A DNA stretch of 64,000 nucleotides from Prochlorococcus sp. AG-402-C09 (lineage in GTDB: Bacteria; Cyanobacteriota; Cyanobacteriia; PCC-6307; Cyanobiaceae): positions 1 through 64,000 of the forward strand of contig QCHN01000001.1 in NCBI GenBank assembly GCA_003279565.1, in the 5' to 3' direction. Position 1 is the stretch's first letter. Each line of letters starts with the position of its first letter. A program made the translations under genes and the position numbers. Under the pieces are notes generated by a model. That model searched no databases and was not told the DNA's origin. It saw nothing but the letters and a program-made list of their open reading frames with translations. Positions 1 through 64,000 of this stretch are shown in pieces.

Positions 1-654
1 AGTTTGAATTATACTTGCTGATCTAGCTTATCTAGACTGTATTGGTTAAAGAATGAATCAGAGTATAAATTCCTTTCACATTAAGAGGGGAATTATAAAC
101 TTTTAATGACCCAATTTACCTCAATCTTTCCTCTGCTGGTTTGATCTTTCTACCTTTACGAAAATCTCCGAAGACTCATCAGTTCTGTAATTAAAGTTAT
201 GCTCTTGGATATATTGCATGAATTATCTGTATTAGCTGCAACTGTTTGAAGATGAACGTCACACATAAATACAGGGTGAGGTATGTATCCTTGAAGTCAT
301 ATCAAGTGAGTGTTTTACATGAGTCAACAATGACTTTGTTGGTTTGACTATCATGGCCCTCTCTTCAGTCTGTGAGTCTAGTTTTAACTAGCAATTCACA
401 TAGATTATTTTGCTATATGCGTTAACTAGTTTGTTTGTCGAGTCTTGATTGCTAAAATATGATCCTCCATCTGTTTTATTTAGTAAGGACTCTGATAAGT
501 TCTAGGCAATTGGTAATGGGCGTGGACACTCGACGAGACCTAGCTGTCTTGAGCTTATTAGCTTTTATATCAGAGTATCAGTTGCAAGGTACGAGTCCTC
601 TCTAGATAGCTAAAAGTAGTGGCATCTGTGAGCAAATGATTAGTGAATATGAAT
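1..654. other. Gene-poor stretch, only tiny ORFs
   Basis: No convincing gene is seen. Two short open frames are worth recording: a 32-codon frame on the minus strand at 121-219 (begins MQYIQEHNF) and a 31-codon frame on the plus strand at 252-347 (begins MNVTHKYRV). Neither has a clear ribosome binding site, and frames this short are expected by chance in AT-rich DNA. They may be remnants of small orphan genes like those further right. Confidence 0.4.
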
Positions 655-1245
655 TTAAAAAGAGAAAAAATCTTCTGTTTTGCTTTCTTTGAACTGGAAA
701 AAATTATTAATTGTGGAAATTTTGGTAGCTGATAACATTGGATCAACATAGCTGATCTTTTTTATTTTATTTTGAGCTTTATCTAATGACTTTGATTGCA
801 GCATTGATCCAAAAGTTTTTGCTGATTGATTTTTGGTTTTTATATTGACTTTACCGGTCATTACTCCTTGATATGAATTTTGCATAGCTTGGATCCCTAA
901 AAGACTTGCTCCTCCGATAGCTATAATTGTCAGGCTACAAACCTCCAATACTTTTGAAGATGGTAAGAAATTTAGCTTTTTAATGTTTGGCTCTTCCACT
1001 TTTTCGTGATTTACGGTTGTTGACTCAAAAATTAATTGATCTTCTAGCTTCTCTTTGACTAATTCAAGATTTGAATTATCGTCTATTTTTTCAACAAATT
1101 GATTGGTTTGAGTATTGAGGACGTTGTGGAATACATAACCTAGTAATCCAAAGATAATTAATAGAGAGAGAATCAATATTGCATCTGTAGGAATTGAAAT
1201 TGTATTAACGTCTGTCAACTCAAGCTCAGTGATTGCAAGGGACAT
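655..1245 (-). CDS. Hypothetical two-pass membrane protein, 196 aa
   Basis: No family is recognised. Two hydrophobic segments are visible, about residues 20-43 and 99-122, separated by a charged, Glu/Lys-rich loop with helical character. The region after the second segment is basic and polar with repeated KTKNQ/KSLDK-type stretches, ending in a Phe-rich tail. It is therefore probably an inner or thylakoid membrane protein with a soluble C-terminal part. It stands alone with long non-coding flanks and belongs to the flexible left part of the window. Codon use looks ordinary for this genome. Confidence 0.6.
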   Translation of the reverse strand: MSLAITELELTDVNTISIPTDAILILSLLIIFGLLGYVFHNVLNTQTNQFVEKIDDNSNLELVKEKLEDQLIFESTTVNHEKVEEPNIKKLNFLPSSKVLEVCSLTIIAIGGASLLGIQAMQNSYQGVMTGKVNIKTKNQSAKTFGSMLQSKSLDKAQNKIKKISYVDPMLSATKISTINNFFQFKESKTEDFFSF

Positions 1246-1428
1246 TTGAAATCTATAACTCTATCTATTAAAACCTCTCTAAAAGATAGGGCTAGATTTC
1301 TTTACTTATCTATTTAATTTTCATACGTATTAATACCGATTATATTCCCTTGTTTTGGAATATTACAAAAAAAGCTATTACTATCTATTTTTTTAGCCAT
1401 TTACATTCTCTCTCAACTTGTAGAAGGT

Positions 1429-1575
1429 TTATTCACAGCAATAATCAATACCTTTGTAGTCATCTGGGGATGATTTCATCCAAGTAGGATTGTCATGATG
1501 ACAGAATGATCACCTTGGATATGAAAGCCAACCTTTTTGTTTTTTTCTTCTATGAAATTTGGAGGAAGACTCAAG
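1429..1575 (-). pseudogene. Remnant of a small Cys/His-rich protein with internal stop
   Basis: One reading frame gives GWLSYPR, then an in-frame TGA at 1510-1512, then about 26 more codons beginning SFCHHDNPTW and ending YKGIDYCCE before TAA at 1429-1431. The Cys/His/Trp-rich composition looks protein-like and continues on both sides of the stop, which suggests a decayed gene. No start codon is found upstream before the next stop. The alternative is that only the part after the TGA is meaningful, or that the frame is chance. Confidence 0.35.
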
Positions 1576-1586
1576 TTACTATCAAG

Positions 1587-1730
1587 TCATTTTATCAATA
1601 CTTTCCTATTAACGACTCTGCAAAAGGGATTTCTTGATTTTGCGACCTTGTCAGCATCCTCAAATTTATCTACATAAACTATTTCCTTGATGACCATCCC
1701 TCCAACGAAACAAGAAACTTCAACTTTCAT
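1587..1730 (-). CDS. Small hypothetical protein, 47 aa
   Basis: The frame starts at ATG 1730 and ends with TGA at 1587. Just upstream of the ATG (transcript sense) lies a strong GGGAGGAGG Shine-Dalgarno sequence, unusual in this AT-rich genome and good support for real translation. The product begins MKVEVSCFVGGMVIKEIVYV and has a charged middle (DKFEDADKVAKSRNP) and a basic C-terminus with one more Cys. The pattern of a short beta-like N-terminal half followed by an alpha-helical segment recalls small conserved picocyanobacterial proteins, but no family is assigned. Confidence 0.6.
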   Translation of the reverse strand: MKVEVSCFVGGMVIKEIVYVDKFEDADKVAKSRNPFCRVVNRKVLIK

Positions 1731-2042
1731 TGTTGGCCTCCTCCCAGTTGGGAATGAAGAGTTCATCTTTAATTGACATGTTTATGAAAACCTATTCACC
1801 TTACTCAAGCAATAGAGTATTAAATCATTCATCATGTTATATAGACTTTTTTTGATGTTCATATGTGATGCAAACATTTAGCAAACTTTCGTTCAATTGT
1901 GATCGCTTGTTATTGTCGATTTTTTCCCATACGTCTCTTAGAATTGCAACAATTTAAATTTAGTTTTCATTTTTGGTTTTTCTTAAAAGAATACTTAATT
2001 TGTAATTTGCTTTATAAGCTTTAGTTAGATAGGAGTTTGCAG

Positions 2043-2240
2043 AAAAAGATTGCTATCCTGACGAACGCAAAAGGCCGAGACATTGCAATCATTGATTACC
2101 AAAAGGCTATGAAAATCAAACAAAATGAAGCCTAGGCTTATGTAAATCTGAATCTTAAAAAAGTGTGGATTAATGATTTGGATGAAGCCTGCTCCGACTT
2201 AAGAAAAGCAACTTCTCTTGCTCTGAAACAATATTCTTAG
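2043..2240 (+). pseudogene. Decayed TPR-repeat protein fragment
   Basis: A single frame reads AIIDYQKAMKIKQNEA, a TAG stop, then AYVNLNLKKVWINDLDEACSDLRKATSLALKQYS and a final TAG. The first half matches the second helix of a tetratricopeptide repeat (DY-KA-I/M-I). The tail (DLDEACSDLRKATSL) matches the typical end of marine picocyanobacterial TPR proteins, whose usual form is D-ACSDW-KAASLGD. The in-frame stop, the lost repeat spacing and the lack of a clear start show that it is a broken copy. An intact TPR protein lies nearby at 3861-5534. Confidence 0.55.
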
Positions 2241-2324
2241 TGGATTATGAATTAACGAGATACGTAACTAAACTAATACTTCAGCAAAAAATCTTGATTC
2301 AGACTATTTATCCCACCGATTCAC

Positions 2325-3167
2325 TCACATAATTATATCTTTATCGTAGAACTCGCCTTTAGTGTATAAATCTACATAGTTATTTGTTCCTTTTGCACCT
2401 AAGGATTCAATTTCACCACCTTTTGATTGAGGCATCCATGCATCTTTATGTAATGCAAAAATATCTCCGCTTGGCAAAATATATGATCTATTCTTTTGCT
2501 TGTGTGATGGAGTCAATGCCGTAAAGTGACCCATAATATGACTCTTTTGAGCACCATAAAATGCTATAGATCTACCTAAAATAGCTGTTCCAGAAGGACA
2601 GCAAGGAGTTAAACCATAATTTTCGTTTTTACAATTCTCTATAACTAATTCAATAGCTTTCGCAAAAATTGGACTTTTTGGCTTCGTATAGAAAAGTGAA
2701 TTTTGTACTGGGTATGATATGGATCCTGGCATTAAAGGTCCTTGTCCTTGATCTATAAAGGCAACTAAATCAAAAGTTTCTCCAATAGAAATTTTTTTTT
2801 GAATCTTAATAGATATGTCTACATACCAACCACCACTTAAATAAGCTATACAGAATCTCCCAAGATCGGCTTTACTTGCATATGCTCTCAGCTTGAGGAA
2901 CGCATTGTGAGCATCTTTACCAAATTCAGTTTTTATTAATTCTTCGAGTATCTTTTTATCATATAAAGTATAAGAACACATATTGAAAGCTGTTTTAACA
3001 GTTCGAATGGCTTCTTGGATTAAGGGAGGTATGATTACTTTTTCTTCTTCGGTAATAAATATTTGAGAAACTTTATTAATCATTTTTATTTTAAATATAG
3101 TCATAGCAATATCAAAAAAAATAACCCTTATTCTTTCTTTACTTTTTGCATTGAGTGAAATGTTCAA
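2325..3167 (-). CDS. GT32-like glycosyltransferase (DXD sugar-binding region)
   Basis: Residues about 85-120 match the 'glycosyltransferase sugar-binding region containing DXD motif' family. They hold a conserved SKADLGRF helix (98-105) followed by GGWYVDIS (112-119), where canonical members have GG-Y-D-D. The second Asp of the DXD is Ser here, so metal/nucleotide-sugar binding may be altered. Length (280 aa) fits the family. It probably transfers a sugar onto a surface polysaccharide or a protein in the cytoplasm; donor and acceptor cannot be read from sequence. It lies in tandem, same strand, with DUF6165 and TPR/GT9 genes, suggesting a small glycosylation cluster. Confidence 0.65.
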   Translation of the reverse strand: MNISLNAKSKERIRVIFFDIAMTIFKIKMINKVSQIFITEEEKVIIPPLIQEAIRTVKTAFNMCSYTLYDKKILEELIKTEFGKDAHNAFLKLRAYASKADLGRFCIAYLSGGWYVDISIKIQKKISIGETFDLVAFIDQGQGPLMPGSISYPVQNSLFYTKPKSPIFAKAIELVIENCKNENYGLTPCCPSGTAILGRSIAFYGAQKSHIMGHFTALTPSHKQKNRSYILPSGDIFALHKDAWMPQSKGGEIESLGAKGTNNYVDLYTKGEFYDKDIIM

Positions 3168-3453
3168 TTGATCTACTCAAGGGTGACGATGATTTTAAAT
3201 CGAATTAATATAATTAAATATACCTTCTTTCTAAAAATAGTGTTTGAAAAATATTCGGTCCGGATATTAAAATGATTAAAATCATGTTAATCACTTGACT
3301 TTCACAATCTATAAGCTCTAGTCCTCTAATAATACTTTTTACTTTTAGTAAATTCTTACTTTATCCATAATTTGACAACTCTAGAGAAATTATTTCTAAC
3401 TATAAATTTATAATAGTTACTTTCTTTGATAAGAAAATTAAAATTTCTAGGTA

Positions 3454-3864
3454 TCAAATATGTTTATTATATCCGTAATATTTCTCTTCAATTAATTCAG
3501 AATGATATGTATAATTTATTTCTTTTTTAATTGATGCTCTTTTATCATTTTCTTTGTAAACTGCTCTTGCCAGTTTTATGAATTCATAATCAAATTCTTT
3601 CTTATTTTCTTTTATTCTGATTTCATCTTCTATCTTCCAAAGAATATTATTTACCGTTTTGAGTTCATTGGTTAAATGGCTATCAATATTTAAATTTGAA
3701 TCCAAAAGAATTTTGTTTAGATATTCTAGTTCTTTATTGATATTTTTTAACTTTTTATTTTCTTTAATATGTTCTTTTTTTATTTCTAGAATTGTAATTT
3801 TATCTATAAGTTCACCTAGAGATACTGGTATAATAAGGTTTACAAAACTTTTTTCATTTTTCAT
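3454..3864 (-). CDS. DUF6165 family protein, 136 aa
   Basis: The N-terminal signature IIPVSLGELIDKITILEIK (residues about 11-29), followed by a Lys/Glu-rich coiled-coil region (30-95), is characteristic of DUF6165, whose function is unknown. Members are often next to TPR or GT9-like glycosyltransferase genes. Here the start overlaps the end of the TPR/GT9 gene by 4 bases (ATGA), so the two are probably translated in a coupled way. An accessory role to the glycosyltransferase is inferred from this context only. The protein is soluble, with no signal peptide or membrane segment. Confidence 0.7.
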   Translation of the reverse strand: MKNEKSFVNLIIPVSLGELIDKITILEIKKEHIKENKKLKNINKELEYLNKILLDSNLNIDSHLTNELKTVNNILWKIEDEIRIKENKKEFDYEFIKLARAVYKENDKRASIKKEINYTYHSELIEEKYYGYNKHI

Positions 3865-5534
3865 TTTATTAATTTATAACTATTTTTTAGTTCCAACAAT
3901 AGCCTATCCATAACTTCATTCCAGTTATTTGTTTCCTTTTGTCGGAATAATCTCATGCTTGGATACCAAAAAGTGGTTTTATTTTGTATGCCCCATCTCC
4001 ATTCGGGTACATCTTTTAATAGAAGCCACACTTTTGCACCTATTGCTCCAGCCAGATGAGCTAAAGAAGTATCACATGTAATTATAAGATCACAATTCGC
4101 AATGATTGCTGCATTTTCAGTGAAATCCCAAATATCGTTGATTGTTTTTTGACAATTTACAAAATTATTTATAAATGAACAGTTATTCAATTGTTCTGAT
4201 CCTGCTCCTTTTTGAAGAGATAAAAAGTTGAACTTTTTGCTTTTTGCAATATTAGAAAAACTTTCCAAAGGAAAGGAGCGGCCTCTTAGCTCATTTTTTT
4301 CTGTATTTGGGTTACCTTGCCAATTAATACCAATAATTGGTTTTTTCTCAGGGGCTAGAATATCATTCCATTTTCTGATTAATAGTTTTGGTACTGATAT
4401 ATAAGGATTATTAACGATAGGGTTCTCTGTGCTTATACCAATATATTTAGGTAAAGATAACAACTCAATCCATTTCCCTTCTGAAATATTATTTACCTCT
4501 TTTGGTGTTAGTGGATTTTTATCAATATTGGATGCTTTTATTAGACTATGCAATGTTTCCTCTGCACAAAAAGAAACATCAATATTTTGATTTCTTAAAA
4601 AAGGTACATATCTCATGAATTGAATAGTATCTCCTAACCCTTGCTCGCCAATAATTAATAGCTTCTCTTTTGGCTGAAGTATTTCTCCATTCCATTTTGG
4701 TAAGTCAGGTTTTTTAGAATGTAATTGAGTAGGATTTATTTTTTTCCATCTTGACTCGTAATTATTCCATCCATTTTTATAATCTCCTATTAACAACTCG
4801 ACTCTAGATAAATTGAAACGAGCTTCTGAGTACATTGGTTTAAGCATAAGTGCTTTTTTAAGTACTTCAATAGCGATTTTTAGATCTCCTATTTCATATA
4901 ATGCTACTCCCAAATTATTAAGTGCTTCTGGAAAATTTGGCTTCAACTTTAAAGCCTTTTTATAGGATTCTATTGCTATATGGATATCTCCTTTTTGGTA
5001 AATTGCTGCGCCAAGATTATTAAGTGCCTCTGCATAATTTGGGTTGATTTTGAGGGCTTTTTCATATGAAATAATTGCAGAATCTCTATTTCCCTTCGCT
5101 TCATAGGTATTGCCCAGACCGACGAGAGCTTGGGAATAATTTGGCTTTAAATTTAAAGCTTTTCGATATACTTCAATGGCCTTATTATAATCTCCTTGAA
5201 TATTTAAAGCATTACCTAAGTTATTTAGACTTCTATAATCTTTCGGTTGTAGCTCAAGTGCTTTTTGAAGAAGTTGAATCTTCTCAATATTATTTCCTTT
5301 TAAGCCAGAAATGATACCAAGATGATTATAAACGCTATGACTTTTGGTTCCTTTAGAAATAAGCTCTCTATAAATCTTTTCTGCTTCTTCGAACTTTCCT
5401 TGATTAATTAATTCTAAGGCTTGTTTCTCTTTGATGATATCTCTTTGATTACTTTTTGACGCGGTTCTATGAGAATTTTCTATCAACCTTGCAAAACCAG
5501 TTTTGCTTTTTTTATGCTTCTTCAAATTATTCAC
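3861..5534 (-). CDS. TPR protein with GT9-like glycosyltransferase domain
   Basis: 557 aa. Residues 35-250 form about six tetratricopeptide repeats with clear consensus (ALNNLG-A-Y--GD---AI--YKKAL-L-P). The C-terminal half resembles ADP-heptose:LPS heptosyltransferase-type (GT9) domains: GEQGLGDTIQFMRYV at about 296-310 and CDTSLAHLAGAIG near residue 500, the usual donor-binding end. TPR-GT fusions of this kind act in polysaccharide or protein glycosylation; here the substrate is unknown. It is first in a minus-strand cluster with DUF6165 (4-base overlap) and a GT32-like gene. The first 30 residues are basic and disordered. Confidence 0.75.
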   Translation of the reverse strand: MNNLKKHKKSKTGFARLIENSHRTASKSNQRDIIKEKQALELINQGKFEEAEKIYRELISKGTKSHSVYNHLGIISGLKGNNIEKIQLLQKALELQPKDYRSLNNLGNALNIQGDYNKAIEVYRKALNLKPNYSQALVGLGNTYEAKGNRDSAIISYEKALKINPNYAEALNNLGAAIYQKGDIHIAIESYKKALKLKPNFPEALNNLGVALYEIGDLKIAIEVLKKALMLKPMYSEARFNLSRVELLIGDYKNGWNNYESRWKKINPTQLHSKKPDLPKWNGEILQPKEKLLIIGEQGLGDTIQFMRYVPFLRNQNIDVSFCAEETLHSLIKASNIDKNPLTPKEVNNISEGKWIELLSLPKYIGISTENPIVNNPYISVPKLLIRKWNDILAPEKKPIIGINWQGNPNTEKNELRGRSFPLESFSNIAKSKKFNFLSLQKGAGSEQLNNCSFINNFVNCQKTINDIWDFTENAAIIANCDLIITCDTSLAHLAGAIGAKVWLLLKDVPEWRWGIQNKTTFWYPSMRLFRQKETNNWNEVMDRLLLELKNSYKLIK

Positions 5535-5591
5535 ACATTGGACTTATTTTTTTATTTTATTGCATTTTTTGTGTTTTTCTCCAACTTTTAT

Positions 5592-5843
5592 TTAATCTAG
5601 CTCTGGAAACAGCATATTGATATAAGCCATTATTATCACAACTAATGGAGGCATATTGGTTTTGTCTTCTTTTGTGAGTCGCTTTATCTCTGATAAAAAA
5701 CTCTTGGCATCCTGCTCGCTAATATTGTGTTCTAAGTTCTTTTCTACTTCGTTAACGAGGGATTGGATTTGATTAGCAGAATCCATTTTGTTAATGTTTT
5801 GTTCTATGCCAATAAAACGAATTAGATATTTGACTACAAGCAT
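5592..5843 (-). CDS. Small hypothetical protein, 63-83 aa
   Basis: No family recognised. The longest frame starts at 5843, but an internal ATG at 5786 (MDSANQIQSLVNEVEK) looks a more natural beginning, giving about 64 aa. The body is an amphipathic helical region (Glu/Lys-rich) followed by a hydrophobic tail PPLVVIIMAYINMLFPELD that could anchor to or touch a membrane. It is separated from the TPR/GT9 gene by 57 bases on the same strand, so co-transcription is possible. Neither start has a clear Shine-Dalgarno sequence. Confidence 0.5.
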   Translation of the reverse strand: MLVVKYLIRFIGIEQNINKMDSANQIQSLVNEVEKNLEHNISEQDAKSFLSEIKRLTKEDKTNMPPLVVIIMAYINMLFPELD

Positions 5844-6052
5844 AGATTAAGAAAACTTATCATCTCTTTATGTTAGGGCTAAGGCTTTGTAGCTTTTTGA
5901 TAGATAGTCATTAGCTAAATGTCATAAAAGCTATATTATTATCCAACTTACTTATTTTAGTAAAGATGGTTTTATCTTCATTTATATCGTATGATCAGCG
6001 ACGTATATGTGAAATAAGTGGTGTTTTATGAGCCATATGAGTTAATAATTTC

Positions 6053-6262
6053 CTAGTGATGATTTATAAAATCATCCAGACCCTTGCTTATCATTAAAGA
6101 AATCTGCAGTTTGGGTTCAACGTAGACTCTAAAAGCTCAAATGAGTAATGCGACTTCTTCATCTGCAATAGCATGATGCAGTGGTTGGAGGATAGAAAAT
6201 CTTAGATGATATGGGAGAGAGAAGAGCAATCTGTTATGGAAAGACTTGTGAAGGTTTTCATA
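6053..6262 (-). pseudogene. Possible decayed reading frame
   Basis: Within an otherwise empty stretch (5844-6329), one minus-strand frame stays open for about 41 codons and reads like protein (LPYHLRFSILQPLHHAIADE), then meets TGA at 6137-6139 and continues 27 codons to TAG at 6053-6055. No ATG precedes it. This could be a broken orphan gene. It could also be chance, since frames of this length are not rare in AT-rich DNA. The rest of the gap shows nothing. Confidence 0.25.
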
Positions 6263-6329
6263 TCAACTTGTGAATGAATTGATTTTTAAAATATAGATTA
6301 AAGTTGTCTAAATTATTCAGTGAATACAA

Positions 6330-6506
6330 GTGAGTCATCTCCAAGATATTGAAGAATTAATAGCTGATTCTATGACAGGTTTAATGATTCGAGCTGAAAG
6401 ACTTAATGCATTTGATCAATTAGCTATTAGTGAAGAGTTTAGAGAGTGGCTGGATGAGGGCGTAAGTATTGAAGATGTCTTGAAATTAGGAAGCCTCAAA
6501 AAATAA
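6330..6506 (+). CDS. Small acidic hypothetical protein, 58 aa
   Basis: The frame runs from GTG at 6330 to TAA at 6506; a TGA three codons upstream excludes a longer form. The product (begins VSHLQDIEELIADSMTGLMI) is acidic and predicted mostly helical, with segments FDQLAISEEFREWLDEG and VSIEDVLKLGSLKK. The ordered amphipathic pattern and lack of low-complexity sequence support a real gene despite its size. It contains no Cys and no membrane segment. Family and function are not recognised. Confidence 0.55.
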   Translation: MSHLQDIEELIADSMTGLMIRAERLNAFDQLAISEEFREWLDEGVSIEDVLKLGSLKK

Positions 6507-6527
6507 TCAGAAATTATGCTGGTATAT

Positions 6528-6743
6528 TCATGCCGCAATTTTGTCAATATCTAGTAGTTTAGCGATATCATGATCTACAGCATCTCCTTCTTCTTTACGC
6601 TTTACGAATTTATCAAAGTCAATGACATTATAATTTTTACGCTTGATATCAGCACTTCTATTTAAGTAATCCAGCGAGACTAGAAATACAGGAATAACGC
6701 AGAATGGAATGATTAAGACGTAGAACTCAAAAGGCATTTGCAT
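6528..6743 (-). CDS. Small single-pass membrane protein, 71 aa
   Basis: An N-terminal hydrophobic helix (about residues 5-26, FYVLIIPFCVIPVFLVSLDYL) is followed by a charged cytoplasmic-type tail with KRKNYNVIDFDKFVKRKEEGD and a DHDIAKLLDIDKIAA end. It is an orphan of the kind common in Prochlorococcus flexible regions. It converges on the 58-aa gene at 6330, ending 21 bases from it. No family is known to me. Confidence 0.55.
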   Translation of the reverse strand: MQMPFEFYVLIIPFCVIPVFLVSLDYLNRSADIKRKNYNVIDFDKFVKRKEEGDAVDHDIAKLLDIDKIAA

Positions 6744-6927
6744 TGATCAGTATAGATTAAGCTTTACTTAAGTAGTCAATGCTCGCAAGAGGGATAGTGG
6801 TAATTTGCTGCTTTCCTTATATGTTATTTAGATGTAAGAAATTTAATTATTTATGTATATTCTATTTGCGAGTGAGTTTTCTAAAACATTATATCCATAA
6901 TGAGTTCTTAGTTGACTTCTGACTCTT

Positions 6928-7074
6928 TTATGCAGCTTGATCGTTTAATGGACCATATCGATATCTCATTATGTCTATTACTTGTTCCTTTGTGCTCCAA
7001 GTTTTAATTCGGTCCTTAATGCTAAGCAGTTGTGATTCAGTTAGCTCAAGACGTGCTTTTTCAAGATTTGTCAT
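6928..7074 (-). CDS. Small hypothetical protein, 48 aa
   Basis: Starts at ATG 7074 and ends with TAA at 6928. The product begins MTNLEKARLELTESQLLSIK and ends in RYRYGPLNDQAA. It is charged, probably a two-helix soluble peptide. The regular heptad-like spacing of Leu in the first 25 residues suggests a short coiled coil. No family is recognised. A plus-strand frame overlaps it but has poor composition and was judged a shadow. Confidence 0.5.
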   Translation of the reverse strand: MTNLEKARLELTESQLLSIKDRIKTWSTKEQVIDIMRYRYGPLNDQAA

Positions 7075-7325
7075 TTGGTTAAATACTTGTAGCGGTTATG
7101 ATGATGATTTGCAGGCAAAGCAAACAACAAAGAGTAACCATGAAGTCTCACATATATGGTTGGATGAATCGATTCTCACATGTCTATAAAGCTTGTCAAT
7201 TACCATTATGAAATAATCAATAACGACGCTTATGGATCACGCATTTCATAGATGATTAATCCAACTTTATTGCTTCCATCTTATTAATAAGCATTATTTC
7301 AACTTTTTTCTTTAAATAACCTACA

Positions 7326-7661
7326 TTATGCAACTTTTGGATCTTCCTTTTCCTGTAATACTTTCTTGACCTGAGAATACTTCCTGCCAATTTTGTATTG
7401 CCTATGGAATAGATTTAACTGGTCACTGTCATCATTCGTAGCTTTGATTTCAATCTCTGCAACTGGTTTTGTCATTTGACTCCATACAAAAAGCATCGCA
7501 AGTGCAGAAACAAGTAATGGAAGATACGCTTTAATTAAACTAACGACTACTAGAGTAGTTATAAAACACAGAGAAAAGAGAGTCCATTTATGAATTCTAC
7601 TATCTGTTAGTTTTTTCTTGTTTGTTTTTGAAGAAGGAATGATTGGCAGATCAGGAGTCAT
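7326..7661 (-). CDS. Hypothetical membrane protein, 111 aa
   Basis: A polar N-terminus with several Lys (about 1-25) precedes one long or two tightly spaced hydrophobic segments (about 27-62, LFSLCFITTLVVVSLIKAYL and LLVSALAMLFVW). A basic, soluble C-terminal tail follows (QYKIGRKYSQVKKVLQEKEDP). It is likely anchored in the cytoplasmic or thylakoid membrane. No domain is recognised, and neighbours are other orphans, so nothing more can be said of its job. Confidence 0.55.
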   Translation of the reverse strand: MTPDLPIIPSSKTNKKKLTDSRIHKWTLFSLCFITTLVVVSLIKAYLPLLVSALAMLFVWSQMTKPVAEIEIKATNDDSDQLNLFHRQYKIGRKYSQVKKVLQEKEDPKVA

Positions 7662-8004
7662 TCGTTATTGAGTTGTAGGTGTATTGGATTTGAGGATGTA
7701 GTAATTGTTTTAAGCTGGTGTAATAATATATCTTCTTTAAATCAGCTTTACTTGATAGATATTCTGCTAATCGATTGAGATAGCCTCAAATCTTTGGACC
7801 ATAGTGATATCGATATCAGAGACGCGTCGTTTGATAATGACACAGAGATTATATTTTAACTAGATAATTTTTAACAAATTCAATCAAGCTTGTAAATGTT
7901 TCTGGATGAATCGCTCATAGACTTTAGTATTTTGATTTTTTTTCTATATGCATCATTAATGCTACTTTTTTCAATTCTATTCTAAAAAATTTGATAATAC
8001 TCAT
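7662..8004. other. Non-coding gap, nothing recognised
   Basis: No open frame with protein-like composition, RNA gene or clear terminator was found on either strand between the 111-aa membrane protein and the short frame beginning near 8005. Confidence 0.4.
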
Positions 8005-8160
8005 AAGAAAAATATTGATTGGACTAGGGGTCGATTCTCCGGGCAACTCAAGAAAATCTTGGTAAGGCAAGGTCAAATAGTTGAAAAGATTTCCATAAAA
8101 CCTAAAGGGAATATAGTTTCTGTTAAAAGATCTGAGTTAGGCTTATTACTCAGAGAATAG
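8005..8160 (+). pseudogene. Basic protein fragment lacking a normal start codon
   Basis: A frame ending with TAG at 8158-8160 reads KKNIDWTRGRFSGQLKKILV, then RQGQIVEKISIKPKGNIVSV and KRSELGLLLRE: a strongly basic, well-ordered small protein. No ATG, GTG or TTG lies in frame between it and the upstream TAA. Either the start has been lost (a recent pseudogene) or translation begins at a rare codon such as ATT. The protein-like quality makes pure chance less likely. Function unknown. Confidence 0.4.
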
Positions 8161-8177
8161 TTATGAAGATGATCCAA

Positions 8178-8726
8178 TTATTTGATTTCGCATTCTAGTT
8201 CTGCTAGCGCTTCATTAGGAAGACCAAGAAAGGTATCTAGGATTTTATTACCAGTTATGGGGATGTTGGCAATACCTACCAGTTTCGTTTTGCCATTATT
8301 TTGAAGAACTTCACCCTCTCCTTCATGTGATTTACCTTTTACCTTTCCTGTATTGAGCAAGGTGTTAACGATTAAATAAGGAAACCTAAGCACAGATCCA
8401 ATGCTAAAAAGAAATTTGGATTCAAATTTCAATAACACTTCTCCAGATTGCTTATTAATAGTTCCTTCTAGTTGATCCATAGACATTTCAATCTTTAAAC
8501 CTGGAGGTAATGGAAGAGATAAAAATTTTGTTGTTTTTGAAGTAAGAGGAGGTATTGAAAATGTTTTAGATGAAAAGTTAACGTGTAGAAGATTATTTGT
8601 CTGGCTTGAAAGTAATGTCGCTTTACCTCCTCCCCCAAAAGCATTGTAGGCAAATGGTGGATATGAACCAATTGTTAACCGACATCCATCCAAACTCCTC
8701 ATCTCCATAAAGTAATCAAAACTCAT
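8178..8726 (-). CDS. Conserved-looking hypothetical protein, 182 aa
   Basis: The N-terminus contains a glycine-rich turn (YNAFGGGGKATLL, about 27-39) followed by alternating beta-type strands rich in Leu/Pro (FSIPPLTSKTTKFLSLPLPPG). A middle section reads EVLLKFESKFLFSIG, and the C-terminal part has GEGEVLQNNGKTKLVGIANI and an acidic end. It has no signal peptide and no clear transmembrane helix. The beta-rich pattern suggests a beta-sandwich or lipocalin-like fold, which is inference only. It does not match a family I can name. Confidence 0.6.
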   Translation of the reverse strand: MSFDYFMEMRSLDGCRLTIGSYPPFAYNAFGGGGKATLLSSQTNNLLHVNFSSKTFSIPPLTSKTTKFLSLPLPPGLKIEMSMDQLEGTINKQSGEVLLKFESKFLFSIGSVLRFPYLIVNTLLNTGKVKGKSHEGEGEVLQNNGKTKLVGIANIPITGNKILDTFLGLPNEALAELECEIK

Positions 8727-9014
8727 TTTTCATATAGTAATAGAAATTAATTTGTTCAACAAAGCAAACAAAAGCTAATTTGAGCCTTAATATCACCGAA
8801 ATATTAATGAGAGTAATGAGAAAATGATTTCTAATTGCTAAAGTGCTTTACACAGATTCGAGTAAAGTCTTTTTTTGTTAATTTTTTAGAAAATAAATTC
8901 AAGTATAGAACGAGTCATTAACTATTTTTTAATTAAATCATTATGTTCATTTGGCCATTCCACTTATTGTTATGCACTCCTTAAATTATAATGATATATA
9001 AAATCGAGTAGCTG

Positions 9015-9323
9015 ATGTCTGAAAACTTAACTCCAGATTGGTCCTCAGAATTTGAACATTATAAGAAATTATCCAGAGAAGTAGTTACCAATGAAGATAT
9101 AATTAACTTTTTTAATCAGCATCAGAAAGCTTTTTATCTTGATAGCTTTTCTTCAACTTGGGCAAATATGATGGAGGCATATGAAGTTAAAGAGAGTTTA
9201 AGTTCAGATCAATTAAACAAACTTGAAGAAATGCAATGGCAAGAGATGCCTGAATCATTAAAATTATTTGCTTATGATTTTTGTATTAAGAATGGATTTT
9301 GTTTTACCGGAACATCTCGTTAA
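9015..9323 (+). CDS. Acidic hypothetical protein, 102 aa
   Basis: ATG at 9015. The product is acidic and helix-rich, with many aromatic residues (NLTPDWSSEFEHYKKLSREV near the start; WQEMPESLKLFAYDFCIKNG near the end). Two Cys lie close to the C-terminus (FCIKNGFCFTGTSR). It is cytoplasmic by appearance, with no signal or membrane segment. No family recognised. It stands alone with about 290 bases of AT-rich DNA upstream. Confidence 0.6.
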   Translation: MSENLTPDWSSEFEHYKKLSREVVTNEDIINFFNQHQKAFYLDSFSSTWANMMEAYEVKESLSSDQLNKLEEMQWQEMPESLKLFAYDFCIKNGFCFTGTSR

Positions 9324-9556
9324 CGTGAGAATGAAGTTTAAATAGTAAGAATATCTAATTTTACTCGATGTTAGGCTATTTGAAGATTAAAAATAATGAT
9401 TATTACTTACATTGTATGAGTTATATTTGCTCCTATTATTTCATCAATATATAGAGAAAAATAGATTACTCGCTCTCAAAGCTCGATAGGGCAAAATTTT
9501 AGTTAGAGTTTACTGGAAGATTTTAGTGCTAATAGATTTTTGAGAATTCTTAAAGA

Positions 9557-9769
9557 CTATGGATTCATGTCTTCTTTTCTTTTATGTTGTAATTTTTCTC
9601 GATTGGAAAGCCAAGATTTAAAGTTTTCATCATCTATTTTTTCTCTCCACTCTTTAGAGGAAATGGGTAATTTTGTTTTTTGCTTCTGTCTTTTATTATT
9701 TAACATTAAATATAAATTTAAATAAGTACCTATTAATATTAAAATAAGGAAAAGTGTATTGATATTCAT
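9557..9769 (-). CDS. Small membrane-anchored basic protein, 70 aa
   Basis: The N-terminal hydrophobic segment (about 4-24, NTLFLILILIGTYLNLYLML) is followed by a strongly basic tail (NNKRQKQKTK) and a helix ending in EKLQHKRKEDMNP. The positive residues after the helix imply a cytoplasmic tail. The opposite-strand frame over the same bases has less convincing composition and was left out. An orphan with no known family. Confidence 0.55.
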   Translation of the reverse strand: MNINTLFLILILIGTYLNLYLMLNNKRQKQKTKLPISSKEWREKIDDENFKSWLSNREKLQHKRKEDMNP

Positions 9770-9894
9770 TTTTTTAAAAGTTTTCTAGTTCCTTAATCAA
9801 ATGATAATCAACTTGAAGTAATAAGCCTACAGTTTAAAATATTGGGCTATTTCAGATTGATAAAGGAGATATTAATCTATTTAAACAAAACCTG

Positions 9895-10182
9895 TCAATT
9901 CAGAAAAATTGTTTTTGTCCTCAGTTGATTCGGAGGAAGATCTAAGACTATTAAAAAAAGTCTTATTTTTCCGATGTTTTTCCTGATTTCTTCAAGCTCT
10001 ATCATAGTAATATTTGCAACTGTACTTTCTTCGTTAAACCCTTCGTATAGATCTACTTTTTGAGAATCTGTGCAAGAATGGGGCTTGTAAGGTATTGCAT
10101 GATCTAAAAGGGCAATAAAGTGAGAGTTAGATAGCGCATTACTATCTACAAAGAGGCAAGAAACAACATTAGAATTACTCAT
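9895..10182 (-). CDS. Hypothetical protein, 95 aa
   Basis: The frame starts at ATG 10182 (MSNSNVVSCLFVDSNALSNS). It contains an acidic centre (DLYEGFNEESTVANITMIELEEIRKNIGK) and a hydrophobic beta-like stretch (IRLFLIVLDLPPNQL) near the end. The composition fits a small soluble protein, but no motif or family is recognised and no ribosome binding site stands out, so the call rests on frame length and composition. Confidence 0.45.
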   Translation of the reverse strand: MSNSNVVSCLFVDSNALSNSHFIALLDHAIPYKPHSCTDSQKVDLYEGFNEESTVANITMIELEEIRKNIGKIRLFLIVLDLPPNQLRTKTIFLN

Positions 10183-10451
10183 TTTATGAGATGACAGTAA
10201 TTTTGATAATTATTTCAAGCTACTGCTCAAATTTAATCATGATAATAAGCATCAATGTTTTTTATACCTATATATAGGAGTCATTTATATGATTGACGTG
10301 AGCAAGTAATTGCTTAATGATTGCAAACATTAGCACTCACCTTTTTATTTTTTATATATTAATATATAATAGAATCATACAAAACAGCTATTGGTAAATA
10401 AGTATTTAATTTTTAAAAGCTATTCTTTGATTATGAAAAGTAATTTTTATT

Positions 10452-10844
10452 ATGGTAATTAAAAAAGAATCTTTTATAATTACCATAATAGGATTATTTT
10501 TTATTGCTTTCTTACAAGCACCTTCTTTACAAGCTATAGAGTTTGATTTAACAGCAGCTCAAAATGCAGTAGGTAAGAGATTTGCTAGTAAATTTTGCGA
10601 AGCAAAGGAAAAGGGATTTTCCTCAGAATCTTCAAGTGAGTTCGCATTAAATAATACTTATTTGAAATTTGTAGCTTTTCCTGAAGATGAAAAGTTTATA
10701 GAAGACCTTTGGAATTTTACAATAGAAAGAATCCGACAAGATTGTGGTAATTATGTTACTGAAAATGAAGAAATCGATTTAAGAGATTTCTTTCAAGAGG
10801 AAGGGGATATTGCAAGTAATCGTGATTTATACCTGCCATATTAA
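10452..10844 (+). CDS. Secreted hypothetical protein, 130 aa
   Basis: Residues 1-28 form a clear Sec signal peptide (basic MVIKKESF, hydrophobic ITIIGLFFIAFL, cleavage expected after PSLQA). The mature part is acidic and helical with two Cys (FASKFCEAKE and RIRQDCGNY) that could form a disulfide in the periplasm or lumen. Its TAA stop overlaps the ATG of the next gene (TAATG), which strongly implies an operon and coupled translation with the FAD oxidoreductase. No family is recognised. A periplasmic partner or helper role is inferred from coupling only. Confidence 0.65.
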   Translation: MVIKKESFIITIIGLFFIAFLQAPSLQAIEFDLTAAQNAVGKRFASKFCEAKEKGFSSESSSEFALNNTYLKFVAFPEDEKFIEDLWNFTIERIRQDCGNYVTENEEIDLRDFFQEEGDIASNRDLYLPY

Positions 10845-11959
10845 TGAATAATACTTATGATTTTATAGTTATCGGAGCAGGTATATCTGCTTGTACATTT
10901 GCATCATTCTTAAATAAAAGATTTTCAGATGCTTCTATATTATTAGTTGAACATGGAAGAAGAGTTGGAGGTAGAGCTACAACGAGAAAATCAAGAAAAA
11001 ATAAAAATCTCGAATTTGATCATGGATTACCATCTATTAGTTTTAGCAAACATATCTCAAAAGATATACTGACAGTAATTTCACCATTAATAGAATCCAA
11101 AAAACTAATAGATATAGCAAATGATATTTTAATAATTAATGAATTTGGTGAGATAAATAAACTATCTACCAACTATAAAAATTATAGGTGTTTACCTTTT
11201 ATGATTAATTTCTGCGAGGAAATATTAAATCAATCTATTAACCCAAAACAAATTAAGTTTTTATTTCAAACACTTATTAAATCTATTAAACGTATAAATA
11301 ATTTATGGGAGATAAAAGTTAATAGTGAAAGTTTAATTAAATCTAAAAATATTATTTTATCTAGTTCTTTAATAGCACATCCAAGATGTTTAGAAAATTT
11401 GCAGATTAACTATTTACCACTTAGAGATGCTTGCATCCAAGGTGAAGATATGGTTGTAGATTCTATATTAATGGGAATAAAAAAACAAGATTATATAAGA
11501 CGCAAAATTTATATTTTCCATGTTCATGACTGCGTAGTAGTTCAAAACTTTAACCACCAATATTTACAAATATGCTTTTCAAAAGTGTTAACCGATAATT
11601 TGAATTTTGAAAGAATTATTTTTCAAAGACAAACAGATGGATCTATAATTATTACCTTACACTGCTATTATTTATCTGATATTATAGATATCAAGAGTGA
11701 AAAAATTATTAAATCCTTGATTTCAATTTTTGTGAATTATAAAATATTTATAGACTTATTTATCCACGCAAAACTTATAGACAAAATGTATTGGAGAGCT
11801 TCTCAACCGCTTGGCAACTTATTACCTAGAGAATTACAGTGGTCTTCAATTAGTAATATTGGCTTTTGTGGAGATTGGTTTGATTTAGATGGTTGTGGAG
11901 GATTAGAGAGGGCTATGCATAGTTCTATTAGATTGGCTAAATTGATTAATTGGAACTGA
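10844..11959 (+). CDS. FAD-dependent oxidoreductase (amine oxidase/renalase-like)
   Basis: 371 aa. The N-terminus DFIVIGAGISACTFASFL (6-23) is a Rossmann FAD-binding motif. It is followed by VEHGRRVGGRATTRK, matching the conserved GG-R-T/S segment of the flavin amine oxidase/renalase group, and DHGLPSIS. The C-terminal GFCGDWFDLDGCGGLERAMHSS region matches the end that closes over FAD (G-D-...G-E-A--SG). It is likely a cytoplasmic flavoenzyme; the substrate is unknown. It overlaps the upstream secreted-protein gene by one base. The central part is very Ile/Lys/Asn-rich, in line with strong AT bias. Confidence 0.7.
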   Translation: MNNTYDFIVIGAGISACTFASFLNKRFSDASILLVEHGRRVGGRATTRKSRKNKNLEFDHGLPSISFSKHISKDILTVISPLIESKKLIDIANDILIINEFGEINKLSTNYKNYRCLPFMINFCEEILNQSINPKQIKFLFQTLIKSIKRINNLWEIKVNSESLIKSKNIILSSSLIAHPRCLENLQINYLPLRDACIQGEDMVVDSILMGIKKQDYIRRKIYIFHVHDCVVVQNFNHQYLQICFSKVLTDNLNFERIIFQRQTDGSIIITLHCYYLSDIIDIKSEKIIKSLISIFVNYKIFIDLFIHAKLIDKMYWRASQPLGNLLPRELQWSSISNIGFCGDWFDLDGCGGLERAMHSSIRLAKLINWN

Positions 11960-12117
11960 TTTTTAAGATTTTTTAAAGTAACCATTTGCCATTTACAAAA
12001 AATATCACTGAGGATTTCTAAGATATTTTAGAATTATCAAATTTTCAAAGAATATATGTTTTTTGCCTTGCTTTATTTATGAGTAATGGATATATATGAT
12101 TTGTATTGATTTTTATT

Positions 12118-12387
12118 ATGATTACGGTCGTTTTTCTGCTTGCTCTAGGCTTGGCTGGTTGGACTTTCTCAACTTTAATGAGTAAAGGAAAACATCAAGA
12201 GGAGATAACCCAAGAGTTAGGAAATATTTTTGAGAGCTTAAAGCTGCTAGCTTCTTCCGTTACTGCACTTGTAAAACTTTTGATGAAGGATTCTATTTCT
12301 TCTGCTAAGGATGAGGACTTTAAACCTATCAGTTCTAACGTTATTGATTTATTAAAGCTAGACAAGAAAGATAAAGAAGCTGCTTGA
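12118..12387 (+). CDS. Small membrane-anchored protein, about 89 aa
   Basis: An N-terminal transmembrane helix (ITVVFLLALGLAGWTFSTLM) is followed by an amphipathic region and a charged C-terminus (DLLKLDKKDKEAA). I chose the ATG at 12118; an in-frame TTG four codons upstream (12106) is an alternative. The soluble part faces the cytoplasm by the positive-inside rule. Found alone between convergent neighbours; no family name known. Confidence 0.6.
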   Translation: MITVVFLLALGLAGWTFSTLMSKGKHQEEITQELGNIFESLKLLASSVTALVKLLMKDSISSAKDEDFKPISSNVIDLLKLDKKDKEAA

Positions 12388-12449
12388 TTGCTTTATCCAT
12401 AGATTTAATTTTCTATTTTAATGTTTCTTTGTTCATTGGAGCGAAAATC

Positions 12450-12752
12450 TTAGCTTCTTCTAATCCATGAGGGTGCGCCGGAGAACCATTCTCCTAGATC
12501 ATCGTGTTCCGGATTGTACGATGAATGAGGTTCTTCTGAGCATAGATCTAGTCCATTAAGTAATTCATCTATTTGGTTAGATGTATGGTGGTTTCGTTGG
12601 ATACGTGAGGCTTTTCTAAGCCAAGTAGATACGTTTTGATTCTTTGTCGCATATTTATTGATATAAATCCTTTCTTGAAGAGTTACTTGTTCTCCCATCG
12701 CAAGCCTACTTAATATTTCTTGTATTCGAAGTCGAGAGGATGTTGTTAACAT
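12450..12752 (-). CDS. Conserved cyanobacterial hypothetical protein, 100 aa
   Basis: The segment VTLQERIYINKYATKNQNVS followed by TWLRKASRIQR (about residues 23-54) is a pattern I associate with a small conserved family in picocyanobacteria. The rest is acidic, with a Trp-containing C-terminus (DDLGEWFSGAPSWIRRS). It is soluble, with no membrane segment. Function unknown; an RNA- or protein-binding role could be imagined from the basic helix, but there is no direct support. Confidence 0.65.
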   Translation of the reverse strand: MLTTSSRLRIQEILSRLAMGEQVTLQERIYINKYATKNQNVSTWLRKASRIQRNHHTSNQIDELLNGLDLCSEEPHSSYNPEHDDLGEWFSGAPSWIRRS

Positions 12753-13029
12753 GATTAATTATCTATTTTGTTCTTTCTAGCTTGGAATACATGAAGCGCA
12801 AGTTGATGTTGTTCAAATATAGAATTACTTGAAATTGCTTGAAATCTTTTTCTAAATTCTTTTTTTCTAGTCTGGCTGCCTATTAATCTCTATGTATATC
12901 ATTAATATTTGAACTAATTGGTTGGATTTATTTATTCTGTCTAACTATATGCCATTTATTTTATGTGGAAAATATAATAACTATTTTTTGAGGTTGATTA
13001 AGTTTAGCAAAAATTTTTTAGTACGTTGT

Positions 13030-13392
13030 TCAGTATTTGTTATATGAAAATTTTTTTAAAGTTTCTATTTTAATAATTTTTAAAGTACTTTCTTCTGTTG
13101 CTTCAAGGTCAACTAAAGGAGCCATTCCATCATCAAAAGCTTCTTTCCATCGAGGAGCACAAAGACACCAATGATCGCCTGTTTTTAATCCTGGAAATCC
13201 TGTTTGAGGTGAAGATAGATCATTCCCTTGAGCTTTGCTGTATGTAAGAAACTGTTCAGTCATAACAGCACAGACAGTATGCATCCCTTGATCAGATAAA
13301 TCTGTTTTACATGTCCCATCTCGATACCATCCAGTCATGGGATTACAACTACAGGATTTAAGGTCAGTACCTAAAACGTTTTTTTGCGACAT
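13030..13392 (-). CDS. DUF2237 family protein, 120 aa
   Basis: The protein is a full-length match by eye to DUF2237: NVLGTDLKSCS, NPMTGWYRDGTC, HTVCAVMTEQFL, GNDLSSPQTGFPGLK-GD and WCLCAPRWKEA, in the family order. Conserved Cys residues (at about 14, 16, 28, 41, 77 and 79) may bind metal or form disulfides. The function of the family is unknown. It is cytoplasmic. It is monocistronic, with about 280 bases of empty DNA downstream. Confidence 0.85.
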   Translation of the reverse strand: MSQKNVLGTDLKSCSCNPMTGWYRDGTCKTDLSDQGMHTVCAVMTEQFLTYSKAQGNDLSSPQTGFPGLKTGDHWCLCAPRWKEAFDDGMAPLVDLEATEESTLKIIKIETLKKFSYNKY

Positions 13393-13501
13393 GATTGTTT
13401 AATTCCTTATGCTATCTGCAATATAGGCTTTGCTATTCAATATTTTCATGCTTTATTTATATGTCAATTGTTTGGAGGCATTCAAATAATCATTATTTAA
13501 T

Positions 13502-13663
13502 TTAAATTTTTTCATAATATGGTCGATCATCGTAGTCGGCATCAGACCAGCAGATAACTTAATGAATTTTAGCCAATACATCATAAGCCTCGTTCAAGTT
13601 TTGGAATTATCGCATAGTTATCTCATCACTTTCTCCATCAATCCTTTTGATTTGGTAGTTCAC
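13502..13663 (-). pseudogene. Decayed small protein gene with two internal stops
   Basis: A 54-codon frame starts at GTG 13663, directly after an upstream TAA, and reads VNYQIKRIDGESDEITMR, TAA, FQNLNEAYDVLAKIH, TAA, VICWSDADYDDRPYYEKI, TAA at 13502. All three pieces stay in one frame and read as a continuous protein. The DADYDDRPYYE end and the RIDGE-DEIT start recall small picocyanobacterial orphan proteins. Two point nonsense mutations therefore appear to have killed the gene without frameshift. Confidence 0.6.
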
Positions 13664-14180
13664 TTATCTCTTGTTGGTTCATTGAATATAAGTTTTAATG
13701 ATTCACCCATACAAAATTGAAAGAATATGTCCATCAGTTTTAGCAGACAGCTTTTTCAAATATTCCCATATATAGTTACTAATCCTGCAATAATTGCTGA
13801 GAACTAGTATGCGAGACTCTTCGAGCAAATTTAAAATGCATTCACATATTAACTTCAAACTTTAGGTTAAGTAAATTTTGAAACGTACTCGAAGATCTAA
13901 ATTTTAAGAATTTCGTAACCTCTGGGCCTTAATCAACAAGACTTGTTAAATTCCTATTGCATAGTACAATTGTATTATTCTTTCATGGCTCTAAGTGGAA
14001 ATTCTCTCTATTCTTTTGATTCTGCAAAGTATTCTTGTAATTACTTCAGGAATTGTTTCTCCTCCATTGTCAAATTAAATTGCTGCTTGAATTGTTTAGG
14101 ATTTTTGTAAGTCAATCGTTCGGTATTCCGCTCTCAAGCAACTTTTCCTCAAAGTTAATATATGTTTTTATGAGTTAATC
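13664..14180. other. Non-coding gap upstream of hli
   Basis: Mostly empty. A 41-codon plus-strand frame from ATG 13985 (MALSGNSLYSFDSAKYSCNY) is present but Cys/Phe-rich and without a ribosome binding site, so it is not called. The last part should contain the promoter of the hli gene at 14181, but no clear -35/-10 pair could be chosen. Confidence 0.4.
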
Positions 14181-14288
14181 ATGAACTCAGGTGCTGAACG
14201 TTTTAATGGTTTAATGGCAATGTTAGGCATAGTCGCAGGTATTGGTGCCTATGCAATTACTGGTCAGGTCATACCTGGTGTTTTTTAA
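14181..14288 (+). CDS. hli: High-light-inducible protein, 35 aa (one-helix LHC-like)
   Basis: The protein (begins MNSGAERFNGLMAMLGIVAG) carries the Hli/CAB-type signature ERFNG--AMLG, in which Glu and Asn are chlorophyll ligands. A single helix follows and then the typical picocyanobacterial ending AITGQVIPGVF. At 35 aa it is among the shortest members; canonical Hli have NGR-AM, here NGLMAM, so the salt-bridge Arg is replaced by Leu. Hli proteins bind chlorophyll/carotenoid in thylakoids and protect photosystems or help chlorophyll recycling under stress. It ends just before a strong hairpin (14307-14351). Confidence 0.85.
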   Translation: MNSGAERFNGLMAMLGIVAGIGAYAITGQVIPGVF

Positions 14289-14306
14289 TTAATAAAAAAT
14301 TTAAAA

Positions 14307-14351
14307 AAAGGACCAATTATTAGATTCTTTTAAACTAACATTTGGTCCTTT
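14307..14351. terminator. Bidirectional hairpin terminator between convergent genes
   Basis: A perfect 10-base-pair stem (AAAGGACCAA at 14307-14316 with TTGGTCCTTT at 14342-14351) lies between hli (ending 14288) and the convergent small membrane gene (ending 14372). The A-run on the left gives a U-tract on the minus transcript, and T-rich sequence on the right serves the plus transcript, so it can stop both. Confidence 0.7.
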
Positions 14352-14371
14352 ATTTTGAAAGCTTTACTCAA

Positions 14372-14542
14372 TCACTCCTGATTTGTTTCTTTCGAATTTC
14401 CTAAGGCAGGAGCATTCATTCCATCATAGTCAGGACCAACCATGATCCCTACGATCGCAAACAAAGCAATAAAAGCGATTCCTACTATAGGGGCTGTTGG
14501 TGCGGGCGTTGATAACAAACCGCCAAAAATTAGTTGACTCAT
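14372..14542 (-). CDS. Small single-pass membrane protein, 56 aa
   Basis: ATG at 14542, TGA at 14372. The product begins MSQLIFGGLLSTPAPTAPIV, then has one transmembrane helix (GIAFIALFAIVGIMVG) and a polar tail (PDYDGMNAPALGNSKETNQE). Size and layout resemble small thylakoid photosystem subunits, but it does not match any PSI, PSII or cytochrome b6f subunit I can recall, so no symbol is given. It converges on hli across a shared terminator, a context that would fit a photosynthetic role but does not prove it. Confidence 0.65.
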   Translation of the reverse strand: MSQLIFGGLLSTPAPTAPIVGIAFIALFAIVGIMVGPDYDGMNAPALGNSKETNQE

Positions 14543-14825
14543 CTTAATAGAGATAGGACTATTGTTTTAGCGACGTATTCTTCATAATGCGGTAAACGGG
14601 ACTCATTCTACTTTTTTTATTTATCTTTTCTTCATTTGCATTTCATATCAATTAGCAATATTTATCATTCGCTAGCTTAATCATTACCTATATGACTATT
14701 GAGATAGCTATTAATAGAGCTTCAATTGGGGGTTAAACAATTGTCAAATCTTTGTTTTTTAGAAAGTTGTTACCTATTTTACCGACAAAGATCATTTTTT
14801 GGCTATTGTTTGTATATGTTTATTT

Positions 14826-14838
14826 AAGGAGGTGATCC
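14826..14838 (+). promoter_or_regulatory. Exceptionally long Shine-Dalgarno sequence
   Basis: AAGGAGGTGATCC at 14826-14838 is complementary over 13 bases to the conserved 3' end of bacterial 16S rRNA (GGATCACCTCCTT). The core GGAGG ends 7 bases before the TTG at 14840, ideal spacing. Most genes in this window have weak or no Shine-Dalgarno sequence, so this is a clear outlier. Confidence 0.7.
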
Positions 14839-14839
14839 A

Positions 14840-14941
14840 TTGTCGCATCTACCAATCGGTCAAGAGTCAATGGAAATGAGAAGATTTTTTTGTTCTGTTA
14901 CTCCTGCCTTGAAGGGTTTTATTATTAATAGATTTATATAG
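14840..14941 (+). CDS. 33-aa mini-protein with super Shine-Dalgarno
   Basis: The frame starts at TTG 14840, placed by the 13-base ribosome binding site, and ends with TAG at 14941. The product reads MSHLPIGQESMEMRRFFCSV then TPALKGFIINRFI: basic, with a central Cys and a hydrophobic end. A perfect hairpin terminator follows 24 bases later, so this is a self-contained mini-transcript. Function unknown. Alternatives are a leader peptide or an sRNA that uses the anti-16S sequence; a later in-frame ATG at 14870 exists but lacks a site. Confidence 0.55.
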   Translation: MSHLPIGQESMEMRRFFCSVTPALKGFIINRFI

Positions 14942-14965
14942 TTAGCTTGATCTATTAATTGTTTT

Positions 14966-14992
14966 GCCAGCTATACACTAGCTGGCTTTTTT
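14966..14992 (+). terminator. Rho-independent terminator
   Basis: A perfect 8-base-pair stem GCCAGCTA/TAGCTGGC (14966-14973 with 14979-14986), a 5-base loop, then six T residues. It ends the 33-aa mini-gene transcript. Confidence 0.85.
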
Positions 14993-15112
14993 ATTGCTTG
15001 AATTTTCCCTAATATCTAGCGTTGAATGATGACTTTCTAGACCCGAGATTTTTAATTATCTCTTGATATATATTTTAAAAAGGTTACGATAAAGCATATC
15101 AGTTGATCTTTT

Positions 15113-15277
15113 ATGGCGATGTCTAATGAAGAAAAAATTGAAGTTGCAGAACAAAGGATACTGGAGTTGAAAACTTTAATTAATCACTGGAAGACAAGTA
15201 AAATTGCATCTAGAAGAGCTACCGTAGATTTTGTAGATGCAATTCTTTCTGAAAAACAGGAGCCGCAAGCAGCCTAA
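15113..15277 (+). CDS. Small helical protein, 54 aa
   Basis: ATG at 15113 (an ATG two codons later is a possible alternative), TAA at 15277. The product begins MAMSNEEKIEVAEQRILELK and ends in VDAILSEKQEPQAA. It appears to be an all-helical, charged soluble peptide with a basic stretch HWKTSKIASRRATV. Regular Ile/Leu spacing suggests a short coiled coil. No family is recognised. It is bracketed by the terminator at 14966 upstream and the DUF4912-like gene downstream. Confidence 0.6.
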   Translation: MAMSNEEKIEVAEQRILELKTLINHWKTSKIASRRATVDFVDAILSEKQEPQAA

Positions 15278-15390
15278 GCTTAGTTAATCTTGTATTTTTT
15301 CTATTGATATATCAGTTTCAGTTTTTTGTATTTAAGACAACCAAAAAAATTATTGATAATAAAATTTACGGAAAAGAAGTAAAATTTAAT

Positions 15391-15396
15391 TATACT
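15391..15396 (+). promoter_or_regulatory. Possible -10 element (TATACT)
   Basis: TATACT lies 28 bases before the ATG at 15424, in AT-rich leader DNA. A GAAGGA ribosome binding site stands just before the start. No good -35 was identified. Confidence 0.35.
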
Positions 15397-15423
15397 ATTA
15401 AAAGTTTTTGAAGGATGTAGAAA

Positions 15424-15969
15424 ATGAAAATCGCTCTAAATTTATCCATGAAAGAATATTTCTGGAGCACCTTAAATAAAGTAACGAATAAATTTAGCAA
15501 TTTAACTGTTAATAATCTTGGCAATGGCTATGTTAAATGTTTTTGGGAAATTAGTCCGATTGACAACTTTAGAATTGAGTTTAGTAAAAGTTGTTTTTAT
15601 GCTATTAGATTATTTGATATAAGTAATAAAAGCAATCAAGATAATTCAACTTGTATAATGAAAGAAATTCAGGTAAGTAAATTTCAATCTTCTATTTCAT
15701 TTCCTATCCCTATAAACAAAGGAAAGTATTATTTTGAGTTTGGCTACCGCAAGAAAAATGGTGAGTGGAGAAAGATTGCACATCATTATCTAAACTTGGG
15801 ATATAGGATAAAAAAAATATTTAAATCCTTCGAAAATGATGATTGGTTTGATCCTAGACTCATATTAGAAAGTAGCGATCCAAGTATTCATGAAAAGGCT
15901 TATCAACTTTCATTAAATAAACGAATTGGTGGTTCTGAGAATATTTCTTATAAAAAAGAAAATACATAA
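15424..15969 (+). CDS. Short DUF4912-like protein, 181 aa
   Basis: Residues about 35-125 resemble the DUF4912 domain of the longer protein at 49663-50760. YVKCFWEISPID aligns with YVFWEISDAD, AIRLFDISN with CLRLADVTN, and GKYYFEFGYRKKNGEWRKIAH with DYKVELGYRIGHKWMSLAH. The tail SIHEKAYQLSLNKRIGGSEN mirrors LHERLYQSATTKFRTRRVGSEEF of that protein. It lacks the N-terminal Rho-N/SAP-like region and the C-terminal domain, so it is a shortened paralog. DUF4912 function is unknown. A GAAGGA site precedes the ATG. Confidence 0.65.
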   Translation: MKIALNLSMKEYFWSTLNKVTNKFSNLTVNNLGNGYVKCFWEISPIDNFRIEFSKSCFYAIRLFDISNKSNQDNSTCIMKEIQVSKFQSSISFPIPINKGKYYFEFGYRKKNGEWRKIAHHYLNLGYRIKKIFKSFENDDWFDPRLILESSDPSIHEKAYQLSLNKRIGGSENISYKKENT

Positions 15970-16051
15970 TTTTTAACTTCTAATTTATCAATAAAATTTG
16001 TTTTATTAAATTTTTAGAATAATTTACTTTTTTTAGTTTCTAGATTTAAAA

Positions 16052-16057
16052 TATAAT
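16052..16057 (+). promoter_or_regulatory. -10 element (TATAAT)
   Basis: Perfect TATAAT 21 bases before the ATG at 16078, with an AGGAAG ribosome binding site between. This suggests a short leader and its own promoter for the 138-aa gene. Confidence 0.45.
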
Positions 16058-16077
16058 GTAATTAATATCTAGGAAGT

Positions 16078-16494
16078 ATGAATGAAGACTTTGTAATGCT
16101 AAAAACTCTTAAATTTCATGGTTTTAGTAATATTGAAATTGATCAGATTTTTAATTATTTAGAAACTTTAGATTATGATTTAGAGAAAACTAAATATATC
16201 GGCCAAATTTTTTCAAAAAATGAAAGACTAGCAAAATATTTTTTTTTAAGAGATCAATTAAGAATTGAAATCAATTCCACAGACGATACTTTATATATAA
16301 ATGAAATTCTTGATCAATGTATAGACTGGAGTGAGTTTTGGCGTCTACTTGTAATTAAACAAGGTTTTTGTTGTATTCGTCTTGTTGGAGAGTTTAGAGG
16401 CAAAGCAAAATTTATTTTTTTATCTGGACCCAATATTCTTTCTGAATCTTCTGCGGATCCATGTGATTCTATTTTTGAAGATGAGGATTATTAA
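16078..16494 (+). CDS. Hypothetical protein, 138 aa
   Basis: ATG at 16078 with AGGAAG just upstream. The first half (MNEDFVMLKTLKFHGFSNIE) resembles a helical UBA- or HTH-like fold; the middle has DQCIDWSEFWRLLVIKQGFC. The second half holds beta-like strands (CCIRLVGEFRGKAKFIFLSG) and an acidic end (CDSIFEDEDY). It is soluble. No family recognised. It follows the DUF4912-like gene on the same strand by 108 bases, but the TATAAT argues for separate transcription. Confidence 0.6.
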   Translation: MNEDFVMLKTLKFHGFSNIEIDQIFNYLETLDYDLEKTKYIGQIFSKNERLAKYFFLRDQLRIEINSTDDTLYINEILDQCIDWSEFWRLLVIKQGFCCIRLVGEFRGKAKFIFLSGPNILSESSADPCDSIFEDEDY

Positions 16495-16603
16495 TTATAC
16501 TTTTTTCATTATATTTTTTACTTTATAATCTTTTGTATCAATCTAAATGATTTTTGTGATTTCCGTGTTTTTGTTTTAGTGTTATTGAAAATTAAATCTT
16601 ATT

Positions 16604-17269
16604 TTGTCTACTTATCTTATTACAGGCGCCAATAGAGGTATTGGGTTAGAACTTGTTCGTCAATTGAAAGCTAGAGGAGAAGATGTAATTGCTACTTGTA
16701 GATCTATTTCTCCAGAATTAAGTGCCTTGTCAGTAAGGGTTGAAACGAATATTGATATAACTTCCGGAGATTCGATTGTTAAGCTTAGAGAAAGTTTAAG
16801 CGATACTAAAGTTGACGTTTTGATTCAAAATGCTGGAATTGCAGAATTTAACTCCCTTTCTAATTTAGACCCTCAAAGTATTGTTCATCAATTTGAGGTA
16901 AATGCTTTAAGTCCTCTTTGTTGTGTGCAAACTATGCTGAGTACTCTTAGTCATTCTGCAAAAATAGTTTTAGTAAGTAGTCGTATGGGTTCAATAGAGG
17001 ACAATATTTCTGGTGGTTCCTATGGATATAGGATGTCTAAAGTTGCCTTATGTATGGCTGGTAAATCTTTAGCGGTTGATTTAAAGACTAAAGGTATTTC
17101 GGTGGCAATTTTACATCCAGGTTTAGTCAGTACTCGAATGACAGGATTTACTTCCAATGGAATTCAGCCTAAAGAATCAGTCAAAGGACTAATTCAAAGA
17201 ATTGATGAGCTTACACTTGAAAATTCTGGAACTTTCTGGCATTCAAATGGTGAGATATTACCTTGGTAA
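16604..17269 (+). CDS. Short-chain dehydrogenase/reductase (SDR)
   Basis: 221 aa. Nucleotide-binding motif TGANRGIG (7-14), QNAG in place of the usual NNAG (75-78), catalytic Ser in VSSRMGS (about 125-126) and Y142-x-x-x-K146 (YRMSK), then HPGLVSTRMTG. All catalytic residues of classical SDRs are present, so it is probably an active NAD(P)-dependent oxidoreductase of the cytoplasm, substrate unknown; it resembles the C-factor/sniffer-type SDRs by eye. The start is TTG at 16604; no ATG fits. Confidence 0.85.
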   Translation: MSTYLITGANRGIGLELVRQLKARGEDVIATCRSISPELSALSVRVETNIDITSGDSIVKLRESLSDTKVDVLIQNAGIAEFNSLSNLDPQSIVHQFEVNALSPLCCVQTMLSTLSHSAKIVLVSSRMGSIEDNISGGSYGYRMSKVALCMAGKSLAVDLKTKGISVAILHPGLVSTRMTGFTSNGIQPKESVKGLIQRIDELTLENSGTFWHSNGEILPW

Positions 17270-17310
17270 AAACACTTTTTTTGATTTCTATATTTATCTT
17301 TTTCTTTAAA

Positions 17311-17670
17311 TTATAGTCTACCTAATGTTTTTCTTAACTTTTTGACAAAGCTGATCCCAACTCCAGGAATGGTTAAGAGCTCTTCATCAGTTGCTGAAAT
17401 AATTGATTCTGGTGTCAAATAACCAGCTTCATAGAAATTATTGCAGTTTTTTGTTCCTATCCCTGGAATAGATGTTAAGTTCTCGCACCTAGTAGAAAAT
17501 GGCTCGCCTTGTTTATTAAAAACGCTAAAAATCTTAGAAAGCTTTCTTTTTATATTTAATAAAATTTTTTTGATGAACATTTGATTTCTAATACATATTG
17601 ATAAATATGCATTAGAAAAAACTTCTTGCAACCATAAATATTTTCTTTTGATGATTGATTGATCAATCAT
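17311..17670 (-). CDS. Helix-hairpin-helix protein, 119 aa
   Basis: The C-terminal 60 residues hold two helix-hairpin-helix turns, IPGIGTKNC (68-76) and IPGVGISF (101-108), spaced as in the paired HhH domains of DNA-repair proteins and nucleases. The N-terminal half is basic and helical (FIKKILLNIKRKLSKIF), with no catalytic motif. It probably binds DNA non-specifically. It converges with the SDR gene, with 41 bases between the stops. A nuclease or polymerase part is absent, so a DNA-binding accessory protein is the best guess. Confidence 0.6.
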   Translation of the reverse strand: MIDQSIIKRKYLWLQEVFSNAYLSICIRNQMFIKKILLNIKRKLSKIFSVFNKQGEPFSTRCENLTSIPGIGTKNCNNFYEAGYLTPESIISATDEELLTIPGVGISFVKKLRKTLGRL

Positions 17671-17830
17671 GGCATCAAACTGTATTTAAAAATACAAAAT
17701 AACCCGATCTGTATTTGTTTTTCTTATGCTTTTAGTTGTTTGTGATTAGTATTGCATGATGAATCTTTCCATAGCTACTTGACTTTGTAATTAGATCCTG
17801 CAGATTATTTTTAGATGTAAGTTCCTTCCT

Positions 17831-18502
17831 TTGTTCATAACTGTTTGTGGTCAAAAAGGTGGAGTAGCTAAAACTTGTACATCAATCCATTTGGCGAGTG
17901 TTTGGACTGCTCAAGGAAAAAATGTTTGTCTGGTTGATGCTGATAGAAACAGATCGGCTCTTGCTTATGGATCAAGAGGAAATCTTAAATTTAGTATTGT
18001 CCCTGTGGAGGCAGCTGCTAAAGCTACCAGATTCTCGGAAATTGTTATTACTGATGGTCAAGCAAGTACTGATGAAGAAGAGCTGAAACATTTAGCTGCT
18101 GGCTCTGATCTTGTTCTTTTGCCTACAGCGCCAAAAGCCAGATCGGTTGAATTAACGGTTGAATTAGCATCTTTGCTGAAAAACTTAAATATTCCTCATG
18201 CAGTTTTACTTGTGAAGGTTGATTTTCGCCAAAAGCGAATTGCGAATGAAGCAAGAGAAGCGTTAGAAAAATTTGATTTAACGGTATTAGAAGGTGACAT
18301 CCCTTTGCTATCAGCTTTTGATAAAGCAGAAAATCAGGGAGCAGCCGTAATTGATGCAGTAGATGATAAAGGTCGATCCGATCCCAGACGAATGTCGGGT
18401 TGGTCGGCCTATTGCTCCATTGCTAAACAAATTCAATGCCAGATTTCGAAGCACTTGTTAGACATCAACAAACCAGTCGAAGACCTGCCACTGAGCGCTT
18501 AA
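17831..18502 (+). CDS. ParA/MinD-type ATPase, 223 aa
   Basis: Deviant Walker A KGGVAKTCTS (9-18) with the signature Lys, LVDADRNRS (34-42), and DLVLLPTAPKARSV for the switch II/Walker B region. ParA-family ATPases dimerise on ATP and position plasmids, chromosomes or protein cargo on DNA or membranes. No ParB or parS-like repeat is visible nearby, so it is an orphan ParA, and a cargo-positioning role is possible. Start is TTG at 17831. The next gene starts inside its 3' end (67-base overlap), implying tight coupling. Confidence 0.8.
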   Translation: MFITVCGQKGGVAKTCTSIHLASVWTAQGKNVCLVDADRNRSALAYGSRGNLKFSIVPVEAAAKATRFSEIVITDGQASTDEEELKHLAAGSDLVLLPTAPKARSVELTVELASLLKNLNIPHAVLLVKVDFRQKRIANEAREALEKFDLTVLEGDIPLLSAFDKAENQGAAVIDAVDDKGRSDPRRMSGWSAYCSIAKQIQCQISKHLLDINKPVEDLPLSA

Positions 18503-18672
18503 AGGTAGTTGAAAAACTTTCTATTTCTAATCAATCACCTACTACCGATGGGAACAATTTAAGTACATTATTTTTTGGTTTCTTAGGAGGAATTTCTGGA
18601 TCAATAATTGGAACAGGATTGATTCTTTATCTTTCTAATAAGGAATTAATAGATTTCAAGCTACTTTTTTAA
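18436..18672 (+). CDS. Small membrane protein overlapping parA, 78 aa
   Basis: ATG at 18436 lies inside the ParA gene in another frame. The protein begins MPDFEALVRHQQTSRRPATE, continues RLKVVEKLS and ends in a transmembrane helix (FLGGISGSIIGTGLILYL, about 49-66) with a short tail. The N-terminal half is basic and soluble. The unusually long overlap (67 bases) suggests the protein is real because it stays open and well-composed for 170 bases after the ParA stop. A ParA membrane partner is an attractive inference, not shown. Confidence 0.6.
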   Translation: MPDFEALVRHQQTSRRPATERLKVVEKLSISNQSPTTDGNNLSTLFFGFLGGISGSIIGTGLILYLSNKELIDFKLLF

Positions 18673-18720
18673 AGTGTAATTTTTATAATTACTTTTCTGA
18701 AATTTTGAAACGTATATGAT

Positions 18721-20556
18721 TTATATATTAGATCTATGTGTTTTTTTTGCTATTTCTACCATATCAAAAAAAGTTTTTGATTTCTTTAGTAGTTGTTGAT
18801 AATTGCCAAAAGCAATTATTTTTCCATTTTTAAATTCATATATACAATCCGATCGTTCAATCGTAGATAATCTGTGAGCGATCGTTACTATTGTGCATCG
18901 TCTACCTATAATTTCAATTGCATCCATTACCTCTGCTTCTGTTCTGTTATCTAAAGCGCTGGTTGCTTCATCTAAAACTAATAATTTTGATTGCCTATAA
19001 AAAGCTCTTGCTATAGCTAATCTTTGTCTTTGTCCTCCAGATAATCTGATTCCATTGTCACCAACTGGCGTATGTAAACCTAATGGCATTTCTGATACTA
19101 ATTCTGCTAATTGAGCTGCCTTAAGTGCATCCCAAACTCTTTGATTGTCTATCAAATCTTTATCTAATCCATATGCAATATTTTCAATAATATTACTGTT
19201 TAATAAAGTAATTGATTGTGGAACATAAGAGCAACAATCCTGCCAAGCTGGAACTTCTGTATCGTTAACTTTAATTCCATCTAATAAAAGTTTTCCATTT
19301 GTTGGTCTAAGAAGACATAGTAATTGGTTGGCTGTAGTGGTTTTTCCACTTCCTGTTTCTCCAACAAAAGCTATTCTTGACCCAATAGGGATAGTAAGAT
19401 CTATCTCTTTTAGAGTGTATTCCTCACTGTTTGGGTATTTGTAACTTAGTTTTTCAAGTTTTATATTGTACCTAGGCTCAATCCCTTTTTTTGTTGGAAC
19501 ACCTATTGATTTTTTAGTTAGTCGACTAGATGGAAGTTCTATTAACTTAAGTATCTCTTCTAAATCAGGGATTGATGCACGCATAGAAGTTAATGCTCTA
19601 AAGGAATCTTGTAAGGGAGGGGTTAGTTTTAATGCCGCGACTGCAATTGTTGCTAAGAATGGAACTATTTCAATAAGGATTGAATTGTTTTGCCCAGTTA
19701 TATAAGGTAAAAGACCAATAGCAAATATCAATGTAATACCAAAAGGCTCTATTAATGACCTAGGGAATTCAGGTAAAACTTCAGCTTTCCAAATAAAAGG
19801 GAAAGAGGCCTTACCTGCTAATTTATATCTTTTTTCAAAATATGATTCTGATCCAGTAAGGTGTACATCTATAATTGTTCTCATTGATTCAGTTAAAATA
19901 TTATTTGTCTCTTTCTCTAATTTAATTCTTTGACGAGAAGAGTATCTTATGAATGGTGTGACAAATAGTGAAATAAAGATATAAAATATTAAGAGACTGA
20001 TAATTAAATAAAGAGCTATCGACTTTGCGATGAAAAGAACAGCAATAGATATAAAAGTAATAACACATATCCCACTAGATATTTGAAGGATCGGCCTTAC
20101 TAGGAATTCTGAGACTCTTGATATATTTATCAGAACTTTTGATGATAAATCAGATTTTTTCTTGTCCAAGAAAAATTCATATGGCTGAGATAGTAATTTT
20201 TTCTGTGCTAGTTCTGATAAGTCTCGCCAAATTGCTACTCGAAGTCTTTCTTGGGCTGCTTTAAGAAATAATTTAGAAAATGATGCCAGCCAATTCATTG
20301 CTATATAAATAACTACTAGGGTGATGACTTTTGTTTTTGGGTCTTCAGGTATAAAATTTTGAAATGGTAATGGCGGTTGATTAGCTTGACCTATAAAAAC
20401 AGTAAATAATCTAGAAACAATACCAACTACAATTACATCTACTAAACCAGTCAAGGCAGCTACAGGAATTAATTTTAATAGAGACCTTCTTCTTCTCAGT
20501 GGGAGTGCCTTCAGGAGGCGCATTAATAGATAATATGTTTTGCTGGAACCAATCAT
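18721..20556 (-). CDS. ABC exporter (MsbA-like half transporter), 611 aa
   Basis: About six transmembrane helices in residues 25-330, then a nucleotide-binding domain: GETGSGKTT (399-407), LSGGQRQRLAIAR (505-517), LLVLDEATSALD (525-536) and switch HRLST (about 561). The fused TMD-NBD half-transporter layout is that of exporters of lipids, peptides or polysaccharides (MsbA/HlyB group). No peptidase C39 domain is present. It lies between the ParA pair and a coiled-coil/GT4 region, so export of a glycoconjugate is plausible. All NBD motifs are intact. Confidence 0.85.
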   Translation of the reverse strand: MIGSSKTYYLLMRLLKALPLRRRRSLLKLIPVAALTGLVDVIVVGIVSRLFTVFIGQANQPPLPFQNFIPEDPKTKVITLVVIYIAMNWLASFSKLFLKAAQERLRVAIWRDLSELAQKKLLSQPYEFFLDKKKSDLSSKVLINISRVSEFLVRPILQISSGICVITFISIAVLFIAKSIALYLIISLLIFYIFISLFVTPFIRYSSRQRIKLEKETNNILTESMRTIIDVHLTGSESYFEKRYKLAGKASFPFIWKAEVLPEFPRSLIEPFGITLIFAIGLLPYITGQNNSILIEIVPFLATIAVAALKLTPPLQDSFRALTSMRASIPDLEEILKLIELPSSRLTKKSIGVPTKKGIEPRYNIKLEKLSYKYPNSEEYTLKEIDLTIPIGSRIAFVGETGSGKTTTANQLLCLLRPTNGKLLLDGIKVNDTEVPAWQDCCSYVPQSITLLNSNIIENIAYGLDKDLIDNQRVWDALKAAQLAELVSEMPLGLHTPVGDNGIRLSGGQRQRLAIARAFYRQSKLLVLDEATSALDNRTEAEVMDAIEIIGRRCTIVTIAHRLSTIERSDCIYEFKNGKIIAFGNYQQLLKKSKTFFDMVEIAKKTHRSNI

Positions 20557-20746
20557 TATTTAAAATTACTTACTTTTGAGAAATTATTTATCCTGATTCA
20601 GCCAGTTCCTTGGGTGTTTGGTTATGAGTTCTTTAGGTTAAAGCTTGGCAAACGATAAAGAAAATTACGAAAAAGTATTCTTCAGTGATTTTTAAATTTA
20701 TTTAAATTTGAATAGGTTTTAAGTTGAGTTTAAATTAAAACGTAGA

Positions 20747-21259
20747 TTAATATCTTTTTGTGGATATAAAATATCCCAATAAGACTAATATAATTAATGG
20801 CATTAAATAAATAATAATCATAAAACCAGATAAAAAGACAAATAGGCTAAAAATTATAAAAAATCCTATTAATATAATTCTAAAAAATCTTTTGATTCGA
20901 TTTAGCCAAAAGATACCTTTTAGTTTTTCTAGTGTAATTTCTAATTCTTTACGCTTAAGGAATAGCTCTTTAAGTTGTTTTTGATGCCAATTAATTGAGT
21001 CCTCTAATTTTGTTTTGTATACATTCTTACCAATTTGTTCTATCAAATTATTCGATCTTGAGAATGTAGATCGTAATTTTACAATTTGTGCTTCGACTAG
21101 GGCTTTGCTATTCTCTGATATTTTTTGATCTATTTCTATAATACGAGTATTGATTTGATTTTCTAATGAGGAACTTTTATTTGAATTATATTGAACAATT
21201 TCATAATTACTGTTTTGTTTGTATTTAAAAAATTTAAGAAAAAAATTTGCTCTTAACAT
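20747..21259 (-). CDS. Coiled-coil membrane protein, 170 aa
   Basis: Residues about 30-115 form a charged helical coiled coil (IDQKISENSKALVEAQIVKL, LFLKRKELEITLEKLKGIFW). They are followed by hydrophobic helices at about 125-165 (IILIGFFIIFSLFVFLSGFM, IIIYLMPLIILVLLGYF) and a short tail. It resembles chain-length or scaffold-type membrane coiled-coil proteins only in outline; no Wzz motif is seen. It is divergent from the GT4 gene 48 bases away, so a shared promoter region and a role in the same glycan pathway are possible. Confidence 0.5.
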   Translation of the reverse strand: MLRANFFLKFFKYKQNSNYEIVQYNSNKSSSLENQINTRIIEIDQKISENSKALVEAQIVKLRSTFSRSNNLIEQIGKNVYKTKLEDSINWHQKQLKELFLKRKELEITLEKLKGIFWLNRIKRFFRIILIGFFIIFSLFVFLSGFMIIIYLMPLIILVLLGYFISTKRY

Positions 21260-21306
21260 TTGACTGACTATTATCTAAGATAGATTTATATGAGAATATT
21301 ATAACC

Positions 21307-22371
21307 ATGACTTCTATAGTTTTTAATGGGAGCTACATAACAAAAAAAAATACAGGTATTGGAGTCGTTTCTAGGGATTTACTTAATTCTTTTTCAGCCC
21401 ATAAAATAACTGCACTTATTCCAAAAGATATAGGTATCAAAGGTGATATTTATATACCTAATAATTTATCCCCAGGTTCAGGCTTTAAAAGTCATTTTAG
21501 AAGATTGTATTGGCTTCAAAATACTGTTCCAAAATTAATGGATGATTTAAATGCTGAATATTTTTTATCACCATTATTAGAAGCCCCACTATTTACTAAT
21601 ACTAAATCTATTGTTTTAGCTCATGATTTAATACCAATTAGGTATCCTTCAATATCACTTTTAACTTTATATCATTTAACTTATATCCCTTTAATTTTAA
21701 AACAATCAAAGATAATTCTATGTAATTCTATTTCTACAGCTAACGATCTTCATAGATATTATAAGATACCTATGCAGAAATTATTTCCTATTAAGTTAGG
21801 CTTTGATAATGCAAAGTATTATCCAATAAAAAAAAATCGAAAAAAATTTTTTCTTATTATGGGTAGACACAATCCTCATAAAAATTTGGGTAGTGTTATC
21901 AAAGCATTTGCATATGCCAAAATTAATGATTATAAGCTCATTTTTGTAGGCCCTTTTGATAAAAGGCATACACCAAGTCTGATAAAACTAATTGATGAAT
22001 ATAATCTGAGACATTTGTGTGTCTGGAAAGGTTGGATTGATGATGATGAAAAATTATCATTATTAAACGAATGTCAAGCACTTATTATTGCAAGTCTTTG
22101 GGAAGGATTTGGCCTACCAGCTCTTGAGGCAATGGCTTGTGGAACTCCGGTTATCGCTTCTAACAGAGGTGCATTGCCTGAGGTTGTTGGTGATTATGGT
22201 TATTTGGTTAATCCATTCGATATTCAATCAATATCTTTTGCGATGAATGCAGTGATAAATGATAAAAAATGTTTTGAAAAAGCCCTTCAAGAAGGCCCGA
22301 AAAGAGCTGAGTCTTTTAATTGGTTTGATACTGCCAAAACAATAGAAAAAATTATTCAAGAGGTTGATTAA
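21307..22371 (+). CDS. GT4-family glycosyltransferase, 354 aa
   Basis: The N-terminal half has the acceptor-side Rossmann fold. The C-terminal half has the GT4 donor motifs [37 protein letters not shown] (an E-x7-E type retaining motif) and [17 protein letters not shown]. It transfers sugar from a nucleotide sugar, typically for polysaccharide or lipid-linked glycan, on the cytoplasmic face. A single full-length gene of family-typical size with ATG start. Donor and acceptor are not readable from sequence. Confidence 0.85.
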
Positions 22372-22570
22372 TCTTTTCTTTTGAAGCTATTATTTAATAA
22401 TGCAATCGAAAATATATAAACTATTAAAAAACTAAAGTAATTCTAGACCTTAGTTTAATTATTATTCAGATTCATTAATATGTTGAGTTATGAATTGGAA
22501 TTACTTTTCCTTATATAGCATCACTCTGAATTTATAATTGCTATGATAATTTCTTAAATCTATTTTAGAT

Positions 22571-22741
22571 ATGCCTAGAAAAAAATCTAAAAAAAAATTA
22601 ACTTTTAAAACAACTGAAGTAAATGAGGAGACAAAGACAACACCAAGAACTGCAAAAATTGTTCTCTTTGTATTTGGCGTGGGTCCTTTAATTCTTATGT
22701 GTTTATTTTTATTCTCAAATGGATTTTTCAACTCTCCTTGA
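22571..22741 (+). CDS. Small single-pass membrane protein, 56 aa
   Basis: ATG at 22571, TGA at 22741. The product begins MPRKKSKKKLTFKTTEVNEE and has one C-terminal transmembrane helix (IVLFVFGVGPLILMCLFLF) with a short end (SNGFFNSP). The highly basic head followed by a membrane segment is a typical small-protein pattern and is much better composed than the longer opposite-strand frame across 22501-22767, which I discarded as a shadow. The head faces the cytoplasm. Function unknown. Confidence 0.65.
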   Translation: MPRKKSKKKLTFKTTEVNEETKTTPRTAKIVLFVFGVGPLILMCLFLFSNGFFNSP

Positions 22742-22914
22742 TAATTTGATAAATCTATAGAAAACAAAGTATTATTATTTTTGAATCTGAAAATCCAGTT
22801 CTTAAGCCTTATTTTTCCTTTTGTCTTCTTTTTATAACATCATTTGTTTCTTGATCTATATATCAATCATTTATTTTTTGTTTCTAGCTAAAATTTGTTT
22901 TTATAGTTCGACTA

Positions 22915-23232
22915 ATGCAACTCTACTTGGTTGATTGCCAGTTCCCTGATATTGATAATCAAATTGCTGCGTACAAGCAGTTTGTAGAATTTTGGGAAAA
23001 TGGAGAGATGTCTAAGCAAGATAAATTTGATGGGTTTGACATGCTTTTTCGTGTGCATGCTCCTGGTGAGGGTCGTGTTGTAATTCTCTGCAATGCAAAA
23101 AGTGATAAGGAACTTTTTCTACATTTTGCTCCATGGAGAGCTCAGTTCGGTATAGATATGGAAATTACTCCAGTCATAAGCTGCCAAAACGTTGTTGACT
23201 ATCACAAGGACTTGTTTGAAAAAATGTCTTAA
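22915..23232 (+). CDS. DUF3303 family protein, 105 aa
   Basis: Matches DUF3303 by layout: beta strand MQLYLVDCQF, helix with AAYKQFVEFWENGE, G-F-RVHAPGEGRVVILCNAKSD (conserved core), LFLHFAPWRAQFGIDMEITPV and ending VDYHKDLF. A ferredoxin-like alpha/beta barrel dimer fold is expected. The family's function is unknown. It is single, soluble and well conserved in marine cyanobacteria as far as I recall. Confidence 0.8.
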   Translation: MQLYLVDCQFPDIDNQIAAYKQFVEFWENGEMSKQDKFDGFDMLFRVHAPGEGRVVILCNAKSDKELFLHFAPWRAQFGIDMEITPVISCQNVVDYHKDLFEKMS

Positions 23233-23310
23233 ATGTATTCAATAAATCTTTTTTTAACTTATTCCTTGATTTTAATTTCTACAATGAAGATCAATTTTAA
23301 AAGATATTAT

Positions 23311-23487
23311 TTATCTGCTTGAGAGAGCGTTTCCACTTGTCCATATATTTTTGAATTCGGTTTTATCCTTTAGTAATTGAATAGGAAGGCTAAGTAAAAT
23401 TCCTAATGCGATTAAGGCAAATGAGTCAGTTGTGGCTCTAGCAATGCCCCATTCTGATGAAGCTAAGGCAAGAATTGATAAATGCAT
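23311..23487 (-). CDS. Small membrane protein, 58 aa
   Basis: ATG at 23487, TAA at 23311. The product begins MHLSILALASSEWGIARATT, with a membrane helix (SFALIALGILLSLPIQLL) and a charged tail (KDKTEFKNIWTSGNALSSR). It is short and single-pass, of the type seen in thylakoid subunits, but not identifiable as one. It is one of several such proteins in this window. Confidence 0.6.
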   Translation of the reverse strand: MHLSILALASSEWGIARATTDSFALIALGILLSLPIQLLKDKTEFKNIWTSGNALSSR

Positions 23488-23939
23488 GAAATTACCTAAT
23501 TTCTAAAAAAATTTTATCAGACTATTCATTGTTAATTAAAATACTTATTAAAAATTATTGTATATAAGAAATAGATAAGTAACTTATAGTTTTGAATTTA
23601 TTAAAACTCTTATGAAATATAAGTTTTCCCGCTTTTTATAGACTCTCAAAAGTAATTTTAATATCTTTTTTCCTTTTTATTTAATGCAATTATTTCTTTT
23701 GATGTTGAGGGGAATTGAAGTTTCTTAGAAATTGACTTTGAGACCATTACGGTGCAATTGAATTAAGGAGCTCTCGTAGTGTTTATGGATTACTTAAAAA
23801 ATAGGAATCAATAAGTTTAAACATAGTAATGACTTTTTCCATCAATCTTCTTGAGCGCTCTTGTATTAATCCTGAAATTCCGAATTTTTTTCAGGCGATA
23901 TAATTTGATACCTCACTTTTTAAATTAATTCTTCAAATA
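23488..23939. other. Non-coding gap, nothing recognised
   Basis: AT-rich DNA between the 58-aa membrane protein and the broken cupin gene. No open frame, RNA gene or strong hairpin was found; it presumably holds the two divergent promoters. Confidence 0.4.
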
Positions 23940-24380
23940 ATGCTTAAAAAGATCTTTAGCTTTATATCCTTCATGCTTTTCTCATTTGTTAGTTTTGCGC
24001 CGATAGCAATTGCAGTTGAAGATAAACCTCCTGTAGATGTGCAAGAGCTTTTCTCAAGTAAAAAGCCAATTTATGGAGAATCTTTTACTTACCCTGCAGG
24101 TAAAGGAGAAATGCGTCTATATAAAGTTGATGTTCAACCAAGTGGTGTGGTCCCCCTTCATTTTCATGAGGCACCATTAACTAGCTATATTTAAGCAGGT
24201 CAATTAACACTGAAGACTAAGAAAGGAAAGAGCACAACTTTTCATGAGGGTGATTCTTTTGTATTGGCAGCTGATACGCCTCCGCACACTATGTCTAATA
24301 ATGGACAGGTTCCAGCAATTATGTGGGTCACTGTTGCAGCAGCTGAAGGAGTCCCTACGCTCACCAATGTTGAAGGATAA
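23940..24380 (+). pseudogene. Secreted cupin protein broken by a single nonsense codon
   Basis: One frame of 147 codons from ATG 23940 to TAA 24380 is interrupted only by TAA at 24192-24194. Before it: a signal peptide (MLKKIFSFISFMLFSFVSFA) and the first half of a cupin domain (SGVVPLHFHEAP, conserved HxH-type metal ligands). After it: AGQLTLKTKKGK, FHEGDSFVLAADTPPHTMSNNG (second cupin motif) and a short end. The gene is otherwise intact, with no frameshift, so inactivation is recent, or it is a sequencing error. Intact, it would be a small periplasmic cupin. Confidence 0.75.
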
Positions 24381-24564
24381 TTTAGTTTCGGTTGAGAGCA
24401 GATTTCTATATGTACTAGATGAGCTGAATTGGGCTAGTTACTTTTGATGTTTCGAGAAGAGTGACAATTGCTTTCAAAGAGAAACATTGGATTTTACTCT
24501 TGATTTTTTTTTCTTAACTCTTAGACCCATGGGAGCTCAATGAAAAAAGAGACTTACCAAGCTT

Positions 24565-24587
24565 CATGGATCAATTGGGTAATAAGG
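24565..24587 (+). repeat. Left copy of 23-base direct repeat of the tmRNA 3' end
   Basis: 23 bases identical to 25568-25590, starting CATGGATCAATTGGG and ending AATAAGG, at a distance of 1003 bases. The right copy is the 3' end of the ssrA gene, so this copy looks like the far attachment site (or a leftover) of an element that once entered at ssrA. Confidence 0.65.
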
Positions 24588-24710
24588 ATTGGGGTTTAGC
24601 GACGTATTAATTGATTCTTTCTTGGCCAAAAAATATCCAATTATTAATAAAAGGTTATTCATTGCACTAGAGCAACTATATAAGCTAGATCTGAAATTTT
24701 TAAGGTAAGT

Positions 24711-25361
24711 ATGAAAAGGCTGTCTGCAGGTCTTGCTACAACTTTGCTCTTGACTGCGACTGGTGCAGTTCAAGCTGGAACTTATGAGGCAATGTGTGGA
24801 GAAACAAAATGCACTGTAAATATCAATGGGAGGCAAATTAATACTCCTTTGGGCAGTATCCCTGCCAAACGCGTTACGCAGTGGGGGTTAACAGGTAAAT
24901 CTAAAACCAATATCAGTACTGGTGTTTGGACCACTGTTCTTTTTGGTCCTATTGGTCTCCTTGGTTTTACAGCTAAACACAGCGACTACAATTTTCTAGT
25001 CAATGGATATAACAGGCAAGGAGATAAAACATCTCTTCAATTCAAATTCAAAAACAATAAGCCAGTTGAGAGCTTGATGCAAGAAATGCCTATGGTAACT
25101 GGGATCGGCATGGGTGAGATACGTACTGCTTTGGAGATAAAGAAGAATGAAGGGCTGATAAGAAAATGTTGGTGGGGTCCTTGGAATTGTTCTGATCCTT
25201 TAGAAGGCCAAACCATAGACCCAGAAAATCTTTTTGAGACAACTGATTTAGATCAATCTTTTCCTAAAACAGCAATAGGGATAGGTGCTTTGTTTGCATT
25301 TCTTCTGGGCTTCTTATTCTTGAAGAAAAATAAAAAAGGAGAACCTAAGGAAAGCAGTTAG
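24711..25361 (+). CDS. Secreted/anchored hypothetical protein, 216 aa
   Basis: A Sec signal peptide (MKRLSAGLATTLLLTATGAV, cleavage after QAG or nearby), a mature domain with Cys in MCGETKCTVNINGRQ, and a second Cys pair (RKCWWGPWNCSD). It ends in a C-terminal transmembrane helix (TAIGIGALFAFLLGFLFLKK) and a basic stop, so the chain is anchored with its body outside the cytoplasm. The family is unknown to me, though the layout resembles anchored periplasmic beta-proteins. It is the only gene inside the 1-kb segment between the two 23-base repeats and may be cargo of a mobile element. Confidence 0.65.
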   Translation: MKRLSAGLATTLLLTATGAVQAGTYEAMCGETKCTVNINGRQINTPLGSIPAKRVTQWGLTGKSKTNISTGVWTTVLFGPIGLLGFTAKHSDYNFLVNGYNRQGDKTSLQFKFKNNKPVESLMQEMPMVTGIGMGEIRTALEIKKNEGLIRKCWWGPWNCSDPLEGQTIDPENLFETTDLDQSFPKTAIGIGALFAFLLGFLFLKKNKKGEPKESS

Positions 25362-25400
25362 TGCATATCTAGTTAATAAGAGATGTTTATCGAAACCAGA

Positions 25401-25427
25401 GGGCTGACTTAGTTCAGTCCTTTTTTA
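25401..25427 (+). terminator. Rho-independent terminator
   Basis: GGGCTGA at 25401 pairs with TCAGTCC ending 25420 (seven pairs, one G-U), followed by TTTTTT. It ends the 216-aa gene transcript. Confidence 0.7.
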
Positions 25428-25546
25428 TATTTTTGAGACGATTGAGAATTTCTTTGTAGGAAAATTATTCGATTTTTCGTCCACTTTTTCGTCCATCTCT
25501 ATTTTTACGGTTTTTTGAGATTATAAGACTCAAGTCATGCCAATTT

Positions 25547-25568
25547 AAAAGGACGCCTTCCAGCGTCC
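25547..25568 (-). terminator. Terminator of the tmRNA gene
   Basis: On the minus strand GGACGC-loop-GCGTCC is followed by TTTT (plus-strand stems 25551-25556 and 25563-25568). It stands directly at the 3' end of ssrA. Confidence 0.75.
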
Positions 25569-25590
25569 ATGGATCAATTGGGTAATAAGG
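25568..25590 (-). repeat. Right copy of 23-base direct repeat (in tmRNA 3' end)
   Basis: The copy inside ssrA, identical over 23 bases to 24565-24587 in the same orientation. Position at the 3' end of a tmRNA gene is the usual entry point for integrases. Confidence 0.65.
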
Positions 25591-25803
25591 CTGACCTCAC
25601 CCCATCTCCTAGAAGATCAAGCAGCAACAGGGGCTGTTTGACGGGAGAAACTAACGATGTTGTTAGCAGTTATGGTTTTGCTCTGACCGAGCAGGCTTCA
25701 GTCACTCGCCTGATACCCCGTCGAAGCCATTGCAGCCCCATTCATGGAGCTGAGCGGAATCGAACCGCTGTCCGAGATACTGGTCTGAATCACCTAGTCC
25801 ATT
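25569..25803 (-). ncRNA. ssrA: Two-piece (permuted) tmRNA
   Basis: Minus-strand reading gives the acceptor piece first, with the T-arm AGCGGTTCGATTCCGCT and CAGCTCCA end (to 25745). After a 5-base spacer comes the coding piece starting GGGGCTGCAATGGCTTCG (25739 downward); GGGGCTG pairs with CAGCTCC as the acceptor stem with one G-U. The tag frame (25667-25617) encodes ANNIVSFSRQTAPVAA then TGA; this tag type is known from marine picocyanobacteria, which have two-piece tmRNA. It rescues stalled ribosomes and tags proteins for degradation. The outer ends are approximate. A plus-strand frame here is a shadow. Confidence 0.93.
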
Positions 25804-25895
25804 AAGAAATAGACAAATATATTCTGACAGATGTTTTGGAATTAATCGATTAGGGTTAAAGAACTTTTTTATCCTTTTTTAATAAATAAAAAGTA

Positions 25896-27020
25896 ATGAA
25901 ACTTGTTGCATCTATCTCACAAGGTCTTGAGCAAGAGGGTGCAAAAGAGCTGATAGAACTTGGAGCTAAATCAGTTCAAGCTTCAAGGAGACATATATTA
26001 TTTGAAGCTGATCAGGCTTGTTTATACAGAATACATTTAAGGGCTCGCTTGTCTTTTAGGTTTTTAAGAGAGATTTCTAGATTTTCTTGCAATGGTCCTC
26101 ATGAACTTTATAGCGGTGTTCAAAGGTCAATTGAATGGGAAAATTGGCTTCAGCCTAAACAAAGTTTTCGAGTAGATGTAACTGGTTTTGGAGAAGGTTT
26201 GTCACATACTCATTTCACTGCTTTACAGGTGAAAAATGCAATTATTGATTTACAACGAGTTCGATGGGGTTTGCGTTCAAGCATTGATTTGAGCAATCCA
26301 GATCTATGTTTTCATTTGCATTTGGCAAATTCTCAAGCCTTTTTGAGCGTTGATGGTTGTAACTCGAGTCTGCATAAAAGAGGATATAGACCAGCTGTTG
26401 GAGTAGCTCCGATAAAGGAGACGTTAGCTGCAGGATTAATGCGAATGACTAAGTGGGATGGAACACTTCATTTGATTGATCCATTGTGCGGTTCTGGAAC
26501 ATTTTTGATTGAAGCAGTAAGCATGTTGCTTGGAATTTCCTCTGGTATAGATAAACAATTTCTATTTAATAATTGGCCGGATTTTGATAGCTCTATTTGG
26601 AATAAAGAATTAAAAATGGCACAGAAGATGAGACCTCTAACTAAGAAGTTACCTAAAATAATTGGGTGCGAAGTTGATGAAATGATTGCAAACTCCGCTA
26701 ATGAAAACGTTAGAAAAGCTGGCTTGGAAAATTATATAGAAATAATCAACTGTCCTTTTCAAGAATTGCAATTGCCGCCAGGCTTAGGGTTTTTAGTTTG
26801 TAATCCTCCTTATGGGAAAAGAATAGGAGATGAGAATGAATTACCTAATCTTTATAAACAATTAGGTGAATATTGCAAAAAACAAGCCTCTGGATGGGAT
26901 CTTTGGTTACTTAATGGGAACCCAAAACTAAGTAAACATTTAGGAATGAAAGCAAGTCGACGTTTTCAAGTAAATAATGGTTCAATCGATTGCCGATGGT
27001 TAAATTATAAAATTAAATAA
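25896..27020 (+). CDS. RlmL/RlmK-type 23S rRNA guanine N2-methyltransferase
   Basis: 374 aa. The N-terminal THUMP-like part (MKLVASISQGLEQEGAKELI, about 1-160) is followed by a Rossmann methyltransferase with LIDPLCGSGTFLIEAV (SAM motif I) and the catalytic NPPYGKRIG (motif IV). This is the RlmL-like/YpsC layout, expected to make m2G in 23S rRNA (or in a related RNA). It starts just right of the tmRNA gene on the opposite strand and ends 2 bases from the next minus-strand gene. Exact target position is inferred from family. Confidence 0.85.
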   Translation: MKLVASISQGLEQEGAKELIELGAKSVQASRRHILFEADQACLYRIHLRARLSFRFLREISRFSCNGPHELYSGVQRSIEWENWLQPKQSFRVDVTGFGEGLSHTHFTALQVKNAIIDLQRVRWGLRSSIDLSNPDLCFHLHLANSQAFLSVDGCNSSLHKRGYRPAVGVAPIKETLAAGLMRMTKWDGTLHLIDPLCGSGTFLIEAVSMLLGISSGIDKQFLFNNWPDFDSSIWNKELKMAQKMRPLTKKLPKIIGCEVDEMIANSANENVRKAGLENYIEIINCPFQELQLPPGLGFLVCNPPYGKRIGDENELPNLYKQLGEYCKKQASGWDLWLLNGNPKLSKHLGMKASRRFQVNNGSIDCRWLNYKIK

Positions 27021-27021
27021 T

Positions 27022-27408
27022 TTAATTTTTTCCTAAAACAGCTTTTGTGGTTTTGGTAATTCCCTCTAATGTTTCTGGAAGGTAAGGACCTTTTGCTAGA
27101 TATCCTCCGATTCTGAGACTCATCCCTGCTAAACCAAGGTTTATAAACATTAAGATTAAAATTGTTGATTTGTTATCTATTTCAAGTAAGTCTCTAAGCC
27201 AATATCCAAGAATTAATTCAGACCCAAGCAAGGAAAATAACATCAAAACCCCTCCAGTAGCCAAGAAAATTACACCACTGATTAGTCGGCGTTTCTCTCT
27301 ATCCATCTCTTGCATCGCAATGCGGACATGAAGATCCATAACTGAAGTTGCTAATGCAGTAACTCTTGCTGCAGCTCCTAAGCCTTTTTTCCGTTCTGAG
27401 TTGGTCAT
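27022..27408 (-). CDS. YqjE/phage holin superfamily III-type membrane protein
   Basis: 128 aa with two transmembrane helices (about 42-64 GVIFLATGGVLMLFSLLGSE and 83-103 STILILMFINLGLAGMSLRI), preceded by a helical VMDLHVRIAMQEMDREKRRL segment, the layout of YqjE/DUF1469-type proteins. It lies directly after a YqjD/DUF883-like gene with a 1-base overlap (27408), matching the yqjD-yqjE arrangement known in proteobacteria. A membrane stress or ribosome-associated role is possible by analogy. Confidence 0.65.
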   Translation of the reverse strand: MTNSERKKGLGAAARVTALATSVMDLHVRIAMQEMDREKRRLISGVIFLATGGVLMLFSLLGSELILGYWLRDLLEIDNKSTILILMFINLGLAGMSLRIGGYLAKGPYLPETLEGITKTTKAVLGKN

Positions 27409-27872
27409 TAATTTCTTCGGCCTCCACTAACCAGTATGCCAAATAAAACTCCAATTCCTGCAGCAATGCCTATGGCTAAGATGGGCCTTTTTCTCACTGG
27501 TTTCTCAATGCGTGGTCTTAACGTAGTGTTTAACTCATCTAGAAGGTCTTCAAGTTGTTTTTCGAGAGGCTCCAAAGATTGTGCTAGCCCTCTAGTTGTG
27601 TCAGTTGCAGAATGAAAAATTTCTTCTAGTTGCTCTTGAACCCCAAAACTATTTTTGCCTGAATGTACAGATATGACATTGATTAAATCGTCGAGACTTC
27701 CTTTAGTGGCTTCTAATGTTTGTCTAGCTAAATCTGGCCAACGCTCTTGAATTTTAGGCAATAAATTATCAAATTGCTCGTTGAACCATTGCTCTGGCGA
27801 CTTTTCAGCAATAGCTTCTTCAGCATTGACTGAATTTGGAGATGTAGAGGATGAGGAATTCACTGATTCCAT
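27408..27872 (-). CDS. YqjD/DUF883-like membrane-anchored protein, 154 aa
   Basis: A long helical soluble part (residues 20-120, with heptad-like LEPLEKQLEDLLDELNTTL) leads to a C-terminal anchor RKRPILAIGIAAGIGVLFG, the glycine-rich signature of the ElaB/YqjD/DUF883 group. In E. coli such proteins bind ribosomes at the membrane in stationary phase; that function is only analogy here. It forms a translationally coupled pair with the YqjE-like gene. The first 20 residues are Ser/Asn-rich and disordered. Confidence 0.6.
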   Translation of the reverse strand: MESVNSSSSTSPNSVNAEEAIAEKSPEQWFNEQFDNLLPKIQERWPDLARQTLEATKGSLDDLINVISVHSGKNSFGVQEQLEEIFHSATDTTRGLAQSLEPLEKQLEDLLDELNTTLRPRIEKPVRKRPILAIGIAAGIGVLFGILVSGGRRN

Positions 27873-28089
27873 AAACCCAAAGGTTTATTAAAGAATAGAG
27901 AAATATTCGCCTAATCGAAACCCCTTCATGGAATTGAATTTTTTAAAGTTGCCTCAAAAGAATCTTTTTTTTCAGTTTTAAATGTTTGAACTCCATAATT
28001 TCATGAGAATTTTTCGTCGTCTTTGCTTACAAATATTGCTATTCGAATACGTATGGTGCTAAACGTCATTGATATCTCCTCAATATCCC

Positions 28090-28227
28090 ATGGGCGTCGG
28101 AATTTCATCAATGGTTTTTGCTTCGAATACAATCCCTACTGACTTTGGCCTAGTATTAGCCGCTATTGCAGGTGCTGGAAGCCTTCTTTTAATTGCTTTA
28201 AGGTTTGTACCTGAGGCAAAAAGCTAA
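28090..28227 (+). CDS. Small single-pass membrane protein, 45 aa
   Basis: ATG at 28090 (an in-frame ATG seven codons later is an alternative), TAA at 28227. The product begins MGVGISSMVFASNTIPTDFG and has a helix (LVLAAIAGAGSLLLIALRFV) and a short charged end (PEAKS). Its size resembles thylakoid subunits such as PsbX or PsaM, but it matches none I know. No neighbour gives a pathway. Confidence 0.55.
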   Translation: MGVGISSMVFASNTIPTDFGLVLAAIAGAGSLLLIALRFVPEAKS

Positions 28228-28318
28228 AAGCTTTATCGTTCCGCAATTTGTATTTTGGAGAATTCCTCCTGATATTTTGTCGTGGAAAGTTATTTGTTAG
28301 CTTTGAATTATTTTTAAC

Positions 28319-28708
28319 TTGAATACTTTAGGTAAGGAAAAAATTTGTAGGTGGGTTTTATTAAGACATACCGGAGCACCGGATGATAATGATGGCATTC
28401 ATTTTGATTTTCTTTTAGAAGATAAAGATTTTTGTAGAACTTGGCGCTTGACGAAGATTCCATTATTGGATGGACCTTATGTGGCTTCCATATATATCGC
28501 CCCTCATAATCTTTATTGGCTAGATATTGATGAAAAGGTTGTTTCTGGTAATCGAGGAGTTGCAACTAGAATTAAAAAAGGAATTGTTTTGGAATTTCTA
28601 CCATCTTTGGAGAATAGTTTTATAAATTTATCGCTAAACTGGGGAGATGTTGAATCAAATTTGGTAATAGATGAAAATGGTTGCAAGATTTTCCGCAAAA
28701 GATATTAA
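28319..28708 (+). CDS. Conserved hypothetical protein, 129 aa
   Basis: The start CRWVLLRHTGAPDDNDGIHFDFLLED, followed by CRTWRLTKIPLLDG (about 10-52), recalls the 3'-phosphoesterase-like fold of LigD N-domains (H-x-D-F-L-E then W-L). That is a weak, by-eye similarity, and the catalytic set is not complete. A beta-rich protein with APHNLYWLDID and a C-terminal basic end. It is a lone soluble protein immediately upstream of smc. TTG at 28319 is the only fitting start. Confidence 0.55.
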   Translation: MNTLGKEKICRWVLLRHTGAPDDNDGIHFDFLLEDKDFCRTWRLTKIPLLDGPYVASIYIAPHNLYWLDIDEKVVSGNRGVATRIKKGIVLEFLPSLENSFINLSLNWGDVESNLVIDENGCKIFRKRY

Positions 28709-28784
28709 TTATTTCCTGTCAATCAGAAAGGCTTGAGTTTTTCTCATATTTCGCTAACCTCATTCTTATTGTGGATGCATTCTG

Positions 28785-31700
28785 TTGGTCCATATCAGCC
28801 ACGTAGATTTGTCTCATTTCAAGTCCTTTGGTGGATCGATGTCGATTCCACTGGAAGAGGGCTTTACAGTTGTAACAGGTCCAAATGGTTCAGGTAAAAG
28901 CAATATTCTTGATGGAGTTTTATTTTGTTTAGGCCTCGCAAATAGTCGAGGCATGAGAGCTGACAGATTACCTGACTTAGTTAATAGTGGCGTATTAAAA
29001 GCTGGAAAATCTTCTGAAACTAAAGTAACTGTTAAATTTGATTTAAGTGATTGGCGGGCCGATGATGCCGAAGAAGGGATAGAGCCTGCTCAAGAAGGTC
29101 CTTGGATTAAGCCTGATCAAAAAGAATGGACAGTCTCAAGAAGATTAAAGGTCATGCCAGGAGGATCATATGCATCCACTTATAGTGCTGATGGCGAGCC
29201 TTGTAACTTACAGCAATTACAAACCCAATTAAGGCGTCTAAGGATCGATCCTGAAGGGAGCAATGTTGTTATGCAGGGAGATGTTACTCGAATTGTTTCT
29301 ATGAGTAATAAAGATCGAAGAGGGCTCATAGACGAACTTGCTGGTGTTGCACTATTTGATACTCGTATTGATCAAACTCGTGCAAAGTTGGATGATGTTT
29401 ATGAAAGGCAGGAACGTTGTCGGATTGTTGAACAGGAACTGATTCTTTCCAAGCAACGTTTGCAAAAAGATTGTGAGAAAGCAAGTTTATATAAAGAGCT
29501 AAAAAATCAATTATTAATTGGCAGACAGCAAGAGCTAGTTTTATCATATGAAGATGCAAGAAAGGGATTGGAAAAATTAGATATAGATCATCAAGAATTA
29601 ATTAAAAAAGAAAAAATAGATGCAGAAAAGTTAATTAATAATGAAAATGATTTAAGTAAATGCATAGAAAAGTTAGAAATTTTACAAAAACATGTTAAAG
29701 AACTTGGTGAAGATCAATTGCTTGAAGTTCAAGGTAAAATAGCAGGAATTGATTCCCAACATAGAGAGCTAGAAAGACAAGGCCTTGCTCATAAAAATGA
29801 AGGACAAAAATTACAGGAATCTAGAAATAATCTTATTCAGAGAAAGAAAGATTATCAAACTGATTTACAAATTAAGTTGAATCAGATCAATCCTAAAGAC
29901 CTAGAGGAAGCTGACTTAAGATGTAAAGAAGCTGAGGCTTGGGTTGAAACTTCTAGAAGGAAGCTTGCAGATGTAGCAGGTCGTTCTGGTGAATGCTTAG
30001 AAAAACATCAGAAAGCCAGAGATGAACTTAATAAAATCCGATTAGCATTAGATCCAAAAAGACTAGATAAACAAAATATTGAAGAAAGTTTATTGCAATT
30101 GAATGTTATTTTAAAAGAATTAGAAACTGATCAAAAAGCTGATGAGTCTTCCAATGATAAAGTACATATAGCAATTAATAATTTGAATAAGGAATGGGAT
30201 AATGTTTTAAATTCAATATCAATTAAAAAAGAAGAGTTTCAAGAATTAGTTTCTGAGAAAGGTATACAAGAGCGAACTAAATATAGATTAGAGAAAGAAC
30301 AAGTAAAGCTTCAAAATGATATTGCTCGTTTAGAAAGTAGGAAAGAAATTATATCCGAGAGCCGAGGGACAAATGCAATAACTTTGTTATTAAAATCGGG
30401 GATAGAAGGTATACATGGACCTGTTGCGAATTTAGGAGAAGTTGAGGATCGTTATAGAATTGCTCTAGAAGTAGCTGCTGGTGCAAGGCTTGCCCAAGTT
30501 GTTGTAGATAGCGATCGAATTGCTGCAAAATCAATTGATCTTTTAAAACGAAAAAGAGCTGGAAGATTGACTTTTTTACCTCTTAATAAGATTTTAAAAA
30601 ACTCTCAAAATAGATCTGATGTATTTCAGAGATCTGTTCAGCCTAATCTTAATAAAAATACTGGATTAATTGCAAAGGCTATTGACTTGGTTCAATTTGA
30701 TTCAATATATAAAGATGTTTTCTTTTATGTATTTGGTGAGACAATTGTTTTTAGTGACTTGACATCAGCTCGTGATCAAATTGGCATAAAAAGAGCTGTT
30801 ACTTTAGAAGGTGAATTGTTAGAAAGGAGTGGAGCAATGACTGGTGGAAGTTTAAATAATAGAGCCTTGGGTTTGAGTTTTGGAAGAGTAAAAGATAATG
30901 ATGATTGTGATCAATTAAAGATTAGATTATTAGAAATTGGCGAGACCTTAGTTAATTGTCAAAATAACGAAAATCAACTCATCCATAAGCTAGATAATCT
31001 TAGAACTCAGCTAAGTCAATTAGAACAAAAGAAAGCAGCACTTGATGCCGAAAGAGTAACTTCTAAAAGATCAAATTCGCCTTTATTAGAACGCCAAAGT
31101 AATCGCTTAAAAAGGATTGATGTTCTGCAAAAATCTAAAAATGAAAAGATACTTCAATTAGAATCAATTAATTCGATTATTAAACCTTTAGAGGTCGTTG
31201 TATTAGAAATTGAGAAGGAACAAAAAACAATAGATAAATCAAGTGACGCATCTGTTTGGTCTGAATTACAAAAAGATCTAGAAGATGCTGATAAAAATCT
31301 TCTTGCTTTTAGAAATAAAAGAGATGAGATTTTACATAAGCAATCTCAAAATAAGCTTGCGATTGAACGATTAAATGATCAAGAGACTTCTTTAATCAGC
31401 GAAGAAAAACGTTTAAAGGATTCCATTGATAATCTTGCTTCTGCTCATATCGCTTGGCGTGAGCAAAGCAAACTACTTAATACCAATCGGCAAGATTTGA
31501 TTAATAAACAAAAAGATTTAGAAACCCGCTTTGGTGAACAACGAAGAGAGAGAGATTGCGTAGAAGCTGATGTGGCTAAAAAACGATTGAATTTACAAGA
31601 AATGCAATGGAGTCTCCAACGTTTAAGGGAAGATCAAAAAAACATGAAGGAAGAAATGCGTATGGAAACTACTCGATGTAGTGAATTAGAGAAAAAGCTT

Positions 31701-32390
31701 CCAAATCCCATGCCCATGATCTCAGATGAAATAAGAGATAATGGTTTACAGGCTTTACTGTCTCAATTGGACGCTTTGCAGAAAAGGATGGAAGAATTGG
31801 AACCTGTGAATATGCTTGCACTGGAAGAATTAGCCAAATTAGAAGAGAGACTTGATGAACTGGAAAATAGACTTCAAGTTCTCACCGATGAAAGATCGGA
31901 GTTATTGCTTAGAATAGAGACAGTCTCAACTTTGCGTCAGGAAGCCTTTATGGAGGCTTTTCAGGCAGTTGATGTTCATTTTCGTGATATTTTTTCAAGC
32001 CTCTCTGAAGGAGATGGACATTTGCAACTGGAGAATCTTGATCAACCGTTGGAAGGCGGTTTGACTTTGGTTGCTCATCCAAAAGGCAAGCCCGTAAGAC
32101 GGCTTGCGGCTATGTCCGGAGGAGAAAAGTCATTAACTGCTTTGAGTTTTCTTTTTGCGTTACAACGTTTTAGACCTTCCCCTTTTTATGCCCTCGACGA
32201 AGTAGATAGTTTCTTAGATGGAGTTAATGTTGAAAGGTTAGCCGCTTTAATTGCCCAGCAAGCTCAGCATGCACAATTTCTTGTTGTAAGTCATCGAAGA
32301 CCTATGATTGGAGCCTCAATGAGGACTATTGGAGTTACGCAAGCAAGAGGCAATCATACTCAAGTTGTTGGGTTACCAATCGCAGCTTGA
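28785..32390 (+). CDS. smc: Chromosome segregation protein SMC
   Basis: 1201 aa, full family length. Walker A GPNGSGKSN (32-40), long coiled coil (about 170-520 and 680-1030), hinge domain (about 535-660, including VANLGEVEDRY and GRLTFLPLNKIL), and the C-terminal head with SGGEKSLTALSF and LDEVDSFLDGVNVERL (Walker B). SMC dimers with Scp partners compact and separate chromosomes. The TTG start at 28785 gives the correct N-terminus (VHISHVDLSHFKSFGG). The following PRC-barrel gene starts 58 bases later on the same strand. Confidence 0.95.
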   Translation: MVHISHVDLSHFKSFGGSMSIPLEEGFTVVTGPNGSGKSNILDGVLFCLGLANSRGMRADRLPDLVNSGVLKAGKSSETKVTVKFDLSDWRADDAEEGIEPAQEGPWIKPDQKEWTVSRRLKVMPGGSYASTYSADGEPCNLQQLQTQLRRLRIDPEGSNVVMQGDVTRIVSMSNKDRRGLIDELAGVALFDTRIDQTRAKLDDVYERQERCRIVEQELILSKQRLQKDCEKASLYKELKNQLLIGRQQELVLSYEDARKGLEKLDIDHQELIKKEKIDAEKLINNENDLSKCIEKLEILQKHVKELGEDQLLEVQGKIAGIDSQHRELERQGLAHKNEGQKLQESRNNLIQRKKDYQTDLQIKLNQINPKDLEEADLRCKEAEAWVETSRRKLADVAGRSGECLEKHQKARDELNKIRLALDPKRLDKQNIEESLLQLNVILKELETDQKADESSNDKVHIAINNLNKEWDNVLNSISIKKEEFQELVSEKGIQERTKYRLEKEQVKLQNDIARLESRKEIISESRGTNAITLLLKSGIEGIHGPVANLGEVEDRYRIALEVAAGARLAQVVVDSDRIAAKSIDLLKRKRAGRLTFLPLNKILKNSQNRSDVFQRSVQPNLNKNTGLIAKAIDLVQFDSIYKDVFFYVFGETIVFSDLTSARDQIGIKRAVTLEGELLERSGAMTGGSLNNRALGLSFGRVKDNDDCDQLKIRLLEIGETLVNCQNNENQLIHKLDNLRTQLSQLEQKKAALDAERVTSKRSNSPLLERQSNRLKRIDVLQKSKNEKILQLESINSIIKPLEVVVLEIEKEQKTIDKSSDASVWSELQKDLEDADKNLLAFRNKRDEILHKQSQNKLAIERLNDQETSLISEEKRLKDSIDNLASAHIAWREQSKLLNTNRQDLINKQKDLETRFGEQRRERDCVEADVAKKRLNLQEMQWSLQRLREDQKNMKEEMRMETTRCSELEKKLPNPMPMISDEIRDNGLQALLSQLDALQKRMEELEPVNMLALEELAKLEERLDELENRLQVLTDERSELLLRIETVSTLRQEAFMEAFQAVDVHFRDIFSSLSEGDGHLQLENLDQPLEGGLTLVAHPKGKPVRRLAAMSGGEKSLTALSFLFALQRFRPSPFYALDEVDSFLDGVNVERLAALIAQQAQHAQFLVVSHRRPMIGASMRTIGVTQARGNHTQVVGLPIAA

Positions 32391-32448
32391 TTGAATTTAC
32401 TAAGATGGTTCAAAATGGCTCTACTAATCTCATTACTGCATATTTGAG

Positions 32449-33492
32449 TTGACCAACACTCAAGCCCCACAAGAATCACCATCAGCTGTTCCAAGTGACA
32501 GATTATGGCTTCGTTCTGAGTTGATGGGGACTCAGGTTATTACTCGTGATAGTGGACGTAGGCTAGGCCTTGTAGGAGAAGTGGTTGTTGATATTGATCG
32601 TAGAGAAGTTGTTGCTTTGGGACTACGTGATAACCCTTTAACACGTTTTTTACCTGGTTTGCCTAGATGGCTTCCTCTTGATCAGATCCGTCAAGTAGGG
32701 GATGTGATATTAGTAGATACAATAGATTCCTTGAGCGAAAACTTTGTTCCCGAAAGATTTAATAAAGTTATTAATTGCCAGGTTATTACTGAATCAGGAG
32801 ATCAGCTGGGAAGAGTACTTGGATTTTCTTTTGATATTGAAACAGGAGAACTGCTGACTTTAGTAATGGGAGCATTAGGCGTTCCTTTATTAGGCGAAGG
32901 GGTTTTAAGTACTTGGGAGATGCCTGTTGATGAAATTGTAAGTAGTGGTCCAGATCGCATAATTGTTTATGAGGGAGCTGAAGAGAAATTAAAACAATTA
33001 AATAGCGGGTTTCTTGAAAAGCTTGGTGTAGGCAATTCGGGATGGGAAGAAACAGAAAGAGACAGGTATCGAGTTAATCTTGTTCCAGTTGAAAATCAAT
33101 TAACTTCTGGTGAGAGTGAAAATGAGGAACAAAGGCTTCTAGATCAATCTGAAGAGGAAATATTTGAAGAAGAAGAGATGGAATATGTAGAATTAAAAGA
33201 TTCAGAAGAACAGCAATATAATCAAGAATTAAGATATCTTGATGAATCTAAGCAGTCTTCAATTTATTCTGAAATTGATGAAGATGAAGTTAACTATGAT
33301 GAATCAAAATTAAAAAATAAAAATGATAATTTTCAATCTAATATTTCCTCTAATAAGACTAAAAATAGATCAAAAATAACAAGAGAAGAAGAACCTATTG
33401 ATGTCGAACCTTTAGATGAGTTTTCTATACAGGAATCTCAAGATTCTATATCTAATGATAAAGAACTTTTAGATATAGAAGATCCATGGTGA
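32449..33492 (+). CDS. PRC-barrel protein with acidic tail, 347 aa
   Basis: Two PRC-barrel-type modules are visible: LRSELMGTQVITRDSGRRLG then LVGEVVVDIDRREVVALGLR (about 21-62), and NCQVITESGDQLGRVLGFSF with DIETGELLTLVMG (about 108-142). From about 200 to the end the chain becomes a low-complexity, very acidic tail (Glu/Asp/Ser/Asn-rich), probably disordered. PRC barrels act in RNA processing and photosynthetic reaction-centre assembly; which applies here is unknown. TTG start. It is next to smc. Confidence 0.75.
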   Translation: MTNTQAPQESPSAVPSDRLWLRSELMGTQVITRDSGRRLGLVGEVVVDIDRREVVALGLRDNPLTRFLPGLPRWLPLDQIRQVGDVILVDTIDSLSENFVPERFNKVINCQVITESGDQLGRVLGFSFDIETGELLTLVMGALGVPLLGEGVLSTWEMPVDEIVSSGPDRIIVYEGAEEKLKQLNSGFLEKLGVGNSGWEETERDRYRVNLVPVENQLTSGESENEEQRLLDQSEEEIFEEEEMEYVELKDSEEQQYNQELRYLDESKQSSIYSEIDEDEVNYDESKLKNKNDNFQSNISSNKTKNRSKITREEEPIDVEPLDEFSIQESQDSISNDKELLDIEDPW

Positions 33493-34770
33493 TTAATTTA
33501 AAAGCTTTTCTTCTTCTAAAAGATTGATAATTTGCTTGCAAAATTTTTTTGTTGCTCCTCTATTTCCTCTGAGTGCTTGAAGGTCTTCTTTTTGACCAGA
33601 AAGTCTTGTTGGGGAATTTAGCCAATCTATAGTTTCTTCAGCTATTTGTTTGGGGGTTATATGTCCTATTCTTTCAGGGACAATCATTCTCTTTGCAGAT
33701 ATATTTGGCCAAGCCATAAAACCTGTTTTTCTAAGTTTTATAAAGCTAATTAATGTACCTAGGAACCATTTAAAGATTGGTAATCTAGCTATTAAGCCTA
33801 TAAATCCATCCCATGCTTCCATAACTAAAATGTGTTGTGTAGGTACAACAACTATCATCGGAATATTCAATGATCCCAGCTCAGCAGTATTAGCTCCTAC
33901 TGTTGTTAATGCTATGTCACACTGGCTTAGATCACTATATGCAGGATGCTTTTCTTGTATTAAAATTACAGTAGAATTATTTGTCATTAATATTCCTCTT
34001 GGTTCTTTTTTATTAGCTTTGGTAATTGATTTTATTCCAGATTTATATTGTTTCGAAATTGGATTTTTGCTACTACCAAAGTATTTAATTTCATCTATAT
34101 TTGTTGTAGGAGCAATAGGTATTAGAAACTTACAATCTGGCATTGATTTTGATATTTTATCAGCTACCTCAAGAAAAAAAGGTATTCCAATTTTTAGTTT
34201 GGCGCTTTTTGAACCTGGCATGAGAGCAATCCACTTTCCAGCAGGGAGTGGATCATCAATTCGTGCGGTTTCTGTTAAGTCAGCGGTCAGGTCTCCAATA
34301 ACTGAACAACGATTTCTAATTCGTTTTGGTATTTTCTCAACGATACTTTCCGACATCGCGAAAATACGGTTATTCCAAAATGGCCATCTTGCGATCCATT
34401 CTGCATAAGTGATATGTAAATATCCCAATCTTGCTGAAAGGAGAACGCTCCAAAATTGGTCTCCTCCTAAGAAAATTACTAATCCTTTAGATGGCCATGA
34501 ACCAAATTTTTTAGGTTTTAGAAGAAGCTCCCAAAAATTTTTTGCTTTTATGATGCTTTCGAATTGAAACCACTTTTTAGCAACAAGATTTTCGTTTCCA
34601 GTTGCATTCGGACAGGGAACTAGGACAAGATTTAAGGATATTGAAGATTTCTCTGCTTTAGGTCTTAAGGCAATTAGTTGATGAAGTTCTTTAGCCAGTG
34701 GCTTAACCCAGGTAGATAGTTCACCTGGTCCATTCGAGACAAAGATAATTGCTAAAGGATCATTACTCAT
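33493..34770 (-). CDS. LpxB-related protein (cyanobacterial lipid-A-disaccharide synthase-like)
   Basis: 425 aa. FVSNGPGELSTWVKPLAKEL near the start and GSKSAKLKIGIPFFLEVADK (a conserved MPGSK-A element), with PMIVVVPTQHILVMEAWDG, fit the LpxB-like glycosyltransferase-B fold of a cyanobacteria-restricted family. The lipid A pathway itself is separate, so a different glycolipid or regulatory role is possible. It is convergent with the PRC-barrel gene, the two CDS ends abutting at 33492/33493. Function is inferred from fold only. Confidence 0.65.
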   Translation of the reverse strand: MSNDPLAIIFVSNGPGELSTWVKPLAKELHQLIALRPKAEKSSISLNLVLVPCPNATGNENLVAKKWFQFESIIKAKNFWELLLKPKKFGSWPSKGLVIFLGGDQFWSVLLSARLGYLHITYAEWIARWPFWNNRIFAMSESIVEKIPKRIRNRCSVIGDLTADLTETARIDDPLPAGKWIALMPGSKSAKLKIGIPFFLEVADKISKSMPDCKFLIPIAPTTNIDEIKYFGSSKNPISKQYKSGIKSITKANKKEPRGILMTNNSTVILIQEKHPAYSDLSQCDIALTTVGANTAELGSLNIPMIVVVPTQHILVMEAWDGFIGLIARLPIFKWFLGTLISFIKLRKTGFMAWPNISAKRMIVPERIGHITPKQIAEETIDWLNSPTRLSGQKEDLQALRGNRGATKKFCKQIINLLEEEKLLN

Positions 34771-34797
34771 TTATTGATGAGCATTAGTTTTGATAAA

Positions 34798-34879
34798 TGC
34801 GGATGGCGAGACTTGAACTCGCAAGGCCGAAGCCACATGTTCCTTAGACATGCGCGTATACCAATTCCGCCACATCCGC
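34798..34879 (-). tRNA. tRNA-Leu (anticodon AAG)
   Basis: The minus strand folds into a type II (long variable arm) tRNA: acceptor GCGGATG/CATCCGC, anticodon stem CATGT/ACATG with loop CTAAGGA, variable arm TGGCTTCGGCCT and T-arm GCGAG-TTCAAGT-CTCGC. The loop places AAG at the anticodon (codons CUU/CUC); a base-34 A would need conversion to inosine. CCA is not encoded. Confidence 0.9.
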
Positions 34880-35005
34880 AAGTGAACTCAGTTAAACACC
34901 AAGTAACCATGATCATAATGCTTAACCTATTAAGCTTCTACCTAATGCGTTTCTGTCTTGGGCACTAATACTGATACGATCCGCCTGAGGACTTAATAAA
35001 TTTGA

Positions 35006-36349
35006 ATGTCCATAGGCAAATTGCTAATAGCTAATCGTGGCGAAATAGCTTTAAGAATTCTCCGTAGCTGCCGTGAGATGGGGATTGCAACTGTTGCTGT
35101 TTATAGCACTGTTGATAAAAATGCATTACACGTTCAATTGGCTGATGAAGCAGTTTGCGTTGGAGATTCCCCTAGTAGTAAAAGTTATCTCAATATTCCG
35201 AACATATTGGCTGCCGCAACATCACGCGGTGTTGATGCTATTCATCCTGGTTATGGCTTTTTAGCTGAGAATGATCGATTTGCGGAGATTTGCGGAGACC
35301 ACGGTCTTATTTTCGTAGGCCCATCTCCTCATGCAATACGTTCAATGGGTGATAAGTCGACAGCTAAATCAACTATGCAGCAGGTTGGAGTTCCAACTGT
35401 TCCTGGAAGTGAGGGCTTGCTAGAGGATGTTTCAGAAGCATCTCAGCTTGCTTCTGAAATGGGCTATCCAGTAATGATTAAAGCAACAGCAGGAGGCGGT
35501 GGTAGAGGTATGCGCTTAGTTGGACATGAGGCTGAATTGGATAATCTTTTTAAAGCTGCACAGGGTGAAGCAGAAGCTGCATTCGGGAATCCTGGGCTAT
35601 ACATGGAGAAATTCATTGATCGACCAAGGCATGTAGAGGTTCAAATTCTTGCTGATCGTTTTGGAAATGTTGTGCACCTTGGAGAGAGAGACTGTTCGAT
35701 TCAAAGACGGCATCAGAAACTGTTAGAGGAATCACCAAGTCCCGCTTTAGATGATCAAATGAGATTAAAGATGGGAGAAGCGGCCGTTGCAGCTGCAAAA
35801 AGCATCAATTATGAAGGTGCTGGGACAGTGGAATTCCTTTTGGATCGGCAAGGGAACTTTTACTTTATGGAGATGAATACTCGTATACAAGTCGAACATC
35901 CAGTTACTGAATTAGTCACTGGTATGGATCTAATTTCAGAACAATTACGTATAGCTGGAGGAGAAAAATTACAATTTAGTCAATCAGAAATAAAGATTGA
36001 AGGACATGCAATTGAATGCAGAATCAATGCTGAAGACCCGAGGCACAATTTTAGACCTTCTCCAGGCAAAATTACAGGCTGGTTGCCTCCGGGTGGACCA
36101 GGCGTGAGGGTGGATAGCCATGTTTATACCGGTTACGATATACCTCCTTTTTATGATTCTCTAATAGGAAAATTAATTGTTTGGGGAAGAGATAGAGAAG
36201 CTGCACTTAAACGCATGGAAAGAGCTTTAAACGAATGTGCAGTGACGGGAATTACCACGACTATTGATTTTCATTTGAAATTGCTTAAGAGAAAAGAATT
36301 TACAAATGGGGATGTTCATACAAAGTTTGTTGAGCAAGAAATGTTGTAA
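35006..36349 (+). CDS. accC: Acetyl-CoA carboxylase, biotin carboxylase subunit
   Basis: 447 aa, full length. ATP-grasp motifs: [13 protein letters not shown] (glycine-rich loop), [20 protein letters not shown] and [14 protein letters not shown] near the active site. It carboxylates the biotin on AccB with bicarbonate and ATP, the first step of fatty acid synthesis; it works with AccB and AccA/AccD. ATG at 35006. It is a single plus-strand gene, convergent with YggT. Confidence 0.95.
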
Positions 36350-36362
36350 TTAGACCTAAAGA

Positions 36363-36674
36363 TCAAAATACAATTTGCGTTAGCAAACCTTGTTGACCAA
36401 GAAATAATTCGCGAAAAAGACTTAACAGACCTACCCAAATAATCGGAGTGACATCTACACCTCCTATAGGAGCTACAATTCTTCTAGTGGCTACCAGTAT
36501 GGGTTCAGTTGGTAAGAAGATAATTGGCCAAAAACCAGTTCTTAAATCTATTTTTGGGTACCAAGTCAAAATAATCCTGAGAAGGAATGCAAGGGTCAGC
36601 GAACCTATTAAAAAACCCATTAAAAAATGCAGGGTTGGTAGACTTTTAATTAACAGAGGCATCACAAAGCTCAA
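36363..36674 (-). CDS. YggT family membrane protein, 103 aa
   Basis: Two or three transmembrane helices (HFLMGFLIGSLTLAFLLRII; DVTPIIWVGLLSLFRELFLG) with the YggT signature RIILTWYPKID and PTEPILVATRRIVAP. YggT/Ycf19 proteins in cyanobacteria and plastids are linked to nucleoid distribution or thylakoid function. Minus strand, directly convergent with accC (13 bases apart), and upstream of psbX on the opposite strand. Confidence 0.8.
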   Translation of the reverse strand: MSFVMPLLIKSLPTLHFLMGFLIGSLTLAFLLRIILTWYPKIDLRTGFWPIIFLPTEPILVATRRIVAPIGGVDVTPIIWVGLLSLFRELFLGQQGLLTQIVF

Positions 36675-36749
36675 AGCATTGTTGAATAGATGGTATAAAT
36701 CATCTTTTATTGCGTAAGATTACTCGGTCTTGCATAAGAATTAGCTGAA

Positions 36750-36920
36750 ATGGCTTTTCATTTATTAAATTTGTTCCTTAGTGCTGGAACTTCTAGTGAA
36801 GCTGCTACAAGTTCTGCTGTTGGAATGATAGGGAGTTTTCTTGCGGCTGGTGCTTTGATAGTTGCACCTGCTGCTGCTGCGTTGATTTGGGTTAGTCAAA
36901 AAGATGCATTGAGTAGATAG
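36750..36920 (+). CDS. psbX: Photosystem II protein PsbX
   Basis: 56 aa, one transmembrane helix. The sequence [20 protein letters not shown] followed by VSQKDALSR matches PsbX of marine picocyanobacteria by eye, as does its size and the position next to ycf66. PsbX is a peripheral PSII subunit that supports quinone turnover at the QB site. The ATG at 36750 gives the polar lumenal head ([13 protein letters not shown]); a short gap separates it from ycf66 on the same strand. Confidence 0.8.
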
Positions 36921-37003
36921 CCCTAGCAATCACCTATTTATGCCATAGACTGATAAAAATAAGGTTGTTTTCAACCTGAAAATGTTTATTTAAGAGGGTA
37001 AAC

Positions 37004-37966
37004 TTGGTCAATGCCAGTCTAAATTGGGCCAGCATTGTTGGCATAGTTCTTGCTGTATGCGGAGCTGGCTTATATTTTCTTAGATCTTTTAAGCCAGCAT
37101 TGGCAAGAGATTACGATGTATTTTTTGCCGCTATTGGTTTGCTTTGTGGAGGAATACTTTTTTTTCAAGGATGGCGTTTAGATCCCATTCTTCAGTTTGG
37201 GCAGTTTTTGCTTGCAGGAACAACAGTTTTCTTTGCTTATGAAAGTGTTCGACTAAGAGGTATTGCAACCGACCAGGCACGTCGATCTTCATATTTTGAT
37301 GATGAACCTGAGTTGCCAAGATCATCCAGGGTGGGTTTGTCTGATGATAGGGATTATGATCGATTTGAGGAATCTCAACCTATAAATAGGAGGTTTTCAG
37401 GTAGAGAAGATTATCAAGAAGAATATTCAGATGATGAAAATTATGGAAGACGTCCATCTAGGCCTGTAATCCCTGAGCAGGCCGTAAGTAGAAGGCCAAG
37501 AAACATGAGTTCTTCAGAAATTAATTCTCGTGGAGCTGAAAGGGAGAGGAGAATGGAAAGATTTAATAATGCAGAATCTTCTTCAGATAGATCTTCAAAT
37601 TTTGGAGATAGGCGAACCAGCCGTCAAGAGAGCAGAAGAGGAACTCGTCCTTCAGCCAGTGGTCAAACTTCAAGTCGCAGACGAAATGCCACTTCTAATC
37701 CTTCTCAACAATCTTCGTCAAGGTCAAATACTGATAATTTAACGAGACCTTCCTCTAGATCTAGCAGGTCTCCTAAAACTAATAATATTGAGGAGGCAGC
37801 CTTTTCTAGTTCTACTGCTAACAAAGCAGTGAATCGGTCTAGTAGGAGACCTGCACAAAATTCCGGGAGAAACCCTGCTAATGAAAGATCATCTTCTAAA
37901 AGCTCATATTCATCATCCACAAGAAAGACGAGACCAAGAGATAACAGTTCAAGATTTGATGATTAA
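37004..37966 (+). CDS. ycf66: Ycf66 family protein with Ser/Arg-rich tail, 320 aa
   Basis: The N-terminal 90 residues match Ycf66: NWASIVGIVLAVCGAGLYFL, ARDYDVFFAAIGLLCGGILF then FQGWRLDPILQFGQFLLAG, three hydrophobic helices. From about residue 100 the chain is a disordered region rich in Ser, Arg and acidic residues (RSSRRPAQNSGRN and similar). Ycf66 is a thylakoid-associated protein of unknown function found in plastids and cyanobacteria. The start is TTG at 37004. It lies between psbX and an Hli gene. Confidence 0.8.
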   Translation: MVNASLNWASIVGIVLAVCGAGLYFLRSFKPALARDYDVFFAAIGLLCGGILFFQGWRLDPILQFGQFLLAGTTVFFAYESVRLRGIATDQARRSSYFDDEPELPRSSRVGLSDDRDYDRFEESQPINRRFSGREDYQEEYSDDENYGRRPSRPVIPEQAVSRRPRNMSSSEINSRGAERERRMERFNNAESSSDRSSNFGDRRTSRQESRRGTRPSASGQTSSRRRNATSNPSQQSSSRSNTDNLTRPSSRSSRSPKTNNIEEAAFSSSTANKAVNRSSRRPAQNSGRNPANERSSSKSSYSSSTRKTRPRDNSSRFDD

Positions 37967-37977
37967 TAAAACAATTT

Positions 37978-38217
37978 TTATTTGCTAATTATTCCAGCCC
38001 ATTCCAAGAAAGATATCTTGCTTAGTGTTTCAACAAGCAGAACTGCTATTAAACCAATCATTGCAAATCTTCCGTTGATTCTCTCTGCATAGCCACTCCA
38101 ACCAAATTCAGGAATATCATTTGTAGTTGCGCTAGTTGAGAGATTTTTAATGTCTGAATCAGTTTGTTCTGGTTCATTTGACTGAATATCTTGAGTTGTT
38201 TCAGTATTTGAGTTCAT
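37978..38217 (-). CDS. hli: High-light-inducible protein, 79 aa
   Basis: A single Hli helix: AERINGRFAMIGLIAVLLVE (ExxNGR-AM chlorophyll-binding signature, intact) ends before SFLEWAGII. The preceding 35 residues are acidic and Thr/Ser-rich. The Hli protein sits in the thylakoid membrane and gives photoprotection or pigment handling under high light or nutrient stress. It is convergent with ycf66, 11 bases apart. Compare the shorter Hli at 14181. Confidence 0.9.
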   Translation of the reverse strand: MNSNTETTQDIQSNEPEQTDSDIKNLSTSATTNDIPEFGWSGYAERINGRFAMIGLIAVLLVETLSKISFLEWAGIISK

Positions 38218-38227
38218 AGAAATTACA

Positions 38228-40216
38228 CTAGTTCTCAGTAAATTGGTAACTGTCAGCGGGCAATAATCGCCAACCTTTATTCTCAGTTATTTCAAGTACA
38301 GTTTCATGATAGTTCTTTAAGGTTGGCCTATGACCAACGCTAATGCAAGACATCTCGCGTTGGTTAAGAAGTTTATAAAGATGTTTTTCAGTATTTACGT
38401 CTAATGCGCTTGTTGCTTCATCTAAAACAACATATTTAGGTGAATTTAGCAAAAGTCTCGCAAACGCTAGCCTTTGTTGCTCTCCAAGAGATAGTAATCT
38501 TTGCCAATCTTGTTTGATATCTAGGTCAGGGTATCTTTGGATGATTTGAGGTAACTTAACTTCTTCTAAAACGGCTTTTAGATGATCATCACTGAATCTA
38601 TTTTTATCTAATGGATAACACAGTTGTTCTCTCAAAGAGCCAAGAGTCATATATGGTTTTTGAGGTATAAAAAGCAAATCACCGTTAGAGGGTGTTTCTA
38701 TCTCACCAGATTGTATGGCCCATAGACCGCTAATAGCTCGGAGTAAAGATGTCTTACCGCAACCAGAAGGTCCAACTACAAGTAAACTTTGACCTGTCTC
38801 AAGACTTAGATTTAAATTATTAATTAAGAAATTATCTTTTCCAGGAGTTTTAATACTTACATTTTTTAGAATAATAGAATCGTTTTTTTTGATTTCTACT
38901 TTAAAGTCATCAAATTGGTTATCTCTGATCTCATTCATGTTTGATTGAAATCCTTCAAGCCTGCCTATGGAAGCTGAGAATCTTGCTAAAGCTTCTATTT
39001 TATAAATAATAAAAAATAATGATCCTTCAAGAAGGTTGTAGTTCAAATTTGCTTGTTGAAAACTTCCATAGTCCATTTGGCCGCTAAGAATTGGTCCTGC
39101 GAGAATAATGAATGGAATAAAAACACTTCCATAAATTCCAGAGCGTTGGAGAACTCTTAACAATGCTTCCCATATTATTAAAAGATTAAAGTTATCAACT
39201 ACAGACTTAAGTCTTCTGCTGACTTCTTTTTCTTCTTGATTTTCGCCAGAGTAAAAAGCAATTGATTCTGCGTTGTTTCTTACATGGACAAGACCATAAC
39301 GAAAATCAGCTTCAAATCTTAATTGATCATAATTCAATTTGAACAGTTTTCTACTAGCAAAAAGTAGTAAAGTTGAAACTAATGTGGCGTAAACTATTAG
39401 AGCAAGTGTTAGCTCTTTGCTTATACTTAATAAAATAAAAATGTTTAATGAAAATACTAATAAAGAATCAAAAATATTTAATGATAGATCAATTGTTTGC
39501 GCGGTAAAGTCTCTTGCATCTTCTGTAATTCTTTGATCTGGATTATCGACATTCGTTTCAGATTCATCGTTAGGATTTAATATATAATATGTCCTGTCAT
39601 CTAAATAGTCTGTTATTAGGCTTTTGGATAACCACTCTCGCCATAAAAGCTGAAGTTTTGCTGAAAAGTAAAATTGGAAGCTTCTTATTGGAAGAGCTGC
39701 AATAAAGCAAATTCCAAGAATCCACAAGTTTTTATAACTTTCATTTTCATCTTTCTGTATTAAGGCATTAGTTATATCTCTGACAAGAAAAGTAATTCCA
39801 GCGTTAATTCCATTGACAGACAATAACATCAATATAATTACCCCTAGCAATAGCCAAGGAAGCCACCTCTTTTGTCTTAACTGGCCACGAACAGTAATAA
39901 ATGAAAAAATTCCTAACGCAAATAAGCTAGAAATTATTATTCCTGAAGGACCATCCCAAATGATTTTTAGGGAATTTTGCACCCCACCTAAAAATTGGTT
40001 GGTTGTTTCAGGAGCTAAGTTGTTTAACAGGCTCATCAAACCTGTTAGTAAAAATAGAACTGTTCCACCCACACAAAATAATAAAGCTATTAATAAATAG
40101 ACAAATAGCCAGCCATTGTTCTTTGTATAAGGTAGAAAATATGGCTGAGTAAGCTTTCTTAATTTAATTAGTTGGCTCACTAATCCTTTTTGAGCTTTAG
40201 AAATTGATGAGGTCAT
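38228..40216 (-). CDS. SbmA/BacA-type ABC transporter with fused ATPase, 662 aa
   Basis: Several transmembrane helices (about 30-150 and 190-400), then the NBD: GPSGCGKTSLLRAISGLW (Walker A), LSLGEQQRLAFARLLL (signature, a variant of LSGGQ), YVVLDEATSALD (Walker B) and GHRPT (H-loop). The helix pattern and REWLSKSLITDYL fit the SbmA/BacA-like/ABC-D group, which handles peptides, vitamins (B12 or thiamine) or very-long-chain lipids. Located 10 bases downstream of which is the hli gene. Substrate unknown. Confidence 0.8.
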   Translation of the reverse strand: MTSSISKAQKGLVSQLIKLRKLTQPYFLPYTKNNGWLFVYLLIALLFCVGGTVLFLLTGLMSLLNNLAPETTNQFLGGVQNSLKIIWDGPSGIIISSLFALGIFSFITVRGQLRQKRWLPWLLLGVIILMLLSVNGINAGITFLVRDITNALIQKDENESYKNLWILGICFIAALPIRSFQFYFSAKLQLLWREWLSKSLITDYLDDRTYYILNPNDESETNVDNPDQRITEDARDFTAQTIDLSLNIFDSLLVFSLNIFILLSISKELTLALIVYATLVSTLLLFASRKLFKLNYDQLRFEADFRYGLVHVRNNAESIAFYSGENQEEKEVSRRLKSVVDNFNLLIIWEALLRVLQRSGIYGSVFIPFIILAGPILSGQMDYGSFQQANLNYNLLEGSLFFIIYKIEALARFSASIGRLEGFQSNMNEIRDNQFDDFKVEIKKNDSIILKNVSIKTPGKDNFLINNLNLSLETGQSLLVVGPSGCGKTSLLRAISGLWAIQSGEIETPSNGDLLFIPQKPYMTLGSLREQLCYPLDKNRFSDDHLKAVLEEVKLPQIIQRYPDLDIKQDWQRLLSLGEQQRLAFARLLLNSPKYVVLDEATSALDVNTEKHLYKLLNQREMSCISVGHRPTLKNYHETVLEITENKGWRLLPADSYQFTEN

Positions 40217-40338
40217 ATTAAATTGATTATTTCAAAGTCAATAAATACTTGATTAGCGATTAGGCTAGTTTATTTTTTAAAAGTTAAATTTGATACTTTT
40301 TCGAGAGAAAAACCCATCAAATTCATTTATTTAATATA

Positions 40339-40620
40339 TTAGCTAAAACCTAAATATGTTTTTATCATCATTGGTAGCGGTAGCGAAGAAATAAGCTGCA
40401 TATCAAAAGAATGAACGGCAGGAATAGTTTGATCTAATAGCCAAATAACCAAAAACGGGGTATTGAGAATTATCTGCCATTGCCATTTGTAAGTTAAAAT
40501 TGACCATATTTTTTTAAAAATAGATTTCTGCTTCTCACTAAGATTTGACCAAAAATTTTGTAAATTCACGTTTACTTTGTTAATTATGACGTTTTTCTCT
40601 GAAGCTGTTTGGGAATCCAT
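40339..40620 (-). CDS. Small hypothetical protein with hydrophobic C-terminal part, 93 aa
   Basis: A charged N-terminal half (ASEKNVIINKVNVNLQNFWS) is followed by a Trp-rich hydrophobic segment (WQWQIILNTPFLVIWLLDQT, about 47-66) that could span the membrane once, and a short tail. It is 122 bases before the transporter (transcript order), and may be its small partner; no motif proves it. ATG start at 40620. Confidence 0.55.
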   Translation of the reverse strand: MDSQTASEKNVIINKVNVNLQNFWSNLSEKQKSIFKKIWSILTYKWQWQIILNTPFLVIWLLDQTIPAVHSFDMQLISSLPLPMMIKTYLGFS

Positions 40621-40734
40621 TGAACAAAATTAATTAAATATCTTATAGCGCATCAATGGGTTGAGATGAGTTAGCAACTGAGCCAGTAAGTCAATCGTGC
40701 TGATTAATGAGGAAAAACTATGAAACATGAATAT

Positions 40735-41070
40735 TTATCCGGGTGGCCAATTCAATTTCCTTCCGCCGATGATGTGTATGTGTAAGTGAAAGACTGTCTG
40801 ACCTGCTTCTTCTCCGGTATTAATAATGGTTCTCCAACTTTCTAAACCAGCAGCATTTGCAATTTCAGTCCCTTTGAGAAGTAAGTGTCCCAGTAATTCT
40901 TGATCTTCTTTTTTTATATCTTGCAGACTTGGTATAGGTTTTCTAGGAATTATTAAAATGTGAGTAGGGGCTTGGGGGGTTATATCTTTAAAAGCTAAAC
41001 ATTTATCGTCGCTAAAAACCTCATCACAAGGTATTTCACCACTAAGAATTTTGTCGAAAATTGTTGTCAT
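40735..41070 (-). CDS. HIT family protein (HinT-like nucleotide hydrolase)
   Basis: 111 aa. The HIT signature FHLHIHIIGGR (HxHxHxx, catalytic central His) stands near the C-terminus. The N-terminal part FDKILSGEIPCDEVFSDDKC and AFKDITPQAPTHILIIPRKP matches HinT proteins. It hydrolyses purine phosphoramidates such as AMP-lysine; physiological partner unknown. Full family length. It precedes def in the same orientation by 67 bases. Confidence 0.9.
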   Translation of the reverse strand: MTTIFDKILSGEIPCDEVFSDDKCLAFKDITPQAPTHILIIPRKPIPSLQDIKKEDQELLGHLLLKGTEIANAAGLESWRTIINTGEEAGQTVFHLHIHIIGGRKLNWPPG

Positions 41071-41137
41071 TTAATTTGAACAAAGGTAAAAAATTTGAAA
41101 CTGTTGAGATTCTTTAAAGCTTTTACTGAAATTTTTT

Positions 41138-41746
41138 TCAATTAGTTTCATGCCTTACATGCTTTTCGTTGAATTTATTTTCTTTTAATTGTTTTTTGAG
41201 CTCATCTTGATCAGTAACCTTATCAACAAATAAAACCCCATTGAGATGATCTATCTCATGTTGAATGCATCGTGCCATGAGGCCCTCAGCATTCATCTTT
41301 TTGGGTCTACCCATTTCATCTCTATAACTTAATTTAATTGAAGAGGGCCTTACTACATTGAGATAAACACCAGGAATACTTAGACAACCTTCTTCATAAG
41401 TATCTACGCTTGCACTCGATGAAATTATTTCAGGATTTATGAAAACATTAGGAGGGGATTCTGGGTCTTCAAAATTCAAATCAATAACAAGTATTCTCTT
41501 TTGTACTCCAACTTGCGGCGCTGCTAAACCAATTCCTTTTGCTGAATACATAGTTATGAGCATATCTTTTGCAAGCTTTCTAATTGAATCGTCAACCTTT
41601 ACTATTCGATTAGCAGGAGTTCTCAAGGTCTCTTGACCGAGCATGTAAATCTTTAAAGGAGGATTTTTTACAGCTTCTTTAGAAACCGCAATTAGAGGTT
41701 TCTTTTTTTCTGCATTTTTTGCAAGTTGAGCAAAACTTCCAGCCAA
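41138..41746 (-). CDS. def: Peptide deformylase
   Basis: 202 aa. The three metal-site motifs are intact: GIGLAAPQVG, EGCLSIPG (Cys ligand) and QHEIDHLNG (two His ligands and catalytic Glu). It removes the formyl group from nascent protein N-termini with Fe2+/Ni2+. The N-terminus has about 25 extra residues (AQLAKNAEKKKPLIAVSKEA), common in cyanobacterial forms. It lies divergent from the S9 peptidase gene. Confidence 0.95.
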   Translation of the reverse strand: MAGSFAQLAKNAEKKKPLIAVSKEAVKNPPLKIYMLGQETLRTPANRIVKVDDSIRKLAKDMLITMYSAKGIGLAAPQVGVQKRILVIDLNFEDPESPPNVFINPEIISSSASVDTYEEGCLSIPGVYLNVVRPSSIKLSYRDEMGRPKKMNAEGLMARCIQHEIDHLNGVLFVDKVTDQDELKKQLKENKFNEKHVRHETN

Positions 41747-41841
41747 AGGAATATTAGGAGAACATCAATTGATACTTTACTTTGTTTTCACTGACATGAG
41801 CGAAATAATTTTCGACTCTCAACATCAAGGAGAATAAAACA

Positions 41842-43761
41842 ATGACAATTTTAGATGCTGAAAAAGTTTATGGGGAAGCCCCCATATTTAAGGAGCCTAA
41901 GATCATAGGTGAGTGGGTTTTGTGGTTAGAACAAAGACCTTACGAAAAGGGAAGGACTACAGCTTTAATTAGATCTTGGAGACAAAAAGATTTAGCACCA
42001 CAGGAGTTAACACCTTATCCAAGCGATTTAAGGACAAAAATTCATGGTTATGGTGGCGCCCCTTTAACAGCTACCCTCAATGGATCAGATCTAATACTGA
42101 CTTGGGTTGATAATTATGATGAATGCTTATGGACCAGAACTTGGTCTTCTGAGAAAGACAATAAACAATCTTCTGCTTTTAAATTAATACCTAAAATACA
42201 ACCAATTCGTCTTTCAAAAACACATAAGCATTTTCTTGCAGGTGGTGTAATTGACCTTAAAAAGAAAATTTGGATTGGATTGATGGAAAATGAACAGGGA
42301 GATCATATAGTTTCTTATTCTTTAAATAAAACTGATCAAAATCCAAAATTCATATATTCATCTCAGGGCTTATTAGGTTATCTTGCCCTGAATTGTAAAG
42401 ATAGAAAGTTGGTATGGGTTGAGTGGCAAAACACTTCAATGCCGTGGGATTTGAATGAATTAAAATTAGCCAAATTAGATGAGAAAGGAAATATCATTAA
42501 TATAGTAAATTTAAATGGTGAATATTTAAAATACACAGAAAAAATATCATTTTTCAATCCAATTTGGTCTGATACCGGTGATCTTTTTGTCGCTGAAGAT
42601 AGTAGTGGATGGTGGAATATTACACAGATTAAAACTGACTCTAATAATAGTTCAATTACTATTTCTCAGCATCAATGGGCTATTCAGGCTGAAATCGCTT
42701 TTCCTCAATGGGTCCTTGGGATGTCGAGCTTTTCGTGCGTGGGGGATGATGTCGTTGGGGCTTTTGCTAGGGAAGGAGTTTGGACTTTAGCGTTATTTCA
42801 AAAAAATGGATCTATCCAAATTATTGATCAGCCTTTTACTGATTTTTCAGGTCTTCATTCGCATCAAAATCGAGTTGTTGCAATTGCAAGTAGTCCCAAA
42901 ATTAGTGAAGGGATGTTTGAAATAGATTTATCAGATAAAAGTTGGGATCATACTCCTGCCTCTTCATTTGGCTTGGATCCTACAGAAATCAGTATTGGCG
43001 AATCTTTTTGGTTCATCGGATCGAATGAAGAGAATGTGCATGCTTGGTATTATCCACCTCTCAATAGACAAATATTGTTACCTCCATTATTGGTGAAAAG
43101 TCATAGTGGACCTACTGGTATGGCTCGTTGCGGATTGGATCTAGAGGTGCAATTTTGGACATCAAGAGGTTGGGCGGTTGTTGATGTTAATTATGGAGGC
43201 TCCTCTGGTTTTGGTAGGCAATATAGAGATCGATTGATAGGTAATTGGGGAGTAATCGATGTTTTGGATTGCACTAAGGCAGCTCAGTCATTGATTGCCT
43301 CTGGGAAGGCTGATAAGGACCATATAGCAATTGTAGGGAGTAGCGCATCGGGGTTTACAGCTTTAGGTTGTTTAATATCCACTGATATTTTTAAATTCGG
43401 AGCATGTAAATATGCTGTAACTGATTTGATAGGTATGGCTAATTCAACTCATAGATTTGAAGAGTTTTATTTAGATTACTTAATAGGTAATCTAGAAACT
43501 GATTATGAAAAATATATTAAAAGATCGCCAATTGAAAATGTTAAATCTATCAATATGCCAGTAGTTTTATTTCATGGATTAAAAGATAAAGTTATACCTT
43601 CTGATCAATCTATTGCAATTAAAGATGAATTATTAAAACGAGGAATTCCAGTTCAAATAAATTTGTTTGAGAATGAAGGTCATGGATTTAAAGACGGCAA
43701 AATAAAAGTTGATGTATTAAAAAAAACAGAGGCTTTTTTTAGACAATATTTAACTTTTTAA
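41842..43761 (+). CDS. S9-family prolyl oligopeptidase-like peptidase, 639 aa
   Basis: An N-terminal beta-propeller (about 1-370) and C-terminal alpha/beta hydrolase. The catalytic triad can be placed: Ser501 in GSSASG, Asp582 in GLKDKVIP and His614 in NEGHGF. It is an exo- or oligopeptidase of the S9C/acylaminoacyl group, cytoplasmic by sequence (no signal peptide). Its 3' end overlaps the end of sufS by 4 bases (convergent). All residues needed for activity are present. Confidence 0.85.
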   Translation: MTILDAEKVYGEAPIFKEPKIIGEWVLWLEQRPYEKGRTTALIRSWRQKDLAPQELTPYPSDLRTKIHGYGGAPLTATLNGSDLILTWVDNYDECLWTRTWSSEKDNKQSSAFKLIPKIQPIRLSKTHKHFLAGGVIDLKKKIWIGLMENEQGDHIVSYSLNKTDQNPKFIYSSQGLLGYLALNCKDRKLVWVEWQNTSMPWDLNELKLAKLDEKGNIINIVNLNGEYLKYTEKISFFNPIWSDTGDLFVAEDSSGWWNITQIKTDSNNSSITISQHQWAIQAEIAFPQWVLGMSSFSCVGDDVVGAFAREGVWTLALFQKNGSIQIIDQPFTDFSGLHSHQNRVVAIASSPKISEGMFEIDLSDKSWDHTPASSFGLDPTEISIGESFWFIGSNEENVHAWYYPPLNRQILLPPLLVKSHSGPTGMARCGLDLEVQFWTSRGWAVVDVNYGGSSGFGRQYRDRLIGNWGVIDVLDCTKAAQSLIASGKADKDHIAIVGSSASGFTALGCLISTDIFKFGACKYAVTDLIGMANSTHRFEEFYLDYLIGNLETDYEKYIKRSPIENVKSINMPVVLFHGLKDKVIPSDQSIAIKDELLKRGIPVQINLFENEGHGFKDGKIKVDVLKKTEAFFRQYLTF

Positions 43762-45005
43762 GAATTCTTCTTTAAAAAAGAAATTACTGATTTTAGTTCT
43801 GCAGCAAGACAATCAATTTCTGATGGAGTAGATGTAAAGCTCAAGCTTGCTCTAGCTGTGCTTTTTATCCCATAGAAGCGATGAAGTGGTTGGCAGCAAT
43901 GATGACCACTCCTTATACAAATATTGCTGTTATCAAGTAACTCAGCAACATCATTAGAGTGAATATCTTTTATGTAAAAGGTTGCTAATGGTCCTCTATC
44001 AGGCTGAATTGCAGGGGTAGGACCAAGAATCTTTAAATCATCTATCTCCTCTAATTTTTCAAAAAGATATTTTGTTAATTCTTTCTCGTAAGTATGGATT
44101 TCGTTTAATCCAATTGATTGTAAATAATTAAGTGCGGTTCCCATGCCGATCGCTTCCCCAATAGCTGGGGTACCTGCTTCGAATTTATGTGGTAAGTCTG
44201 CCCAAGTGCTGTTATCCTCAAAAACCTCATTAATCATCTCTCCTCCACCAAGGAAAGGAGGAATCTTCTTTAAAATTTCTTCTTTACCCCATAAAAAACC
44301 TATTCCAGTAGGCCCGCAAAGTTTATGAGAAGATCCTGCTAGAAAATCAATACCAAGTTTCTGAATATCTACCTGTTTATGAGCAAGACTTTGACATGCA
44401 TCTAAAAAAACTAAGCTACCTTTTTGATGTGCAAGGTCTGAAATTTCCTCAATAGGATTGCAACAACCTAGTGTATTACTTACATGAACAAGACTTACTA
44501 TTTTAGTTTTATTACTCAATTTTTTTCTAAAATCATCAAGATCTAATTCTCCATTTTTATTAATATTGATATAAATTAGCTTGCACTTTTTTGCGTTGGC
44601 TATCAATTGCCAAGGGACTATATTACTATGATGTTCCATTAAACTTATTAAGATTTCGTCGTTTTCCTGAAGTTCATAATTTCCCCATGTATAAGCTACA
44701 AGGTTGATGGCTTCAGTTGCATTTCTAGTAAAAATAATCTCTTTTTCATTATTACTATTAATAAAATTTGCTGTTATCTTTCTTGAGTTTTCAAATTTTT
44801 CTGTTGCTATTGCGCTTAGCTGATGAGCACCTCTATGAACGTTAGCGTTTTGAAAGCTATAATATTTGTTTAAAGAATCTATAACTTCCTGTGGCTTTTG
44901 ACTAGTAGCTGCATGATCTAAATAGATTAAATTATTATCATTTCCATTAAATAGTGGAAAATCATTTCTACTTTTTTCAGCAATATTTTTTAGTAAATGC
45001 TTCAC
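43758..45005 (-). CDS. sufS: Cysteine desulfurase SufS
   Basis: 415 aa. LDHAATSQKP at the N-terminus, PLP Lys in GSSHKLCGPTGIGFLWG, and the active-site Cys in IRSGHHCCQPLHRFYG. SufS takes sulfur from cysteine for Fe-S cluster assembly, PLP-dependent, as a group II desulfurase. Last gene of a sufBCDS operon, 1-base overlap with sufD. SufE is not in this window. Confidence 0.95.
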   Translation of the reverse strand: MKHLLKNIAEKSRNDFPLFNGNDNNLIYLDHAATSQKPQEVIDSLNKYYSFQNANVHRGAHQLSAIATEKFENSRKITANFINSNNEKEIIFTRNATEAINLVAYTWGNYELQENDEILISLMEHHSNIVPWQLIANAKKCKLIYININKNGELDLDDFRKKLSNKTKIVSLVHVSNTLGCCNPIEEISDLAHQKGSLVFLDACQSLAHKQVDIQKLGIDFLAGSSHKLCGPTGIGFLWGKEEILKKIPPFLGGGEMINEVFEDNSTWADLPHKFEAGTPAIGEAIGMGTALNYLQSIGLNEIHTYEKELTKYLFEKLEEIDDLKILGPTPAIQPDRGPLATFYIKDIHSNDVAELLDNSNICIRSGHHCCQPLHRFYGIKSTARASLSFTSTPSEIDCLAAELKSVISFLKKNS

Positions 45006-46240
45006 TATTTTATATCTTTCATTAATTTTTTAACAAAATTCCATTTTTTAGAACTTTTAGGTAAGTGTGAAATAACTTCATCATAATATCCTTTTAATAA
45101 TAAAGAATTAGCATGTTCATTATCAATACCTCTACTACGAAGATAAAATAACTCTTCATCTTGAAGTTGGCTTACAGTTGCTCCATGAGTACACCTAACA
45201 TCATCGGCAACTATTTCCAACTCTGGCTTTGCATCGATTCTAGCGCGTTTAGAAAGTAGTAAATTTCTACTTAGCTGCGCAGCTTCTGTCTTTTGAGCTT
45301 TTTGTGGTACTTCAATTGAACCATTAAAGATGCAATGAGAATATTCAGAAGCTACGGCTTTTTGTAATTGATCAAGCTTTCCATTTGGGCCTTCAAATCT
45401 TATTAGAGAGTGGGTGGCTATTTGCTCTTTCGATTTGGTGACTTGGAGGTTTTTTATGATTGTTGAAGCTTCTCCTTCACTTTGAATTATTCTTGGTTCA
45501 AATCGGGCATAATCCCAACCATGATGAATTGAATGAAGAGAGTATTTGCTATTCTCTGATTGTTCTACCGCTAAAGTGCAAATTGAGGAGGATTCTTTCT
45601 CTTCACCTAAAGAAATTAATCCATGAGATAACTCTACTTTAGATTCTAGTTTTATTTCGATTAAGTGATTCTGTGCCGAATGATTATTACCTAGAAAAAC
45701 TTGTAAAAGATCTAATTTTGCTCCCTCTTCTACAAGCAGAAAGATTCTAGTTGAGATTGACTTTTCCTTTATCGATGGAATTACTATCTCTAATGATTTA
45801 TTAAAATTACGTTTAACTTTTAAAGCTAAAAGTTCTGAACTTGATGCCTGATTAAGACATACTGATAAGTCGTTTTTTACATTTGTTGACTTAACTATTT
45901 TGCCTAGATTTTCTTCAATTTCTCTATCATTTAGTTTCTCAATACCATTAGATAAATTAATATTTAAAAACTGATTTTTATTAGGATTAATTATAATTCT
46001 TTCGCTATTTTTATCCTTATCTGGAAGTTTATATTTAACATCTTCGCTTTTAATAATGATTGGTAAAGACAAAAAACTATTTAATCTATTGAAATTGCAT
46101 AATCGCCAAGCTTCATCTTTATTAGACGGTATTCCTTGCTCTAAGAGTAATTCTCGACCTAGTGATTGTTCTTTTTTTAAACAACCCTGAGTTGGAGGGA
46201 GAGAATCAAGCCATTCTCGGTAAATTGTCGATGATTTCAA
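45005..46240 (-). CDS. sufD: Fe-S cluster assembly protein SufD
   Basis: 411 aa. The conserved core of the SufB/SufD superfamily is seen in [20 protein letters not shown] and [20 protein letters not shown] (about 325-370), with the beta-helix region before it. SufD forms the SufBCD scaffold complex and is needed for iron acquisition. It overlaps sufC by 4 bases and sufS by 1, so the four genes form a coupled operon. It lacks SufB's additional Cys-rich features, as expected. Confidence 0.92.
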
Positions 46241-47028
46241 TTTACCATCTCCTTGTCTTTCTTATTTTTGTCGATGAAGTCATACCCTGATTTTTCAAGA
46301 TCAATAGCTAGTTCTTTGTTGCCAGTTTTTATTATTTTTCCATCAGCCATGATGTGTACAAAGTCAGGAGTAATTTCATCGAGCAGTCTTTGATAATGAG
46401 TTATTAGAATCGTTGCCGAACTTGGTTGCGATAGTTTATTGATCCCAGAGGCAACAATTCTTAGAGCGTCAATATCAAGACCTGAGTCAGTTTCGTCGAG
46501 TATTGATATGAATGGCTCTAAAAGAGCCATTTGAAGAATTTCGTTACGTTTTTTCTCTCCACCAGAAAAGCCTTCATTCACGCTTCGTTCTAGAAAGGCT
46601 GGATCCATTTCTACTATTTTCATTCTTTCTTTGACTAGATCTTCGAATTCAAAAGTGTCTAATTCACTTTGAAGTAATTCTTTTCTTCTTGAATTTGTGG
46701 CAACTCTTAGGAACTCTAAATTACTAACACCAGGAATTTCTACTGGGTATTGGAACCCAAGGAAAATCCCAATTCTTGCTCTTTCCTCTGGGGCTAGATC
46801 GAGAATATCCTGACCTTTAAATTGAATAGATCCTGATAAAACTGTATAAGATGGATGTCCAGCTATAACTTTTGAAAGTGTACTTTTCCCGCTTCCATTT
46901 CGACCCATAATTGCGTGTATTTCGCCTTCTTTTACTGATAGATTGACTCCATGAAGTATCTCTTGATCATCAACACTGGCATGAAGATCTTTGATAGATA
47001 ATATTGTTTCTGAAGTTGAGAGAATCAC
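46237..47028 (-). CDS. sufC: Fe-S cluster assembly ATPase SufC
   Basis: 263 aa. ABC ATPase: [18 protein letters not shown] (Walker A), [18 protein letters not shown] (signature), [14 protein letters not shown] (Walker B, D-E-T-D variant typical of SufC) and THYQRLL (H-loop). Drives the SufBCD scaffold with ATP. Operon partner of sufB, D and S. Confidence 0.95.
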
Positions 47029-47078
47029 TAAATTAGAGGGAAATTTGTAGAGGTTAAAAGTATGATTTTAATTTCAGT

Positions 47079-48521
47079 TTATCCAACTGAACCCTCCAAT
47101 TTTAGAGCTAGAAGTTTATCTGCCTCAGATGCAAATTCCATAGGTAATTCATTGAAAACATCACTACAAAATCCACTGATTAACATTGAAACAGATTCTT
47201 CAAAATCAATTCCTCTACTTTGTAAGTAAAAAAGTTGATCTTCTGAAATTCTACAAGTACTAGCTTCATGTTCAATATTTGACTGAGGTTGCTTGGATTG
47301 AATATATGGATATGTATTTGCGCTGGCTTTGTCCCCTATCAACATGGAATCACATTGGCTGTAATTTCTTGAACCCTCAGCATTAGGGCCTATAGAGACA
47401 AGACCTCTATAACTGTTCTTAGATTTTCCAGCACTAATACCTTTGCTTACGATTTTTGATTTTGTATTTTTTCCTATGTGAATCATTTTTGTCCCTGTAT
47501 CAGCTTTCTGGAAATTATTCGTCAGAGCAATTGAATAAAACTCACCAATTGAATTGTCTCCTTGTAGTACGCAACTTGGATATTTCCACGTAACAGCAGA
47601 TCCTGTTTCGACTTGAGACCAGCTTATTTTGCTTCTCTTACCTCTACATTCTCCTCTTTTTGTGACGAAGTTATATATTCCTCCAATACCTTTTTCATTG
47701 CCTGCATACCAATTTTGCACAGTTGAATATTTAATAGTTGCATCATCTAGTGTGACAAGCTCAACTACAGCAGCATGTAAAGTATTGGTATCAAACATAG
47801 GTGCTGTGCAACCCTCTAAATAACTAACAGAGGCTGATTCTTCTGCGATAATTAAAGTTCGTTCGAATTGGCCAGTATCTCCAGAATTTATTCGAAAATA
47901 AGATGATAATTCCATAGGACATTCGACACCTTTAGGTATATATACAAATGAACCATCACTAAAAACAGCAGAATTTAGGGCTGCAAAAAAGTTATCATTT
48001 ATAGGAACAACTGTGCCCATATATTTTTCAATTAAATCTGGGCGTTCAATGATTGCTTCACTAATAGAACAGAATATTACGCCATGCTCAGCGAGTTTTT
48101 CTTTATATGTTGTTGCTATGGAAACACTGTCAAATACTGCATCTACAGCAACATTAGATAATCTTTTTTGTTCGCTAAGTGGGATTCCAAGCTTTTCAAA
48201 AGTTTCAAGTAATTTAGGGTCAACTTCATCCAGACTCTTCTTTTTTATATCTTGTTTTGGAGCTGCGTAATAAACTAGATCCTGATAATCTACTTTGGAA
48301 TAAGTTAATCCGGACCAATCAGGCTCTTTCATCTTTAACCATTGTTTATAAGCTCTTAAACGAAATTTTAATAAAAAATCTGGCTCATTCTTTTTTGCGG
48401 AAATCAACCTAATAACATCTTCATTCAATCCTTTTGGTATCTTTTCAGTTTCTATTTCAGTAGTAAAACCATATTTGTAGGGTTGGGCAACAATTTCTTC
48501 GACAGTATTAGTTTGGGTCAT
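47079..48521 (-). CDS. sufB: Fe-S cluster assembly protein SufB
   Basis: 480 aa, first gene of the operon. The C-terminal half carries the conserved [20 protein letters not shown] and [20 protein letters not shown] stretch with Cys residues for cluster building. Together with SufC and SufD it assembles nascent 4Fe-4S clusters, needed for PSI, ferredoxin and many enzymes. A 50-base gap separates it from sufC; the promoter lies in the DNA right of 48521. Confidence 0.95.
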
Positions 48522-48768
48522 TTTATTTTGATTAAATCAAGTCGTAGTAGTTTTTATTTATGAAAAGTTTGGTTTTTAAGTCCCAAGATGATCTTCAATT
48601 ATGACATTTGGGGCTCATTATTAGATCAGAGTGTTTTGATAGTTGGATCTCAAGAATCATTCTAAGTCAAATCAAGGATGAAAACCCAGTGTTACGAAAG
48701 TAATTTCAATCAGATTCCACCTTAAGCCAAAACCCTTGCAATCGTTTCAACCTGTAATTTTGCGTGAA

Positions 48769-48939
48769 TTAAACTCTTGATCTTTTTAAAGTTCGTGAAA
48801 GATTTTCTAATGTATACAAATAGCTATGTAAATCCTTATAAATACAATTGATTTCATTTATCAATTCCTTTTTTGGACTTGTAATAGTTATAGAATGAAT
48901 ATCTTTTCCTTGTTTATAAGTGGAAAAAAATAAGAGCAA
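48769..48939 (-). CDS. Small hypothetical protein upstream of sufB, 56 aa
   Basis: A frame from TTG 48939 to TAA 48769, with AAAAAGGA directly before the start. The product begins MLLFFSTYKQGKDIHSITIT, contains a helical part ELINEINCIYKDLHSYLYTL, and ends in SRTLKRSRV. It reads like a real protein but is short and the start is uncertain. Its position between sufB and a plus-strand gene could be a place for the suf regulator, but no HTH is seen. Confidence 0.4.
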   Translation of the reverse strand: MLLFFSTYKQGKDIHSITITSPKKELINEINCIYKDLHSYLYTLENLSRTLKRSRV

Positions 48940-48999
48940 TCCTTTTTAAAGATAAATATTCTTTTAAACTTTACTGGTAAGAGGTGCTCCCGCTATCAA

Positions 49000-49362
49000 A
49001 TGAAGGAATCTACTTTTGTCGATAATTTTGAAAATAGTCCTTTAAGTAAAGAGGATATAAATTTGATTGCATTTACTAACCTTTCAGTTAGTGAAAAGCA
49101 TCATCTCAGGATGCTTGCGCACTGTTTGCAGTGTTTTAAATCTATGAGTAAGAGAAATTCAGGCGGCTTGATTCCTGTGAAGGAGGAATGGCTGGAATGG
49201 TGTTTAAAAAACCCTGTAATGATTAAAGATGACGAGTATGTGCAGGTGATGTTTGAGCAATTTTCTGGTGCAGCGATTCAGTTGGAAAGATTGTCAAATG
49301 ATTTACAAGTTGCTCCATTGGATTTGACATTGAGAAATTTGATTGACGCATATCAGACTTAA
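49000..49362 (+). CDS. Conserved-looking hypothetical protein, 120 aa
   Basis: All-helical soluble protein (NLSVSEKHHLRMLAHCLQCF, RNSGGLIPVKEEWLEWCLKN, then a helix with QVMFEQFSGAAIQLERLSND). Two Cys lie in HCLQCF. No HTH or metal motif is certain, so SufR-type regulation of suf is not supported. Divergent from the suf operon. Family not named. Confidence 0.6.
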   Translation: MKESTFVDNFENSPLSKEDINLIAFTNLSVSEKHHLRMLAHCLQCFKSMSKRNSGGLIPVKEEWLEWCLKNPVMIKDDEYVQVMFEQFSGAAIQLERLSNDLQVAPLDLTLRNLIDAYQT

Positions 49363-49662
49363 AATTCTTCTTGCCTATGCATGAAAAAATATTTTTTAGA
49401 CGATAATGATCCCAAAGAAAAACAGTCGTCGAATTCGAAAAATTAGGGATTGTTATTTTCTATTGAGGTTGAAATAAGTTCGTTTTTTTGAAACTTTTAA
49501 AATGGATATGAACTCCTGGTTTGTAGTAAAGCCAATGGTTCTTAACCGTAGATACCATTTTTTGACCTCTTCTTGGAGTCAGTAGATGCTGACCGCATCA
49601 ACGAGAAGAGCACATTTCATCACATACTTATCGCACTGATCCCAAACAAAAAATGGAGGTTT

Positions 49663-50760
49663 ATGGGCGTGACTTTTGATCAAGAATCCCTGTCACGTTT
49701 AACACTTCGTCAGCTACGTATTAAAGCGAGTGAATTAGGTATTCCTCTTTATAGTAGAAAATCAAAGGCTGATTTAGTTAAAGGTGTTCTTCTCTACGAA
49801 GAACAGAAAGAAGCAGAAAAACAGTTAATAAATAATAAAAACATTAAAAATGATTCATCTAAAGAAACAACATATTCTAGTTCTCTAGACACCAAAGTCG
49901 TTTTTCTACCTCGTGATCCCGAGTGGGCATATGTGTTTTGGGAGATATCAGATGCAGATCGTTCTAATGCTCAAAGTGAAGGTGCTAGCAGGCTTTGTTT
50001 ACGTTTAGCTGATGTTACTAATAGTGGAGATGGAAACGCTAATCCTGGAACCCTTCAAGAAGTTGTTGTTGATAGTCATAGTACCGAGTGGTACTTACCT
50101 ATTCCATTAGGTGGTAGAGATTACAAAGTTGAGCTTGGTTATCGCATTGGTCATAAATGGATGTCACTTGCTCACTCATCTTCAGCAAAAGTACCCTCAC
50201 TTCATCCAAGTGATCAAATCCTTGATCAATTTGTTCCTTTTAGCTTGGAAGCGCCAGTTAATACCTCATCTGAGTCCACGGAAGATTTTTTATCGCCTGA
50301 TCAACCAGATAGTGGTCTCCATGAGCGCTTGTATCAATCAGCTACAACAAAATTTAGAACTAGACGAGTTGGTTCAGAAGAATTTCATGAAGGTGCCCCA
50401 AACGATCTGAATTCGAACAATGATTCTGGGAGTGGTCTTTGGGCTAGTGGATTGACTGAATCTGGTATTGGAGGAGTTCCGCAATCGCGTTCTTTTTGGC
50501 TAGTCGCTGATGCTGAATTAATTGTTTATGGAGCTACTGACCCCTCAGCTAAATTACTTATCGAAGATCAAGAAGTCCCTTTAGCTAATGATGGAACCTT
50601 TAGATTGCAAGTTCCATTTAGAGATGGTATTCAAAACTATTCCATTAAAGCTATTGATAAAGATGGTGTGGATTCAAGAAACATAACAATGAAATTTGAG
50701 AGAGTTACTCCAGTAGACAATACCAACCCAAATTCAAACGCTGAATCAGAATGGTTTTAA
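49663..50760 (+). CDS. Rho-N-like/DUF4912 protein, 365 aa
   Basis: ATG at 49663 chosen because GGAGG stands 6 bases upstream; the longer frame from 49573 lacks this. Residues 4-45 form a Rho N-terminal/SAP-like helical domain (LTLRQLRIKASELGIPLYSR). About 75-180 is DUF4912: VFLPRDPEWAYVFWEISDAD, LCLRLADVT and YKVELGYRIGHKWMSLAHSS. A third, beta-rich C-terminal domain starts about 270 (FWLVADAELIVYGATDPSAK). It may bind nucleic acid by its SAP-like end. A shorter paralog is at 15424. Confidence 0.75.
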   Translation: MGVTFDQESLSRLTLRQLRIKASELGIPLYSRKSKADLVKGVLLYEEQKEAEKQLINNKNIKNDSSKETTYSSSLDTKVVFLPRDPEWAYVFWEISDADRSNAQSEGASRLCLRLADVTNSGDGNANPGTLQEVVVDSHSTEWYLPIPLGGRDYKVELGYRIGHKWMSLAHSSSAKVPSLHPSDQILDQFVPFSLEAPVNTSSESTEDFLSPDQPDSGLHERLYQSATTKFRTRRVGSEEFHEGAPNDLNSNNDSGSGLWASGLTESGIGGVPQSRSFWLVADAELIVYGATDPSAKLLIEDQEVPLANDGTFRLQVPFRDGIQNYSIKAIDKDGVDSRNITMKFERVTPVDNTNPNSNAESEWF

Positions 50761-50776
50761 ATTTATTCTCAATTAA

Positions 50777-50950
50777 ATGATGGTCCGCTTAATTGTTGCC
50801 TTTACTCCTTTAGTAGGTGCCTTAGCTTTTCCTTTGTTAATTCCTACTACTATTGAGCGTTTTGGATTGGGCCCTGGTGTATTGAGTGCGTTGATTCTAA
50901 GTACTTTTTGGTTTGTCGCTATGCTTCGTACTTCAGAAATGCCTCACTAA
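50777..50950 (+). CDS. Small membrane protein, 57 aa
   Basis: ATG at 50777 (ATG at 50780 also possible), TAA at 50950. The product begins MMVRLIVAFTPLVGALAFPL, with a second hydrophobic part (VLSALILSTFWFVAMLRT). It has two short membrane segments around the LIPTTIERFGLG link and ends EMPH. It is small and thylakoid-like in look, identity unknown. It sits in a 250-base gap between the DUF4912 gene and pgm, plus strand. Confidence 0.6.
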   Translation: MMVRLIVAFTPLVGALAFPLLIPTTIERFGLGPGVLSALILSTFWFVAMLRTSEMPH

Positions 50951-51014
50951 ATTAAATTATTGTCATTTTGACTCTCTGTTCATTTTTTGAGATCTTTACT
51001 AATCTTTATCCAAA

Positions 51015-52664
51015 GTGTTTTCTTCAGAATTTAGCCAACTTACAGTTAAGTTAAACTCACCTTTTACTGATCAGAAACCAGGTACTTCTGGATTAAGAAA
51101 AAGTACTTTACAGTTCCAAGAGGATCATTACTTAGAGAGTTTTATTGAATCAATCTTATGTTCCCTGCCTGGGGTGCAAGGAGGTGTTTTGGTTGTGGGA
51201 GGTGATGGTAGATATGGCAACAAAAGAGCGATTGATATTATTATTCGGATGGCAGCTGCACATGGAATTCAAAAAGTTATAACAACTGTAGATGGAATTT
51301 TGTCGACCCCTGCGGCTTCAAATTTGATTCGAATCAATAAAGCAATAGGTGGAATTATTTTATCTGCTAGTCACAATCCAGGTGGACAGGAAGGTGATTT
51401 TGGAGTCAAGCTAAATGGCTCAAATGGTGGACCTGCCTCAGAATCTCTAACTGATGAAATTTATAATTACTCCAAGAATCTTAAAGAATATAAGATCATA
51501 AAATGTCAATCAAATAATTCTTATTCACTTGGTAAATACAAATTAGCTTCAATGGTTGTCGAGATCATTGATGGAATAGATGATTACTTAGATTTAATGA
51601 AAAAAATATTTGATTTTGATTTAATTAGTTCCTATATCAACAAAGATTTTCCAATAGTTTTTGATGCATTAAATGCTGTTACAGGGCCATATGCAAAGCG
51701 TCTTTTTGTTGATCATTTAGGAGCTAATGCAGAAACAGTAAGGAATGGAATACCTTTGGAAGATTTTGGAGGTCTTCATCCTGATCCAAATTTGACTTAT
51801 GCAAAAGATCTTGCTGACTTGCTTTTAAAAGGCAATTTATTTTCCTTTGGAGCAGCATGTGATGGGGATGGGGATAGAAATATGATTTTAGGACGTGGTT
51901 GCTTTGTAAACCCTAGTGATAGCCTTGCGATTTTAGTTGCTAATTATGACTGTGTGCCAGGCTACGCTAAAGGCTTATCGGGTGTTGCTCGTTCCATGCC
52001 TACGAGTTCAGCTGTAGATGTTGTAGCAAAACATTTAGGGATTAATTGCTTTGAAACTCCTACTGGGTGGAAATTCTTTGGCAATCTCTTGGATGCTAAT
52101 CAAATTACTCTTTGTGGAGAGGAGAGCTTTGGGACTGGAAGTGATCATGTAAGAGAGAAAGATGGATTGTGGGCTGTTCTTTTTTGGTTGCAGATACTTG
52201 CTTCAAAGAAAAAGTCTGTTTCTGAGATAATGAAAAATCATTGGCTATTTTTTGGTCGTCATTACTATTCTCGGCATGATTATGAATCTATTCCATCTGA
52301 AGTTGCAAATTCTTTGTATTCCAGATTGAGCAATATGCTTCCTACTTTAAAAGATCAATCTTTTGCGGGAAGGATAGTGAAAAATGCTGATGATTTTAGC
52401 TATACAGATCCAGTTGATGGTTCAATTACTCTTAATCAGGGTTTAAGAATTTTATTAGATGATGGTAGTCGAGTGTTAGTACGACTTTCTGGTACGGGCA
52501 CCCAAGGAGCTACTTTGAGAGTTTACTATGAAAGCTTTGTTCCAAGTGATGGTGATATCACTCAAGATCCGCAGTTAGCCTTGGACCCTTTAATTAAAAG
52601 TATTGATTCTCTAGCTGAGATTTCAAAACGAACAGGCATGTCCGCTCCGACAGTTATTACCTAG
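51015..52664 (+). CDS. pgm: Phosphoglucomutase
   Basis: 549 aa, full length. PGTSGLRK (substrate loop), catalytic Ser in SASHNPGGQEGDFGVK, metal loop DGDGDRN, and GEESFGTGSDHVREKDGLWA (sugar-specificity loop). It converts glucose-1-phosphate and glucose-6-phosphate for glycogen and nucleotide sugars. GTG start at 51015. Confidence 0.95.
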   Translation: MFSSEFSQLTVKLNSPFTDQKPGTSGLRKSTLQFQEDHYLESFIESILCSLPGVQGGVLVVGGDGRYGNKRAIDIIIRMAAAHGIQKVITTVDGILSTPAASNLIRINKAIGGIILSASHNPGGQEGDFGVKLNGSNGGPASESLTDEIYNYSKNLKEYKIIKCQSNNSYSLGKYKLASMVVEIIDGIDDYLDLMKKIFDFDLISSYINKDFPIVFDALNAVTGPYAKRLFVDHLGANAETVRNGIPLEDFGGLHPDPNLTYAKDLADLLLKGNLFSFGAACDGDGDRNMILGRGCFVNPSDSLAILVANYDCVPGYAKGLSGVARSMPTSSAVDVVAKHLGINCFETPTGWKFFGNLLDANQITLCGEESFGTGSDHVREKDGLWAVLFWLQILASKKKSVSEIMKNHWLFFGRHYYSRHDYESIPSEVANSLYSRLSNMLPTLKDQSFAGRIVKNADDFSYTDPVDGSITLNQGLRILLDDGSRVLVRLSGTGTQGATLRVYYESFVPSDGDITQDPQLALDPLIKSIDSLAEISKRTGMSAPTVIT

Positions 52665-52751
52665 ATCAAAAATCTTCTAATTTGAAATCATCAAAACAAC
52701 TGTATAAGTTTTTTTTTGCTTTTAGAGTGAAAAAATGTTTGTTTATCAGTT

Positions 52752-54959
52752 TTGGCTAAAGATCTGTTTGCTTTTAATGGCGAACAGCTAATTCAGAATA
52801 ATGCTCCTTTAGCTGATCGCTTACGGCCTAAAACACTTGATGAATTTGTGGGTCAAGATCACATTCTTGCTCAAGGACGTTTATTGAGACGCTCAATTGT
52901 AGCTGATAAAGTAGGCAATTTATTGCTTTATGGACCACCAGGAGTTGGTAAGACTACTTTGGCTCGGATTATCGCCTTAAATACCTTATCTCATTTTAGT
53001 GTCGTAAATGCTGCCTTGGCTGGTATCAAGGATTTGAGATCTGAAATTGATTCTGCAATAGATAGATTAAATAAATATGGTAAACGCACGATTTTATTTA
53101 TTGATGAGGTTCATAGATTTAATACGGCTCAACAAGATGCCTTATTACCTTGGGTTGAAAATGGAACTTTGACTCTTATTGGGGCAACTACGGAAAATCC
53201 ATATTTTGAAGTTAATAAAGCTTTGGTCAGCAGATCTAGACTATTTCGTTTAAATAGTCTGAATTCAAAAGCTTTACATCAATTGCTGCAAAGAGCTTTG
53301 AGCGATAAGGAAAGGGGGTATGGTTTGAAATTAATTAATTTCTCTAGTGAAGCTGCGGATCATTTGGTTGATGTGTCTAATGGTGATGCAAGGGTTCTGC
53401 TTAATGCGCTTGAACTTGCTGTAGAGAGCACCATTGCAAATCAAGATGGTTCAATATGTATTGATCTCAAGATTGCTGAGGATTCAATTCAAGAACGAGC
53501 GATTTTATACGACAAACAAGGTGATGCTCATTTTGATACGATCAGCGCGTTTATTAAGTCATTACGAGGCTCGGATCCAGATGCGGCATTATTTTGGCTG
53601 GCTCGAATGTTAGAGGCTGGAGAAAATCCACGCTTCATTTTTAGACGTATGCTCATCGCTGCAGGAGAGGATATTGGGCTCGCTGATCCCAGTGCAATTG
53701 TAATAGTTGAGTCATGCGCGGCGGCTTTTGATCGAATAGGTTTGCCAGAGGGTATTTACCCACTAGCTCAGGCAACTTTGTACTTAGCTTCCACTGAGAA
53801 AAGCAATAGTTTGAAGGCTATCTTTAAGGCAGTTCAGAAAGTTAAAGATTCCCAAAAGCAGAATGTTCCTTCTCATCTTAAAGATGCAAACCGAGATCAA
53901 GAAGCATTTGGTGATGGTCTGGGTTACAGATATCCTCACTCATTTTCAAAAAATTGGGTACCTCAGCAATATTTACCAGATAGTTTGCTAGAAGAGAATT
54001 TTTGGGAGCCAACTAAACATGGATGGGAAGGGCAAAGACGATCTCTTGTGCATGAGAGACGATCTGAACAAATAGCTTCAGTAGTTGAAGCTGAGCAACA
54101 AAACCCTTTAATTATTACATCTGGAAAAGTTGATAGTGACTTGGAGAAATGGTTATCTCGCCAAGTTTTGCAAGAAGGGGAACGATTAAAAAACTTGATG
54201 ACTAAATTATGGTCGGGTATTACTTGGAGAAAAAATCATAGAGTTTTAGTCTTAACACCTAGTTCTTTGCTTTGGTCTTTGAAGCCTTTAAGAGAGGCAT
54301 CTGAGGGGGGAGTTGTTTTGGCTGTTTCAGAGGATAATCATCCAAGATTATTAGCTGAATTAGAAGTTTTAGCTCCTATGGAGCGACCTGTTTTAATTGA
54401 TTCAACTTTTGAATCAATTAAAAAATTAGAACACAATCTCAAATTTGAGGTGATTGGAGGAAGGATTCCATGGAAAGTTTTTTCTGAAACAAATTTTTCG
54501 GAATTGTGGCCGATTCTTACTGAAAAATGTACAGAGAATGCAGAATTAAGTTTAATTATAAGTAACCCATCCTCAGGTCCTGCACTTTCTCTAAAGGAAA
54601 GCTTAGAAGCTTATAGCAATAATAAAAATAACGATTTGTTATTATTAGATAATTTAATTTGCAAAGAAGAGGAGTGGTTGCACAAAAAAGATTATAAAAA
54701 GAAATTTATTCTACAATTAGAAAAATTAGGCTGGAATATTTCTTTTGAAGAATGGACTGAGTGTATATCTCAAAAAGTTGATAGTTCTACAATTAAAAGA
54801 TGGCTTGATGAAGGGAGTAAATATCGTGAAATCATTCTAAATAATTGTAAGGAAGAAACATTAGATCGATTGCAGAAATTATTTAAAAGATTGGAAGGGC
54901 AGACTATAAAACAGAAACTTCTACATACTAAATATGTTGCAAAAAGAATAATTAATTAA
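52752..54959 (+). CDS. rarA: RarA/MgsA AAA ATPase with cyanobacterial C-terminal fusion
   Basis: 735 aa. Residues 1-420 match RarA: GPPGVGKTTLARI (61-73), FIDEVHRFNTAQQDALLPWV (Walker B) and a C-terminal RarA helical region with GLADPSAIVIVESCAAAFDRIG. The remaining ~300 residues form a fusion domain known in cyanobacteria as RarA/unknown domain, with a Rossmann-like pattern (RVLVLTPSSLLWSLKPLREA). RarA helps at stalled replication forks. The TTG start is at 52752. Its end overlaps the PPTase gene's end by 8 bases. Confidence 0.9.
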   Translation: MAKDLFAFNGEQLIQNNAPLADRLRPKTLDEFVGQDHILAQGRLLRRSIVADKVGNLLLYGPPGVGKTTLARIIALNTLSHFSVVNAALAGIKDLRSEIDSAIDRLNKYGKRTILFIDEVHRFNTAQQDALLPWVENGTLTLIGATTENPYFEVNKALVSRSRLFRLNSLNSKALHQLLQRALSDKERGYGLKLINFSSEAADHLVDVSNGDARVLLNALELAVESTIANQDGSICIDLKIAEDSIQERAILYDKQGDAHFDTISAFIKSLRGSDPDAALFWLARMLEAGENPRFIFRRMLIAAGEDIGLADPSAIVIVESCAAAFDRIGLPEGIYPLAQATLYLASTEKSNSLKAIFKAVQKVKDSQKQNVPSHLKDANRDQEAFGDGLGYRYPHSFSKNWVPQQYLPDSLLEENFWEPTKHGWEGQRRSLVHERRSEQIASVVEAEQQNPLIITSGKVDSDLEKWLSRQVLQEGERLKNLMTKLWSGITWRKNHRVLVLTPSSLLWSLKPLREASEGGVVLAVSEDNHPRLLAELEVLAPMERPVLIDSTFESIKKLEHNLKFEVIGGRIPWKVFSETNFSELWPILTEKCTENAELSLIISNPSSGPALSLKESLEAYSNNKNNDLLLLDNLICKEEEWLHKKDYKKKFILQLEKLGWNISFEEWTECISQKVDSSTIKRWLDEGSKYREIILNNCKEETLDRLQKLFKRLEGQTIKQKLLHTKYVAKRIIN

Positions 54960-55608
54960 GGCAAATTATTGGTTCTCTTGTTACGGAGTCGTCATCTAAT
55001 GCAATCGCATAAGTCCACTGATCATGAATTCGTTCGTAAATTTTTACTTTGTGTCCAAGTCTTTTATGATATGCAAATAATGATTTATTTTCCCAAATCC
55101 ATTGATTTATATTAGTTGCTATTTTTCCTTTCTGCCATTTGATTGCGGCTTCTTTTACTACCCATCTTTTTAGTACTATTTCTTTAGCTTGACTTGGCGT
55201 TAAATATTCTATTTCGCTATTTTCATCTTGAGTGAAAAAGCGTTTTGACAATTTATGAGCTTGAAAATGTCTATCCTTTCTTTCTATGTCTACGCCAATT
55301 TTTGTTGAAGACCATCCTATTAATAACGCATCAGAACAGTGGCTCATGCTGATATGACCCATTCCATCCGCTAATAAAGGTGGCTTCCCAGGATCGGCTT
55401 TAAGAGGTATATCAAGAGGGTCTAAGCCTGTCATGTTAGACATGACTTGTCTAAGGCAGCCTCTAGAAAAGTGGTAATTTAATGCTCTCCTTGGGGTTAA
55501 CTTGTTAACCCATTTTTTCTCTTCGCCGCTTATGGGTAAAAGTTTTGATGGCATCAAAAAAAGCCAAAGACCTAGTACGCTTTTATTGTTTATTTGAGTA
55601 GTAATCAT
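54952..55608 (-). CDS. 4'-phosphopantetheinyl transferase (Sfp/HetI type)
   Basis: About 218 aa from the ATG at 55608 (a longer frame begins at 55644). Mg-binding and catalytic motifs are seen: IGVDIERKDRHF (G-V-D-x-E) and KRWVVKEAAIKWQKG (W-KEA-K). The enzyme attaches phosphopantetheine from CoA to acyl or peptidyl carrier proteins. The start codon abuts the start of the divergent peroxiredoxin gene (sharing CATG). Sfp-like length supports a broad-specificity form. Confidence 0.88.
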   Translation of the reverse strand: MITTQINNKSVLGLWLFLMPSKLLPISGEEKKWVNKLTPRRALNYHFSRGCLRQVMSNMTGLDPLDIPLKADPGKPPLLADGMGHISMSHCSDALLIGWSSTKIGVDIERKDRHFQAHKLSKRFFTQDENSEIEYLTPSQAKEIVLKRWVVKEAAIKWQKGKIATNINQWIWENKSLFAYHKRLGHKVKIYERIHDQWTYAIALDDDSVTREPIICLN

Positions 55609-56074
55609 GACTCTCTGTATAGGCGATTCTGCACCAGATTTCACTCTCCCTAATCAAGATGGTGTTGATACAAATCTCTCATCATTCAAAGGATCGAGAG
55701 TTGTAATTTATTTTTATCCAAAAGATGATACTCCTGGCTGCACTAAGGAAGCTTGCAGCTTTAGAGATAGTTGGGACCTTTTTGAATCAAACAATATTCA
55801 AGTTTTAGGTATTAGTAAGGATGCCTCGAAATCGCATATAAAATTCATTGATAAATATAAACTGCCATTTATACTTTTAACTGATAATGAGCCTTGTCCT
55901 GTTGCGGCATCATACGAAAGTTATGGCTTGAAGAAATTTATGGGTAGAGAGTATTATGGAATGATGAGACATACTTTCGTTATAGATAAAGATGGGAAAA
56001 TAGAATTAATCTATTTAAAAGTAAAATCAGCAAATATGGCTAATCAAATTTTAAATGATCTTAAATTGAATTAA
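55607..56074 (+). CDS. bcp: Peroxiredoxin Q/BCP
   Basis: 155 aa. Peroxidatic Cys45 in DDTPGCTKEAC and resolving Cys50 make a CX4C 1-Cys/2-Cys type BCP (PrxQ). It reduces H2O2 and alkyl peroxides with thioredoxin. It is transcribed divergently from the PPTase gene, and its end overlaps the end of coaX by 14 bases. Confidence 0.93.
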   Translation: MTLCIGDSAPDFTLPNQDGVDTNLSSFKGSRVVIYFYPKDDTPGCTKEACSFRDSWDLFESNNIQVLGISKDASKSHIKFIDKYKLPFILLTDNEPCPVAASYESYGLKKFMGREYYGMMRHTFVIDKDGKIELIYLKVKSANMANQILNDLKLN

Positions 56075-56762
56075 TTTTTTGGTCTATATCAATCATTCCT
56101 TCTAGAACTAGATTTGGACAATAATTTATATCAATATTTGTATTCTTAAGTTCCTTTAATAACAGTGGAGCATCACCTCCGCACATCCATATTGGTAACT
56201 TTGTCTCCTCGAATATTTTTAAGATTAATCCTAATAAGCCATTTATTGCACCTCTGACCATTGCATTTTTAGTTTCATGTTGAAATGTCTCTATTGGGAT
56301 TGTCTTGATGATTGGATTTTCTAAATTTAATGAACCATTTGCCATCGAAGATAATTGCAGTCTTAATCCAGAAATTAATTGCCCTCCAGCGAATACACCT
56401 TTTTTTGTTATTTTTGTGACGCTCATGATTGTGCCTGCATCAATAACAATTAAGTCTTGCTCTTTGCTTTTTAAAGATGATTGCTTTTTATAAGCACTCC
56501 ATGAAGCTAGAGCTCTATCAATCCCTAAATTAGATGGAAGATTGATAAGCGGAACATCATCTAAGTTTATTTTTTTTGAAGGGCATAATTTAATGTTCTC
56601 AGGGATGGAACCAACTGAGGCCCAAGTTAATTGAGAATAATCCTTATCTTGAAATTTGATGGGATTTGGCGAGGTATGAAAATATTTCCAATCTTTGTTT
56701 TTCTTGCTTGCCCAATGCCATCTTGTATTCCCAATCATTAAGTAATTTTTTTCTGAAAACAC
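56061..56762 (-). CDS. coaX: Type III pantothenate kinase
   Basis: 233 aa. Phosphate-binding VIDAGTIMSVTKI (DAGT-x-x-x-V-T) and FAGGQLISGLRLQLSSMANG are visible. The usual DxGNT at the N-terminus is LMIGNT, as cyanobacterial forms often have. It phosphorylates pantothenate at the start of CoA synthesis, without feedback by CoA. Directly after cysH (3 bases), same strand. Confidence 0.88.
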   Translation of the reverse strand: MFSEKNYLMIGNTRWHWASKKNKDWKYFHTSPNPIKFQDKDYSQLTWASVGSIPENIKLCPSKKINLDDVPLINLPSNLGIDRALASWSAYKKQSSLKSKEQDLIVIDAGTIMSVTKITKKGVFAGGQLISGLRLQLSSMANGSLNLENPIIKTIPIETFQHETKNAMVRGAINGLLGLILKIFEETKLPIWMCGGDAPLLLKELKNTNIDINYCPNLVLEGMIDIDQKINSI

Positions 56763-56765
56763 CAG

Positions 56766-57557
56766 CTATATTCCTTCTCCTAAAAAATTTTTTTCATCAA
56801 CATGAATTCCACACTCCTCACTGACCCCTCCAAATCTTGTTGATCTTCCTTTGGAATTATTATTTTCAGCTACGCTGGAATGCCAATCTCCGACAGTAGA
56901 ATAGCCTTTCTCAAATAAAGGGTGTTGAGGTAAATCATTATTTTCCATGTAATAGAAAATATCTTTCTTAGTCCAGTTTAAGAGTGGCCGTAGAGTTAAA
57001 CGGTCTCTGATGTAATCAATATGTGTCATGGATTCTCTGTTTTTAGTTTGACCTTTACGTACACCGCTAGCCCAACAAAGAGCGTCGAGCTCTGAGAAGA
57101 CATTTTCTAAAGGTTCAATTTTTCGTATTTGGTGATATTTGTTTAGATCTCTTAGTTCGCCAGTTTCCCAAAGTTTTCCATATATTGCTTCCATCCTGGC
57201 TGGTGAGATAGAGCTTTGGGCTACGATTAAATCTAATTCGAATAGTTTTGTTAGTTCTTCTGCATAGTTATAAGTTTCTTTAGGTAGATAACCAGTATCT
57301 ATCCAAATTACCTTTGGTTTTTTTCTAGATTTTAAAGCCACTGTCATATGAAGTAAAACAGCAGATTGGATTCCAAAACTGGTTGTTAAAACAAATTTCT
57401 CATCAAATTTCTCATGGGCCCATTGAAGTTGATCTTGAGCAGCAAGTTTTTCAAGATATTTACTTGTTTCATCAATTGATTCCACCAGAAAAGGTTTAGC
57501 AAAGTTAGTTGATTCTCTCAAATCACCGGTGTAATTGTCTTGGGATTCTTTCTGCAT
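56766..57557 (-). CDS. cysH: Phosphoadenosine phosphosulfate reductase
   Basis: 263 aa. TTSFGIQSAVLLHM (N-terminal P-loop-like PPi-binding SFG), WIDTGYLPKETY, VRKGQTKNRESM and the C-terminal ECGIHV active Cys are present. The CC and CxxC pairs of 4Fe-4S-containing APS reductases are absent, so it is the PAPS-specific, thioredoxin-dependent type. Assimilatory sulfate reduction to sulfite. Start ATG 57557; next gene (ndh) is divergent. Confidence 0.93.
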   Translation of the reverse strand: MQKESQDNYTGDLRESTNFAKPFLVESIDETSKYLEKLAAQDQLQWAHEKFDEKFVLTTSFGIQSAVLLHMTVALKSRKKPKVIWIDTGYLPKETYNYAEELTKLFELDLIVAQSSISPARMEAIYGKLWETGELRDLNKYHQIRKIEPLENVFSELDALCWASGVRKGQTKNRESMTHIDYIRDRLTLRPLLNWTKKDIFYYMENNDLPQHPLFEKGYSTVGDWHSSVAENNNSKGRSTRFGGVSEECGIHVDEKNFLGEGI

Positions 57558-57628
57558 ATTTGAGAATTGAATGCCGAATCGGTCAAAGTTTGTTTAGGGT
57601 CTTGAATATCATCTTCAATCTAGTCCCT

Positions 57629-58831
57629 ATGGACTTGAACAATTTGAAATCTGACCCAATAGTTATTGTTGGTGGTGGCTTCGGAGGGCTGGCTACTGTT
57701 CAAGCTTTGTTAGCCAAGTCAGATGGAACTTCAGTGATTTTGATTGATGAAGGCAATAGATTTCTTTTTAAGCCATTGCTTTATGAATTATTAAGCGGTG
57801 AGCTTCAATTATGGGAGGTGGCACCTCAGTATTCTGATTTGGCTTCAGAATTAGGATTTATTTTTTTACAAGAATGTGTAGTTGAGATTGATGAAATAGC
57901 ACAAAAGTTAATTACTTCATCTGAGATTGAAATAACTTATTCTCAACTTGTCATTAGCACAGGAGTGACAACTAATTATTCCTTGCTAGAAAATTTACAA
58001 GACTATTCTTGTGGCTTTTCTGATTTAAATGATTTTCGAATTATTAAAAAGTTAATAACTAAAATAAATAATTCTTCTGAATATACTAATCCTATTGTGA
58101 TTGCTGGAGCTGGCCCAACTGGTGTTGAGCTTGCATGTAAAATTTCTGATTTAATAAAAGATCGGATTGAAATATATTTAATTGATAAAGGAGATAAAAT
58201 TCTACCTACGTGTAAATCATTTAATAGAGAAAAAGCAATCGAAGCAATAGGTAAGAGAAATATTAGAGTTTATTTAGACTATTGTATAAAATCTGTTGAT
58301 AAAACTTTTTTAGAACTTTACAGTACTAATGATCAAATAAATAATTATATTAAAATTGATTATTCTACTTTATTATGGACTGCAGGTTTAAAACCTTCAA
58401 AATCAAAATTTTTACATCATTTTTTGAATGAAAATCAGAAGATCAAAGTAAATAAATTTATGCAAATCGATGAATATAAAAATATTTTTTCCGTTGGAGA
58501 TATCACATTTTATGAAAATTCCCCCTTCCCTTCTTCCGCACAAGTTGCAATGCAGCAAGGTTCTTTAGTGGCTCAAAATATTATTTCTCTAAGGAAGGGA
58601 AATGAACTCAAATCATTCCAATTTGAAGATCTTGGAGAAATGTTGAGTCTTGGCATTGGTAATGCATCTATTACTGGCTATGGAATTACCTTGGCAGGAC
58701 CTCTTGCATTTGAAATTAGGCGTTTTGCATATTTAATGAGAATGCCAGGGTTTCTTCTATCGTTTAAATCCTCTGGTTCATGGTTATTTAGTAAAAAAAT
58801 AATTAATCGTTTATTTTCTCAATCTCCTTAG
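57629..58831 (+). CDS. ndh: Type II NADH dehydrogenase (NDH-2)
   Basis: 400 aa from the ATG at 57629 (a longer frame exists from 57509 but its first 40 residues are poor). Two Rossmann motifs: IVIVGGGFGGLATVQALL (FAD) and IVIAGAGPTGVELACKISDL (NADH), and SVGDITFY near the end. A single-subunit, non-proton-pumping quinone reductase at the membrane surface. The C-terminal amphipathic end (RRFAYLMRMPGFLLSF) is a likely membrane contact. Confidence 0.85.
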   Translation: MDLNNLKSDPIVIVGGGFGGLATVQALLAKSDGTSVILIDEGNRFLFKPLLYELLSGELQLWEVAPQYSDLASELGFIFLQECVVEIDEIAQKLITSSEIEITYSQLVISTGVTTNYSLLENLQDYSCGFSDLNDFRIIKKLITKINNSSEYTNPIVIAGAGPTGVELACKISDLIKDRIEIYLIDKGDKILPTCKSFNREKAIEAIGKRNIRVYLDYCIKSVDKTFLELYSTNDQINNYIKIDYSTLLWTAGLKPSKSKFLHHFLNENQKIKVNKFMQIDEYKNIFSVGDITFYENSPFPSSAQVAMQQGSLVAQNIISLRKGNELKSFQFEDLGEMLSLGIGNASITGYGITLAGPLAFEIRRFAYLMRMPGFLLSFKSSGSWLFSKKIINRLFSQSP

Positions 58832-58901
58832 CTCCTTTACGCAGTAGTCTTAAAATTAATACTTGAACAGAGTCAGTTGAAAAGGTTATTAATTAAATAA
58901 T

Positions 58902-60719
58902 ATGAATGAGATATTAACTGTTTTTGAAAATCCAAAAGCTGTCATAACTTTGGCAGTGTTAATTAGTGCAGTTTTTTTATTTGTAAGTAGTGCTCTGGCT
59001 CCTGAACTGACTGGACTTTTGAGTGTTGCATTATTAATGGCAACAGGAGTTCTTTCTCCTCAAAAAGCATTGGCTGGTTTTGGAAGCCCTGCTTTGATTA
59101 CATTGATGGGCTTATTTGCAGTTTCTGCTGCACTTTTTAAAAGTGGAGCTCTTGATCGTTTAAGAGAGTTAATAGCTTCTGAAAGTATTCGAACTCCGCG
59201 TAGGTTAATAGCTTTGCTTGGATTGGTTGTTGCTCCTGTGTCAGGCGTTGTTCCTAATACTCCAGTGGTGGCTTCGCTGTTACCAGTTATTGAGGCTTGG
59301 TGTGTAAAGCGAAAATTATCTCCTTCTCGTGTTTTGCTGCCACTATCTTTCGCTACGGTTTTAGGTGGCACATTAACTCTTTTGGGGAGTTCAGTAAATT
59401 TGTTAGTGAGCGATATTAGCGATCAACTTGGCTACGGTCCTTTTGATCTTTTTACTTTTACTGCAATAGGTATACCAATATGGTTGCTTGGGACAGCTTA
59501 TATGTTGTTAGCTCCTCAATCTTTACTACCTGATAGAGGAAGAATTAGCTCAGAGTATGGAGGTAGTTCGGATCAAACTGGTTATTTTACGGAGATCACA
59601 ATTCCTTCTGGTTCTGAATTGGTTGGGAATTCCTTGAGGAATAGTCGCTTGCAAAGAAGATTTGATGTCGATGTTTTAGAAATACAGCGAGAGAATGAGA
59701 GACTTTTACCACCTTTGGCTGATCGAATAATTCAATCTGGAGATCGCTTGTTGATAAGAATTACACGCTCAGATCTTTTGCGATTACAACAAGAACATAC
59801 AGTTCAATTAACTAAAGATTTAAATACTGAAAAGAATTTTTTTCTATCCAATACTGATGAAGGTCAACAAACTGTAGAGGTCCTTTTGCCAGCTGGCTCC
59901 ACCTTGGCTGGCGCGAGTTTGCGAGAATTACGATTTAGGCAAAGGCATAATGCAACTGTTTTAGCTTTAAGACGAGGGCAGCAAACAGTTCAAGAAAGAT
60001 TGGGCCAAGCAATTTTAAGAGAGGGGGATGTACTACTTCTTCAAGCACCCAGAGATTCAATTAGAGGATTGCAAGATAGTAATGATCTACTCGTTTTAGA
60101 TCAATTTGATAATGATCTACCAACTGTCACAAGAAAACCTATAGCAATTGGTATCGCCATTGCTATGTTGATTCTTCCTTCACTTACTGAGTTACCTCTT
60201 GTTGCTTCGGTTTTATTGGCAGTAATTGGAATGGTTTGGGGTGGATGTTTAAGGCCCGCGGAGGTTCAAAGGTCAATTCGACTTGATGTAATTCTTTTGC
60301 TTGGATCTCTCTCAAGTTTTAGTGTCGCAATGCAAAACACAGGCCTTGCAGATGCTTTTGCGAACATTTTAATTTTTATATTGAAAGACCTATCTACTTA
60401 TTCCGCTTTACTAGTAATTTTTCTCTCTACTACAATATTCACTCAATTTGTCAGCAACGCCGCTTCAGTGGCTCTTTTGGCCCCAATTGCTGTTCAACTG
60501 GCGCCAAGTATGGGTCTACCTCCTTTGGCTTTATTGATAACAGTTCTTTTTGGCGCTAGTCAATCTTTTCTTACTCCTATGGGTTACCAGACAAACCTTA
60601 TGGTATTTGGACCTGGGCGTTATCAGTTCTTAGATGTCACTAGATATGGAGCTGGGTTGACCATCTTGATGACTTTTCTTGTCCCTTGGTTGATTTTATT
60701 AAAGTATAGTATGTCTTAA
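58902..60719 (+). CDS. SLC13-family anion permease with RCK_C domains
   Basis: 605 aa. About 5 helices (15-185), then two TrkA-C/RCK_C regulatory domains (about 225-285 and 320-390, with GDRLLIRITRSDLLRLQQEH and GDVLLLQAPRDSIRG), then about 6 helices. The SLC13/DASS signature NAASVALLAPIAVQLAPSMG and FTQFVSN match. It is an Na+-coupled carrier of sulfate or dicarboxylate; sulfate is the best guess (as SLT1-type). It is followed by ktrB/ktrA, whose RCK domains it shares. Confidence 0.8.
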   Translation: MNEILTVFENPKAVITLAVLISAVFLFVSSALAPELTGLLSVALLMATGVLSPQKALAGFGSPALITLMGLFAVSAALFKSGALDRLRELIASESIRTPRRLIALLGLVVAPVSGVVPNTPVVASLLPVIEAWCVKRKLSPSRVLLPLSFATVLGGTLTLLGSSVNLLVSDISDQLGYGPFDLFTFTAIGIPIWLLGTAYMLLAPQSLLPDRGRISSEYGGSSDQTGYFTEITIPSGSELVGNSLRNSRLQRRFDVDVLEIQRENERLLPPLADRIIQSGDRLLIRITRSDLLRLQQEHTVQLTKDLNTEKNFFLSNTDEGQQTVEVLLPAGSTLAGASLRELRFRQRHNATVLALRRGQQTVQERLGQAILREGDVLLLQAPRDSIRGLQDSNDLLVLDQFDNDLPTVTRKPIAIGIAIAMLILPSLTELPLVASVLLAVIGMVWGGCLRPAEVQRSIRLDVILLLGSLSSFSVAMQNTGLADAFANILIFILKDLSTYSALLVIFLSTTIFTQFVSNAASVALLAPIAVQLAPSMGLPPLALLITVLFGASQSFLTPMGYQTNLMVFGPGRYQFLDVTRYGAGLTILMTFLVPWLILLKYSMS

Positions 60720-60822
60720 ATATGTGGAACATGATTATTAAATTAGGTCTGATTTTAGATTGTTCATGTAATTGCAAGTATTTAATCTTTTCAGAATCAG
60801 TTTGTATCTACTTTGAAAGCAA

Positions 60823-62208
60823 GTGAGTATTAGGCAAGAAGCTTACAGAAGGCTGTCCGTACCACAATTCACTGTGGTAACGGGCTTGCTTGTTATTACT
60901 TTTGGAACATTATTATTAGCGACACCTTTCTGTTCTAATGCCAATGTAGGTCTATGGGAGGCATTATTCACAGCAACTTCTGCTGTCACAGTTACGGGAT
61001 TATCAATTATTGATGTGGGTATAGATTTGACATTTTTTGGACAACTAATTTTGGCAATTATGTTATTAATTGGTGGCCTAGGTTTGATGGCAATTACTAC
61101 ATTTTTGCAGGGCTTTATTGTTAGTGGAACAGAATTAAAGACTCGTCTTGATAGAGGGAAAACCTTAGATGAATTTGGGGTGGGTGGTGTTGGTAAAACT
61201 TTTAAAGGAATAGCTATCACTGCAGCCATATTAATCTGCTTAGGTGCTATTATTTTATATTTTTTTGGCTTCAATAGTATAACTAACTCAAGCGATAGGC
61301 TTTGGGCATCAGTATTTCACAGTATTTCTGCTTATAACAATGCTGGATTCAGCTTATGGAGTAATAGTTTAGAAGATTATAGAAACAATTGGGTAGTGAA
61401 TTTTGTTTTAATTATTTTAATTGTGTTAGGTGGTTTCGGGTGGAGAGTTACAAATGATATTTGGATCAATCGTAGATCTTTAAAATTAAGAAACTTAAGT
61501 CTTCATACACGCTTAGTAATTAGATCATCTTTCATATTGGTTTCCCTAGGGTTTTTTGGTTTGATTTTTACTGAATCTTTAGCTCGAGGTAGTTTCTTTT
61601 CATTAATTAATTTTGATGATCGTATATTAACTGCTTTATTTACCTCAGTTAGCGCTCGAACTGCTGGCTTTACGAATTTACCTATATCAGTTGAGAGTAT
61701 TTCTGATTCTGGCCTTTTATTGATTATGTTTCTGATGTTTATTGGGGCAAGCCCAGGTGGTACGGGAGGAGGAATTAAGACCACAACTATTGCTGCTTTA
61801 ATGGCGGCTACAAGAGCAACATTACGTGGCCAAAGTGAAATTATTATTCGTAATCGTCAAATATCTGACAAAGTAGTTCTTAAAGCAGTTGGTATAACAG
61901 TAGCTTCATTGTTATTTGTATTAATTATGGCCCTATTATTAAGCTTGAGTAGTGGATTTAATAGTGGGGAGAATTTTACATTTTTAGAAATGCTTTTCAC
62001 GTGTATTTCTGCCTTTGCTACTGTAGGATTCGATCTTGGTGTTACCTCTCAGCTAGGACATATAGGTCAATTAATACTTGTTATTGGGATGTTTGTTGGC
62101 AGACTAGGTATTCTTTTATTCTTGAGCGCTATATGGCAAGCTCTCTATAAAAGCAAGCTTCAACATCGCAATCGAGTTGGCTACCCGAGAGAGGATCTTT
62201 ATGTTTAA
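60823..62208 (+). CDS. ktrB: Ktr/Trk-type potassium channel subunit (KtrB)
   Basis: 461 aa; four M1-P-M2 repeats with TVTGLSI, SAYNNAGFSLWS, SARTAGFTNLP and SAFATVGFD as pore helices/selectivity filters (G in each). GTGGGIKTTT is the intramembrane loop. It forms the K+/Na+ pore with KtrA. GTG start at 60823. Twelve bases separate it from ktrA. Confidence 0.9.
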   Translation: MSIRQEAYRRLSVPQFTVVTGLLVITFGTLLLATPFCSNANVGLWEALFTATSAVTVTGLSIIDVGIDLTFFGQLILAIMLLIGGLGLMAITTFLQGFIVSGTELKTRLDRGKTLDEFGVGGVGKTFKGIAITAAILICLGAIILYFFGFNSITNSSDRLWASVFHSISAYNNAGFSLWSNSLEDYRNNWVVNFVLIILIVLGGFGWRVTNDIWINRRSLKLRNLSLHTRLVIRSSFILVSLGFFGLIFTESLARGSFFSLINFDDRILTALFTSVSARTAGFTNLPISVESISDSGLLLIMFLMFIGASPGGTGGGIKTTTIAALMAATRATLRGQSEIIIRNRQISDKVVLKAVGITVASLLFVLIMALLLSLSSGFNSGENFTFLEMLFTCISAFATVGFDLGVTSQLGHIGQLILVIGMFVGRLGILLFLSAIWQALYKSKLQHRNRVGYPREDLYV

Positions 62209-62220
62209 TGAGGACAAATC

Positions 62221-62925
62221 ATGAGTGACTGGTGGCAATGGTCTCCCATAAAAGCAAATCAGAAACTTGGTTTTGCTGTAGTTGGAATTGGTCGTTTTGG
62301 AAGCGCTGTTTGTCGCGAGCTCTTGAGAAATGGTGCTGATGTTTTGGCAGTTGATTCATCAGAGAAGGCAATAGAAGAATTACGTCAACTTGAGCCAACA
62401 ATTGAAGCTAGGGTGGTTGACTCAACTGATGAAGAATCTATGAAGGAAGCAGGAGTTCTTGAAATGGGGACTGTGGTAGTAGGTATTAGTGAGCCAATTG
62501 AGGCAAGTATTACTACAACTCTTATTGCAAAAGACGCAGATGGAAGTTTAGTGAAGCAAGTGATTGCTAGAGCTACAAGTGATTTGCATGAAAAAATGCT
62601 GAAAAGGGTTGGTGCTGATCGAGTTGTATTTCCTTCAAGAATGCAAGGAGAAAGATTGGGTTTGGAATTGGTTAGACCTAATTTGATTGAAAGATTAGAA
62701 CTTGATGACAAAACGGGGATTGATGAGATTAAAGTACCTGAGGTGTTTGTGGGACGTTCTTTACGAGATTTGAACCTTAGAAAAAATTATTTTGTTAATG
62801 TTTTAGCGGCTGGACCTGCTCAACTATTAACGGTTAATCCTCCAGCTAAATATGTGTTAGAGAAAGATCATGTGCTTGTAGTAATGGGTTCAATGGAAGA
62901 TCTTCAAAAGCTCCCTCAAACTTGA
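62221..62925 (+). CDS. ktrA: K+ uptake regulatory subunit KtrA (TrkA family)
   Basis: 234 aa. RCK N-domain with GFAVVGIGRFGSAVCRELLR (NAD/ATP binding, GxGxxG), then VDSSEKAIEEL, and RCK_C C-domain after about 150. Cytoplasmic gate for KtrB. In an operon with ktrB, and anmK follows after 3 bases. Confidence 0.92.
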   Translation: MSDWWQWSPIKANQKLGFAVVGIGRFGSAVCRELLRNGADVLAVDSSEKAIEELRQLEPTIEARVVDSTDEESMKEAGVLEMGTVVVGISEPIEASITTTLIAKDADGSLVKQVIARATSDLHEKMLKRVGADRVVFPSRMQGERLGLELVRPNLIERLELDDKTGIDEIKVPEVFVGRSLRDLNLRKNYFVNVLAAGPAQLLTVNPPAKYVLEKDHVLVVMGSMEDLQKLPQT

Positions 62926-62928
62926 TTG

Positions 62929-64000
62929 ATGCGTGTATTGGGTTTGATGAGTGGTACCAGTGCTGATGGAATAGATGCAGTTTTAGTGGAATTTAAAGGT
63001 AATCCGTCAAAGCCAAAATGGGAAATTTTAAATACAAGTTCTCATGAATATCCATCTTCAACTAGAGAAAAAATAATACAAGTTGGTCAAGGGTTGAAAA
63101 TTAATAGTAAAGATTGGCTTGAATTGGCTGAAGAAATTACTGAAATAAATGCTGATGCTGCAAGGGCTTGTGATCCTAAATCAACTGCAGAGCTTGTTGG
63201 ATGTCATGGCCAAACTTTATTTCATAGAAGTGTAAAAAAATCTAAAAGAGGAGGAAGCCTTCAAATTCTATTAGGACCGTTGCTTGCAAATATTTTAGAT
63301 CAAATTGTTATTTATGATTTTAGGTCCAAGGATATTGCTTCAGGTGGTCATGGTGCCCCTTTGGTAGCGCTAGTTGATGAAGCGTTATTTGGAAGGACAT
63401 ATGGATGGAGAGGAGTTCTCAACCTTGGTGGAATAGCGAACCTTACTATTATTCCTCCAAAAACTGGAATTGATAAAACCTCTGAATGCTTAGGATGGGA
63501 TTGCGGACCTGCTAATTCCTTAATTGATTTAGCTATGAAAGATATTACTAATTCATCTTTAAAGTTTGATCAGAACGGCTCGTTAGCATCGCGTGGGATA
63601 CCTAAATTAAATATTATCGAAGAGTGGTTGATGGAGCCTTTCTTTCACATCGAACCTCCACGATCTACAGGTAGAGAGCATTTTGGCAATCAAGATTTAA
63701 AAAAAAGGACAAAGGAATTGGGTGATGTATCAAAAGAAGATTTAATATCAACACTAACTACATTTACCGCATCAATAATTTCTCAAGATTTAGATAATCT
63801 TTTTAGATTCAGAAAAATACGTTTAATTGAGCTTTTGGTTGCTGGTGGTGGCACTAAGAATTTATTTTTAATGAGACAACTACAAAAAAACTGCTGTGGT
63901 GTTCATGTCCGTCCAATAAATGAAATTGGTATTCCCTCTCAATATAGAGAGGCACTAGTTTTTGCAACTTTAGCTTGGTGGAATTTCTTAGGAAAAAAAG
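62929..64000 (+). CDS. anmK: Anhydro-N-acetylmuramic acid kinase (5' part)
   Basis: Partial: 357 codons to the right edge of the window. [18 protein letters not shown] (GTSxDG, ATP/substrate), [10 protein letters not shown] and [10 protein letters not shown] with [11 protein letters not shown] are the AnmK signature; AGGGTKN is near the edge. It phosphorylates 1,6-anhydro-MurNAc to MurNAc-6-P for peptidoglycan recycling. It starts 3 bases after ktrA, so may be co-transcribed. The end is out of view. Confidence 0.93.

Follow-up and report, generated by a model that had tools for sequence, protein, structure and literature searches.

The 3′ end of the permuted tmRNA gene (ssrA) is an integration hotspot in this Prochlorococcus genus, and the stretch of DNA analysed here (the window, 64 kb) carries two tandem cassettes at that site: a membrane-protein gene, followed by a broken cupin gene. 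We think it probable that the segment next to the tmRNA gene is the first of two small non-autonomous cassettes inserted site-specifically at a core within that gene, with an integrase of an ssrA-specific clade, acting in trans, as the most likely enzyme.

Two tandem cassettes behind the tmRNA gene

The window belongs to a 1.63-Mb draft genome (88.7% complete). Among 12 named loci with relatives, 11 are from Prochlorococcus sp. with AG-numbers, which we take to be single cells of a low-light clade, and one is from an uncultured Prochlorococcus. A direct search of the 64-kb window found CATGGATCAATTGGGTAATAAGG in two exact copies, at 24565–24587 and 25568–25590 (1003 bp from start to start), and no further copy with up to 3 mismatches. 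No such 23-bp pair arose in 100 dinucleotide shuffles (0/100). The pair is absent from a general repeat listing with a minimum of 14, and the evidence for it is the direct search together with the shuffles. A preliminary description of this DNA, which reported a perfect 23-base direct repeat with one copy in the ssrA 3′ end and the other 1003 bases away, was therefore accurate on this point.

The tmRNA gene has the tag ANNIVSFSRQTAPVAA (ARAGORN), and the Rfam model cyano_tmRNA (RF01851) spans 25552–25830 at 295 bits. As the gene is permuted and on the minus strand, its downstream side points to lower coordinates. The proximal repeat copy lies within the 3′ end of the coding-RNA piece, directly before the terminator hairpin, and it is this end, not the CCA end, that serves as the integration target. 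The features of the region, read away from the anchor gene, are:

25896–27020, plus strand: methyltransferase gene, our anchor and marker of host relatedness
25526–25834, minus strand: permuted two-piece tmRNA gene (ssrA), with its 3′ end as integration target (ARAGORN, Rfam)
25571–25587, minus strand: conserved 17-bp core, TATTACCCAATTGATCC, delimited by the conservation boundary in the att copies of the genus
25568–25590, minus strand: proximal copy of the 23-bp repeat (exact search)
25551–25568, minus strand: tmRNA terminator hairpin, carried with each att copy (terminator scan; fold z −2.9)
25474–25496, minus strand: two direct repeats of TGGACGAAAAA at 12-bp spacing, which may be integrase arm sites
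25422–25532, minus strand: left-end module of cassette 1 (model R2, E 5.2e-16)
25398–25423, plus strand: terminator-like hairpin that follows the cassette-1 gene and faces the tmRNA terminator (terminator scan)
24711–25361, plus strand: cargo of cassette 1, a 216-aa ORF
24588–24710, no strand: right end of cassette 1, from the distal att copy to the gene start
24565–24587, minus strand: second att copy, the distal end of cassette 1 and proximal end of cassette 2 (exact search)
24442–24519, minus strand: decayed left-end module of cassette 2 (R2, E 1.6e-7)
23940–24380, plus strand: cargo of cassette 2, a cupin frame
23787–23803 (about), minus strand: third, degenerate att core, the far end of the array
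23200–23739, no strand: native chromosomal flank, which lies directly behind the tmRNA in empty-site relatives
22915–23232, plus strand: DUF3303 gene, a conserved neighbour beyond the array (PF11746, 3e-19)

Cassette 1 is 1003 bp long. Its 216-aa protein has, by eye, a signal-peptide-like start and a C-terminal hydrophobic stretch, in keeping with the single anchored or secreted gene previously placed between the repeats; it matched no Pfam or PHROG family and nothing in phage records. Homologues occur in 17 of the 41 genus genomes, the window's own included. No integrase is encoded among the ORFs between the window's repeats, as had also been stated, and no repeat pair was found in the right end (24588–24710). 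The terminator scan returned three terminator-like sites in 2.4 kb, against 1.8 in shuffles. Two homologues of the 216-aa protein lie away from ssrA, near other tyrosine-recombinase homologues (G034:C1:204388–205415 and G033:C1:542406–542660).

Cassette 2 spans about 781 bp behind the second att copy, which att model R1 matches at 24519–24590 (E 4.9e-10). Its cupin frame contains an in-frame TAA at 24192–24194 (by eye) and is otherwise full-length; the stop could mark a true pseudogene or a sequencing error. The first piece (84 aa) has no Pfam match, and an intact relative in L064 matches PF07883 at 6.5e-12. Homologues of the cassette at the DNA level are present in L044, L046, L055, L060, L064, L066 and L143, and cupin homologues follow the last recognised att copy in L063, L067, L141 and L065 (over 306 bp in L065). 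The cupin had been placed just outside the repeat-bounded segment; it is instead the cargo of a second unit inside the array, with a third att copy beyond it. That copy retains 11 of 17 core bases (hand count) and has nhmmer profile E-values of 0.04 and 0.06, weak alone; we accept it as the far end because native flank starts just beyond. Despite this weak far end, the left module of cassette 2 is recognised by R2. The native flank is 76% identical to positions 75–636 of locus L056 over 566 columns, and tblastn detected the DUF3303 gene that lies behind it in 29 of 31 genus loci.

The window segment had been offered as a relic or a minimal cargo unit. The latter better describes cassette 1, and the former fits cassette 2, since its cupin is broken and its sites are decayed. 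An integration scar had likewise been proposed; that proposal is supported, and we add to it three things missing from the preliminary description: the array itself, its repeat pairs and a third att copy.

Arrays and empty sites across the genus

We sampled up to about 15 kb downstream of ssrA in 25 genus genomes with the anchor and six with an att match. Model R1, built from 38 att copies, matched 32 of the 41 genus genomes; in 31, the matches lie next to a called tmRNA. Thirty of the 32 genus loci were counted: L059 was left out as its contig ends 23 bp after the tmRNA, and L142 as no tmRNA was called. L142 (G009, contig C50) has two att copies about 670 bp apart and only a tmRNA 3′ end, the body being absent; this could be an array truncated at the contig end, or a copy located elsewhere than ssrA. 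Att copies with E > 0.5 or beyond 6 kb were dropped (L050 excepted), L156 was omitted from the att-copy analysis for want of a called tmRNA, and the ORF start filter lost one plus-strand ORF in L067. ARAGORN called the tmRNA in all 38 Prochlorococcus loci L001–L038, some of which share a genome, and in none of L039–L042, which are from other families.

In 21 of the 30 loci, 35 cassettes are bounded by two att copies. They measure 499–9005 bp (median 855), with 32 of the 35 between 0.5 and 1.2 kb. Exactly one ORF of at least 100 aa is present in 25 cassettes, none in eight and more than one in two; such ORFs point toward the tmRNA in 34 of 37 cases, or 25 of 27 without the 9-kb element of L050. 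Nine loci lack a second att copy. Four of these (L045, L053, L056 and L057) are strictly empty, with the terminator followed directly by native flank; in L056 the tmRNA end (window +1..56) runs directly into the flank found at window +1859..2398. Two more (L052 and L062) are ambiguous, and L065, L141 and L145 have an element-type left end and no recognised far end.

The scar hypothesis had come with a suggestion to look among relatives for empty sites, longer elements and integrases with a like repeat, and all three were found: the four strictly empty loci among 30; other cassettes and one 9-kb element within the genus; and, in other genera, ssrA elements that have an integrase and a similar core. 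Nor do all relatives carry the same segment, given the four empty loci. An integration scar at ssrA is thus supported.

In a 250-genome sample of the order, R1 matched 219 genomes, mostly once, and these single matches we take to be the tmRNA itself. Outside the genus, 11 of 232 genomes had two or more matches by our own count. Genome G245 has five R1 matches, one of them weak, on contigs C1, C4, C5, C6 and C7, unlike the ssrA arrays. In L152 (G293), a second tmRNA-like match lies 3.2 kb downstream; we rejected it as an att site because it resembles a partly duplicated tmRNA gene.

Anatomy of the attachment sites

Each att site brings the 17-bp core, the tmRNA terminator and, when fresh, repeat pairs of about 11 bp at 12-bp spacing. 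Proximal and distal copies both carry TATTACCCAATTGATCC. Across 27 distal copies the sequence is variable upstream and conserved from TATTACCC on, while the 30 proximal copies hardly vary upstream; this distal variation is as expected if crossover occurs within the core. A direct repeat of the 3′ end of the target gene thus lies at the far border of the insert, and the insert restores the target gene.

The terminator was examined over seven pairs in 36 distinct att copies, where 94% of cells are paired, compared with 78% in shuffles, and where 49 cells show double changes, compared with 22 in shuffles and at most 6 with the partner slid; the structure was derived from the same alignment in which covariation was assessed. 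Neither the number of pairs with a double change (4 versus 4.1) nor the number of pair types (11 versus 10.7) exceeded shuffles.

Of 56 copies, 14 have a repeat pair at lag 12 in the first zone and 10 have one in the second. Shuffles give about 0.3%, and the nine other spacings tried gave only 0–1 copies. Searching the left-module model R2 against 41 genomes placed every match with E ≤ 1e-4 at an att site; four weak matches (E 0.002–0.008) lie elsewhere, in G000, G005, G011 and G017. Three repeat-pair patterns gave 5, 6 and 4 matches (15), all at ssrA, and their reversed controls gave 0, 0 and 3. The repeat types in cassettes include GGGGGCAAAA, TGCGGGAAAA, TGGGCGAAAA and TGGACGAAAA. Cassettes carry up to four repeats on the left, and some left modules retain a single unit. 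In the 14 cassettes with left pairs and a following att copy, no right-end pair was present (0/14). The left-only repeats may represent a compact attP.

Integrase-bearing elements at ssrA

Locus L050 holds a 9-kb ssrA element with a 401-aa integrase near its far att copy. In other genera, ssrA elements have an orthologue at the corresponding position (L147, L150, L151, L154 and L155), and L153 has one in pieces; the integrase-bearing elements measure 8–13 kb. Five of the six intact ones have element-specific repeat pairs at both ends: the left pair, near +103/+115, recurs on the right 80–126 bp before the far att copy, with right-pair spacings of 12 (L050, L147, L155), 11 (L154) and 10 (L150). 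L151 has no exact repeat pair, and a left pair only by eye; L149, without an integrase, has no right pair. The attP core of lambda-type systems is flanked by integrase arm sites in like manner.

To relate this enzyme to its site, 250 genomes were searched for the integrase, which gave 16 places in 16 genomes at ≤2.9e-148, then, after a score gap, matches from 1.3e-101 to the cut-off of 1e-70. We examined the 5′ flanks of all ten of the 16 integrases that lay outside the model, and of the next ten by E-value. The ssrA core (0–2 mismatches, with a hairpin by eye) lies beside eight of the ten held-out integrases and none of the next ten; no core was found near the other two. Five of those eight also have a right-end repeat pair (a raw count with no shuffle baseline).

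R240, R353, R359 and Y385 are invariant in all six integrases and the GH histidine in five of six; we take these to be the catalytic residues. An AlphaFold model (mean pLDDT 80.9, pTM 0.52) includes an N-terminal three-strand part. In Foldseek it matched XerA at 1.4e-5 and lambda Int over 401 columns at 8.7e-5, with low global TM-scores (0.26–0.44 for ranks 1–17). On this predicted structure, the ssrA-clade integrase is a tyrosine recombinase with a lambda-type fold and an arm-binding domain. At the sequence level, Pfam gave nothing for the L050 integrase and weak matches for single members among the six, and the best match in a PDB sequence search was only 0.11.

The clade is represented in one of the 41 genus genomes, many of which are incomplete drafts, and on one of the 35 cassettes. 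The window's genome, which is 88.7% complete, yielded no member (best match 3.9e-5) and so, as far as it is sequenced, has no resident helper. The 17-bp core had no match in viral_contigs, the integrase alignment gave 31 pattern matches there and no relative, and the L050 integrase matched nothing in phage records. A second L050 ORF matching a Pfam integrase (191 aa) was weighed as a candidate for the ssrA enzyme and rejected, as it has no relative at the other loci examined. Besides its divergent tyrosine integrase, the L050 element (1–9073) encodes a DUF3987 helicase-like protein, a small protein that weakly matches an HTH and a second, Pfam-type integrase fragment; it looks like a phage satellite.

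Cassette order, histories and a proposed mechanism

Compared by sequence, cassettes are permuted in order between genomes, and their history disagrees with that of their hosts. In L046 the cupin cassette comes before cassette b, and in L060 the two stand in the opposite order. The cupin cassette and a second one (cupin2) are likewise swapped: cupin is ahead in L064, cupin2 in L143, a locus with one weak inner boundary (E 0.41). The cassette shared by L047 and L049 is 98.1% identical, compared with 90.3, 86.5 and 89.5% for the three flanking genes, and that shared by L044 and L064 is 94.5% identical, compared with 84.4, 82.9 and 87.0%. The opposite case is seen between the window and L044 (cassette 82.3%; flanking genes 89.2, 88.1 and 92.7%). 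Over all pairs, identity of the cupin cassette correlates with host identity (Spearman 0.45, p 0.0006), and that of cassette b does not do so significantly (0.28, p 0.15). L047.1 and L049.2 have bodies that are 98.4% identical with a different terminator and repeat type, and L046.1 and L064.1 have near-identical bodies with a different repeat zone, as if the arm-site module had been exchanged. The same body with different left modules across genomes calls for a second recombination process.

The units of the window have att sites at both ends and no integrase gene of their own, as in a trans- or cis-mobilised element. In the mechanism we propose, each cassette would be inserted by site-specific recombination at the 17-bp core in the coding-RNA piece. 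The insert would bring its own gene 3′ end and terminator, so that the tmRNA remains whole, and the old end would be displaced outward as the direct repeat; new units would enter next to the tmRNA. The enzyme would most likely be an ssrA-specific lambda-type tyrosine integrase from the 8–13-kb elements, working in trans. This enzyme would join a cassette circle to the tmRNA core, binding the core itself and, via its N-terminal domain, the short repeats of the left-end module, which would serve as arm sites. As cassettes have no right-end repeats, it is uncertain whether the known integrases can use them. A further-reaching reading is an integron-like cassette system at the tmRNA, with mostly one-gene units, all arm sites on the left, integrases from other elements, and helpers switched by module exchange while the cargo is kept; this we put forward tentatively, with more doubt than belief.

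Other explanations were weighed against the trans-acting integrase. The arrays might be dead remnants of integrase-bearing elements that entered ssrA repeatedly and shrank by deletion to one gene, with nothing moving now. The lack of a resident helper agrees with this, as do the decayed att copies and broken cupin of the window, the modules reduced to one repeat unit and the fall in median −log10 E of att copies from 21.4 to 16.8 to 7.5 over slots 1–3 (n = 30, 21 and 10), although slots 4 and 5, from two loci, break the fall (17.5 and 11.4). We nevertheless regard it as unlikely: the same cassettes sit in different slots and orders across genomes, their bodies are 92–98% identical where the three flanking genes of the hosts are at about 83–90%, and a uniform size with a mostly single-gene build is unlike random shrinkage. 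To the same degree we doubt that the pattern arose by homologous recombination between ssrA flanks or modules after DNA uptake, with the repeats as old scars and the integrase no longer involved. The bodies of L047.1 and L049.2, alike up to a terminator and repeat zone that differs, speak for it and indicate that exchange within the module occurs. However, the joints of distal copies lie exactly at the core, the swap of cupin–b for b–cupin is hard to achieve via flank exchange, and the flanking genes do not share the cassettes' high identity.

Replication origins typically have paired direct repeats too, a precedent for reading the 12-bp-spaced repeats as operators or replication iterons instead of arm sites. 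This is improbable given their position: in the window, the repeats follow the cargo gene and are enclosed by two terminator-like hairpins that face each other; most cargo ORFs of at least 100 aa face the tmRNA, so the module lies behind them; and integrase-bearing elements have the repeats at both ends, at a similar distance from the core, with a sequence that differs between elements and a spacing that is kept. Chance, or a local duplication of the tmRNA end, deserves almost no credence as the source of the repeat pair. L152 resembles such a partial duplication, but the shuffles produced no pair, relatives hold different inserts, and the empty sites refute this origin.

Relation to known systems

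Integron cassettes form arrays of mostly single-gene units, mostly in a shared orientation, with the enzyme supplied elsewhere. The cassettes described here are alike in outline, but their site is the tmRNA 3′ end with arm-like repeats. Closer in host are the tycheposons of Prochlorococcus, reportedly the subject of Hackl et al. 2023. Those elements are given as 4–200 kb at seven tRNA genes in the portion of the source consulted (PMC10872708). They share with the cassettes tRNA-type sites, a tyrosine recombinase and the form of cargo islands in picocyanobacteria, whereas the units here are about 1 kb, at the tmRNA and without a recombinase; this tycheposon hallmark is absent from the window units, and L050 has a divergent tyrosine integrase. 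Cluster158946, set beside our clade by description only, is a divergent tyrosine integrase of Prochlorococcus and Synechococcus islands and is placed, in the available passages, upstream of tRNA-Phe or tRNA-Cys, not at the tmRNA (PMC10187409). The additive island of Methylopumilus targets tRNA-Lys, and the sections seen of that account mention neither one-gene cassettes nor arm-like repeats (PMC10872708).

Tandem ssrA islands without integrases are already known from Dehalococcoides (PMC3146451). According to the excerpted text, islands with and without integrases lie in tandem downstream of ssrA, bordered by a direct repeat of 20 bp from its 3′ end. An integration module is missing from 15 of them, which might be cis-mobilisable, and strains differ in how many islands they have. 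The integrase there is a serine recombinase (DsiB), and the vcr integration modules measure 9–11 kb, in contrast to the lambda-type tyrosine candidate, the 32 of 35 units of 0.5–1.2 kb and the paired repeats at fresh left ends found here. The literature we searched, which covered few subscription papers, held no account of one-gene cassette arrays at picocyanobacterial tmRNA genes.

To our knowledge, streamlined ocean cyanobacteria hold few recognisable mobile elements, yet their small membrane and secreted proteins vary. An array of mostly one-gene cassettes anchored at the tmRNA offers a concrete route for single-gene exchange, which would be a compact form of gene swapping for a very small genome. 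Att sites with a repeat code that differs between units make the pairing of cassette and helper integrase testable, and the set of att sites and integrases supplied here can be used directly. If it is true, arm-site switching between near-identical cassettes would be a new way for integrase parasites to follow a changing helper.

Cargo of the cassettes

Pfam domains among 18 cargo proteins include cupins, PDZ, CsgG, sulfotransferase, PspC and TM2; ten of the 18 had no Pfam match at E 0.01, and one more had a match below its cut-off only. Cassette b, mostly about 630–700 bp, occurs in several slots (L047, L049, L060, L046, L043, L055, L058 and L044). It contains a 40-aa DUF4278-like frame that points away from the tmRNA and scores 22.4 bits, under the cut-off of 25.3. 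Rfam reported two tmRNA fragments in cassette b, as well as a snoRNA that we took as a chance match. Several cargo proteins, judged by eye, open with a signal-like stretch.
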